35,062 nt of DNA. Origin: Zobellia amurskyensis (GTDB taxonomy: Bacteria > Bacteroidota > Bacteroidia > Flavobacteriales > Flavobacteriaceae). Made by a program: the position numbers and the translations under genes. The stretch lies in the NCBI RefSeq assembly GCF_009725985.1, contig NZ_RCNR01000050.1, positions 1 to 35,062 of the forward strand. The letters run 5' to 3'. The notes beneath the pieces were generated by a model. It searched no databases, was not told where the DNA came from, and saw nothing but the letters and a program-made list of their open reading frames with translations. Shown here one piece after another: positions 1-35,062 of the stretch (the stretch's first letter is position 1; every line of letters begins with the position of its first letter).

Positions 1-2373
1 ATTGAATCTTTCTCAGTATTAAAAGATGCTTCTTCTACCGCTATTTATGGGTCTAGAGCTTCTAATGGGGTGATTATAATCACTACAAAGTCCGGTACTA
101 AGGGAGCACCTCAATTTAATTTCTCATCTAATGTACAGGTGGGGACGTTGAGTAATCAAATAGATATTTTTGATTCTGCCGGGTACGTAGATTTTATTCA
201 GAAGACTTATCCGGATAGTGCTGGATTTTTAGGGTTAGATGGTACTGTTTATAATACCAATTGGCAGGAAGAGATTTATAGAACCTCTTACACTATTAAT
301 AACAATTTAACGGCCAGAGGAAATTTGTTCAATAAAATTCCGATCAGAGCTTCTTTTGGGCATTCGGAAATTGCAGGTATTTTAAAAGAATCCCAGTTAG
401 ACAGGTATACAGTTTCTTTGAATATTGCTCCTGAGTTTTTTAATGAACATTTAAAAGTTACTATTAACGCAAAGGGTATTGCTACTGAAAAAGACCAACC
501 GGATTCAGGTGCCATAGGTAGTGCATTGGCTTCGAACCCTACTTTGCCCATTTATGACCCACAGGGAGGAATTTTTGGCGGTTATTACCAGTTGACCGAT
601 GATCAAGGTATTGTTGGTCCGACAAACCCATTGGCCTTGTTGAAGCAACGTGAGCGTAATGAAGACGCGGACCGATTTATTGGTAGTGCTGAGTTTAGGT
701 ATAAGATACATGGTTTTGAAGATTTAACGGCCGTGATAAACACAGGTATTGATTACTCGGAATCTAGTATAAACGAATATTTTTTGCCAAGTGCTGTTGG
801 GGCATACACGGTATTTAATGGTCTACCAATTTTTAACAACTTTAGTGAGAGTTTCAGCGAAAAACAAATAAAGAGAGACCACTTATTGGATGCGTATTTA
901 TCCTATGCCAAGAATTTTAATGGGGCATTGAATAAATTAGATGTGCAAGCGGGCTATGCTTACCAAAACTTTACGAATCAGGGGACTACTTTTCCGACAA
1001 CTACAGAAAATGGTTTTCGTGAGCCACAACAACCGTTTAAATATTACACCGAATTAAATTTGCAATCGTTTTTTGCCAGGGCAAATTTGACTCTTTATGA
1101 TAGTTTCTTGTTTACGGCTTCTGTGAGGGCAGATGCTTCGTCTCTATTCTCGGAAGACGATAGATGGGGATATTTTCCAGCCGCCGCTTTAGCTTGGAAA
1201 TTAGATGAAGAGAGTTTTTTAGAGGAAGCTAATTGGATAGATCAATTAAAATTAAGGATTGGTTGGGGACTCACAGGACAACAGGATATTACAGGTCCGG
1301 TGGGTTACTTTCCGTATACCGCTTTGTATGATGATGGCGACCCAACAGTAAGTTATATTTTTGGAAATGAGGTAGTAACTACCTATAGGGCTAACGCTTT
1401 TAACCCAGATTTAACTTGGGAAAAAACCTCTACTTATAACGTTGGTATTGACTTTGATTTTTTCTCTAATATTTTGAGTGGTAGTGTGGATGGTTATATC
1501 CGTAATACAACTGACTTGTTAGCAGAGGTACCGCAGTCCGAAGGTGCCTTAAGAAACAGATTTGTTAGTAATGTTGGGGAGACCGAGAGTAAGGGTTTTG
1601 AAGCGGCGTTGCAGTTCAGGCCCGTTCAGACAGATAATTTTTCTTTGGAGTTCAATGCAAACGCAGCTTTCAATGAAACCTATATTACTGATTTGGATAA
1701 TATTACCCAATTTTCTAGCGGCGGTGGTATTGGTCGTGGTACCGGTATAAATATTGGGCAAACTGCGGTTGGTGAACGTAATCGTACGTTTTGGTTATAT
1801 GAGCAGGTTTATGATGCTAATGGAAAAGTTATTGAGGATGCTTTTGTAGACCAGAATGGTGATGGAGTTATCTCTGATTCCGATAGAAGATTTATTCCTT
1901 TTGAACCTAAATGGACGTATGGCTTTGGAACCTTTGTGCAATATAAGAACTTAGATTTAACGGCAAATTTAAGAGGACAACTTGGGGGTAACGTTTACAA
2001 TGCCAACTTATTGAATAGAGGATTTGCACAGGCGGCTATTCCACAAACAGATTCTGGTTTTATCAACAATACTTTGGATTTGTTCGATGGTGTGCAATAC
2101 AATGGGTTTCCAGAAATTCCTTCGGATACACAAGCATTGTCAGACTTTTACCTATCAGACGCTTCATTTTTAAGATTGGATAACATAACCATTGGATATA
2201 GTCTAAAACCATTTGAAGGTAAGAGGTTGAGCCTAAGGTTCTATGGTTCGGCCAACAACGTATTTGTTATTACGGATTATGATGGTTTAGATCCTGAGAA
2301 TTTTGATGGTATAGAGACTTCGCCCTATGCACGTCCACGTACCTACACATTAGGATTAAATCTTGACTTCTAA
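1..2373 (+). CDS. susC: SusC-like TonB-dependent outer-membrane glucan transporter (5' partial)
   Basis: The reading frame is open from the first base, so the gene starts upstream of the window; the first ATG at position 70 is internal. The opening residues match the TonB plug-domain signature, with VLKDASSTAIYGSRAS followed by NGVIIITTKSG. The remaining roughly 770 residues form a beta-barrel rich in aromatic and glycine residues and end in LGLNLDF, a typical barrel end with terminal Phe. SusC proteins are about 1000 residues, so about 200 N-terminal residues (signal peptide, carboxypeptidase-like domain, part of the plug) are missing. It should import oligosaccharides, probably malto-oligosaccharides, across the outer membrane together with the SusD lipoprotein that starts 13 bases after its stop. 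The starch specificity is inferred from the downstream GH13 and starch-binding genes, not from this protein. Confidence 0.95.
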   Translation: MESFSVLKDASSTAIYGSRASNGVIIITTKSGTKGAPQFNFSSNVQVGTLSNQIDIFDSAGYVDFIQKTYPDSAGFLGLDGTVYNTNWQEEIYRTSYTINNNLTARGNLFNKIPIRASFGHSEIAGILKESQLDRYTVSLNIAPEFFNEHLKVTINAKGIATEKDQPDSGAIGSALASNPTLPIYDPQGGIFGGYYQLTDDQGIVGPTNPLALLKQRERNEDADRFIGSAEFRYKIHGFEDLTAVINTGIDYSESSINEYFLPSAVGAYTVFNGLPIFNNFSESFSEKQIKRDHLLDAYLSYAKNFNGALNKLDVQAGYAYQNFTNQGTTFPTTTENGFREPQQPFKYYTELNLQSFFARANLTLYDSFLFTASVRADASSLFSEDDRWGYFPAAALAWKLDEESFLEEANWIDQLKLRIGWGLTGQQDITGPVGYFPYTALYDDGDPTVSYIFGNEVVTTYRANAFNPDLTWEKTSTYNVGIDFDFFSNILSGSVDGYIRNTTDLLAEVPQSEGALRNRFVSNVGETESKGFEAALQFRPVQTDNFSLEFNANAAFNETYITDLDNITQFSSGGGIGRGTGINIGQTAVGERNRTFWLYEQVYDANGKVIEDAFVDQNGDGVISDSDRRFIPFEPKWTYGFGTFVQYKNLDLTANLRGQLGGNVYNANLLNRGFAQAAIPQTDSGFINNTLDLFDGVQYNGFPEIPSDTQALSDFYLSDASFLRLDNITIGYSLKPFEGKRLSLRFYGSANNVFVITDYDGLDPENFDGIETSPYARPRTYTLGLNLDF

Positions 2374-2386
2374 AAACTAACTACAG

Positions 2387-3946
2387 ATGATTAAAAAGAT
2401 AATATTCGGACTATTTACAGCTACGGTTTTAGTAGGCTGTACAGACGATTTAAATACAGAGCCAAGAGTAGAGCAGAGTTTGGATAACTTATTGGATTCG
2501 GACCCTAATGCCACTTTAGGAATTCTAGGCAAACTATATGGAGGCTTGGCCTTGCACGGTATTGGTATACCGGGTAGTAGTAACCAACAAGCGGATATCG
2601 CTGGAGATGACCCAGGGGAAACTGTATTCTTCAGGGCAATCTGGAACATGCAAGAGCTCACTACCGATATTGCCAAAAACCGATGGGGAGACGGGGGGCT
2701 AGACCCATTGACTACAGCAACCAACTGGGTGCCTACCAATAAATTCTTTGGCTATCTATACAATAGAAGTTATTTCAACATTGCACAGATAAACAATTTC
2801 ATTATAGAAGTGCAAAAAACCGATGAGCCAAATGCAGATGTATATGTGGCTGAAGCTCGATTTTTACGTGCCTTGTTCTACTACTATCTAATGGACACTT
2901 TTGGAGGTGTTGTAATGATTACGGAAGCAGACGGTGTAACAGGTGTGAGCAGAGCAAAGAGTACCCGAACGGAAGTTTTCGAGTTTGTGGAGAGCGAACT
3001 ATTGGCAGTAGAAGAAACTATTCCTGCGAGTAATGAATATGGTAGGGCAAACAAAGCAGCGGTACACATGTTGTTGACTAAAATCTATTTGAATGCCCAA
3101 GTATACACAGGCACAGATAGGTATTCAGATGCTTTGATCTATAGTGAAAAGGTAATTTTAGAGTCGTCGTTTACGTTAGATGATGATTACCAATCCATCT
3201 TTCAAGGAGATAACTTTACATCTCCAGAAATTATTTTTCCAATTATTGGAGATAGAAATTCCGTACAATCCTTTGGTACGGCAACCTATCTTACCAATGG
3301 TAGTTTAGGCGATACGACCATGCCAATTGCAGAATTTGGAAATTCTGAAAGTTGGTTCGGGCACCGTTGTACTCCAGCTATTTACAGTTTGTTCGGGGAT
3401 TTGGAAACAACTGCGGATAGCAGGGCTATCTTCTGGACGGAAGGCCACAGTTATGAGATGGATGATTATCGTACTTGGGAAAGTGGTTACCCAACTACTA
3501 AGTTTCAAAATCAATATTCGGATGGTAGTTCGGGTCAAAGTAATTTCTCGGATACGGACATTCCTTTATTCCGTTTGGCAGATGCCTATTTAATGTACGC
3601 GGAGGCCCAATTTAGGGGAGGCGGCGGTTCTGCTGTTCAGGCGGTTGATTATATCAATGTCCTGCGAGAAAGAGCATATGGAGATGCTAGCGGTAACATT
3701 ACCGAAGCAGACCTTACTGAGCAATTTTTGATAGACGAGCGTGCACGGGAGTTGTATTATGAGGGGCATAGAAGACAGGATTTAATTCGTTTTGACCGCT
3801 TTACGGGAGGAACTTATAATTGGCCTTGGAAAGGTAATGTGGTAGATGGAACATCAATTCCCGACCATTACAATCTATTTCCGTTTCCGCTAGAAGCCTT
3901 ACAGGCAAACCCGTTATTGGAACAAAACCCAGGCTATACTAACTAA
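2387..3946 (+). CDS. susD: SusD/RagB-family glycan-binding lipoprotein
   Basis: This 519-residue protein begins with a lipoprotein signal peptide whose lipobox is LVGC (Cys at about residue 18), followed by acidic residues (TDD) that often favour surface export in Bacteroidota. The C-terminal part has the usual SusD features: a run with RLADAYLMYAEAQ, the ELYYEGHRRQDLIRFDRF segment, and the closing FPFPLEALQANPLLEQNPGY. Its length fits the family (about 500-600 residues). SusD proteins cap the SusC channel and capture glycan on the cell surface. It lies 13 bases after susC and 11 bases before the SusE-like gene, so the four genes are very likely one operon. The exact ligand is inferred from the neighbouring amylases. 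Confidence 0.95.
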   Translation: MIKKIIFGLFTATVLVGCTDDLNTEPRVEQSLDNLLDSDPNATLGILGKLYGGLALHGIGIPGSSNQQADIAGDDPGETVFFRAIWNMQELTTDIAKNRWGDGGLDPLTTATNWVPTNKFFGYLYNRSYFNIAQINNFIIEVQKTDEPNADVYVAEARFLRALFYYYLMDTFGGVVMITEADGVTGVSRAKSTRTEVFEFVESELLAVEETIPASNEYGRANKAAVHMLLTKIYLNAQVYTGTDRYSDALIYSEKVILESSFTLDDDYQSIFQGDNFTSPEIIFPIIGDRNSVQSFGTATYLTNGSLGDTTMPIAEFGNSESWFGHRCTPAIYSLFGDLETTADSRAIFWTEGHSYEMDDYRTWESGYPTTKFQNQYSDGSSGQSNFSDTDIPLFRLADAYLMYAEAQFRGGGGSAVQAVDYINVLRERAYGDASGNITEADLTEQFLIDERARELYYEGHRRQDLIRFDRFTGGTYNWPWKGNVVDGTSIPDHYNLFPFPLEALQANPLLEQNPGYTN

Positions 3947-3957
3947 AAACTAAAACG

Positions 3958-5271
3958 ATGAACAGAAATTTGGTATTTATATACGCATCCATCGTAGCAA
4001 TGGCACTTTTAGTGACTGGTTGTAGCGATGATGACGAAAATATTAGGGTAAGCGATGCTGCTAGCACCCAATTAACTTTGTCTTCTACGGACGCCCTTAA
4101 TCTAACAAGGGATATGACGGGTGAAACCGTACTGGGCCTCAATTGGTCGGCACCTGATTTTGGTTTCTCGGGAGCGGTACCTACCTATAACGTAGTGGTA
4201 GGTGTTGATGCAGCTACGGAAGCTGTTCCTACTCGAATAAATGTAGGTAATGTATTAAATAAGGATTTTTTTGCAGAAGAACTTAATGAGGCCGTGGCAG
4301 ATGCCGGAGCTTTAGCTGGTTTGGAGAATGAAGTGAAAATTTGGGTGGAAGCCCTTTTAGGTAAAGACATTGTGGCAACATCAACAGCACAAGTGTTGAC
4401 AGTTACAGGTTATGCTACCTCATTTGATTTAAGTTCCCCATGGGGACTGGTAGGTCCGGCCACGCTAAACGGATGGGATGGTCCAGATGTACCGGTATAT
4501 GCAACGGCTATTGCAAATGAATTTGTAGCGTATGCTACCTTAACGGACGGCGAGCTAAAAATTAGAAGAGACAACGATTGGACGGTAAACTACGGGGATA
4601 CAGGGGCAGATGGTACCTTGGACTTAGATGGTGATAATATTCAGGTTCTAGCTGGTACTTATAAAGTCATGTTTAGCTTAAATGATTTCAGCTATACCAT
4701 TGAGCCGTTTACATGGGGATTAGTGGGTGATGCTACGCCAACTGGATGGGATGGTCCGGATACACAACTAACCTATGACTCTTCTACTGACCAATGGAGA
4801 GCGGTAGTAACTCTAACTGATGGTGAAATGAAGTTTAGGCAGAACAATGATTGGGCCGTAAACTTTGGGGATTCCGGGGCTGATGGTACCATAGAAGAAA
4901 ATGGCGATAACATTCTTGTAGAGGCTGGTAACTATCTGGTTTCTGTAGACTTTACTAATAATCTTTACACAATAGAGCCTACGGATATTTGGGGCTTGGT
5001 AGGTGATGCTGCACCAAATGGGTGGGATGGTCCCAATATGCGTTTTACACCAGACTATGCCAATGAAGGGGTATGGATTCTAGAAAACGTGACAGTATTA
5101 GATGGTGAAATTAAGTTCAGAACTAATGATGCGTGGGATTTAAATTATGGCGATGATGGTAATGACGGGACCTTAGAATCAGATGGCGCTAATATTTCGG
5201 TAAGTGCAGGTACTTACACCATCAAACTTTTCTTGGCAGATGCCGATAACCCAACCTACACTATCGAATAA
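3958..5271 (+). CDS. SusE/SusF-like surface lipoprotein with three starch-binding modules
   Basis: A 437-residue lipoprotein with lipobox LVTGC at about residues 18-22 followed by SDDDE. Residues about 30-155 resemble the N-terminal SusE domain, an Ig-like fold with alternating polar and hydrophobic strands. Three tandem modules of about 90 residues follow, starting near residues 162, 253 and 345. Each begins WGLVG and carries NGWDGP or TGWDGP, then DGE(L/M/I)K(I/F)R, a Gly/Asp-rich turn (YGDxGxDGT) and a closing AGxYxV strand. This matches the C-terminal starch-binding repeats of SusE and SusF, which hold starch at the cell surface without cutting it. The same module recurs at the C-terminus of the next gene's amylase. 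The product sits between SusD and the amylase in an apparent operon. Carbohydrate binding is inferred from family resemblance and context. Confidence 0.88.
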   Translation: MNRNLVFIYASIVAMALLVTGCSDDDENIRVSDAASTQLTLSSTDALNLTRDMTGETVLGLNWSAPDFGFSGAVPTYNVVVGVDAATEAVPTRINVGNVLNKDFFAEELNEAVADAGALAGLENEVKIWVEALLGKDIVATSTAQVLTVTGYATSFDLSSPWGLVGPATLNGWDGPDVPVYATAIANEFVAYATLTDGELKIRRDNDWTVNYGDTGADGTLDLDGDNIQVLAGTYKVMFSLNDFSYTIEPFTWGLVGDATPTGWDGPDTQLTYDSSTDQWRAVVTLTDGEMKFRQNNDWAVNFGDSGADGTIEENGDNILVEAGNYLVSVDFTNNLYTIEPTDIWGLVGDAAPNGWDGPNMRFTPDYANEGVWILENVTVLDGEIKFRTNDAWDLNYGDDGNDGTLESDGANISVSAGTYTIKLFLADADNPTYTIE

Positions 5272-5282
5272 ATTAAAAAATT

Positions 5283-7571
5283 ATGAAAATCAAAAACTAT
5301 ATAAAAATAAGTATGGCTGCGCTAACTATATTGTTCGCAGCCTGTACTAATGATGATTTTTTACAGCTAAAGGTAAAAGAAGCCAACGATACCGAAGATT
5401 TACCTTCTGGTTCGGCAGTCGGTAGAACGGAAGCATTAGTGCCGGGTAATGGCGTTATGATGCAGGCCTTCTATTGGGATGTAACCGAAGGAGGAATATG
5501 GTGGGAAAATGTTGAATCTAAATTGAATGGCTGGGCCGCTAATGGTATTGATGCTATCTGGATACCGCCTATTTCTAAAGGTCAAAGTGGTGGTTTCTCC
5601 ATGGGGTATGATCCTGCAGATTACTTTGATTTTGGTGATTTTCAGCAACATGGTACCGTTGAGACTCGTTTTGGTAACCGTGAAGAATTGGAAAAAATGA
5701 TTGGTACGGCTCACGAGAATAACATTGCCGTAATTGCGGATATCGTTTTAAATCACAACTCGGGCGGTCAGTTAGAATACAATGAGTTTAGGCAAATTGA
5801 AACCTATACATTGTTTGAGCCTGCATCAGGTTTGTTCAATAGAACTTGGTTAAACTATTTGCCTAATGCAGAAAATTTGGAAGACGAAGGTCGTTTTGGC
5901 GGTTTCCCGGATTTAGATTTAAATAATGAGTATGTGCGAGATTGGTTATGGAATTCGGAGGAGTCCGTTGCTAATTACTATATGAATACGCTAAAAATTG
6001 ATGGTTGGAGATTCGATTTTGTAAAGGGCTTTTCTACTGAAGTCGTTAAAGACTGGATAGCCACCGTAGGGGGGTATAGTGTAGGTGAAAATTTTGATGG
6101 AAATGTTGAAGGCGTTGTACGCCCTTGGATAGAAGCTACGGGCGCCAATGCTTTTGATTTTCCTAACTTCTTTAATATGCAAAATGCTTTCTTGAACGGT
6201 AATTTAAACGAGTTGGTTAAACCAAGTTTAATTTCTACTATACCGGACAAGGCAGTGACCTTTGTAGGTAATCATGATACAGAAGCCAGGGATGGTAGTA
6301 ACGAATTCCCAGATGAGTTTGAAACGCATGCATATGCCTACATCATGAGTGCACCCGGATATCCATGTGTTTTTTATTCACATTATGAGGCTAGTGGAGA
6401 GGAACAAAAAGCTAAAATCAATCAGTTAATTCAGATTCGCTCAGAACTAGCTGCGGGAGATTGGGCTGTAAACCATGTTTCTAACGAGGAATTTGTAGCG
6501 ATTAGGGGTGGTGATGCAGAGAAGCCAGGTTTGGTACTGTACATTAATCTTAGTGGGGCAGAGGTAACAAGAGAGGTTCAAACCCATTGGGCCAATGCCA
6601 ACGTCAAAGATTACACAGAAGAATACTTAATTTTTGAGCAATCAGATGCTAATGGAACGGTAACATTAAAAGCACCTGCAAATGGGTATGCAATCTGGGC
6701 AGCTACGCAAGATGAACAATTAGCTTTTCCCGAAGCTTTATATGTGCCTGGGGGCTATCAAGGTTGGGATCCAGTTTCTGCGCCAATGCTTAATGCGGTA
6801 GAGTTACCAAACCTAGCGGGTACCTTTAGGGGGCATGTGAGATTTACAGATGCGAGTAACGAATTTAAACTTACAGATGCAGCCAACTGGGAAAATGGAA
6901 TCTATGGTGACGAGGGTGACGGGGCTTCCGGTGTACTAGTTTCTCCTGGGAATAATATTGTTTTATCAGGTCCTCAAGATTATGAAATCAATGTAGACTT
7001 AGTTAATAATACGTTTTCTGCAAATTCTTGGGCAATAATAGGTTCTGCCGCGCCAAATGGTTGGGATGACCCAGATTCTGACATGTCTTATGATTTTGAT
7101 AGAAATGTCTGGACAATTACTACAAACCTTACCGATGGGGAGTTAAAGTTTAGGGCCAACAATGGTTGGGACGTAAATCTTGGGGACGCTGGCACTGAAG
7201 GTTCATTAGAAAACGGAGGCGGGAATATAGCTGTATCTGCCGGTAGTTATCAGATAGATCTAGATGTGGCCAATAAAACTTTTAGTCTTGGTAGTTGGGC
7301 AATTATTGGTTCTGCAACACCTAACGGGTGGGACGACCCCGATACGGATATGGTTTACGATATGACCAGTAATGTATGGACAATAACTACTGATTTGGTG
7401 GCTGGTGAAATGAAATTTAGGTTTAATGATACATGGAATGTTAACTTAGGAAATGCCGGAAATGATAATTCATTACAACAAGATGGAGATAATATAATGA
7501 TATCAACTGCAGGTAGTTATACGGTCAACTTAGATATTATGACCAATACGTATAGTATCAATATGAATTAG
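5283..7571 (+). CDS. Surface lipoprotein alpha-amylase (GH13) with C-terminal SusE-like binding modules
   Basis: A 762-residue lipoprotein: MKIKNY... with lipobox FAAC near residue 21. The GH13 barrel covers about residues 55-475. The catalytic triad is visible: nucleophile Asp245 in GWRFDFVKGF, acid/base Glu269 in VGENFDG, and transition-state Asp332 in VGNHDTEARDG. DIVLNHNSGG is conserved region I. The C-terminal 280 residues hold an E-set-like segment (about 485-580, YVPGGYQGWDP) and two clear copies of the WAIIGSAxPNGWDDPD module starting at residues 583 and 672. These relate to the three modules in the upstream SusE-like protein. It is probably the SusG-equivalent enzyme cutting starch on the cell surface. 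It starts 11 bases after the SusE-like stop and is the last gene before a strong terminator. Confidence 0.93.
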   Translation: MKIKNYIKISMAALTILFAACTNDDFLQLKVKEANDTEDLPSGSAVGRTEALVPGNGVMMQAFYWDVTEGGIWWENVESKLNGWAANGIDAIWIPPISKGQSGGFSMGYDPADYFDFGDFQQHGTVETRFGNREELEKMIGTAHENNIAVIADIVLNHNSGGQLEYNEFRQIETYTLFEPASGLFNRTWLNYLPNAENLEDEGRFGGFPDLDLNNEYVRDWLWNSEESVANYYMNTLKIDGWRFDFVKGFSTEVVKDWIATVGGYSVGENFDGNVEGVVRPWIEATGANAFDFPNFFNMQNAFLNGNLNELVKPSLISTIPDKAVTFVGNHDTEARDGSNEFPDEFETHAYAYIMSAPGYPCVFYSHYEASGEEQKAKINQLIQIRSELAAGDWAVNHVSNEEFVAIRGGDAEKPGLVLYINLSGAEVTREVQTHWANANVKDYTEEYLIFEQSDANGTVTLKAPANGYAIWAATQDEQLAFPEALYVPGGYQGWDPVSAPMLNAVELPNLAGTFRGHVRFTDASNEFKLTDAANWENGIYGDEGDGASGVLVSPGNNIVLSGPQDYEINVDLVNNTFSANSWAIIGSAAPNGWDDPDSDMSYDFDRNVWTITTNLTDGELKFRANNGWDVNLGDAGTEGSLENGGGNIAVSAGSYQIDLDVANKTFSLGSWAIIGSATPNGWDDPDTDMVYDMTSNVWTITTDLVAGEMKFRFNDTWNVNLGNAGNDNSLQQDGDNIMISTAGSYTVNLDIMTNTYSINMN

Positions 7572-7598
7572 GAAGTTAGTTTAGTTAGTTTATTAGTT

Positions 7599-7633
7599 AA
7601 TAAAGGTTGTCATTTGGCGACCTTTATTTTTTT
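7599..7633 (+). terminator. Rho-independent terminator after the SusC-D-E-amylase operon
   Basis: An 11-bp stem pairs AATAAAGGTTG with CGACCTTTATT, with one G-U pair and an 8-base loop, and runs into a tract of seven Ts. It lies 28 bases after the amylase stop and separates the polysaccharide operon from the regulator gene. Confidence 0.85.
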
Positions 7634-7715
7634 AGTTCACCCCATCTTAAAAATTAAATATACGGTTGTCAATTGTCATCCGTTATTTTTATATTATTTC
7701 AAGTCAAATACTGTA

Positions 7716-7743
7716 TTTGAGCTGTAGGTTCTTAATAACTTTG
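7716..7743 (+). promoter_or_regulatory. Candidate Bacteroidota promoter of the 7TM-AraC gene
   Basis: TTTG at 7716-7719 and TAACTTTG at 7736-7743 match the Bacteroidota -33 (TTTG/TTG) and -7 (TAnnTTTG) elements. The 16-base spacer is slightly shorter than usual. The -7 box lies about 60 bases before the regulator's ATG, giving a short leader. Confidence 0.5.
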
Positions 7744-7806
7744 TCCTACTTTTATGAGCGGATGGTAATCTCAGTTCGTTTACAATCATTAAAAGTTTTG
7801 GGTTAA

Positions 7807-9714
7807 ATGGTTTTCACTAAAATATTTGGACAAATTTTTTCAAGCGCTAATTATTTCAAATTCTTTTGGCTGGTTTTAATTTATCTGAACATAGGCAGTT
7901 TGGTCGCTCAAACAAATTTTGTGATAGATTATGTGCCAAAAGACACCAAACCATCAGACATACTGTATTTAACGGGAACATTTAATAATTGGAAACCTGC
8001 AGATGTAAATTACAAGTTTACAAGAAAAACTGATGGAACCTATGAGTTAAGAAATAAGTTTTTTAATGGGTCTTGGATATCTTATAAAATTACCAAAGGT
8101 AGTTGGCCTACTGTAGAGGTCAAAAATGATGGAACACCGCTAACGGTAAGAAAACACTCTTTTAACAATGCTATAGAAGAAACATTAATCTTACAGGTGG
8201 CGGGTTGGTCCGACACTTTTAACGAACAAACCAAACCCCAAAAAGTAGCGATTGTTTTAACGGAAATACCCCGAAACACTCCTCCAAATTCCTCAATATA
8301 TATATGTGGTAATTTTAATGGTTGGGTACCAGGAGATCAACGTTATAAAATGAAACAGCTTGCCAACGGAAACTTTCAAATAGAGGTTCCTGTTTATACA
8401 GCGCCGTTGGAATATAAGTTTACTCGCGGTAATTGGCTAACAGTTGAGGGTAATAGTTATGGCAGGCCTATACCTAACCGCATATTGGGTAGCAAGGAAA
8501 TTAGTCTTAACCAGCCCATAAAAAACAGAATAACATACTGGGAAGACCAGTCTTACGGTATATTTAATCCTTACACCTTACTCTTAATCCTTACGGCTTT
8601 ACAAGGTTTTTTTCTCATATTTATTATTAATTCCAGTAGAAATAATAACAAGTGGGCCAATCAGGCATTAAGCGTTCTCATTTTTATCATATCGTTTACA
8701 TTAATTTCTAGAGTAGTAATATATGATCGGGTAATTTATACCGATTATCCAAGACTATCGCTATTAACTGATTTGGTCTTTTTCTTATACGGCCCCATTT
8801 TTCTAATATATATTGAAAGATTATTGCAACATAGTAAAAAATCCTTTCAGGCCTATTGGCCACATTTTATACCATTTATAATACAGATTGCATTATATAT
8901 CACCTTTTCTTTTAATCCCACGCATACCTTTATTGAGCAAAATTTATTTCAATCTTTAGAATCTCCACCATACGCATTTTACGAAGTGATTGTACTGCTG
9001 GCGTTAGTGTTTAATATATGGTATTGGTTTAGGATTAAAGGGAAAATTAAAATGTACTTTAGAAATATTGAAGTCAATTATTCTACGGATCAGAATATAA
9101 AATATTTGAACGTAATAATGATGGTGCTTGGGGTATGTTTAGTGTTGTGGACGGTAATTGTTCTGGTTGATATCTATAGTACCTATAGTAATTATCCCAT
9201 AAACTATACCGCAAATTTATTGATAGATACTCTATGGGCTGTTTTTTCGGTGGTGGTTTATTTATTGGGATATTTCGCCATAAAGCAACCGGAAATCTTT
9301 AGAATGGCCGTTGTAGAAGTAGAAGAGTCAACACCAGAAGAAAATCGTTCGCAAATCAATACAGGCGAGTTAAAGGAACTTAAGCAGGCATTACATTTAA
9401 AAATGATTCAAGAACAGGTATATTTAAATCCAGAATTAAGTTTGCCGGAATTGGCCGAAAAAATGGATACCAATGTGCATACCCTATCCAAAACTATTAA
9501 TGCGGGGTATTCCAAAAATTTCAGGGATTTTGTAAATTATTATAGAATTCAGGATTTTATAGAGCGCGCCCAAGACCAAAAATACAAGAACCAGACCTAC
9601 TTGGCGATAGCCTTGGCAGTAGGTTTCAATTCCAAATCATCTTTTAACCGATCGTTTAAAAAGGTAACCGATAAATCGCCTAGAGAATATTTTAATAATC
9701 TGAAAACAGACTAG
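7807..9714 (+). CDS. Membrane AraC-family regulator with two extracytoplasmic glycogen-binding-like domains
   Basis: A 635-residue protein. A hydrophobic N-terminal segment ending SLVAQT (about residue 36) looks like a signal peptide. Two tandem domains of about 100 residues follow (about 37-138 and 145-245), each with an E-set/glycogen-binding pattern: YLTGTFNNWKP and YICGNFNGWVP, then later YKxTxGxWxTVE. About seven transmembrane helices span residues about 255-505, including the LLTDLVFFLYGPIFLIYIER segment common in 7TM-type flavobacterial AraC proteins. The last 110 residues are a two-helix-turn-helix AraC domain (LSLPELAEKMDTNVHTLS, then AIALAVGFNSKSSFNRSFKK). The likely role is to sense alpha-glucan or maltodextrin outside the inner membrane and switch the flanking amylase and Sus genes. 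The architecture is read from the sequence; ligand and target genes are inferred from location. Confidence 0.85.
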   Translation: MVFTKIFGQIFSSANYFKFFWLVLIYLNIGSLVAQTNFVIDYVPKDTKPSDILYLTGTFNNWKPADVNYKFTRKTDGTYELRNKFFNGSWISYKITKGSWPTVEVKNDGTPLTVRKHSFNNAIEETLILQVAGWSDTFNEQTKPQKVAIVLTEIPRNTPPNSSIYICGNFNGWVPGDQRYKMKQLANGNFQIEVPVYTAPLEYKFTRGNWLTVEGNSYGRPIPNRILGSKEISLNQPIKNRITYWEDQSYGIFNPYTLLLILTALQGFFLIFIINSSRNNNKWANQALSVLIFIISFTLISRVVIYDRVIYTDYPRLSLLTDLVFFLYGPIFLIYIERLLQHSKKSFQAYWPHFIPFIIQIALYITFSFNPTHTFIEQNLFQSLESPPYAFYEVIVLLALVFNIWYWFRIKGKIKMYFRNIEVNYSTDQNIKYLNVIMMVLGVCLVLWTVIVLVDIYSTYSNYPINYTANLLIDTLWAVFSVVVYLLGYFAIKQPEIFRMAVVEVEESTPEENRSQINTGELKELKQALHLKMIQEQVYLNPELSLPELAEKMDTNVHTLSKTINAGYSKNFRDFVNYYRIQDFIERAQDQKYKNQTYLAIALAVGFNSKSSFNRSFKKVTDKSPREYFNNLKTD

Positions 9715-9834
9715 TCTAGCGACTCAGAATAAGTATCATTTTATAAAATATATAGACCAAGTTATAATATAAGTCGATATAGAAGCCAATTCTCTATAGT
9801 TTAGTTTTCTCAACTGAAATTAAAACTAAATAAG

Positions 9835-11673
9835 ATGAAAACTGCAACAACCTTAATCTTGGCTTTGGTATTTTCTTTTACTCAACTAACTGCCCAAAAT
9901 TCAATAGATAGATTAGAACCGCCCAACTGGTGGGTAGGGATGGAGTATAATACTATAGAATTGTTGGTTCATGGTAATGATATTGCTTCTCATAATGTAA
10001 CCTTAAAACCTTATGAAAATGTGCAATTACTGAGCACTAAAAAGGGAGCCAATCCAAACTATTTATTTTTGACGTTACATATTGGGAATACTGCGAAGCC
10101 AGGGAATTTACAGTTAAATTTCCAAAAAAATGGAACTTCAGTCTTTGTACAATCGTACGAAATAAAAGGGCGGGAAAACAACCGTAGAAATATAGAAGGC
10201 TTCAACACTTCGGACGCCATCTATTTGATTACACCGGACCGTTTTGTAAATGGTGATCCAAGCAATGATGCGGTTAAAAGAATGTTAGAAAAACCTAACC
10301 GAAAAGATAAGGATGGAAGACATGGTGGTGATGTAGCCGGAATTGTAAATCATTTGGGAGACATTAAGGATATGGGGTTTACGGCAGTTTGGACGAACCC
10401 AATTCTAGAAAACAACATGCCTAGTTATAGCTATCACGGCTATGCAATAACCGATTTTTATAAAGTAGACCCACGTTACGGAAGTAATGAATCTTTTAAG
10501 GCAATGTGCGATAAAGCTTCTGAAATGGGAATGAAGGTAATTATGGATATGATTGCCAATCATTGTGGATTGGAACATTGGTGGATGAAGGATTTACCAT
10601 CTGATGATTGGATAAATCAATGGGATACTTATACCCAAACCAATCACAAAAAAACGGTAGTACTGGACCCATATGCAACGAAAAAAGATACCAAGGAATT
10701 TTTTGATGGCTGGTTTGTTCCAACAATGCCAGACTTAAACCAGCGTAATGAATCTATGGCCAAGTATTTGATTCAAAATACCCTTTGGTGGATAGAGTAT
10801 TCAGGTATTTCTGGCATCCGTATGGATACGTACCCTTATCCTGATATGTATTTTATGCGAGACTGGACAGCAGCAGTAATGGCCGAGTACCCTGATTTTA
10901 ATATAGTAGGAGAAGAGTGGGTATTGCGTCCAACAATTGTTTCGTACTGGCAAAAGGGAAAAGAGAATGCCAATGGCTACACTTCAGAATTAAAAAGTGT
11001 TATGGACTTTCCGGTACAGCACGCACTTACCACTTCATTAAATGACCCAAATTCATGGAATGCTGTTTACGAGGAATTAGGTCAAGATTATTTGTACCCG
11101 GATCCTAATAACTTGGTCGTATTTCCTGATAATCACGATATGAGCCGTATTTATACACAATTAAATGAAGATGAAGATTTGGTTAAGCTTGCCCTTACCT
11201 ATATTGCTACTGTTCGTGGAATACCACAAGTATATTACGGAACAGAAATATTAATGGGAAATAAAGGCACAGAAGATCATGGAGTTATCCGTACGGATTA
11301 TCCTGGCGGATGGGAAAAAGATAAGGTAAATGCCTTTTCTGGTGAAGGTCTTACAGAGTCACAGGTGGAAACGAAGAATTATCTCACTCAACTTTTTAAA
11401 TGGCGAAAAGATAATAAGGCAATTCATAACGGTAAGCTCGTTCATTTTGCCCCGGTCAATAACATCTATGTTTTCTTTAGGTATACAAAGGATGAAATGG
11501 TTATGGTGTTATTGAATAAAGATAAAGATCCCATCAACATAGATATTCAAGAGTATAAAGAAGTGCTTAAAGGAAAACTTTCCGGAAAGGACATTTTAAC
11601 AGGAAAACTTTACAATGCCGTAGACAATCTGCAAATTTCAGGTAAAACAGCAATGATTATAGAGGTTGAGTAA
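9835..11673 (+). CDS. Periplasmic GH13 cyclomaltodextrinase/neopullulanase-like enzyme (SusA-like)
   Basis: A 612-residue protein with a clear signal peptide (ending TQLTAQ at residue 21) and no lipobox, so probably periplasmic. Residues about 25-115 match the N-terminal domain of bacterial cyclomaltodextrinases (RLEPPNWWVGMEYNTIELLVHG). The GH13 barrel has nucleophile Asp331 (GIRMDTYPYPD), acid/base Glu360 (VGEEW) and Asp435 (FPDNHDMSR). The C-terminal 80 residues form the usual beta-sandwich cap. In the Sus model such enzymes cut imported malto-oligosaccharides, cyclodextrins or pullulan in the periplasm. It lies 120 bases after the 7TM-AraC gene on the same strand and ends before a strong terminator. 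The exact linkage preference cannot be told from sequence alone. Confidence 0.92.
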   Translation: MKTATTLILALVFSFTQLTAQNSIDRLEPPNWWVGMEYNTIELLVHGNDIASHNVTLKPYENVQLLSTKKGANPNYLFLTLHIGNTAKPGNLQLNFQKNGTSVFVQSYEIKGRENNRRNIEGFNTSDAIYLITPDRFVNGDPSNDAVKRMLEKPNRKDKDGRHGGDVAGIVNHLGDIKDMGFTAVWTNPILENNMPSYSYHGYAITDFYKVDPRYGSNESFKAMCDKASEMGMKVIMDMIANHCGLEHWWMKDLPSDDWINQWDTYTQTNHKKTVVLDPYATKKDTKEFFDGWFVPTMPDLNQRNESMAKYLIQNTLWWIEYSGISGIRMDTYPYPDMYFMRDWTAAVMAEYPDFNIVGEEWVLRPTIVSYWQKGKENANGYTSELKSVMDFPVQHALTTSLNDPNSWNAVYEELGQDYLYPDPNNLVVFPDNHDMSRIYTQLNEDEDLVKLALTYIATVRGIPQVYYGTEILMGNKGTEDHGVIRTDYPGGWEKDKVNAFSGEGLTESQVETKNYLTQLFKWRKDNKAIHNGKLVHFAPVNNIYVFFRYTKDEMVMVLLNKDKDPINIDIQEYKEVLKGKLSGKDILTGKLYNAVDNLQISGKTAMIIEVE

Positions 11674-11784
11674 ATAATCAATGATTGAATGATTGTTTAA
11701 GGAGAGGTTTTAAACGAGACGCTCAACATAAAATTATATAAAAACAGGATAACAGTAGTTGATAAATTTGAGTTAAGTGATGTT

Positions 11785-11815
11785 AAAGGCAACAGGAAAC
11801 TGTTGCCTTTTTTAT
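11785..11815 (+). terminator. Rho-independent terminator after the periplasmic GH13 gene
   Basis: A perfect 11-bp stem (AAAGGCAACAG paired with CTGTTGCCTTT) with a GAAA tetraloop, followed by more Ts. It lies about 110 bases after the GH13 stop. Confidence 0.88.
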
Positions 11816-11910
11816 TAAGAACAAAAATATTATAACCTCACCCTAAAAAACAATGAAAACTTAAACCGTAACCCTAAAAATGGGATGGTTACTATTTATA
11901 CTGGTAAGAA

Positions 11911-12843
11911 CTATTTTTTAAACAAAAATTCGAGAGGAAAATTGAGTCGTTTACTCCAAGCATTTTCACTATGGTTTTCCCCTGGAAAAAACTTAGTGGA
12001 CCAATTAGTTTCATTGTATCCTTTTTCGACCATCAACTGGTCTACTTTTTCTTGAATTTTCGGATACAGCTTATCCAAAGTTTCATCACCACAATCAAAG
12101 TAAATTTTATGGCTTTTTGGATTGGGAAGATTTTTATCCAGATAGCTTAAAAATGCATCTGGTACCGGGTTGTTTTCAAGTAAGAAAGTACCTGGCCAAT
12201 GTGTTGATAAACAGGCGGCTCCCCCAAATACGTTGGGGTATTCACAAATAGCATACATAGAGATTAATCCTCCCATACTACTGCCCATCACAAAAGTGTT
12301 TTCTTTGTCAGGGTAAACAGAGTAGGTTTTATCAATATATGGTTTTAATTCTTCTACAATAAACTTAAGGTAGTTATTAGATTGAGGACTAAACATTTCA
12401 TTTATAGGAACGTGAGAGCTTTTAAGTTGGGCATTAACCGTGTCTCTCTGACTATCTAACAAAGATTCAAACGGTTTTTGTGGAAAGTAATCAGAATGTC
12501 TTGTTTCTCCTCCATTCCAAATACCAACAACTATAAATTTTTTAATTTTATTAGATTGAAATAATTTGGAAGCCACATCATCTACGTTCCAAGCTTGTTT
12601 GTTCCACGAGCTTTCAGGGTCAAATAACATTTGTCCATCGTGCATGTATAATACAGCATATTTTTTTGATGGAGAATAATCTTCTGGTAACCATACATCA
12701 ACATTTCTAGACGTTATAAATTTTGACTCATAATTCTCAACACGTTCAAGCTTACCATGTACTACTTTGGGAAGCGTAGTTTGTGCTTTTACAGTTAGAA
12801 TTAAGAATAAGATTATGGTAGTACATATTAATTTTTTCATCAA
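11911..12843 (-). CDS. Secreted alpha/beta-hydrolase esterase (Fes/IroE or CE1-like)
   Basis: A 310-residue protein with a signal peptide (residues 1-20, ending VKA). The alpha/beta-hydrolase fold shows VLYMHDGQMLFDP early on, the nucleophile elbow GSSMGG (Ser189), a likely acid at Asp250 or Asp253 (FDCGDETLD) and His291 (GENHSENAW). This pattern fits the esterase-D/enterochelin-esterase group that also includes carbohydrate esterases. Two adjacent ATG codons open the gene; either could start it. It faces the glucan locus tail to tail across the terminator region. It may remove acyl groups from polysaccharide side chains or be unrelated to starch; nothing in the sequence decides this. Confidence 0.82.
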   Translation of the reverse strand: MMKKLICTTIILFLILTVKAQTTLPKVVHGKLERVENYESKFITSRNVDVWLPEDYSPSKKYAVLYMHDGQMLFDPESSWNKQAWNVDDVASKLFQSNKIKKFIVVGIWNGGETRHSDYFPQKPFESLLDSQRDTVNAQLKSSHVPINEMFSPQSNNYLKFIVEELKPYIDKTYSVYPDKENTFVMGSSMGGLISMYAICEYPNVFGGAACLSTHWPGTFLLENNPVPDAFLSYLDKNLPNPKSHKIYFDCGDETLDKLYPKIQEKVDQLMVEKGYNETNWSTKFFPGENHSENAWSKRLNFPLEFLFKK

Positions 12844-13110
12844 TAATTTGTGTTAAATACGGCTCTATTTTTTTTTGTTTTAATTTCTTCCAACTTTACG
12901 GCTTAGGTTAGTTATTGTGATTCATCCGAAGGACAATCCCGCCTAACCTAAAGATAGTATTTTGCGCGCGATTTCCGTTTAGGAAATCCGCTAGCAATGA
13001 ATTTTAGGCTTTGTGCCTGTTTCACAAGTTAACGAAAAAACCACATAGGTTAAAGGTGATTTTAACATTGCGTTTTTAACGTTAAGGATACAGGGTAAAA
13101 AGGATTGCCA
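12844..13110. other. Non-coding junction with nested inverted repeats
   Basis: No convincing gene. Three foldable elements occur in a row. CTTAGGTTAG at 12902-12911 pairs with CTAACCTAAAG at 12943-12953, enclosing a second arm pair, ATTGT (12914-12918) with ACAAT (12933-12937). GATTTCC at 12970-12976 pairs with GGAAATC at 12982-12988 around a 5-base loop. AGGC at 13006-13009 pairs with GCCT at 13015-13018. The block lies upstream of the esterase start and just left of the transposase remnant. It is probably old mobile-element ends plus the esterase promoter. Confidence 0.55.
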
Positions 13111-13527
13111 GGAAAAACTGTTCTCGCATTTCCAGTTGAGCGAACGTATACCGAAGGCTATTATGGAGATACCTGTCAAAAGAATATAGACCATTACCGA
13201 GCGGAGTACGCAAGAAATATAGAGCGGATGAACGGTCCATAGGGCAAGTATATGAAATGGAAACGACAGAGTACGGTGGAACCCGTTTTCGGAACGTTGA
13301 CACAGTTCATGGGCATGAGGAAGGTGAACACGATAGGGCTCGAACAGGCGAACAAGGTGATGCACCTCTCGGCCATGGCCTATAATCTTAAAAAGTACCT
13401 GAAGTTCGAACAGAAACGTTCCAAAAGTGGGGCGGGACGGATTGATTTGGCATCCTTGGTAAAAAGTGCCCTTCAATACTTGTTCGGGACATGCATAAAG
13501 CATCTAAATTTGGTGCCTCGATTCTGA
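13111..13527 (+). pseudogene. C-terminal remnant of an IS1182-family transposase
   Basis: The frame reads GKTVLAFPVERTYTEGYYGD, then HYRAEYARNIERMNGP, an in-frame TAG at 13240-13242, then GKYMKWKRQSTVEPVFGTL and later QANKVMHLSAMAYNLKKYLKF. The STVEPVFGTL and AMAYNLKKYLKF blocks are the conserved tail of IS1182-type DDE transposases of Bacteroidota. The catalytic Asp residues and the N-terminal two thirds are absent, and the frame closes upstream, so this is a dead fragment. An ATG at 13252 opens a 91-residue stretch, but this is not a functional gene. GC content is visibly higher than in the flanks. Confidence 0.8.
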
Positions 13528-13534
13528 CCTGACA

Positions 13535-13559
13535 TAAAAAAAGCCCCGTAAAGAGGCTT
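13535..13559 (-). terminator. Candidate terminator on the minus strand
   Basis: On the minus strand AAGCC and GGCTT form a short GC-rich stem around a 9-base interior and run into a tract of Ts (seven As on the plus strand at 13536-13542). It lies about 50 bases after the stop of the HEPN-like gene, so it could end that transcript. It might also belong to the neighbouring IS remnant. Confidence 0.55.
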
Positions 13560-13590
13560 ATATGAATCCGTTCCGTGGAGAATCAACGAC

Positions 13591-13601
13591 TTGTGCAACG
13601 G
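13591..13601. repeat. Right-hand copy of cassette-bounding direct repeat TTGTGCA(TA)ACGG
   Basis: TTGTGCAACGG here and TTGTGCATAACGG at 14436-14448 are direct repeats differing by a 2-base insertion. They bound the HEPN-like gene. This copy is also the left arm of an imperfect palindrome whose other arm, GTTATGCACA at 13610-13619, contains the gene's stop codon. Confidence 0.65.
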
Positions 13602-13610
13602 TTACTGTTG

Positions 13611-14411
13611 TTATGCACAGGCTTTTCCCGCAAGTTTGTTCAAGTTTTCTTTAATTTGTGTAACTGCCATTTGTAAAACTTTCCAACAAAGTGTAGCTGT
13701 GTCCATTGTCGGATTAAATCCAGCATTAATTTGTTCAAATGGGTGAATGTAATTTCTAAAGTCTCTTAAATAATGGCTGAATTTTTTTACATCTTGGTCA
13801 ATAAGTCCGATTTCAAAAGAACTATTAATCAAGTCGTTTAAACTCCATTCGGATAAGATTTTGACCTTTCCGTTTTTTTGTTTTGGTGAACATTTTGTTT
13901 CATTAAACTGTCGCGGGAATTTTTTAGCTTTTCCCACAAGAATACCTTCTAAAGTACTGCCTGATAAAAATATAACTGACAATGGTGTTTTAGAATTAAT
14001 GCCCTTAATAATTTCCTCAATTCGACTATTCAATGTATTGATAATTATCTGGTCAAATTTTAATCCGGTAAGGTCGATTTCCGCCGTATCTTTAAAATTG
14101 ATTTTAGAAATATTTTGGATTGATTTTATTTTTAGCTGTGAAATAGTTTTGACTAACCAATTTTTAAAACTTAAAGTTATGTCGGGTGCCTCATTAGGCA
14201 AATTGTCCTGAATAGTAAATTCACACTCCAATAATTTTTCGAGATATATAATTTGGTTTTCAATATTATAATCTTGAATTTCATTCAGAATCTTTCTCGT
14301 TTCATAATACAAACGACCACCTTCCCATCTAACTTCTCGCCAATCTGATAAGTCAGCAACCTTGGCTTTCACTTGGGAATTAATAATATCAATTATTTCA
14401 CTCTCGTTCAT
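13611..14411 (-). CDS. HEPN-like hypothetical protein in a repeat-bounded cassette
   Basis: A 266-residue soluble protein with no signal peptide and no recognised full-length family. The C-terminal third looks like a HEPN helical domain: FLSGSTLEGILVGKA (about residues 148-162), then WSLNDLINSSFEIGLI, then HYLRDFRNYIHPF. Arg216 to His223 gives an R-x6-H motif of the kind that forms the nuclease site in HEPN RNases. The N-terminal 140 residues are mostly polar helices of unknown role. The stop codon lies inside an imperfect palindrome, and the gene is framed by direct repeats at 13591 and 14436. The base composition is more AT-rich than in the sugar genes. Defence or toxin roles are common for HEPN proteins, but no antitoxin partner is visible here, so the function stays open. 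Confidence 0.75.
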   Translation of the reverse strand: MNESEIIDIINSQVKAKVADLSDWREVRWEGGRLYYETRKILNEIQDYNIENQIIYLEKLLECEFTIQDNLPNEAPDITLSFKNWLVKTISQLKIKSIQNISKINFKDTAEIDLTGLKFDQIIINTLNSRIEEIIKGINSKTPLSVIFLSGSTLEGILVGKAKKFPRQFNETKCSPKQKNGKVKILSEWSLNDLINSSFEIGLIDQDVKKFSHYLRDFRNYIHPFEQINAGFNPTMDTATLCWKVLQMAVTQIKENLNKLAGKACA

Positions 14412-14435
14412 TCGGATTCTGTTTTTTTTTTCAGC

Positions 14436-14448
14436 TTGTGCATAACGG
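14436..14448. repeat. Left-hand copy of cassette-bounding direct repeat TTGTGCATAACGG
   Basis: This matches TTGTGCAACGG at 13591-13601 except for two extra bases. Its TGTGCATAAC core is also the reverse complement of GTTATGCACA at 13610-13619. It lies 24 bases upstream of the HEPN-like start codon, after an A/T homopolymer run. Confidence 0.65.
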
Positions 14449-14582
14449 CTCGGCTCGTATGTTTGTTTCTTGAGTTGAAGATAAGATATTTAGAATAATC
14501 CATTAGTTTAAAAGGAAGAGTGATTTTGTGGTTGGGTAAATTACTTTAGACCGGCATCCATTAAAGCGAAACTTAAAAAGCT

Positions 14583-14714
14583 TTAAGAGTACGGGTCCCT
14601 AAACGAAAAATACACGTACCATCCTTTGGAAAGGTCGCCCTTTGCGGTATAGATCTTTGGGGTGGAGAAATTTTTCTTTGTAGATAAATCGTGTTCAAAA
14701 ACCTGTTCACAATT
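14583..14714 (-). pseudogene. Truncated N-terminus of a tyrosine recombinase
   Basis: The minus strand reads KKNFSTPKIYTAKGDLSKGW then YVYFSFRDP, and stops at TAA (14583-14585) after YS. This resembles the opening of Bacteroidota phage-type integrases, where the N-terminal arm-binding region typically has STPKIYT, DLSKRWYVYFSFRNP and then ETGKL. Similarity ends right after FRDP, so only about 30-45 residues remain and the core-binding and catalytic domains are lost. No ATG is clear upstream; the frame continues weakly to a stop near 14740. It is a small relic supporting past integration beside the HEPN cassette. Confidence 0.6.
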
Positions 14715-14931
14715 TATATTGATTTTAACAATGGCAATTTAATGAAATATAATGTGCAATCTGGAATCTTGTAGCAATTTCAAATAGATTAATTAAAATT
14801 TTTATTGGTTCCATGTTCATCATACGTTGATAATATCTTCGTTTGCTAACTCTCTTAAACTGCTGCGTTTTTTGTAGGGCTATTTTTTAAAAACCCGATA
14901 GGGTAATTATTAACATATAAAGACTTACTCA
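14715..14931. other. Non-coding leader before the receiver gene
   Basis: AT-rich sequence with no convincing gene, no terminator and no clear TAnnTTTG box. It probably carries the promoter of the receiver gene that starts at 14932. Confidence 0.4.
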
Positions 14932-15387
14932 ATGACTACTTCTCATATCACTACCGAAAAAAAATGGACGATATTCCTTGCGGATGATGATTCAATGGAT
15001 CAAGAAATATTTAGCGATGCCTTAGCGAAAATTGATATGCCGGTGTCTCTAAGGACATTTGACAATGGTATAGATTTATTATCTGAATTGGAGACCGGCG
15101 ATGGTTTACCGAATGTTATTTTTTTGGACCTCTATATGCCAAAAATGGACGGGAGCGACTGTCTCATTAAAATCCGTAAGAATCCCTTATTTGATAATGT
15201 TCCCATAGTTCTATATTCAACTGAATTTGATATAGATCGTATTGAGGAATTGTTTGAGCTGGGAGCTAACAGGTATCTGAGAAAAACATCTTCGTTTGAA
15301 TCCCTAGTGTCATCTCTGGAACGAACACTTAATTCTCTGGTAAGAAATGCACTTAGCGGTCCTGCATTAATCAATATAGTTGTTTAA
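14932..15387 (+). CDS. Single-domain response regulator (CheY-like receiver)
   Basis: A 151-residue protein made almost entirely of one receiver domain. Acidic pocket residues lie in LADDD (Asp18-20) and Asp23, the phospho-acceptor is Asp66 in FLDLYMPKMDG, the switch residues are in LYST (Ser96/Thr97) and the conserved lysine is Lys118 (YLRKTS). There is no output domain, so it would relay phosphate or act by protein contact. It is clearly a paralogue of the two receivers at 30566 and 34275, but no kinase adjoins it. The antiporter gene follows 88 bases later on the same strand and might share a transcript. Confidence 0.92.
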   Translation: MTTSHITTEKKWTIFLADDDSMDQEIFSDALAKIDMPVSLRTFDNGIDLLSELETGDGLPNVIFLDLYMPKMDGSDCLIKIRKNPLFDNVPIVLYSTEFDIDRIEELFELGANRYLRKTSSFESLVSSLERTLNSLVRNALSGPALINIVV

Positions 15388-15475
15388 CTGTGTTGGGATT
15401 GGAGGGTTGTTTATGGGGATTATATGCTTCTAACTTAAAAAAAATATAGTTATTAAAGACTTCTATTACATCCTC

Positions 15476-16723
15476 TTGGCGTTTAGCTTTGTTGTAGTAC
15501 TAATGGCTTTTTTGCCATTGGTACTATCTCGTATAAAAGTTTCTTTTACCGTACCATTACTCCTTATTGGTTTCATAATATACTACATAGGGGTTCCTAT
15601 AAATTGGCCGAGTCCCATATGGAATCATAAATACGTAAAGACAATTACGGAAATAATAGTGATTATTAGCCTTATGGGCGCGGGATTAAAACTGGGTATG
15701 AGATATAGTCTTGCGCATTGGAAAAACTCCCTAAGACTTATTGTTATTACCATGCCGTTCTATATCTTGTTTCTATTTCTTATATGTCATTACTTACTTG
15801 GTTTTGACGGAGCTTCCTCTCTTTTAATTGCTGCAGTTTGTGCACCTACAGATCCTGTTTTAGCGGCAGAAATCCAGTTAAAAAAGGACGAGATGTATGA
15901 CAAGAGGAATACTGGAATGCGCTATTTGCTCACTTCTGAGGCTGGTCTAAATGATGGAATGGCTTTTCCATTTGTTTATCTAGCTATTCTATGGTCTCAA
16001 AGCACCTCATTTAACAATGTAGATTTAACATATTGGTTTGGTTATTATATGGTGTTCAAAATTTGTGGGGGGATAATTATAGGAAGTCTATTGGGTTTTG
16101 CCTTTAGTTATTTTATTCGGAATTTGAAGTCGTTACAAAAGAACAAGGTTCTTTCTGGGTTTGTTGGAATAGGCCTAGCATTTTTATCTTTTAGCCTTGC
16201 AGAATTGCTGGATACATACGGGTTCCTTAGCACGTTCTTTACCGGATTATTTGCACAATACCATTTTCATAAAAAGTTGAAACAAACTGATGAAACAAGT
16301 AGGATAAATTCCAATGAAGATAAACAGGAGATTTTATTGTTCAACGAGAAGTTAGAGGAGTTTCTAATAATGGTTTGGACTGTTCTCTTTGGAGGATTTG
16401 TTGCCTCAGGAATTTTAAATTTTGCTACATGGCAAGGCGTGGTGACTGCTTTAGTTACCATTATTATCATTAGACCTATTACAGGAAGAATAGCTCTAAT
16501 GGGAACCCCTTTTACAGAATCTAAAAAATGGGCTATTTCTTCGTTTGGAATTAAGGGAGTAGGTTCATTTTTCTATTTGGCATTTGCATTACATGAAGGA
16601 GATTTTTTATCGATTAATGAAATATATGCCTTTGTATCATATGTTGTTGTGTTCAGTATTCTTATTCATGGATTGACGGCTCCCAGTGTTATTTCTTATT
16701 TTAAAAAAACTAATCCGGGTTAA
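15476..16723 (+). CDS. Cation/proton antiporter, CPA1 (NhaP-like) family
   Basis: An integral membrane protein of about 415 residues with roughly 12 hydrophobic helices. Diagnostic sites are CAPTDPVLAAE (the TDP motif) and SEAGLNDGMAFPF (the GxND ion-binding motif), both typical of CPA1 Na+/H+ exchangers. The listed start is TTG at 15476, but the open frame continues upstream as IKDFYYILLAFSFVVVL, which better completes the first helix. The true start may therefore be an unusual codon such as ATT near 15452, or ATG at 15503 with a shortened helix. It lacks the long cytoplasmic tail of some NhaP proteins and ends soon after the last helix. It probably exports Na+ (or K+) for pH and salt homeostasis, in keeping with a marine habitat. 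Confidence 0.85.
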   Translation: MAFSFVVVLMAFLPLVLSRIKVSFTVPLLLIGFIIYYIGVPINWPSPIWNHKYVKTITEIIVIISLMGAGLKLGMRYSLAHWKNSLRLIVITMPFYILFLFLICHYLLGFDGASSLLIAAVCAPTDPVLAAEIQLKKDEMYDKRNTGMRYLLTSEAGLNDGMAFPFVYLAILWSQSTSFNNVDLTYWFGYYMVFKICGGIIIGSLLGFAFSYFIRNLKSLQKNKVLSGFVGIGLAFLSFSLAELLDTYGFLSTFFTGLFAQYHFHKKLKQTDETSRINSNEDKQEILLFNEKLEEFLIMVWTVLFGGFVASGILNFATWQGVVTALVTIIIIRPITGRIALMGTPFTESKKWAISSFGIKGVGSFFYLAFALHEGDFLSINEIYAFVSYVVVFSILIHGLTAPSVISYFKKTNPG

Positions 16724-16760
16724 GGGGGTAAGTCAAATTACTAAAAGCTAAAATAGATGT

Positions 16761-16778
16761 CGTGTTATTTATAACACG
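16761..16778. other. Perfect hairpin downstream of the antiporter
   Basis: CGTGTTAT and ATAACACG form a perfect inverted repeat with a 2-base centre (effectively a 7-bp stem and 4-base loop). It lies 38 bases after the antiporter stop. No T-tract follows, so it may be an mRNA 3' stabiliser, an operator or a weak terminator. Confidence 0.5.
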
Positions 16779-16965
16779 GTAGGGCTTATTGTAATAAGAA
16801 TTGAATGTCTCCAATCAAAAAGAAGAGGTTTCCATTCTTATTAGGAGTATCAAATTATCTCTTTGCATCATTTTAAAATTAGGACAAGCACTACTTTTAA
16901 TATTACTCTAACTTATCTTTTTTAATTATTCTATGAAGCGAGGAGGAGGTTAAATTTTAATATAA

Positions 16966-18798
16966 ATGGATTTGCAGAGAACAAATGAAAAACGATTGGG
17001 GATAATAGGTTCTGGCCCTATGGCTATTTACCTGTTAAAACATTTATATGATTGTATTGACACCCTCAAAAAAGAAATAGGTAGTATTTTTATTTTTGAA
17101 AGCAGTGAAAATATGGGTATGGGTACACCATACACCCCGGAAACTACGGATGTTTATAATTTATCGAATATATCTTCTGAAGAAATTCCAGAACTGATTG
17201 AAACATTAGGCAACTGGTTACGAAATCAAGATCGGTCTATCTTGGAATCACTAAATATTACAGAATTTCCAATTAAAGATTCTGAGGTATACAGTCGATT
17301 GGCTTTGGGCCAATATTTTCAATCCCAGTACAACTCACTTGTTAAAAAGTTGCAGGCCGAGAGTATAACTATCAAAGAATTTCCAAGAAATAGAGTGGTT
17401 GATATACTCCCAAAATCTGTTGATGGTAAAATAGTTGTCGTAGATCAAAATGATAGTAAGCATCCTTTGGATAAAGTTGTGATAGCTACTGGTCATGAGT
17501 GGAAAAGTAAACAAAAAAGTGGTCTAGGTCATTTTTCAAGCCCCTGGCCCATACATAAAATTTTGCCAGAGCAAGGTGATTCATACAATTTTACCATTGG
17601 TATTTTAGGTGCATCATTAAGTGCTTTTGATGTGGTGACATCACTTGCGCATCGCCATGGGAAATTTGTTGAAAGAGATGATAGACTTATTTTTAAAGTT
17701 AATCCGAATTCGTCCGATTTTAAAATCGTACTACATTCTGCGGAAGGTTGGTTACCCCATTTACAATATGAACAACGGAAAAGTTTACGAGAAATTTACA
17801 GACATACTAGCAGAAATCAAATGTTATCCCTAATTGACAATTCGGGCTTTTTAAGAATAGAAAAATATTTTAAAGTAGTGTGCAAACCAGCGTTAGAAAT
17901 CGCACTGGTTAAAGACAACTTAGAAGAAATTTCTGCTAAAATGAAGAACTCTGATTTTCGATTTATTGACTTTGTTGAAACTATGACCGAAAGGCATGAG
18001 TATAGCAACTCTTTTGAAGGAATGAAGAAAGAAATGGTTGCTGCGAAGGATTCAGTTGAAAACAATAATCCAATACATTGGAAGGAAACTCTCGATGATT
18101 TAATGTATTCCCTAAATTTTCATGCTGAACTTCTGTCTGCGGAAGATTTTTATTTTTTCAAAAAAAAAGTAATGTCATTTTTAATGAACGTAATTGCAGC
18201 AATGCCGCTTTCGTCAGCCAAAATTCTTTTAGCACTTTATGATTCTGGTTGTATTGATTTAATTGGAGGGAAAGTTAGCATACTTAGTTCTGATTCTAAA
18301 ACAGAAATTACTAAAATTGAAGTAAATAGTTTGGATGGAGAAGTAAAGTATATGGAGTACAAAATGTTTATTGAATGCGGTGGGGAAGAAAAAATAGAAT
18401 TATCAAATTTTCCTTTTCCGTCTCTAATTTCAAGTGAAAGTGTTCGTGAATCTCGAGTTAAGTTTTCCTCCAAAAAAGCCAGGGAAGCAGTTGAGAAGTA
18501 TGTACCCAAAGAGAAAGTATTTTTAAAGAACGGCACATCATTTATGTATACAGGAGGCATTGATATTGATGCAGCTTACCAAATCGTTGATGGAAATGGA
18601 AATTCTAACAATCGAATAAATGATATTGCTTTTACACATACATTAGGGGTAAGACCTTATTCGTATGGACTTCAAGCATGTAGTGCTACCAGTGAGATTC
18701 TAGTTAATTTCTGGTTGTCCCAAATTTCAGGGGTCGCTTTAGACTCACCTGAAATACAAGGAATAACTGAGATTTATGAGGAAAACGATAATTTGTAG
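16966..18798 (+). CDS. FAD/NAD(P)-binding protein (NAD_binding_9-like oxidoreductase)
   Basis: A 610-residue soluble protein. The N-terminal Rossmann fold has LGIIGSGPMAIYLLKHL (GxGxxA-type dinucleotide site, residues 11-27) followed by IFIFESSENMGMGTPYTP. A second nucleotide-binding strand is seen in DKVVIATGHEW, and a further Gly-rich segment, TIGILGASLSAFDVV, lies near residue 215. The C-terminal GVRPYSYGLQACSAT block closes the fold. The layout fits the FAD-NAD(P)-binding family whose members are poorly characterised. A purine-rich GAGGAGGAGG run lies about 20 bases before the ATG, which is unusual for this phylum where Shine-Dalgarno signals are weak. The substrate is unknown and the neighbours give no clue. 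Confidence 0.8.
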   Translation: MDLQRTNEKRLGIIGSGPMAIYLLKHLYDCIDTLKKEIGSIFIFESSENMGMGTPYTPETTDVYNLSNISSEEIPELIETLGNWLRNQDRSILESLNITEFPIKDSEVYSRLALGQYFQSQYNSLVKKLQAESITIKEFPRNRVVDILPKSVDGKIVVVDQNDSKHPLDKVVIATGHEWKSKQKSGLGHFSSPWPIHKILPEQGDSYNFTIGILGASLSAFDVVTSLAHRHGKFVERDDRLIFKVNPNSSDFKIVLHSAEGWLPHLQYEQRKSLREIYRHTSRNQMLSLIDNSGFLRIEKYFKVVCKPALEIALVKDNLEEISAKMKNSDFRFIDFVETMTERHEYSNSFEGMKKEMVAAKDSVENNNPIHWKETLDDLMYSLNFHAELLSAEDFYFFKKKVMSFLMNVIAAMPLSSAKILLALYDSGCIDLIGGKVSILSSDSKTEITKIEVNSLDGEVKYMEYKMFIECGGEEKIELSNFPFPSLISSESVRESRVKFSSKKAREAVEKYVPKEKVFLKNGTSFMYTGGIDIDAAYQIVDGNGNSNNRINDIAFTHTLGVRPYSYGLQACSATSEILVNFWLSQISGVALDSPEIQGITEIYEENDNL

Positions 18799-19004
18799 AT
18801 TCTTATTCAGGGGTTTTGCATAAAATTTTAATTCTAAGCCGAAGTTTCTTCTGTTTAAAATCCTATACATCGTTTAAGTTTAGTCTTATAACGTTATTAT
18901 GTTAACCCTAAACCTATAACTCTCATAAATATTCCTTAAGAGAGTTTGTCTTGCTTTATCTCACCGTTAATTTCGATAATTAATAATTTTAAAATTTTAT
19001 AGTT

Positions 19005-19373
19005 ATGAAAAAGTGTATAAAAAACTTAACAGCTCTGTTCTTTATTTCAGCCCTTCTTGTTTCTTGTAGTAAAGATAATGACCCTTCCGATGACAATTTG
19101 TTTGTAGGTACATACAACGGTTCAGTAAGTTATTCTGAAACTTCTGGAAACACAAGTATTTCTACTGATGATGGGCGGGTAACGTTAGTAAAAGTTGGAG
19201 ACTCCTATAATTTTGATTTTTCGGATGGGATTCCAAGTTTGAAAGGCATTAAGATAGACAAGAACGAGAATATCTTAATTAGTAGTGATGGTGGAATAAA
19301 AATTGACGAAGGCAATCTTACCATTGCTTACTCCAAAGACGGAGAGGTTTGGGGTGCAGATTGTACAAGATAA
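19005..19373 (+). CDS. Small lipoprotein of unknown function
   Basis: A 122-residue protein with a lipoprotein signal peptide (lipobox LLVSC, Cys at about residue 22) followed by SKDNDPSDD. The mature part is about 100 residues of predicted beta strands with YNGSVSYSETSGNTSIS, repeated Asp/Gly turns and a second cysteine near the C-terminus. The pattern resembles small lipocalin-like flavobacterial lipoproteins. No family is recognised and nothing links it to its neighbours. A strong terminator follows 14 bases after the stop, so it is probably a single-gene transcript. Confidence 0.75.
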   Translation: MKKCIKNLTALFFISALLVSCSKDNDPSDDNLFVGTYNGSVSYSETSGNTSISTDDGRVTLVKVGDSYNFDFSDGIPSLKGIKIDKNENILISSDGGIKIDEGNLTIAYSKDGEVWGADCTR

Positions 19374-19386
19374 TTGAACGTATAGG

Positions 19387-19420
19387 TTAGCCGCTTATAA
19401 TTGAGCGGCTAATTGTTTTT
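19387..19420 (+). terminator. Rho-independent terminator after the small lipoprotein gene
   Basis: A 9-bp perfect stem (TTAGCCGCT with AGCGGCTAA) and an 8-base loop, followed by TTGTTTTT. Confidence 0.88.
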
Positions 19421-19487
19421 ACCACGATGTTTAAAAATTGAGGAGAGTATCATTTCTAATGATAAAAGTTTAAATTATAATGTGGAC

Positions 19488-21581
19488 TTAATTGAAATCC
19501 ATTCCCATAGATAAATCAATATCATTTGGCCTTTCAATGTCCGCTCCTCTAGAATTATGTTTTTGTACATTTTTTTGATGTACTAAAGACATTGGTAGTT
19601 CTTCTAAAAAATAAGACGAAGTAATTTCTTTATCCTCGCCAGTATCATTGATGGTATTGTGAAAGGCATTTATGGAGCTAGTGTCCCTAGTAATAATAAG
19701 TTCATTTTTAGCCCTTGTCAATGCTACATATAAAACTCTCCTATCTTCTTCTATTTCGTCATTGTCATCCAAATTCCACGCACTGGGGTATACTTTTGGA
19801 GACACGTTCAATACAAAGCAGGTATCTGCTTCCAATCCTTTGGCAGAGTGAACTGTAGAAATAATAACATGGTCTTTGTGATCTTCTGTAGTAAGCTTGG
19901 AGCTTTCAAGAACAGGTGTGCCATTAAGTTGCTTGGAATTTTCAAGAACTCCCTCTGAAATAAATTCGCCTAGAGAGGCATAGTTGCCGGCCAGAATTTC
20001 GAGGACAGGAAAATCTGCCTTCCTCTTTTCGTTCCAATCCTTACGATATTTATAAGCTAAGTTCAGCGACATTTCTTCGTATGCCATTTTTACAGCGGCC
20101 CTTACATCTCCTTGTTTGTCTAAAACAGCACTGAATAAATCACCCAATCTACTGCCATCCTGACCACCAATAATATGAGGCAATTGGTCTGCAAGATTAT
20201 CATGGTGAAGACAACTAATAATGTCCTTGACGAATTTAGATGCCCGTATTTCACCTATTCCTTCCCAAAAAGTCAAGAATCGAATCCAAGCAATTTCATC
20301 ATATGGATTGTTAACGACCCTAAGAAGGGAAACCACATCTTTTATGTGGGCAGATTCCATAAATTTCCTCCCGCCATACGTAACATAGGGAATCTTTTTT
20401 TGAATGAATACAGCTTGTAATGGCTTAGTATAGTACTGTGAACGAGAAAGTATAAGATGGTCCGAAAAAGTCTTATTACCTTCCGTAAAATTGCCTAAAA
20501 TCCTTTCGGATATGTAATTTGCCTCTTCCCATTGGCTCTCTACGTTTATGAGCTCCGGTTTTTCCCCTAACTCTCTAGCGGATATTAGTTGCTTATTGTA
20601 GTCGATAGGGGAAGTCTGAAGGAGCCAATTAGAAACATCCAATATGTATTGAGTTGATCTATAATTTTTATCTAAAACTTGTACTTCTGACCCAGGCACT
20701 CGCTCTGAAAATAGGTGGACGTTTTTAAAATCGGCACCTCTAAAAGAGTATATAGATTGTGCATCGTCTCCCACACAAAATAAACATGACATGCTGATAA
20801 AAGGCTTAATCAAATCCCACTGTAATGGGTTGGTGTCCTGCATTTCATCAATTAAAATATGTTCGTAATGTGCAGCAAGAATATCTCTTGCTTGAACATC
20901 TTTCTGCAATCTATTAGCTACCACTAACAACAAATCGTCATAGTCCAGATAACGAGATTGCATTTTTTTATTTTGATAAGCCTTAAGTAATATTTCTATG
21001 TAAGGCTTAATCTGCAAAATTTCCTCATTGGTATCATTATCTGTTTTTCCTTTAAAAACCTTGGACCTCAAGGTTTCGGTTAAACTTTTCTTTGTGTTTC
21101 TTGCAAAGGAATAGATATCAATAAGTTGTTGGGGTTTAAGACGTACTGCTTTATATTCCTTAACATAGTTGCCGCAGATTATTTTCATCGCGCCAATTTG
21201 ATCGTCAGGGTCAATAACCGTAAAAGAAGAAGCACCAAATAGATTGGGGAATTTTGTAATTAACTGGCTGCACCATGAATGGAAGGTTGCTCCCCTTAAA
21301 TTAGCAGTAGTGCTGCTGCTGATAGAAGACTTGACCCGTTCCACTATTTCATTAGCTGCTCGCTTTGTAAAGGTCAGAATTTGGATTTTTCCGGCATCCG
21401 TTCCACGGTCTATAAGATAAGAAGCCCTACCTATTATAGTTTTTGTTTTACCGGTACCAGCACCTGCCAGGACAAGTAAATGTTTTCCTGAAAATTCAAC
21501 GGCTTTCTTCTGGTTTATATTGAAATTTTGCAAATAATTTGTTTTAGTTAGTGCGATAATAAGTAAGAAATAATCACGCAC
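19488..21581 (-). CDS. UvrD/Rep-family ATP-dependent DNA helicase
   Basis: A 697-residue superfamily-1 helicase with all main motifs: Q-motif (NFNINQKKAVEF), Walker A AGAGTGKT (39-46), Walker B region LIDEMQDTNPLQWDL, VGDDAQSIYSFRGAD, the YRST motif, STVHSAKGLEADTCFVLN and VLYVALTRAKNELII. It unwinds DNA 3' to 5' in repair or replication-restart roles. The start used is GTG at 21581; a shorter form beginning near residue 10 would still hold the full Q-motif. The C-terminus lacks the extra nuclease and regulatory regions of AddA. It is divergently arranged with a GIY-YIG nuclease gene across 143 bases, which suggests shared control in a DNA-repair setting. It is similar in size to accessory UvrD-like helicases, so it may not be the main UvrD of the cell. 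Confidence 0.93.
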   Translation of the reverse strand: MRDYFLLIIALTKTNYLQNFNINQKKAVEFSGKHLLVLAGAGTGKTKTIIGRASYLIDRGTDAGKIQILTFTKRAANEIVERVKSSISSSTTANLRGATFHSWCSQLITKFPNLFGASSFTVIDPDDQIGAMKIICGNYVKEYKAVRLKPQQLIDIYSFARNTKKSLTETLRSKVFKGKTDNDTNEEILQIKPYIEILLKAYQNKKMQSRYLDYDDLLLVVANRLQKDVQARDILAAHYEHILIDEMQDTNPLQWDLIKPFISMSCLFCVGDDAQSIYSFRGADFKNVHLFSERVPGSEVQVLDKNYRSTQYILDVSNWLLQTSPIDYNKQLISARELGEKPELINVESQWEEANYISERILGNFTEGNKTFSDHLILSRSQYYTKPLQAVFIQKKIPYVTYGGRKFMESAHIKDVVSLLRVVNNPYDEIAWIRFLTFWEGIGEIRASKFVKDIISCLHHDNLADQLPHIIGGQDGSRLGDLFSAVLDKQGDVRAAVKMAYEEMSLNLAYKYRKDWNEKRKADFPVLEILAGNYASLGEFISEGVLENSKQLNGTPVLESSKLTTEDHKDHVIISTVHSAKGLEADTCFVLNVSPKVYPSAWNLDDNDEIEEDRRVLYVALTRAKNELIITRDTSSINAFHNTINDTGEDKEITSSYFLEELPMSLVHQKNVQKHNSRGADIERPNDIDLSMGMDFN

Positions 21582-21661
21582 AATAGATTTTAATCGAGAT
21601 TAAACTCAGCAAAGAACAAAGTATAATTCTCATACACAAAGATACGGAAATATATGAAAAA

Positions 21662-21692
21662 TGGAATATATCCAACCTATTGGAATATTTCC
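21662..21692. promoter_or_regulatory. Two GGA-type palindromes in the divergent helicase/nuclease promoter
   Basis: TGGA-N5-TCCA at 21662-21674 and GGAA-N3-TTCC at 21682-21692 are two inverted repeats with centres 19 bases apart, on about the same face of the helix. They lie immediately upstream of a TAATTTTG promoter box that serves the nuclease gene. They look like a tandem operator. Confidence 0.4.
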
Positions 21693-21700
21693 TAATTTTG
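21693..21700 (+). promoter_or_regulatory. Candidate -7 box (TAATTTTG) of the GIY-YIG nuclease gene
   Basis: The sequence fits the Bacteroidota TAnnTTTG element and lies 24 bases before the nuclease ATG. No well-placed -33 TTG is seen. Confidence 0.45.
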
Positions 21701-21724
21701 TAATCTTTAATGTATATTATATAA

Positions 21725-23086
21725 ATGCACCATTCATCTTACACTATTGTCACCATAAACACGGTACCCGTAACGGAGTATTATCATAGACTTTTAGAAA
21801 TTTGTATTGTTCATATCAAGAACAATATTGAAGTGGGGCGGTTTAATAGTTTAATCAACCCACAGAGGCCACTTGGCAAGGATGTGCTTGAGCATACTGG
21901 GCTCACGAATGATATATTAAGGTTTGAACCTGTTTTTTGTGAAGTTGCAGATGAAATATTATATTATTTAAAAAATACCGTAGTAGTAACTTTTTCTGAT
22001 TTCGCTTATAAAGTTTTACGTAGTGAGTTTAAAAAAATTGGTTATCAACTTTCAGTTCCGACCTCGTGTGTTTCAATACTTCTAAACAAGAACTTTCCGA
22101 ATTTACCTAATAGTCTTAAGTTAATATCCGAACATTTTGAGATTTGCAAAGGAGACTTAAAACGTTGTGACGTTATGGCCGAAATAATGGTTGAAATAAT
22201 ACAGAGATTAAATTTGGCCATTTTGGACTCCAACAGTTCTGTTAATCCGTATAATAAAAAGGATAGGATAGATATTAGTAGATTAGAACGTAAACCAGGA
22301 GTCTATTACTTTAAAAATAGCAGTGGGGTCGTTATTTATGTTGGTAAGGCTGTGAGGATTAAGGATAGGGTTAAAAGTCACTTTAATAGTAATCTGCAAC
22401 GTGAGCAAATAATCTGCTCTGAAACTACAGAGATTAATCATGTCTATACTGGAAGTAATTTAATCGCTGAACTTTCAGAGTCGGATGAAATCATGCAATA
22501 TCATCCTAAATATAACATTGCCCAAAAGAAACATACCTCACCCTTTATCGTAGTTTCTAAGATTAATAAGAAGGGGTATATGCAGATGTCTATAGTACGA
22601 AAAGACTATCCGGATTCTATAAACGAGGTTTTTTATAATAGAAAATCCGTAGCAAAAAAGCTTATAGAATTATGTGAGGAGTATGAACTGTGTCCTAAGT
22701 TTAGTGGGTTTCATAAAGCACTAGGTAAATGTAAACATGACAATTTCCTTGACTGTCCATCCGCTTGTATTGGCGAAGAACCTCCGGAGACTTATAATTT
22801 AAGGGTTAAGGCAGCACTTAAGTCCTTAGAGTGTAACCAGAATAGCTTTGCAATAAAACTCAGAGGGAGGACTAAGGATGAAATGGGTTTTGTCCTAGTT
22901 CGTGATGGTGTGTATTTGGGATTTGGATACGTTGAACTCAACGAGCAAATAGTTTCCTTACACGATTTTGAAAGTTTTATTGTCCATAAAACGCATTCGT
23001 ATCATACAACCAGGATTATTGATTCATTTATTCAAAAACCACTAAACAAGTCAAAAATTATATATTTAGACAGAGTTGAGTTCTAA
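21725..23086 (+). CDS. UvrC/Cho-like GIY-YIG nuclease with a degenerate DnaQ-like N-terminal domain
   Basis: A 453-residue fusion. Residues 6-160 align with DEDDh exonucleases (DnaQ epsilon type), but the first-motif acids are replaced (Thr10, Asn12), the middle Asp is Ala94, and the His is Asp144; only Asp149 remains. This half therefore looks catalytically dead. Residues about 188-265 form a GIY-YIG endonuclease domain with intact features: GVYYF (Gly192-Tyr194), VIYVGKA (Tyr205-Gly207), Arg215, Glu252 and PKYN. The tail has UvrC-like cysteines: Cys in YELCPKF, GKCKHD and DCPSACIG. This layout matches Cho-type nucleases, which make the 3' incision in excision repair. It is divergently coupled to the UvrD-like helicase gene. 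Confidence 0.85.
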   Translation: MHHSSYTIVTINTVPVTEYYHRLLEICIVHIKNNIEVGRFNSLINPQRPLGKDVLEHTGLTNDILRFEPVFCEVADEILYYLKNTVVVTFSDFAYKVLRSEFKKIGYQLSVPTSCVSILLNKNFPNLPNSLKLISEHFEICKGDLKRCDVMAEIMVEIIQRLNLAILDSNSSVNPYNKKDRIDISRLERKPGVYYFKNSSGVVIYVGKAVRIKDRVKSHFNSNLQREQIICSETTEINHVYTGSNLIAELSESDEIMQYHPKYNIAQKKHTSPFIVVSKINKKGYMQMSIVRKDYPDSINEVFYNRKSVAKKLIELCEEYELCPKFSGFHKALGKCKHDNFLDCPSACIGEEPPETYNLRVKAALKSLECNQNSFAIKLRGRTKDEMGFVLVRDGVYLGFGYVELNEQIVSLHDFESFIVHKTHSYHTTRIIDSFIQKPLNKSKIIYLDRVEF

Positions 23087-23163
23087 TTACCCCAGGTTAC
23101 TGTTAATCAAAAAAATGAGGTCTTAATTAGAATAAATTAGGGTAGTTAAGTTGTGACCAAATA

Positions 23164-23901
23164 TTATTTCTCTAAGGTGTAGGTGCACATTTGAATACTT
23201 GCTTCTTTTAATGCTTTTTTAAGATGCTCGTTATTCTTAAAAGTGGGCTCTTTCAAAACCCGGTATTCGAACTGAACGCAGAAATTATCGGCTCTAAAAG
23301 GCCAAGGTTCCACGGTTAAATTGTCATTACTTTTTTTTCTTATAAAAAACCTTTGGTCATTTATTGTTTTGTTGATTTCGAGCTTTCGTTCGACCTCAGG
23401 AATCACGCCTTGACAGAGAATCAATGAACAACGGTCTGAGAAAAGCATGATGTTGTATAAATGTTCCTCGTCTTTGCGGTCCAATTCATATAGTTTTCGT
23501 TGAGATGTTCGTAGGGAATCAATTTTCTTAAGGAATTTAGCCATGGGTTTATAATCCTGCGCCAATGTTTCATAAAGGAACGTTAGGTGTCTTCCAATCA
23601 AGAGAGCAATTAGTTGTGACTTTTGCATGGCATTTTCAAAGACTCTTTTAGCATGTTCCAAAGCTTCTTTATTGGTACTCCCTTTCATGGAAAAATCCTT
23701 TGGACTTCCGTTTTCAGTTAGATAGTCCTGTTCATCAAAATCCAAGAGGTGATCGTCATGCTCGATAATTCCCGTAAGGACGTCTATCCAATGTTCAGGC
23801 ATGAGCTCAACCTCTAAATGAGAGGCAATTTTCCCCGATAGTAGGCCATGAGTATAATGGGAAATGATTTCCCAACCTTCTTGAGAATGTTTTACTATCA
23901 T
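23164..23901 (-). CDS. DUF3891-like hypothetical protein
   Basis: A 245-residue soluble protein. The opening MIVKHSQEGWEIISHYTHGLLSG and the IIEHDDHLLDFDE segment resemble DUF3891, a family with conserved His/Asp residues suggestive of metal binding (HD-like), though no enzyme activity is established as far as I know. His22 in HYTHGLLSG and the EHDDH cluster near residue 50 are the best candidate ligands. The mid region (RHLTFLYETLAQD) is helical and the last third is beta-rich (PWPFRADNFCVQFEYR). It lies downstream of the GlgB-like gene on the same strand, with 183 bases and a structured stem between them. Co-transcription is possible. Confidence 0.65.
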   Translation of the reverse strand: MIVKHSQEGWEIISHYTHGLLSGKIASHLEVELMPEHWIDVLTGIIEHDDHLLDFDEQDYLTENGSPKDFSMKGSTNKEALEHAKRVFENAMQKSQLIALLIGRHLTFLYETLAQDYKPMAKFLKKIDSLRTSQRKLYELDRKDEEHLYNIMLFSDRCSLILCQGVIPEVERKLEINKTINDQRFFIRKKSNDNLTVEPWPFRADNFCVQFEYRVLKEPTFKNNEHLKKALKEASIQMCTYTLEK

Positions 23902-23984
23902 TCTTTCCTGTTTTTCGTTTTTTCAGCTGGTAATATGATTATGTAAATTACCTATTTAGATGTCATAAGTATTTCTTAACCTAT

Positions 23985-24032
23985 TGGGCACCTCCAGCAA
24001 ATCAATTTCTATTTGAAGAATGGATGTGCCCA
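23985..24032. other. Structured 48-base stem between the DUF3891-like and GlgB-like genes
   Basis: Three stacked helices can form: TGGGCAC with GTGCCCA (7 bp), TCCA with TGGA (4 bp) and CAAAT with ATTTG (5 bp), closed by an 8-base loop and interrupted by small bulges. No T-tract follows on either strand, so it is not a standard terminator. It lies 52 bases after the GlgB-like stop on the minus strand and 83 bases before the DUF3891-like start. It could be a processing or stability element in a shared mRNA. Confidence 0.5.
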
Positions 24033-24084
24033 TAAGGGTTAATTAAAGTATGCCGAGTACTTCATGTTCCGCAGTAAATGAAAT

Positions 24085-25860
24085 TCAACTTTTAGTGAAA
24101 ATCAATGCTGCATATCCTGGAATAGTTATTTTGCTTGTTAATGATTTATTATCTGTTGAAAAGTTTTCTATTTCCATGGCATCGACATCTACATCGGACA
24201 GGGAATCATCAAATTTATTGTCTGTGCTATTTAAGTATAATTGCCAATCATTACTTTCGATACCTATTCCATAATCTTCATAGTCTACATTGCAAAAGTT
24301 TAAAATAACCAATACATCGCTACCACGCTTATAAGCCAGTATTTTTGTTTCGGGATTAAAATGGATTATTTCTACTTCTTGTTCTCGTAATCCTGCTCCG
24401 CCTCCATTTTGTCCTGTGCGAAGCTTAACAATGCTTCCCACTAGCTCGGTAATTCCCTTTAGGCGTTCCTGTTTTTTCCAATCCAACGGTTCGGTGTCTT
24501 GAAAATATTCGTCCTCAATAAATTCTTGTCCCTGAAAGAGCATTGGTATTCCCGGAGCTGTTAGTGTTAGGATTATGCCTAGCAACGCTCTTTTTTTAGC
24601 ATACGCACTTTCGGCATCGCCTGGTTGAATCTCTTCTGGAACCCTAGCCTTACCATTTGCAACTTCATCGTGAGATTCAGTATAGATAACACGGGAAAAT
24701 GCATCTCCGCTATACTTATACTCTATGGCATCAACTATTTTCTGCAGATTCCGTGTGTCATCATGCGTATCTGTAAGCACCTCTCTAACGGGATGTACAA
24801 AATTCATATCCCATTGTGAACCATACCCTATGCCTCCCGATTCAATAGTATTGGTTACAAAATCGTGGCCTTTTAAATCCTCGGCAATCGTTAGAACATG
24901 TGGGTATTTATCTTGTAGTTCAGTATTAATCTCACGCATCATCTGATTACCTTCCTCTATAGCATTATCCTCTCCTAATCCTCCGCCTTCAAAGCGTATG
25001 TAGGATGTGGCATCCAAACGCAATCCATCACAATGGTATTTTTCAATCCACATCAGCGCATTATCACGAAGGTATTGTCTCACTTCCTGCCTTCCATAGT
25101 CAGGACGGGTGTCGCCCCAAGGCGTTTCACTTCTATGGTCATTATAGAAATAGATACCCCCTTTGTCATTTTCGCTCCAACCATCAAATTGCCATAAATC
25201 TACATCCGATGGGCCGAAGTGGTTATATACAACATCCATGATGACGGCAATCCCCACTTTATGTGCCTCTTTAACAAGTTTTGCTAAACCTTCCGGTCCA
25301 CCGTAATCCTGTTCAATTGCAAATGGGTGTGCCGGGTTGTAGCCCCAAGAAATTGCTCCGGCAAATTCAGCTACTGGTAGAAGCTCGATACAGTTTATTC
25401 CGAGATTATTTAAATAGGGTAACTTTTCGATCACGTCAGCAAATGTTCCAACTTTATCAGGGTCTTTCCGATTAAATGTCCCAACATGTAATTCATATAT
25501 TACTAAAGTGTTCCACGCAGGTGTCTGATAATTGTCGTCTTCCCAATCAAAATCAAGGGTTCTTATTACAGAATTGCCATTACTGTTTGTTACCTCAAAA
25601 GCATATGGGTCATTACGCTGTAAACGCAATTTTCCGTTGTGAATCAAATATTTATATTCCTGCCCCTCTTTGGCCTGTTCTGTAGTTGCCGACCAGTATC
25701 CGTTTTCTTCATGCTCTAGTTCAAAATCACCCTCTTCCCAACCATTAAAATCCCCAATAACGAAAACCTTTTCTGCATTGGGCGCCCAGACCCTAAATGT
25801 AGTATAACCCTCTTTCAGCACAGCACCCATACCCGCTGACTTGATAATAGTATTTTCCAT
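24085..25860 (-). CDS. Cytosolic GH13 enzyme with CBM48, 1,4-alpha-glucan branching-enzyme-like
   Basis: A 591-residue protein without a signal peptide. Residues about 8-95 form a CBM48 module (FRVWAPNAEKVFVIGDFNGW). The GH13 barrel has VIYELHVGTF, DVVYNHFGPSD, nucleophile Asp283 (GLRLDATS), acid/base Glu327 (IAEDLKG) and Asp398 (ESHDEVANG). The layout resembles short GlgB proteins (glycogen branching) and the related trehalose-forming trehalohydrolases; the MLFQGQEF segment fits branching enzymes. It is shorter than classical GlgB (about 630-730 residues) because it lacks the extra N-terminal domain. It probably acts on intracellular glucan, complementing the secreted amylases 12 kb away. 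Substrate assignment is tentative. Confidence 0.82.
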   Translation of the reverse strand: MENTIIKSAGMGAVLKEGYTTFRVWAPNAEKVFVIGDFNGWEEGDFELEHEENGYWSATTEQAKEGQEYKYLIHNGKLRLQRNDPYAFEVTNSNGNSVIRTLDFDWEDDNYQTPAWNTLVIYELHVGTFNRKDPDKVGTFADVIEKLPYLNNLGINCIELLPVAEFAGAISWGYNPAHPFAIEQDYGGPEGLAKLVKEAHKVGIAVIMDVVYNHFGPSDVDLWQFDGWSENDKGGIYFYNDHRSETPWGDTRPDYGRQEVRQYLRDNALMWIEKYHCDGLRLDATSYIRFEGGGLGEDNAIEEGNQMMREINTELQDKYPHVLTIAEDLKGHDFVTNTIESGGIGYGSQWDMNFVHPVREVLTDTHDDTRNLQKIVDAIEYKYSGDAFSRVIYTESHDEVANGKARVPEEIQPGDAESAYAKKRALLGIILTLTAPGIPMLFQGQEFIEDEYFQDTEPLDWKKQERLKGITELVGSIVKLRTGQNGGGAGLREQEVEIIHFNPETKILAYKRGSDVLVILNFCNVDYEDYGIGIESNDWQLYLNSTDNKFDDSLSDVDVDAMEIENFSTDNKSLTSKITIPGYAALIFTKS

Positions 25861-25891
25861 AAACTGATATATTAGCTTATTAATTTTATGT

Positions 25892-25899
25892 CAAATTTA
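25892..25899 (-). promoter_or_regulatory. Candidate -7 box (TAAATTTG) of the GlgB-like gene
   Basis: The minus strand reads TAAATTTG, an exact TAnnTTTG match, 31 bases upstream of the start codon. A matching -33 TTG was not found. Confidence 0.45.
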
Positions 25900-26042
25900 G
25901 TGTCGATTTATATACAGTCTTCTTATTTGAACTTTTATAAATAGCTCAAAAAGTAATTTGTTTACCTCGAAAAATTAAGCTGCTACCGTTTCAAAAAAAC
26001 AAATTCTAACAACCCCAGATGTGGATTACTTGCCGATATGTT

Positions 26043-26083
26043 TATTAGAGCGGCCGCTTGGTGTTTAAACGGACGGTCTAATA
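26043..26083. promoter_or_regulatory. 41-bp imperfect palindrome (possible operator) containing GCGGCCGC and GTTTAAAC
   Basis: The arms TATTAGA (26043-26049) and TCTAATA (26077-26083) are perfect, and the match continues inward with CG, CCG and TT on both sides, giving 14 matches in the first 17 positions around centre 26063. The GC-rich middle is out of character for its AT-rich surroundings. It lies about 180 bases upstream of the GlgB-like start and about 580 bases before the PAS kinase. Confidence 0.5.
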
Positions 26084-26657
26084 CCATAATCATAGAGTTA
26101 ATAAGTGTAACTAGATTTTATCCTTTATTGTAAAATTTGTTTTCAGGAAAGCATTATAGACAACTAAATTATAAATGTTACCCAACGGCTCAAATACAGA
26201 TTTTTTCTAAAAAATTCAATGTTTACTTTCTTCACAATTGCTACGAAAACATCCGACGTAGTTAATGAACCGTATTTATCATAATATTATCGATAGTGAT
26301 TTGTACGATTATGTTGTGACCTTTTGTAAGATTTGTAATAAAGAAAAGTGTTTAATGTGAATTTAATTTAGTACCTTTTACATATTCTCTTTCAAAGTGT
26401 ACCCAGATTATCACCTCATGAAATACTAGAAAAATAGAAGAAATTCTCTATTGAGATGGCTCCTGTATCATAAACATTTGATAAATAGACGCCAAATAGA
26501 ATTTACTTGAACAGTAAAACGGGATTTTTTATAATCATTTCTATGACTCGTGAATGGATTTACATACTTTATGAATTGTGATACAGGCTTGTTTAGCAGC
26601 ATAAGATAATGTGGGTAGGATTTAAATTTAAACAGGATTGTAACATCTTGAAATCTA

Positions 26658-28934
26658 ATGAAATTGAAAAATAAGAGAGTTAAAGAGATACTTGAAAAAA
26701 GCAATGCTGTTGCGCGTATTGGAGTGTGGGAATTTGATGTTGCCAACCAACAAATGTATTGGAATAAAATTGTACGTGAAATATATGAGGTTCCGAAAGA
26801 TTATACGCCAACTCTTGAAGCAGTATATGACTTTTCTACACCCGAAAACCGAAAGTATGTACAATCTGTTTTTAATAATGCTATTAACGATGGAACAATA
26901 TTTGATTCTGAATTAGAAATCACAACATTTAAGGGAAATACCCGCTGGGTTAGAGTAATTGGAAATACAGATTTCAAAACCGGTTCTCGTAGTAAAGTTT
27001 ATGGAACATTTCAAGATATTACTAGAGTTAAACAGCCTGAACAGTATCTTAACCAATCCTCTTGGGAATTACGGGCTATAATCAATTCAGAATCACTGAT
27101 TATAATCTCGACCAATGAGGATGGAATAATCAATCGCTTCAACCATGGGGCAGAGGTTGCCTTACTCTATTCAGCTGACGAAGTGGTTGGGATAGAAAAG
27201 CCTGAAATTTATTTGCTCAAGGAAGAAATGTTGAAATTCAAGGACGATATGTCCGAAATTTATGGAGATAAATCAAAAAACTTTAACCATTACAAAGATT
27301 TAAAAAATCAACAGTTCAGGAATACCCGTGAATGGACCTATCGTAGGAAGGACGGTTCTACATTTTCAGTACTAACTACACTTTCAGCCATACAAAACTC
27401 TAAGGGTGAGAATAAAGGATTCGTGGCAGTATCTACAGATATTTCGGACATTAAGAATGTTGAGAACGAATTGCTTAAAAAGAATCAACTTTTAAACTTC
27501 GCAGAACAAATTACATCAATAGGGCATTGGCAGTGGGATACAGTTTTGGATATAGTCATATGGTCCTATAATCTTTATGAAATATTTGAACTCGACCAGA
27601 TGCATGAAGAAATGAATTTTGCTACATACTTTAGTTTTGTGCATCCGGATGACAAAAAAATAGTCTCTGAATATTTTGACAATACTGCTAAAGATAAAGA
27701 GTTTAAAAACTTCTCACATCGTATTATTACCACCTCAAAAAAAACAAAATCAATACAACTTTTTGGTAGTGTTTTGACCGATAAGGAAGGTGAAGTTATT
27801 AGTATGATTGGTACATGTCAAGATGTTACAGAAAGTCAGATGGCTGAACGGAAATTTAAAGGGCTTTTAGAGTCTGCTCCAGACGCAATGGTGATCGTAA
27901 ATAAAAAAGGAAAAATTCAGCTTATTAATAATCAAGCCGAAAAATTATTTGGATATAGGGCAGAAGAGTTGATTGATAAATCCGTAGAAATACTAGTTCC
28001 TCAAAGATTTCATCATAAACATTTTGAACACCGAAGTAAATTTTTCAGTAAGCCTCTAGCTCGTAATATGGGGGAGGGAAAAGAATTATATGGGAAACAA
28101 AAAAACGGAAAAGAGATACCGGTCCAAATAAGCTTGAGTCCACTTCATTCAGAAGAGGGGCTACTAATTTCTGCGGCCATTAGAGATATTACAAAGCAAA
28201 AAACAGAAACGGCCAAACTTGTTGAGGCCAAGGAGAGGTTAGAGGTGGTAGCAGGGAAACTATCTGATCAAAATAAGCAACTTGCGGATTTTACTCATAT
28301 AACTTCACATAATCTAAGGGCACCTGTAGCTAATTTAAACTCCTTACTGGAAATATATAATTTTACGGAAGGTGAATCTGAAAAATTGCAGGTATTTAAT
28401 AAGTTTGAAATCGTTATTCAGCATTTAACCCTTACTCTAAATACTTTAGTGGATGCCTTAAAGACCAAAATTAGTGATCCTAGTGAAAATCTTGAGAATA
28501 TTAAATTAGAGGATATTTTACATTATACACAGGAAATATTGAGTGGAGCCATTCTACAGACTAACGCAATAATTAAAAGTGATTTTTCTCAGGTACCTAT
28601 AGTGACTTATAGGAGAGTTTATTTAGAAAGTATTTTTCTTAATTTGATAGGTAACGCTATTAAATATAAATCCGAGACGCGTATTCCGGAAATTCATATA
28701 TCATCTGCACTTCAAGATGGGAATATATCCATTCAATTTTCAGACAATGGTATAGGTATAGATTTAAAAGAGCACGGGCATAAATTATTTGGTCTGAACA
28801 AGGTTTTTCATAGACATCCAGAGGCAAAGGGGGTAGGTCTATTTTTGACTAAATCACAAATTGAAGCAATGGGAGGTAGTATTTCTGCAATTAGTACAGT
28901 TAATAAAGGCACTACATTTACCATTAACTTTTAG
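26658..28934 (+). CDS. Multi-PAS sensor histidine kinase
   Basis: A 758-residue cytosolic kinase with no transmembrane segments. About four PAS domains lie at residues 12-120, 135-265, 275-390 and 395-515; PAC-like endings are seen (GTFQDITR, AVSTDISD, GTCQDVTE, AAIRDITK). A coiled-coil linker follows, then the phospho-acceptor His551 in ITSHNLRAPVANL, the N-box NLIGNAIKYKS, the G1 box SDNGIGID and GVGLFLTKSQIEAMGG. No Cys-containing LOV signature (NCRFLQ) is present, so none of the PAS domains looks flavin-based by that test. No receiver is fused. The AraC-BLUF gene follows 159 bases downstream on the same strand, and a lone receiver lies just beyond it, a plausible phosphotransfer partner. 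Confidence 0.93.
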   Translation: MKLKNKRVKEILEKSNAVARIGVWEFDVANQQMYWNKIVREIYEVPKDYTPTLEAVYDFSTPENRKYVQSVFNNAINDGTIFDSELEITTFKGNTRWVRVIGNTDFKTGSRSKVYGTFQDITRVKQPEQYLNQSSWELRAIINSESLIIISTNEDGIINRFNHGAEVALLYSADEVVGIEKPEIYLLKEEMLKFKDDMSEIYGDKSKNFNHYKDLKNQQFRNTREWTYRRKDGSTFSVLTTLSAIQNSKGENKGFVAVSTDISDIKNVENELLKKNQLLNFAEQITSIGHWQWDTVLDIVIWSYNLYEIFELDQMHEEMNFATYFSFVHPDDKKIVSEYFDNTAKDKEFKNFSHRIITTSKKTKSIQLFGSVLTDKEGEVISMIGTCQDVTESQMAERKFKGLLESAPDAMVIVNKKGKIQLINNQAEKLFGYRAEELIDKSVEILVPQRFHHKHFEHRSKFFSKPLARNMGEGKELYGKQKNGKEIPVQISLSPLHSEEGLLISAAIRDITKQKTETAKLVEAKERLEVVAGKLSDQNKQLADFTHITSHNLRAPVANLNSLLEIYNFTEGESEKLQVFNKFEIVIQHLTLTLNTLVDALKTKISDPSENLENIKLEDILHYTQEILSGAILQTNAIIKSDFSQVPIVTYRRVYLESIFLNLIGNAIKYKSETRIPEIHISSALQDGNISIQFSDNGIGIDLKEHGHKLFGLNKVFHRHPEAKGVGLFLTKSQIEAMGGSISAISTVNKGTTFTINF

Positions 28935-29024
28935 GTGATGAACCTATATTTAAGTAAACTTGCTCTTATAGCTAATTGTAACTAATTATTTATAAAGGTT
29001 ACAATACATATTCCGGCTCAATAG

Positions 29025-29050
29025 CGTTAAATTTTCTCGATAACGTTAAA
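29025..29050. promoter_or_regulatory. CGTTAAA direct repeat upstream of the AraC-BLUF gene
   Basis: CGTTAAA occurs at 29025-29031 and again at 29044-29050, 19 bases apart, on one face of the helix and 20-45 bases upstream of the TATTTTTG box. AraC proteins typically bind direct repeats of this spacing, so this may be an autoregulatory site. Confidence 0.4.
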
Positions 29051-29069
29051 AAAATTACTTCATTGTATT

Positions 29070-29077
29070 TATTTTTG
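29070..29077 (+). promoter_or_regulatory. Candidate -7 box (TATTTTTG) of the AraC-BLUF gene
   Basis: Matches TAnnTTTG and lies 16 bases before the ATG. No convincing -33 element was seen. Confidence 0.4.
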
Positions 29078-29093
29078 ATTAAAAACTACAGCA

Positions 29094-30554
29094 ATGTTAA
29101 AATTAAGAGAAGACAATCCTCTTGATATGTTACGTCAATTTTCGGTTCATTTTGATGGGGATTTAATTGAGCATCTCGGAGCGGCTAAAATGTCTATAGA
29201 CAATAGTCATGGTAAAGGGTATGTAAGTTTATATGAACTAATACCTGGTTTAACCGCATGGACATATAATATTGAACTAGCCGAAGATTTACTAATCAAC
29301 ATGGAATTTTCAGAGGACAGACCATTTTACTTTGGTTATAATGTTTCTGGTTATCAATTACAGAAATTCCCACATGAGTCAAGTCATAAAAAAATAAGAC
29401 AAGGACAGAATTTCATTATTATTAGTGAACCCAATACGAGCACTGAATTTATAATCCCTAAGAATGTTCTTTACAAATGTTGCTATATTATAATTAATTC
29501 AAGGTTGTTATTAGAGAGTAACATACAAAGTAAAATTAAGTTGCTTCATGACTTAGAGGAAAATTTTAATTTCACGGAAAATGAGCGACCCTATAGGTAT
29601 TTTGGTGATATTGATGCTAGAATTGGAACATACGCTTCAATCATAGTAGAAAATAAGCGTACTGATATTGTTGGGAGATTAATCACCGAAGGATCTGTAC
29701 TTCGGATGTTAGGCTCTCAAATAGAAGCACATCAACACGATTGCAATACAGAAAATTATCGACCATCTATAACAAAATCGGAACTATCTAGAATAACCAA
29801 TACAGGAGATTATGTGCTTGAACATATCTCTGAAAAAATCACTATTGATGAAATAGGTCGTCATTTAAGAATATCACCCAAAAAGCTTCAAGCCGGTATT
29901 CGTTTTCTTTACGGTTATTCTGCTAATGAATATCTCACTAAAATACGTCTAGAGCATAGTAGAGAACTAATGCACTCTACTGAAATGAATATTTCGGAAA
30001 TTTGCTTTGCTGTAGGTTACCAGAGTAAGAGTTACTTTTCAAAGATTTTTTCGGATACTTTCGGTACTTCTCCAAGTACATATAGAAAAAAATATGAGGA
30101 TGCCAATTTGTTGTTTGATATCAGTTATCGTTCTCTAGCTGTAGATACTACAAGTGGAACAGACGTTGATGAGATTATTTCTCTTGCAAGATTAAAAAAT
30201 CCACAATTTGAAATAACGGGCAGTATTATATTTCATAGAAACATTTTTTTCCAAATCATTGAAGGTCCCAAGAAACATGTCTTGGCCTTATTTGAGAATA
30301 TCTGTAAAGATACTAGGCATAAGAACATCCAAGTGATGTGGAAAGGTTTTAAAATTAGGCGTGAGTTTGATGATTGGGCTCTGGCAACCCTTAGCGATGA
30401 AGGTGAGCTAGAAGTGCAAATTCAAGGAAACACCAAAAACCTTGAACTTGGTAACCTCTTAGGTAAACTAGATAATAGCGCTATAGATTCAGAAAATTTG
30501 TGGAGAAAAGTTAGAAATATAATTAAGGTTAATGCAAACGATTCTGCTGCTTAA
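29094..30554 (+). CDS. AraC-family transcription regulator fused to a C-terminal BLUF blue-light sensor
   Basis: A 486-residue soluble protein. Residues about 1-215 are an uncharacterised N-terminal region of the kind found in AraC proteins. Residues about 230-335 hold the two-HTH AraC domain (ITIDEIGRHLRISPKKLQAG, then ISEICFAVGYQSKSYFSKIF and FGTSPSTYRKKY). Residues about 340-440 form a BLUF domain: SYRSLA (Tyr345), Asn369 followed by ITGSIIFHRNIFFQIIEGP (Gln387), DTRHKNIQVMWKG and REFDDWALA (Trp428). The Tyr-Asn-Gln-Trp spacing (24, 18, 41) equals that recalled for AppA (Tyr21, Asn45, Gln63, Trp104), so flavin binding and photochemistry are expected. The position of AppA Met106 is Leu430. 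It should convert blue light into a change in DNA binding. The gene sits between a PAS kinase and a convergent receiver gene, whose stop codon is 12 bases away. Confidence 0.9.
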   Translation: MLKLREDNPLDMLRQFSVHFDGDLIEHLGAAKMSIDNSHGKGYVSLYELIPGLTAWTYNIELAEDLLINMEFSEDRPFYFGYNVSGYQLQKFPHESSHKKIRQGQNFIIISEPNTSTEFIIPKNVLYKCCYIIINSRLLLESNIQSKIKLLHDLEENFNFTENERPYRYFGDIDARIGTYASIIVENKRTDIVGRLITEGSVLRMLGSQIEAHQHDCNTENYRPSITKSELSRITNTGDYVLEHISEKITIDEIGRHLRISPKKLQAGIRFLYGYSANEYLTKIRLEHSRELMHSTEMNISEICFAVGYQSKSYFSKIFSDTFGTSPSTYRKKYEDANLLFDISYRSLAVDTTSGTDVDEIISLARLKNPQFEITGSIIFHRNIFFQIIEGPKKHVLALFENICKDTRHKNIQVMWKGFKIRREFDDWALATLSDEGELEVQIQGNTKNLELGNLLGKLDNSAIDSENLWRKVRNIIKVNANDSAA

Positions 30555-30565
30555 TAGAACTGAAC

Positions 30566-31003
30566 TTATACAGTTTTCAGCAGTATTTTCTTTTGAAAAA
30601 GATCATTAATGACCTCTTTAAGTTGCGAATGCATTTTATCAAGAGATGTTTCTTTCGTCAAAAAGTAAAGAGCTCCCATGTCCAAAGTTTTCCGTCGGTC
30701 CTCTTCAAATGAGGAAGTAGAGTAGATAATAACTGGAATCTTATTTAATAAATCGTTCTTCTTTAATTGAACCAAACATTCAAAACCGTTCATAACCGGC
30801 ATATTTAAATCCAAAAAAATTATTTTTGGAATTATGCCCGTTGTTAATGCGGATAATATATGATTCAACAACAATTTTCCATTTGAAAATAATTTCATTT
30901 CCACTTCTGGATAAATGTCCTGTACCGCCTCAGCAAAGAACATTCTATCATCTTCATCATCATCAGCGTAAGCTAGAGGGCTAAAAATACTATAATCGGT
31001 CAT
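30566..31003 (-). CDS. Single-domain response regulator (CheY-like receiver)
   Basis: A 145-residue lone receiver. The acidic pocket is ADDDEDD (Asp14-19), the phospho-acceptor is Asp65 in FLDLNMPVMNG, the switch is IIYSTSS and the lysine is Lys117 in FLTKETS. It has no output domain. It is convergent with the AraC-BLUF gene (11 bases between stop codons), which may couple their expression by antisense read-through. It is a close paralogue of the receivers at 14932 and 34275. The multi-PAS kinase at 26658 lacks its own receiver and is a reasonable partner. Confidence 0.92.
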   Translation of the reverse strand: MTDYSIFSPLAYADDDEDDRMFFAEAVQDIYPEVEMKLFSNGKLLLNHILSALTTGIIPKIIFLDLNMPVMNGFECLVQLKKNDLLNKIPVIIYSTSSFEEDRRKTLDMGALYFLTKETSLDKMHSQLKEVINDLFQKKILLKTV

Positions 31004-31357
31004 ATAATTGTTTTAACAGGAAGATGTGCTTTCCAATGCTTAATAAAGGTAATTTTTTGATTATTCTATTTATAACATTATACAGTAAATATGTAACAGT
31101 ATTCGGCACTGTTTTTTTAAGTAGATGAGTTAGTTCTGGCTAATTAAATAGGTTACAATCTTTTTCAATTTAAATAACCTCCACTTACAATTTGACTAAT
31201 TTGTATGTATAAACACAGAAGCTGCTTCCAAATATTTAGCATTCGTAGTTACAAAAACACTTCATAAATAGGGAATAAATATGTTTGTTCGGTCTATGTT
31301 AAATAGCTTTTTCACGTACTGAAATTTGAATAAATTTGCCTTCCACTATTTACAATA
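31004..31357. other. Divergent intergenic region between a receiver gene and a small ORF
   Basis: About 350 AT-rich bases without a gene. TAAATTTG at 31331-31338 is a candidate plus-strand promoter box 20 bases before the ATG of the small ORF. A weak AGGTTA/TAACCT inverted repeat with a long loop lies near 31150-31180. Nothing else stands out. Confidence 0.4.
31331..31338 (+). promoter_or_regulatory. Candidate -7 box (TAAATTTG) of the small ORF
   Basis: An exact TAnnTTTG match 20 bases before the ATG at 31358; no -33 element is clear. Confidence 0.4.
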
Positions 31358-31570
31358 ATGACGGATAACATTAGAAGGTTGTTTCAACAGATGGATGAAA
31401 AAACTAAAGCTGATGCTTTGGTGTTACTTATACATGAATTGCATTTGCAAAGTAAAGCTTCGGTACTGAAAGATTGGATTATTGAAGGGCGCATACTGGA
31501 TATATATCAAGAAAGAACAGTCCAACTTTTTCAAAACCAACTTAGGAAGCAGCTTGTAAAACCTTGGTAA
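31358..31570 (+). CDS. Small hypothetical protein (70 residues)
   Basis: The predicted protein is helical and charged (RRLFQQMDEKTKADALVLLI, then LHLQSKASVLKDWIIEG) with no membrane segment or known motif. In its favour: a TAAATTTG promoter box 20 bases upstream, no larger gene overlapping it on either strand, and a regular amphipathic pattern. A weak CTAAAA/TTTTAG hairpin follows 22 bases after the stop. It lies inside the signalling cluster and could be a small regulator or adaptor, but this is a guess. Confidence 0.5.
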   Translation: MTDNIRRLFQQMDEKTKADALVLLIHELHLQSKASVLKDWIIEGRILDIYQERTVQLFQNQLRKQLVKPW

Positions 31571-31767
31571 AATACCTACCTAATCAAACTTCTAAAAGAG
31601 AGTTTTAGCAAGGATGTATTATTCGATAATTTTCATGCGACGTAGTGAGTATATGAAGGTAATTCCTATGAATTTGGTCTTTTGAGATAACACTTCAATT
31701 TGCCAATTCTAATTTTCAAGTCTTACTGAAACAAGTAATTTATGTCTTTGTTAAACACCTAGTGAAT

Positions 31768-34269
31768 TTAAGTTATGGGAAGATAAAGGCAGAAAACAGA
31801 ACCTTTTCCTAATGTACCGGTAGCAGTTATTGCGCCATCATGGTTTATAGCAATTTTTTTAACAATAGCCAATCCAATGCCAGTTCCTTGGTACTCCAAT
31901 TTACCATGTAATCTTTTGAAAATTTCAAAAATTTGATTTCCGTATTGTGCTTCAAATCCAATACCATTGTCAGAGAAACTTAGTTGCAAATACGTTTGTT
32001 TAGCATCTAAAACTAAATTTTTTATTTTGGCGCCCTCAATCTTTTCTGCTTTGATTTCTATTTTTGGATGAGTATCTGGCTTTGCAAATTTTATGGAGTT
32101 TTCTAAAAGATTTTGAAATACTTGCCTAATTTGGAATGGAATAACCTTTGCTTCGCCAAGGTCATCATATTTGATTTCAGTGTTAGTCAGTTCAATTTTT
32201 TCCGATAGGTTTTCAATTACCTGCCCCAACAATAATGTCAAATTATGAGGTTCGAAATCTTCTTCTTGTTTTGATGTTCTTGAAAATGCCAACAAGTCTT
32301 CAATAAGAGTTCGCATTCGATCAGCAGATGAAATAACACGATCAAAGTATTGCCTACCTTTTTCAGAGAAATTTTGTTTTTCCTGAGATAAGATACGACT
32401 GGTCATCATTTGAATTTTTCGTAGTGGTTCTTGTAGGTCATGACTTGAAATGTAGGCGAAAGATTCAAGTTCATCATTGCTCTTCTTTAATTCTTGAACA
32501 GTGTCTTCCAACTTCTCGTTAGCTGCTTTAAGAAGTTCTGTTCTTTCCAGTACTTGCTGTTCAAGCTCTCTTGAAAAATTTTCGAGCTTTTGTCTGGCAA
32601 CAACACTATTTGTGACGTCAGTAACTGTGAGCATTACTCCAGAAATGGAGCCATCTAACTCTTTAAGGGCAACATAGTCAAAATCTACATAATACTCCTT
32701 TGTTATATCATTACTCTTAACTAGAGCATGCGATTCTTTTACAGATAAAGACTTACCTGTATTCATAACCGAATGGAGAAAAGCAGGATATTCCTGCGTT
32801 TTAAGTTCGGGAAATATATCAAGGAGATTTTTCCCTAATATCTCCGCCTCTTTCTTTCGCCAAAAATGGCTCAACATGGCTTGGTTTGCCATTTCAATTT
32901 TTAAATTCTTACCTCTAAGTATTGCCATTGCAATAGGAGATTGAAGTACCAAGTTCTGAAATTCAGCCTCACTCTCCAAAACATGATGCCGTGCAATAAC
33001 TGATTCCGTTACTTCTGAGGCAACACACAATATAGCATCGACATCTCCTTTATCATCAAACGATGGACTAAAAATGAAATTGAAGTAAGCTGTTACGGTC
33101 TGACCGTTGCGCACAAAATTAAATGGGTATTCCATTCCTGACTGTGCAGTTTGTGTTTGTATCACATTCTCAAAAATAGGCCGCAAGCCTGATTCTATTT
33201 CGGTTAAAACCTCAAAAATAGGTCTGCCTTCAGTTTGATCTCTCTTTGTATTCCAGATGTCTAGGGCTTTATCATTAATAAGATTGACCTCATAATCTTT
33301 CGCACTTATAATTGCTATGCCAATAGGAACATTTTTAACAAGATTCCGAAATTTTTTCTCACTTTCTTGAATCTTTTGCTGAGCTATTTTATCCTCTGTA
33401 ATATCTTGCAATATCCCGTTAAAACGATAAGCAATTTTTTTCTCATTGAACCAACTTCTCCCCACGGCCCTAACTATACGAGTTTGATTCATTTGCTTAT
33501 TGTTAATAGTATAAATTATATCGTATTTACCTCCCGAATCATAATTTAGCGCCGTGACTATCTCTTCGGATACGCGTTGTTGATCTTGCTCTAAGATGGC
33601 AGTCATAGCATCGTTTAATTGGATTTCGTCTTGCAACGGTAGTCCAAACCATTCTTTGAGTCTGTCATTACTCTTAAACTTGTTCGTAATGGGGTTATAA
33701 TCCCAAGTACAAAGTTCGGCGGCATTCATAGCAAATTGAAGCTCGTTTTCGCTTTCCTCAAGATTCTTCATGGTATTGACATTATTCGTAGTTTCAGAGC
33801 ATGTCACCAAAATTCCATTTATATCGCCCATTTCGTCTTTAACGGGACTGTAGCTAAATGTCCAATATGCTTCTTCAATTTTGCCATTTCTATAAATGGG
33901 TATAAGTTGATTTTCGCTCCATGTTGCACCTTTTCCTGATGAAACGCTAATTAGAAGAGGTTGTATAGTATCCCAAATTTCAGGCCATGCTTCCTTTCCT
34001 TTCATACCTAAGATTAATGGATGTTTACCATCGTTACCAAGACTTACTCTATAGGCATCATTATAAAAACCAGTATAGTCGCCCCCCCAGAATACATACA
34101 TTGGAAACCTTGAGTTTAAAACGATGCTAAGTGTTGTTCGCAGACTTTGAGGCCAAGTATCTGGTGCACCCAAGGAGGTCGTTTCCCAGTTTTTGTTGCG
34201 AGTTAATTCTCCCATTTCTCCTCCACCTTCCATAAAAGGAAATATTTTTTGATCTATATTGGAATTCAT
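31768..34269 (-). CDS. Multi-PAS sensor histidine kinase
   Basis: An 833-residue cytosolic kinase without transmembrane helices. About four PAS domains precede the kinase core: residues 40-165 (FPMYVFWGGDYTGFYNDAYR), 175-295, 305-425 and 430-560. A coiled coil with LEQQVLERTELLKAANEKLE follows. The phospho-acceptor is His610 in YISSHDLQEPLRKIQ. ATP-binding sites are NLLENSIKF, SDNGIGFEA and GTGIGLAIVKKI. The PAS-1 sequence is typical of flavobacterial kinases, often bacteriophytochrome-like in the core (ISSHDLQEPLRKI), but no phytochrome GAF domain is present. It starts 5 bases after the stop of the receiver gene at 34275, so the two form an operon and probably a phosphotransfer pair. Confidence 0.93.
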   Translation of the reverse strand: MNSNIDQKIFPFMEGGGEMGELTRNKNWETTSLGAPDTWPQSLRTTLSIVLNSRFPMYVFWGGDYTGFYNDAYRVSLGNDGKHPLILGMKGKEAWPEIWDTIQPLLISVSSGKGATWSENQLIPIYRNGKIEEAYWTFSYSPVKDEMGDINGILVTCSETTNNVNTMKNLEESENELQFAMNAAELCTWDYNPITNKFKSNDRLKEWFGLPLQDEIQLNDAMTAILEQDQQRVSEEIVTALNYDSGGKYDIIYTINNKQMNQTRIVRAVGRSWFNEKKIAYRFNGILQDITEDKIAQQKIQESEKKFRNLVKNVPIGIAIISAKDYEVNLINDKALDIWNTKRDQTEGRPIFEVLTEIESGLRPIFENVIQTQTAQSGMEYPFNFVRNGQTVTAYFNFIFSPSFDDKGDVDAILCVASEVTESVIARHHVLESEAEFQNLVLQSPIAMAILRGKNLKIEMANQAMLSHFWRKKEAEILGKNLLDIFPELKTQEYPAFLHSVMNTGKSLSVKESHALVKSNDITKEYYVDFDYVALKELDGSISGVMLTVTDVTNSVVARQKLENFSRELEQQVLERTELLKAANEKLEDTVQELKKSNDELESFAYISSHDLQEPLRKIQMMTSRILSQEKQNFSEKGRQYFDRVISSADRMRTLIEDLLAFSRTSKQEEDFEPHNLTLLLGQVIENLSEKIELTNTEIKYDDLGEAKVIPFQIRQVFQNLLENSIKFAKPDTHPKIEIKAEKIEGAKIKNLVLDAKQTYLQLSFSDNGIGFEAQYGNQIFEIFKRLHGKLEYQGTGIGLAIVKKIAINHDGAITATGTLGKGSVFCLYLPIT

Positions 34270-34274
34270 AAGCG

Positions 34275-34718
34275 CTAATATTTGAGTAGAAATTTTTTAG
34301 GAGATTTTTGTAATGAGATTTTAGAGTCTAGATAATTTAGACAAGTTTTAATTGCAGTTTTCAGCTGTTCAAAAGAATTAGGTTTTTTTAAGAATAGGTT
34401 AGCTCCATTTCCCTGCAGTTCTTTAAGTTTACCCTCATCGACAAATGTTGAATAAATAATTACTGGTATTTCTTCAAATTTGGATTCTTCTCGAATATCA
34501 TTTAGGCATTCCTCGCCATTCATCAGTGGCATGTTAAGATCTAGAAAAATAAAATCTGGTAGTTTTGCATCTGAATGTAGATTTTCCATTAACTCAACTC
34601 CATTATCAAAGGATTTGAAAACTAAATCTATGTCCAATTCATTAATTGCCTGCTCAAAAAATTGCCGGTCCTCTAAATCGTCATCGGTCAAGAAGATATG
34701 ATATACTTTACAACTCAT
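34275..34718 (-). CDS. Single-domain response regulator, operon partner of the downstream kinase
   Basis: A 147-residue lone receiver with acidic residues TDDDLED (Asp12-14, Asp17), phospho-acceptor Asp60 in FLDLNMPLMNG, switch IIYST and lysine Lys112 in LFLKKPNS. It is first in an operon with the multi-PAS kinase, with only 5 bases between them. The KKP signature is the classical receiver form, unlike the KT and KE versions in the two paralogues. It has no output domain, so it relays phosphate or binds a target protein. Confidence 0.93.
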   Translation of the reverse strand: MSCKVYHIFLTDDDLEDRQFFEQAINELDIDLVFKSFDNGVELMENLHSDAKLPDFIFLDLNMPLMNGEECLNDIREESKFEEIPVIIYSTFVDEGKLKELQGNGANLFLKKPNSFEQLKTAIKTCLNYLDSKISLQKSPKKFLLKY

Positions 34719-35062
34719 ATAATTGCGAAAATTACTTAGAAAGGAAACGTTAAGATAAATTAGATATTTTCACGATTTTAAATATACTATAACGTGTTTA
34801 ACAATTGAAGTACGTATAACAAGATCCAATTACGATTTAACATTTTTTAGTATATGTCAAACTTAAATATGAGATGTTAATGTATGGTAGCTGAACGATT
34901 ATTTTTTTGACTTTATAGGAAAATATTATTGCTTTTTAACTTTTGTGATTTTAAATTCTACATAATAAATAATATGGATGGTGAAAAAAGGTAGTGATTA
35001 TCTTAGCTTTACTTTTAGTGTTGCAGTATTGGGAAATGAATGACAATTTATTTTTATCTATG
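34719..35062. other. AT-rich region at the right window edge
   Basis: No supported gene in the last 344 bases. CAAACTTA at 34858-34865 is a weak minus-strand TAnnTTTG match, about 140 bases upstream of the receiver-kinase operon. Any gene that begins here continues outside the window. Confidence 0.35.

Follow-up and report, generated by a model that had tools for sequence, protein, structure and literature searches.

An AraC-BLUF fusion gene of Zobellia amurskyensis encodes a rare, candidate light-responsive transcription factor

Results

Domain organization of the fusion protein

The window analyzed here, a 35,062-nucleotide stretch of the 5.1 Mb Zobellia amurskyensis genome, contains at positions 29094..30554 (+ strand) a gene that encodes an AraC-type DNA-binding domain and a BLUF domain in a single open frame (486 aa); a stop codon lies in frame 15 bases 5′ of the ATG. 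The protein is made up of an N-terminal domain (residues 1-225; 29094..29768, +), an AraC/XylS DNA-binding domain (HTH_18, residues 256-332; 29859..30089, +), a BLUF domain (residues 340-430; 30111..30383, +) and a C-terminal tail that carries a conserved Trp-containing segment, LWRKVRN (Trp470; 30390..30551, +). The original prediction of an AraC HTH pair followed by a full BLUF domain in one chain was borne out by both Pfam and PDB matches, with its coordinates and strand correct. The BLUF (PF04940) and HTH_18 profiles proposed as a check both scored well above their cut-offs: PF04940 matched residues 340-430 with 80.8 bits (cut-off 25, E 8e-23) and HTH_18 matched residues 256-332 with 73 bits (cut-off 33.6), while HTH_AraC matched residues 293-332 with 48.9 bits (cut-off 26.6). 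PDB sequence matches fell into a first part (residues about 236-332) shared with the AraC-type HTH of AraC, SoxS, RamA and XylR, and a second part (about 340-440) shared with AppA, photoactivated cyclases, Slr1694, BlrP1 and others.

The protein has the DNA-binding domain of two HTH motifs, about 100 residues long, by which AraC/XylS proteins are recognized. This domain is usually, although not universally, C-terminal in the family; in the fusion protein it is followed by the BLUF domain and the tail. Such an arrangement does not exclude membership because Rob of Escherichia coli, in which an AraC-type HTH is followed by a C-terminal domain that is not a photoreceptor, offers a precedent. The fusion resembles Rob in having a domain after the AraC-type HTH and differs from it by an added N-terminal domain and by a photoreceptor domain at the C-terminus. 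Pfam gave three matches for the protein (E up to 5), none of them to a PAS/LOV family, which sets it apart from LOV-HTH regulators.

In BLUF domains a Tyr and a Gln are photochemical and an Asn and an Arg contact the flavin, and all of these residues are present (Tyr345, Gln387, Asn369 and Arg408). The spacings between Tyr345, Asn369, Gln387 and Trp428 (24, 18 and 41), which had been likened to those of AppA, held when set against the AppA sequence (Tyr21, Asn45, Gln63 and Trp104); the position of AppA Met106 is occupied by Leu430. PF04940 was matched by each of 13 aligned fusions. The fused module resembles a whole short BLUF protein such as PixD, BlrB or BlsA, including the Trp-containing C-terminal segment found in many of these: Trp at the Trp470 position is also present in 38 of 73 non-fused BLUF sequences. 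Short BLUF proteins of this kind act on partner proteins and carry no DNA-binding domain.

The N-terminal domain, which was missing from the original prediction, is a separate unit conserved across the AraC subfamily, with or without BLUF. A profile search of the PDB (E up to 5) returned no relative of this domain, Pfam assigned nothing to it and all NCBIfam models remained below cut-off. It is likely a sensing or dimerization domain.

Distribution and evolution of the fusion

The fusion is real and rare. Frameshift and misassembly were ruled out by full-length relatives without inner stops in other genomes: other fusions have uninterrupted frames, several of them in single-contig genomes, and the nearest named relative, from Zobellia russellii, shows 78% identity across residues 1-486, that is, over all 486 residues. 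The sequencing frameshift that the original prediction had put forward as its own refutation is countered by the same full-length architecture being encoded in other genomes, and it is exceedingly improbable that frameshift, misassembly or a chance joining of two genes produced the gene. Our collection comprises 16 full-length fusions from 13 genomes (including Z. russellii and genome G594). A 13-fusion profile detected at least 14 fusion genes in at least 11 of 397 Flavobacteriaceae genomes, all with 586 bits or more, and the next matches, which lack BLUF, reached 389.2 bits or less. A class-wide survey of 395 genomes found the fusion in at least three, one of which (G594) belongs to another family; within the order of G594 (149 genomes), among the best candidates scored per genome, it was found in G594 only. 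These counts are lower bounds because few best candidates were scored per genome (the best four, or up to ten in the survey of the 149-genome order), and they agree with the earlier claim that BLUF is uncommonly joined to AraC. By comparison, BLUF of any kind occurred in 154 of the 397 Flavobacteriaceae genomes. Outside the fusions, the BLUF frames among the matches listed were at most 222 aa, except for one of 355 aa (locus L075) that reads like a cyclase. No match in plasmid records covered 80% of the fusion query.

Distribution within Zobellia is patchy, the fusion being present in the window genome (G000), G236 and Z. russellii and absent from G001 and G388, each of which has two BLUF matches, all in short frames. 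Among 13 aligned fusions the architecture is kept at full length down to 25% identity, and residues 218-438, which include the HTH/BLUF junction, align without indels. Identity of the window protein to its Zobellia orthologues at L034 and L065 is 77 and 78% in the BLUF domain, 76 and 70% in the N-terminal domain and 80 and 85% in the HTH, respectively; BLUF is conserved about as much as the other parts among Zobellia orthologues. Synonymous sites were saturated, and hence no dN/dS value was obtained. The closest fusion outside Zobellia genomes (L073) shares 50% identity.

A tree of 89 BLUF domains, built on few columns and with many unresolved forks, placed the 16 fused BLUFs in one clade (SH-aLRT 97). 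In the corresponding AraC tree of 79 parts, which remained from 131 family matches after removal of duplicates and rows under 280 aa, the 16 fusions lie inside a 21-row clade (support 96.8) that also holds five BLUF-less members (from G209 and G045 and at L188, L189 and L190). Monophyly of the 16 fused AraC parts was not rejected (AU p 0.175), yet it was not the best tree. No BLUF remnants were detected behind L188, L189 and L190 (tblastn, E up to 1), and these clade-mates indicate that the AraC part can live without BLUF.

In G209 and G045, the BLUF-less clade-mate gene is followed in the same orientation by a short BLUF gene; the gaps in these two operons are 7 and 14 bases if the ATG behind the upstream stop is taken as the start. 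This pairing, found in two genomes, is evidence that BLUF acts on this type of AraC protein. The two operon BLUFs fall in a different BLUF clade from the fused ones; an origin of the fused BLUF from the operon BLUFs was not supported, given the differing clades in a tree of few columns and unresolved forks. On the simplest reading of this history, AraC and BLUF would have fused once, long ago, with BLUF lost again from some members and a clade-mate AraC gene separately joined in an operon by another BLUF. The fusion is probably old and functional.

We also considered whether stand-alone BLUFs generally adjoin this AraC subfamily, which was not supported: a subfamily member lay within about 6 kb at 4 of 62 loci, and these are exactly the four (L076, L077, L082 and L083) that had been chosen earlier for their AraC neighbor and added to 58 others. 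The sample was hand-picked as the first stand-alone BLUF per genus among the matches listed, with some (g64, g138 and others) skipped. At two further loci, L191 and L192 (G191:C3 and G125:C1), several BLUF-less members of the AraC subfamily are clustered with few genes between them.

Output residues of the fused BLUF domains

Analysis of the 16 fused BLUFs revealed both invariant and variable positions. Tyr345, Gln387 and Arg408 are present in all 16 and Asn369 in 15; Trp428 is kept in 12 and replaced by Cys, Ile, Phe or Pro in the other four. In one fusion (L070, 10049-11500) neither the BLUF Asn nor the Trp remains, and together with the Trp428 replacements this suggests that some members may not signal normally. 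The L070 gene, in G154, is the second of two tandem fusions, with Lys for Asn and Cys for Trp, so that an intact and an altered BLUF stand side by side.

The position of AppA Met106 is occupied by Leu in nine of the 16 fused BLUFs, among them that of the window, and in none of 73 non-fused BLUFs. The latter (72 short, one cyclase-like) carry Met in 59 cases, and the remaining 14 have Tyr for Trp. According to a study of AppA (PMC4630285), loss of Trp104 or Met106 disrupts signaling in vivo while the red shift stays, and the pair is termed semi-conserved. The fusion, with Trp428 and with Leu430 in place of Met, differs from AppA in this output pair, which does not define BLUF domains. Given the role of AppA Met106, the Leu suggests that fused BLUFs tolerate or favor a different output residue.

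The same observations could be read as a BLUF domain that is photoactive and has been decoupled or re-purposed, one that still cycles but, with Leu430, does not gate DNA binding by the AppA route and serves as a structural, redox or temperature-sensing module. The confinement of Leu to fused BLUFs and the sparing of the red shift when AppA output is broken are consistent with such a domain, as is the integration of light and temperature by the short BLUF protein BlsA, described in PMC5955987. Against it, Met is kept in seven of the 16 fusions, including L073; the nine sequences with Leu are relatives and so reflect few events, not nine independent ones; and conservation of the BLUF domain roughly equals that of the DNA-binding part. 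We regard a decoupled BLUF as unlikely.

A candidate operator upstream of the fusion

Alignment of the upstream regions of three Zobellia fusions revealed a conserved direct repeat, ATAGCGTTAA / ATAACGTTAA, 19 bp from start to start (29021..29049, +), that constitutes a candidate operator. In the window its layout is ATAGCGTTAA-N9-ATAACGTTAA, and it ends 20 bases 5′ of TATTTTTG (29070..29077, +). This word is identical in L065, differs by one change in L034 and resembles the Bacteroidota -7 box, whose consensus we take to be TAnnTTTG. An exact search for the paired repeat gave a single site in G000 and a single site in G236, both immediately 5′ of the fusion. Allowing up to 2 mismatches across four Zobellia genomes added no site outside the upstream region of the fusion itself; at this stringency G001 and G388, both without a fused BLUF, contain none, and a reversed control pattern gave zero matches. 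When 3 mismatches were allowed, matches were about as numerous as for the reversed pattern, and a looser pattern gave fewer matches than its reverse; as neither search did better than its control, no further target can be named.

A direct-repeat test applied singly to 20 upstream regions gave P 0.04 or less in L065, L067, L069 and L074 only, with 0.13 for the window, 0.33 for L034 and values from 0.07 to 1 for the other regions. Since these single-region tests were not significant for the window and L034, the case for an operator rests on conservation, uniqueness and spacing across the family. With regard to spacing, the half-sites of araI are 21 bp apart, and GTTA pairs at 21 bp were present in 5 of 14 fusion upstream regions, a set in which one of the three Zobellia was retained and in which GTTA had first been noticed by eye. 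In 300 shuffled sets, the count of GTTA pairs at a given spacing between 12 and 40 was never above 2, a value attained in 16 sets. Some pairs of A/T-only 4-mers equal or exceed GTTA at 21 bp, in real and shuffled sets alike, and the maximum over all 4-mer pairs was 5 or more in 225 of the 300 shuffled sets. Among 5-mers, the commonest pair at spacings of 12 to 40 was TGTTA at 21 bp (4 of 14 regions), and some 5-mer pair was as common in 4 of 300 shuffled sets. Upstream of BLUF-less relatives (n=61), GTTA pairs at 21 bp occurred in six, compared with at most one at each of the remaining eight spacings from 17 to 25; four of these 61 had been inspected beforehand, none of which is among the six. 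Upstream of 62 short BLUF genes there was one GTTA pair at 21 bp. In sum, half-sites of AraC type, read from the DNA sequence, comprise a 19 bp repeat in three Zobellia and GTTA at 21 bp in some other regions, with most upstream regions showing none. The fusion protein is probably an autoregulating AraC-type factor.

Neighboring genes

Convergent with the fusion gene lies a gene for a single-domain response regulator (30566..31003, -), close relatives of which are also convergent with the fusion in L034, L065 and L067. The window also encodes a PAS-rich histidine kinase (31768..34269, -) whose N-terminal type recurs near the fusion in 5 of 14 other loci. These neighbors raise the possibility that BLUF acts in trans, with the fusion protein sitting on DNA and the light signal passing to a partner such as the response regulator or the PAS kinase. 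The response regulator adjoins the fusion at three of the 14 loci other than the window (125-236 bits), and the PAS kinase type, found in five of these loci, was present at 1 of 58 stand-alone BLUF loci. Weaker response regulators of the same type (28-94 bits) were, however, present at 4 of the 58 control loci, and the fusion loci compared were longer (13-19 kb vs about 12 kb). Moreover, four of the five kinase loci represent two species of one genus, and neighbors vary at most fusion loci. We therefore give signaling to a partner a low probability, lower than that of a decoupled BLUF.

Several further gene families accompany the fusion or its relatives at some loci. At L185 the fusion shares its region with a long catalase, a short BLUF and DUF892 and YetF-like proteins; DUF2383 genes were found in the vicinity of the fusion at two loci besides L185. 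At the 58 stand-alone BLUF loci that served as controls, catalase was found twice, DUF2383 three times, YetF once and DUF892 not at all. Beside AraC family members, DUF2383 genes were found at 14 of 53 short loci (11 genomes), and in three Zobellia genomes a stand-alone BLUF is located in the same region as a BLUF-less AraC family member, DUF892 and a Dps-type ferritin (L078, L079 and L080). One of these, L078 (G000:C9:115000-132000), also holds a response-regulator-like gene, a PAS kinase and DUF2254. No match to the catalase, DUF892, YetF, DUF2383 or Dps-type ferritin families was found among the genes of the window. The neighbors at some related loci hint that the targets may be photo-oxidative or general stress genes.

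Farther from the fusion, the window encodes at 7807-9714 (+) a 635 aa protein whose N-terminal part has starch-binding-like segments (X25 and CBM53 matches just below cut-off); its middle appears to span the membrane, and at the C-terminus is an AraC HTH. It adjoins SusC/SusD-like and amylase-like genes and is perhaps a membrane-bound, starch-sensing AraC regulator. A DDE transposase fragment at 13252-13527 (+) (DDE_Tnp_1_6, 35.5 bits) is probably a remnant insertion sequence, and in the product of 21725-23086 (+) an RNase_T-type exonuclease domain is fused to a weak match to the GIY-YIG nuclease (21.1 bits against a cut-off of 22.6).

Discussion

We propose, as the probable reading of this gene, that the protein is a one-component AraC/XylS factor to whose C-terminus an entire short-BLUF module has been added, that light switches its DNA binding and that its own promoter carries its operator. 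Under this proposal, a dimer of subunits laid out as N-terminal domain, AraC HTH pair, BLUF and tail would bind its own promoter at a pair of half-sites separated by roughly two turns of the helix. Blue light would be absorbed by FAD in the pocket of the BLUF domain, and the hydrogen bonds among Tyr345, Gln387 and the flavin would rearrange. The signal could then reach the adjacent second HTH by one of two routes, via beta5 and the tail or via the short junction of fixed length (roughly residues 333-339), and the change would affect how the protein binds DNA or contacts RNA polymerase. The N-terminal domain would probably provide a second input or a dimer interface. A two-sequence AlphaFold model (pLDDT 33.5) gave no support for domain contacts. 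The candidate operators upstream of the gene and the single clade of fused BLUFs fit a working regulator. We infer that DNA binding by the fusion protein is light-dependent. The original statement that light directly controls DNA binding omits the N-terminal domain, as a possible second input, and Leu430.

To our knowledge, the BLUF systems that reach transcription (AppA, BluF, BlsA and PixD) all use a partner protein. AppA of Rhodobacter sphaeroides works as an antirepressor, its target being a repressor on a different chain. The AppA-PpsR system resembles the fusion in the equal spacing of the BLUF Tyr, Asn, Gln and Trp and in the action of light on transcription; it differs in that AppA has Met106 where the fusion has Leu, and in that the fusion unites sensor and DNA-binding domain in one chain. 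In EL222 the sensor lies ahead of an HTH of another type, whereas in the fusion it lies behind the HTH and is a BLUF and not a LOV domain. As given in a review (PMC4844311), EL222, a LOV-HTH protein of Erythrobacter litoralis, is a one-component blue-light transcription factor; the same text counts just eight bacterial LOV proteins with an HTH and describes 64% of BLUF proteins as short and 34% as EAL-linked. E. coli BluF (YcgF) is described in PMC3509220 as a BLUF-EAL protein that antagonizes the separate MerR-like repressor BluR, so that BLUF controls an HTH regulator there as well, with BluR a separate protein and the fusion a single chain.

No description of an AraC-BLUF fusion was found among the titles and abstract openings of the open-licence papers listed; the architecture may be catalogued elsewhere. 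Relative to the literature searched, the joining of AraC and BLUF, the Leu confined to fused BLUFs and the self-operator are new, while the kinds of sensor and regulator are known. More tentatively, and with some doubt on our part, these proteins could form a separate natural class of BLUF one-component transcription factors, marked by a rigid junction, an output free of Met106, a second signal through the N-terminal domain and feedback at their own promoter. If so, the photoswitch would sit behind the DNA-binding domain and drive the second HTH, and the protein would compute light and a second signal together.

A chain of BLUF and AraC HTH would allow the output step of BLUF to be read directly on DNA, and might find use as a compact blue-light promoter switch with FAD as its sole requirement. 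Fused BLUFs with Leu in place of Met106, a replacement found here in no other BLUFs, provide natural variants for probing how photochemistry is coupled to output. Finally, such a regulator would put the light sensing of marine flavobacteria at the level of transcription.
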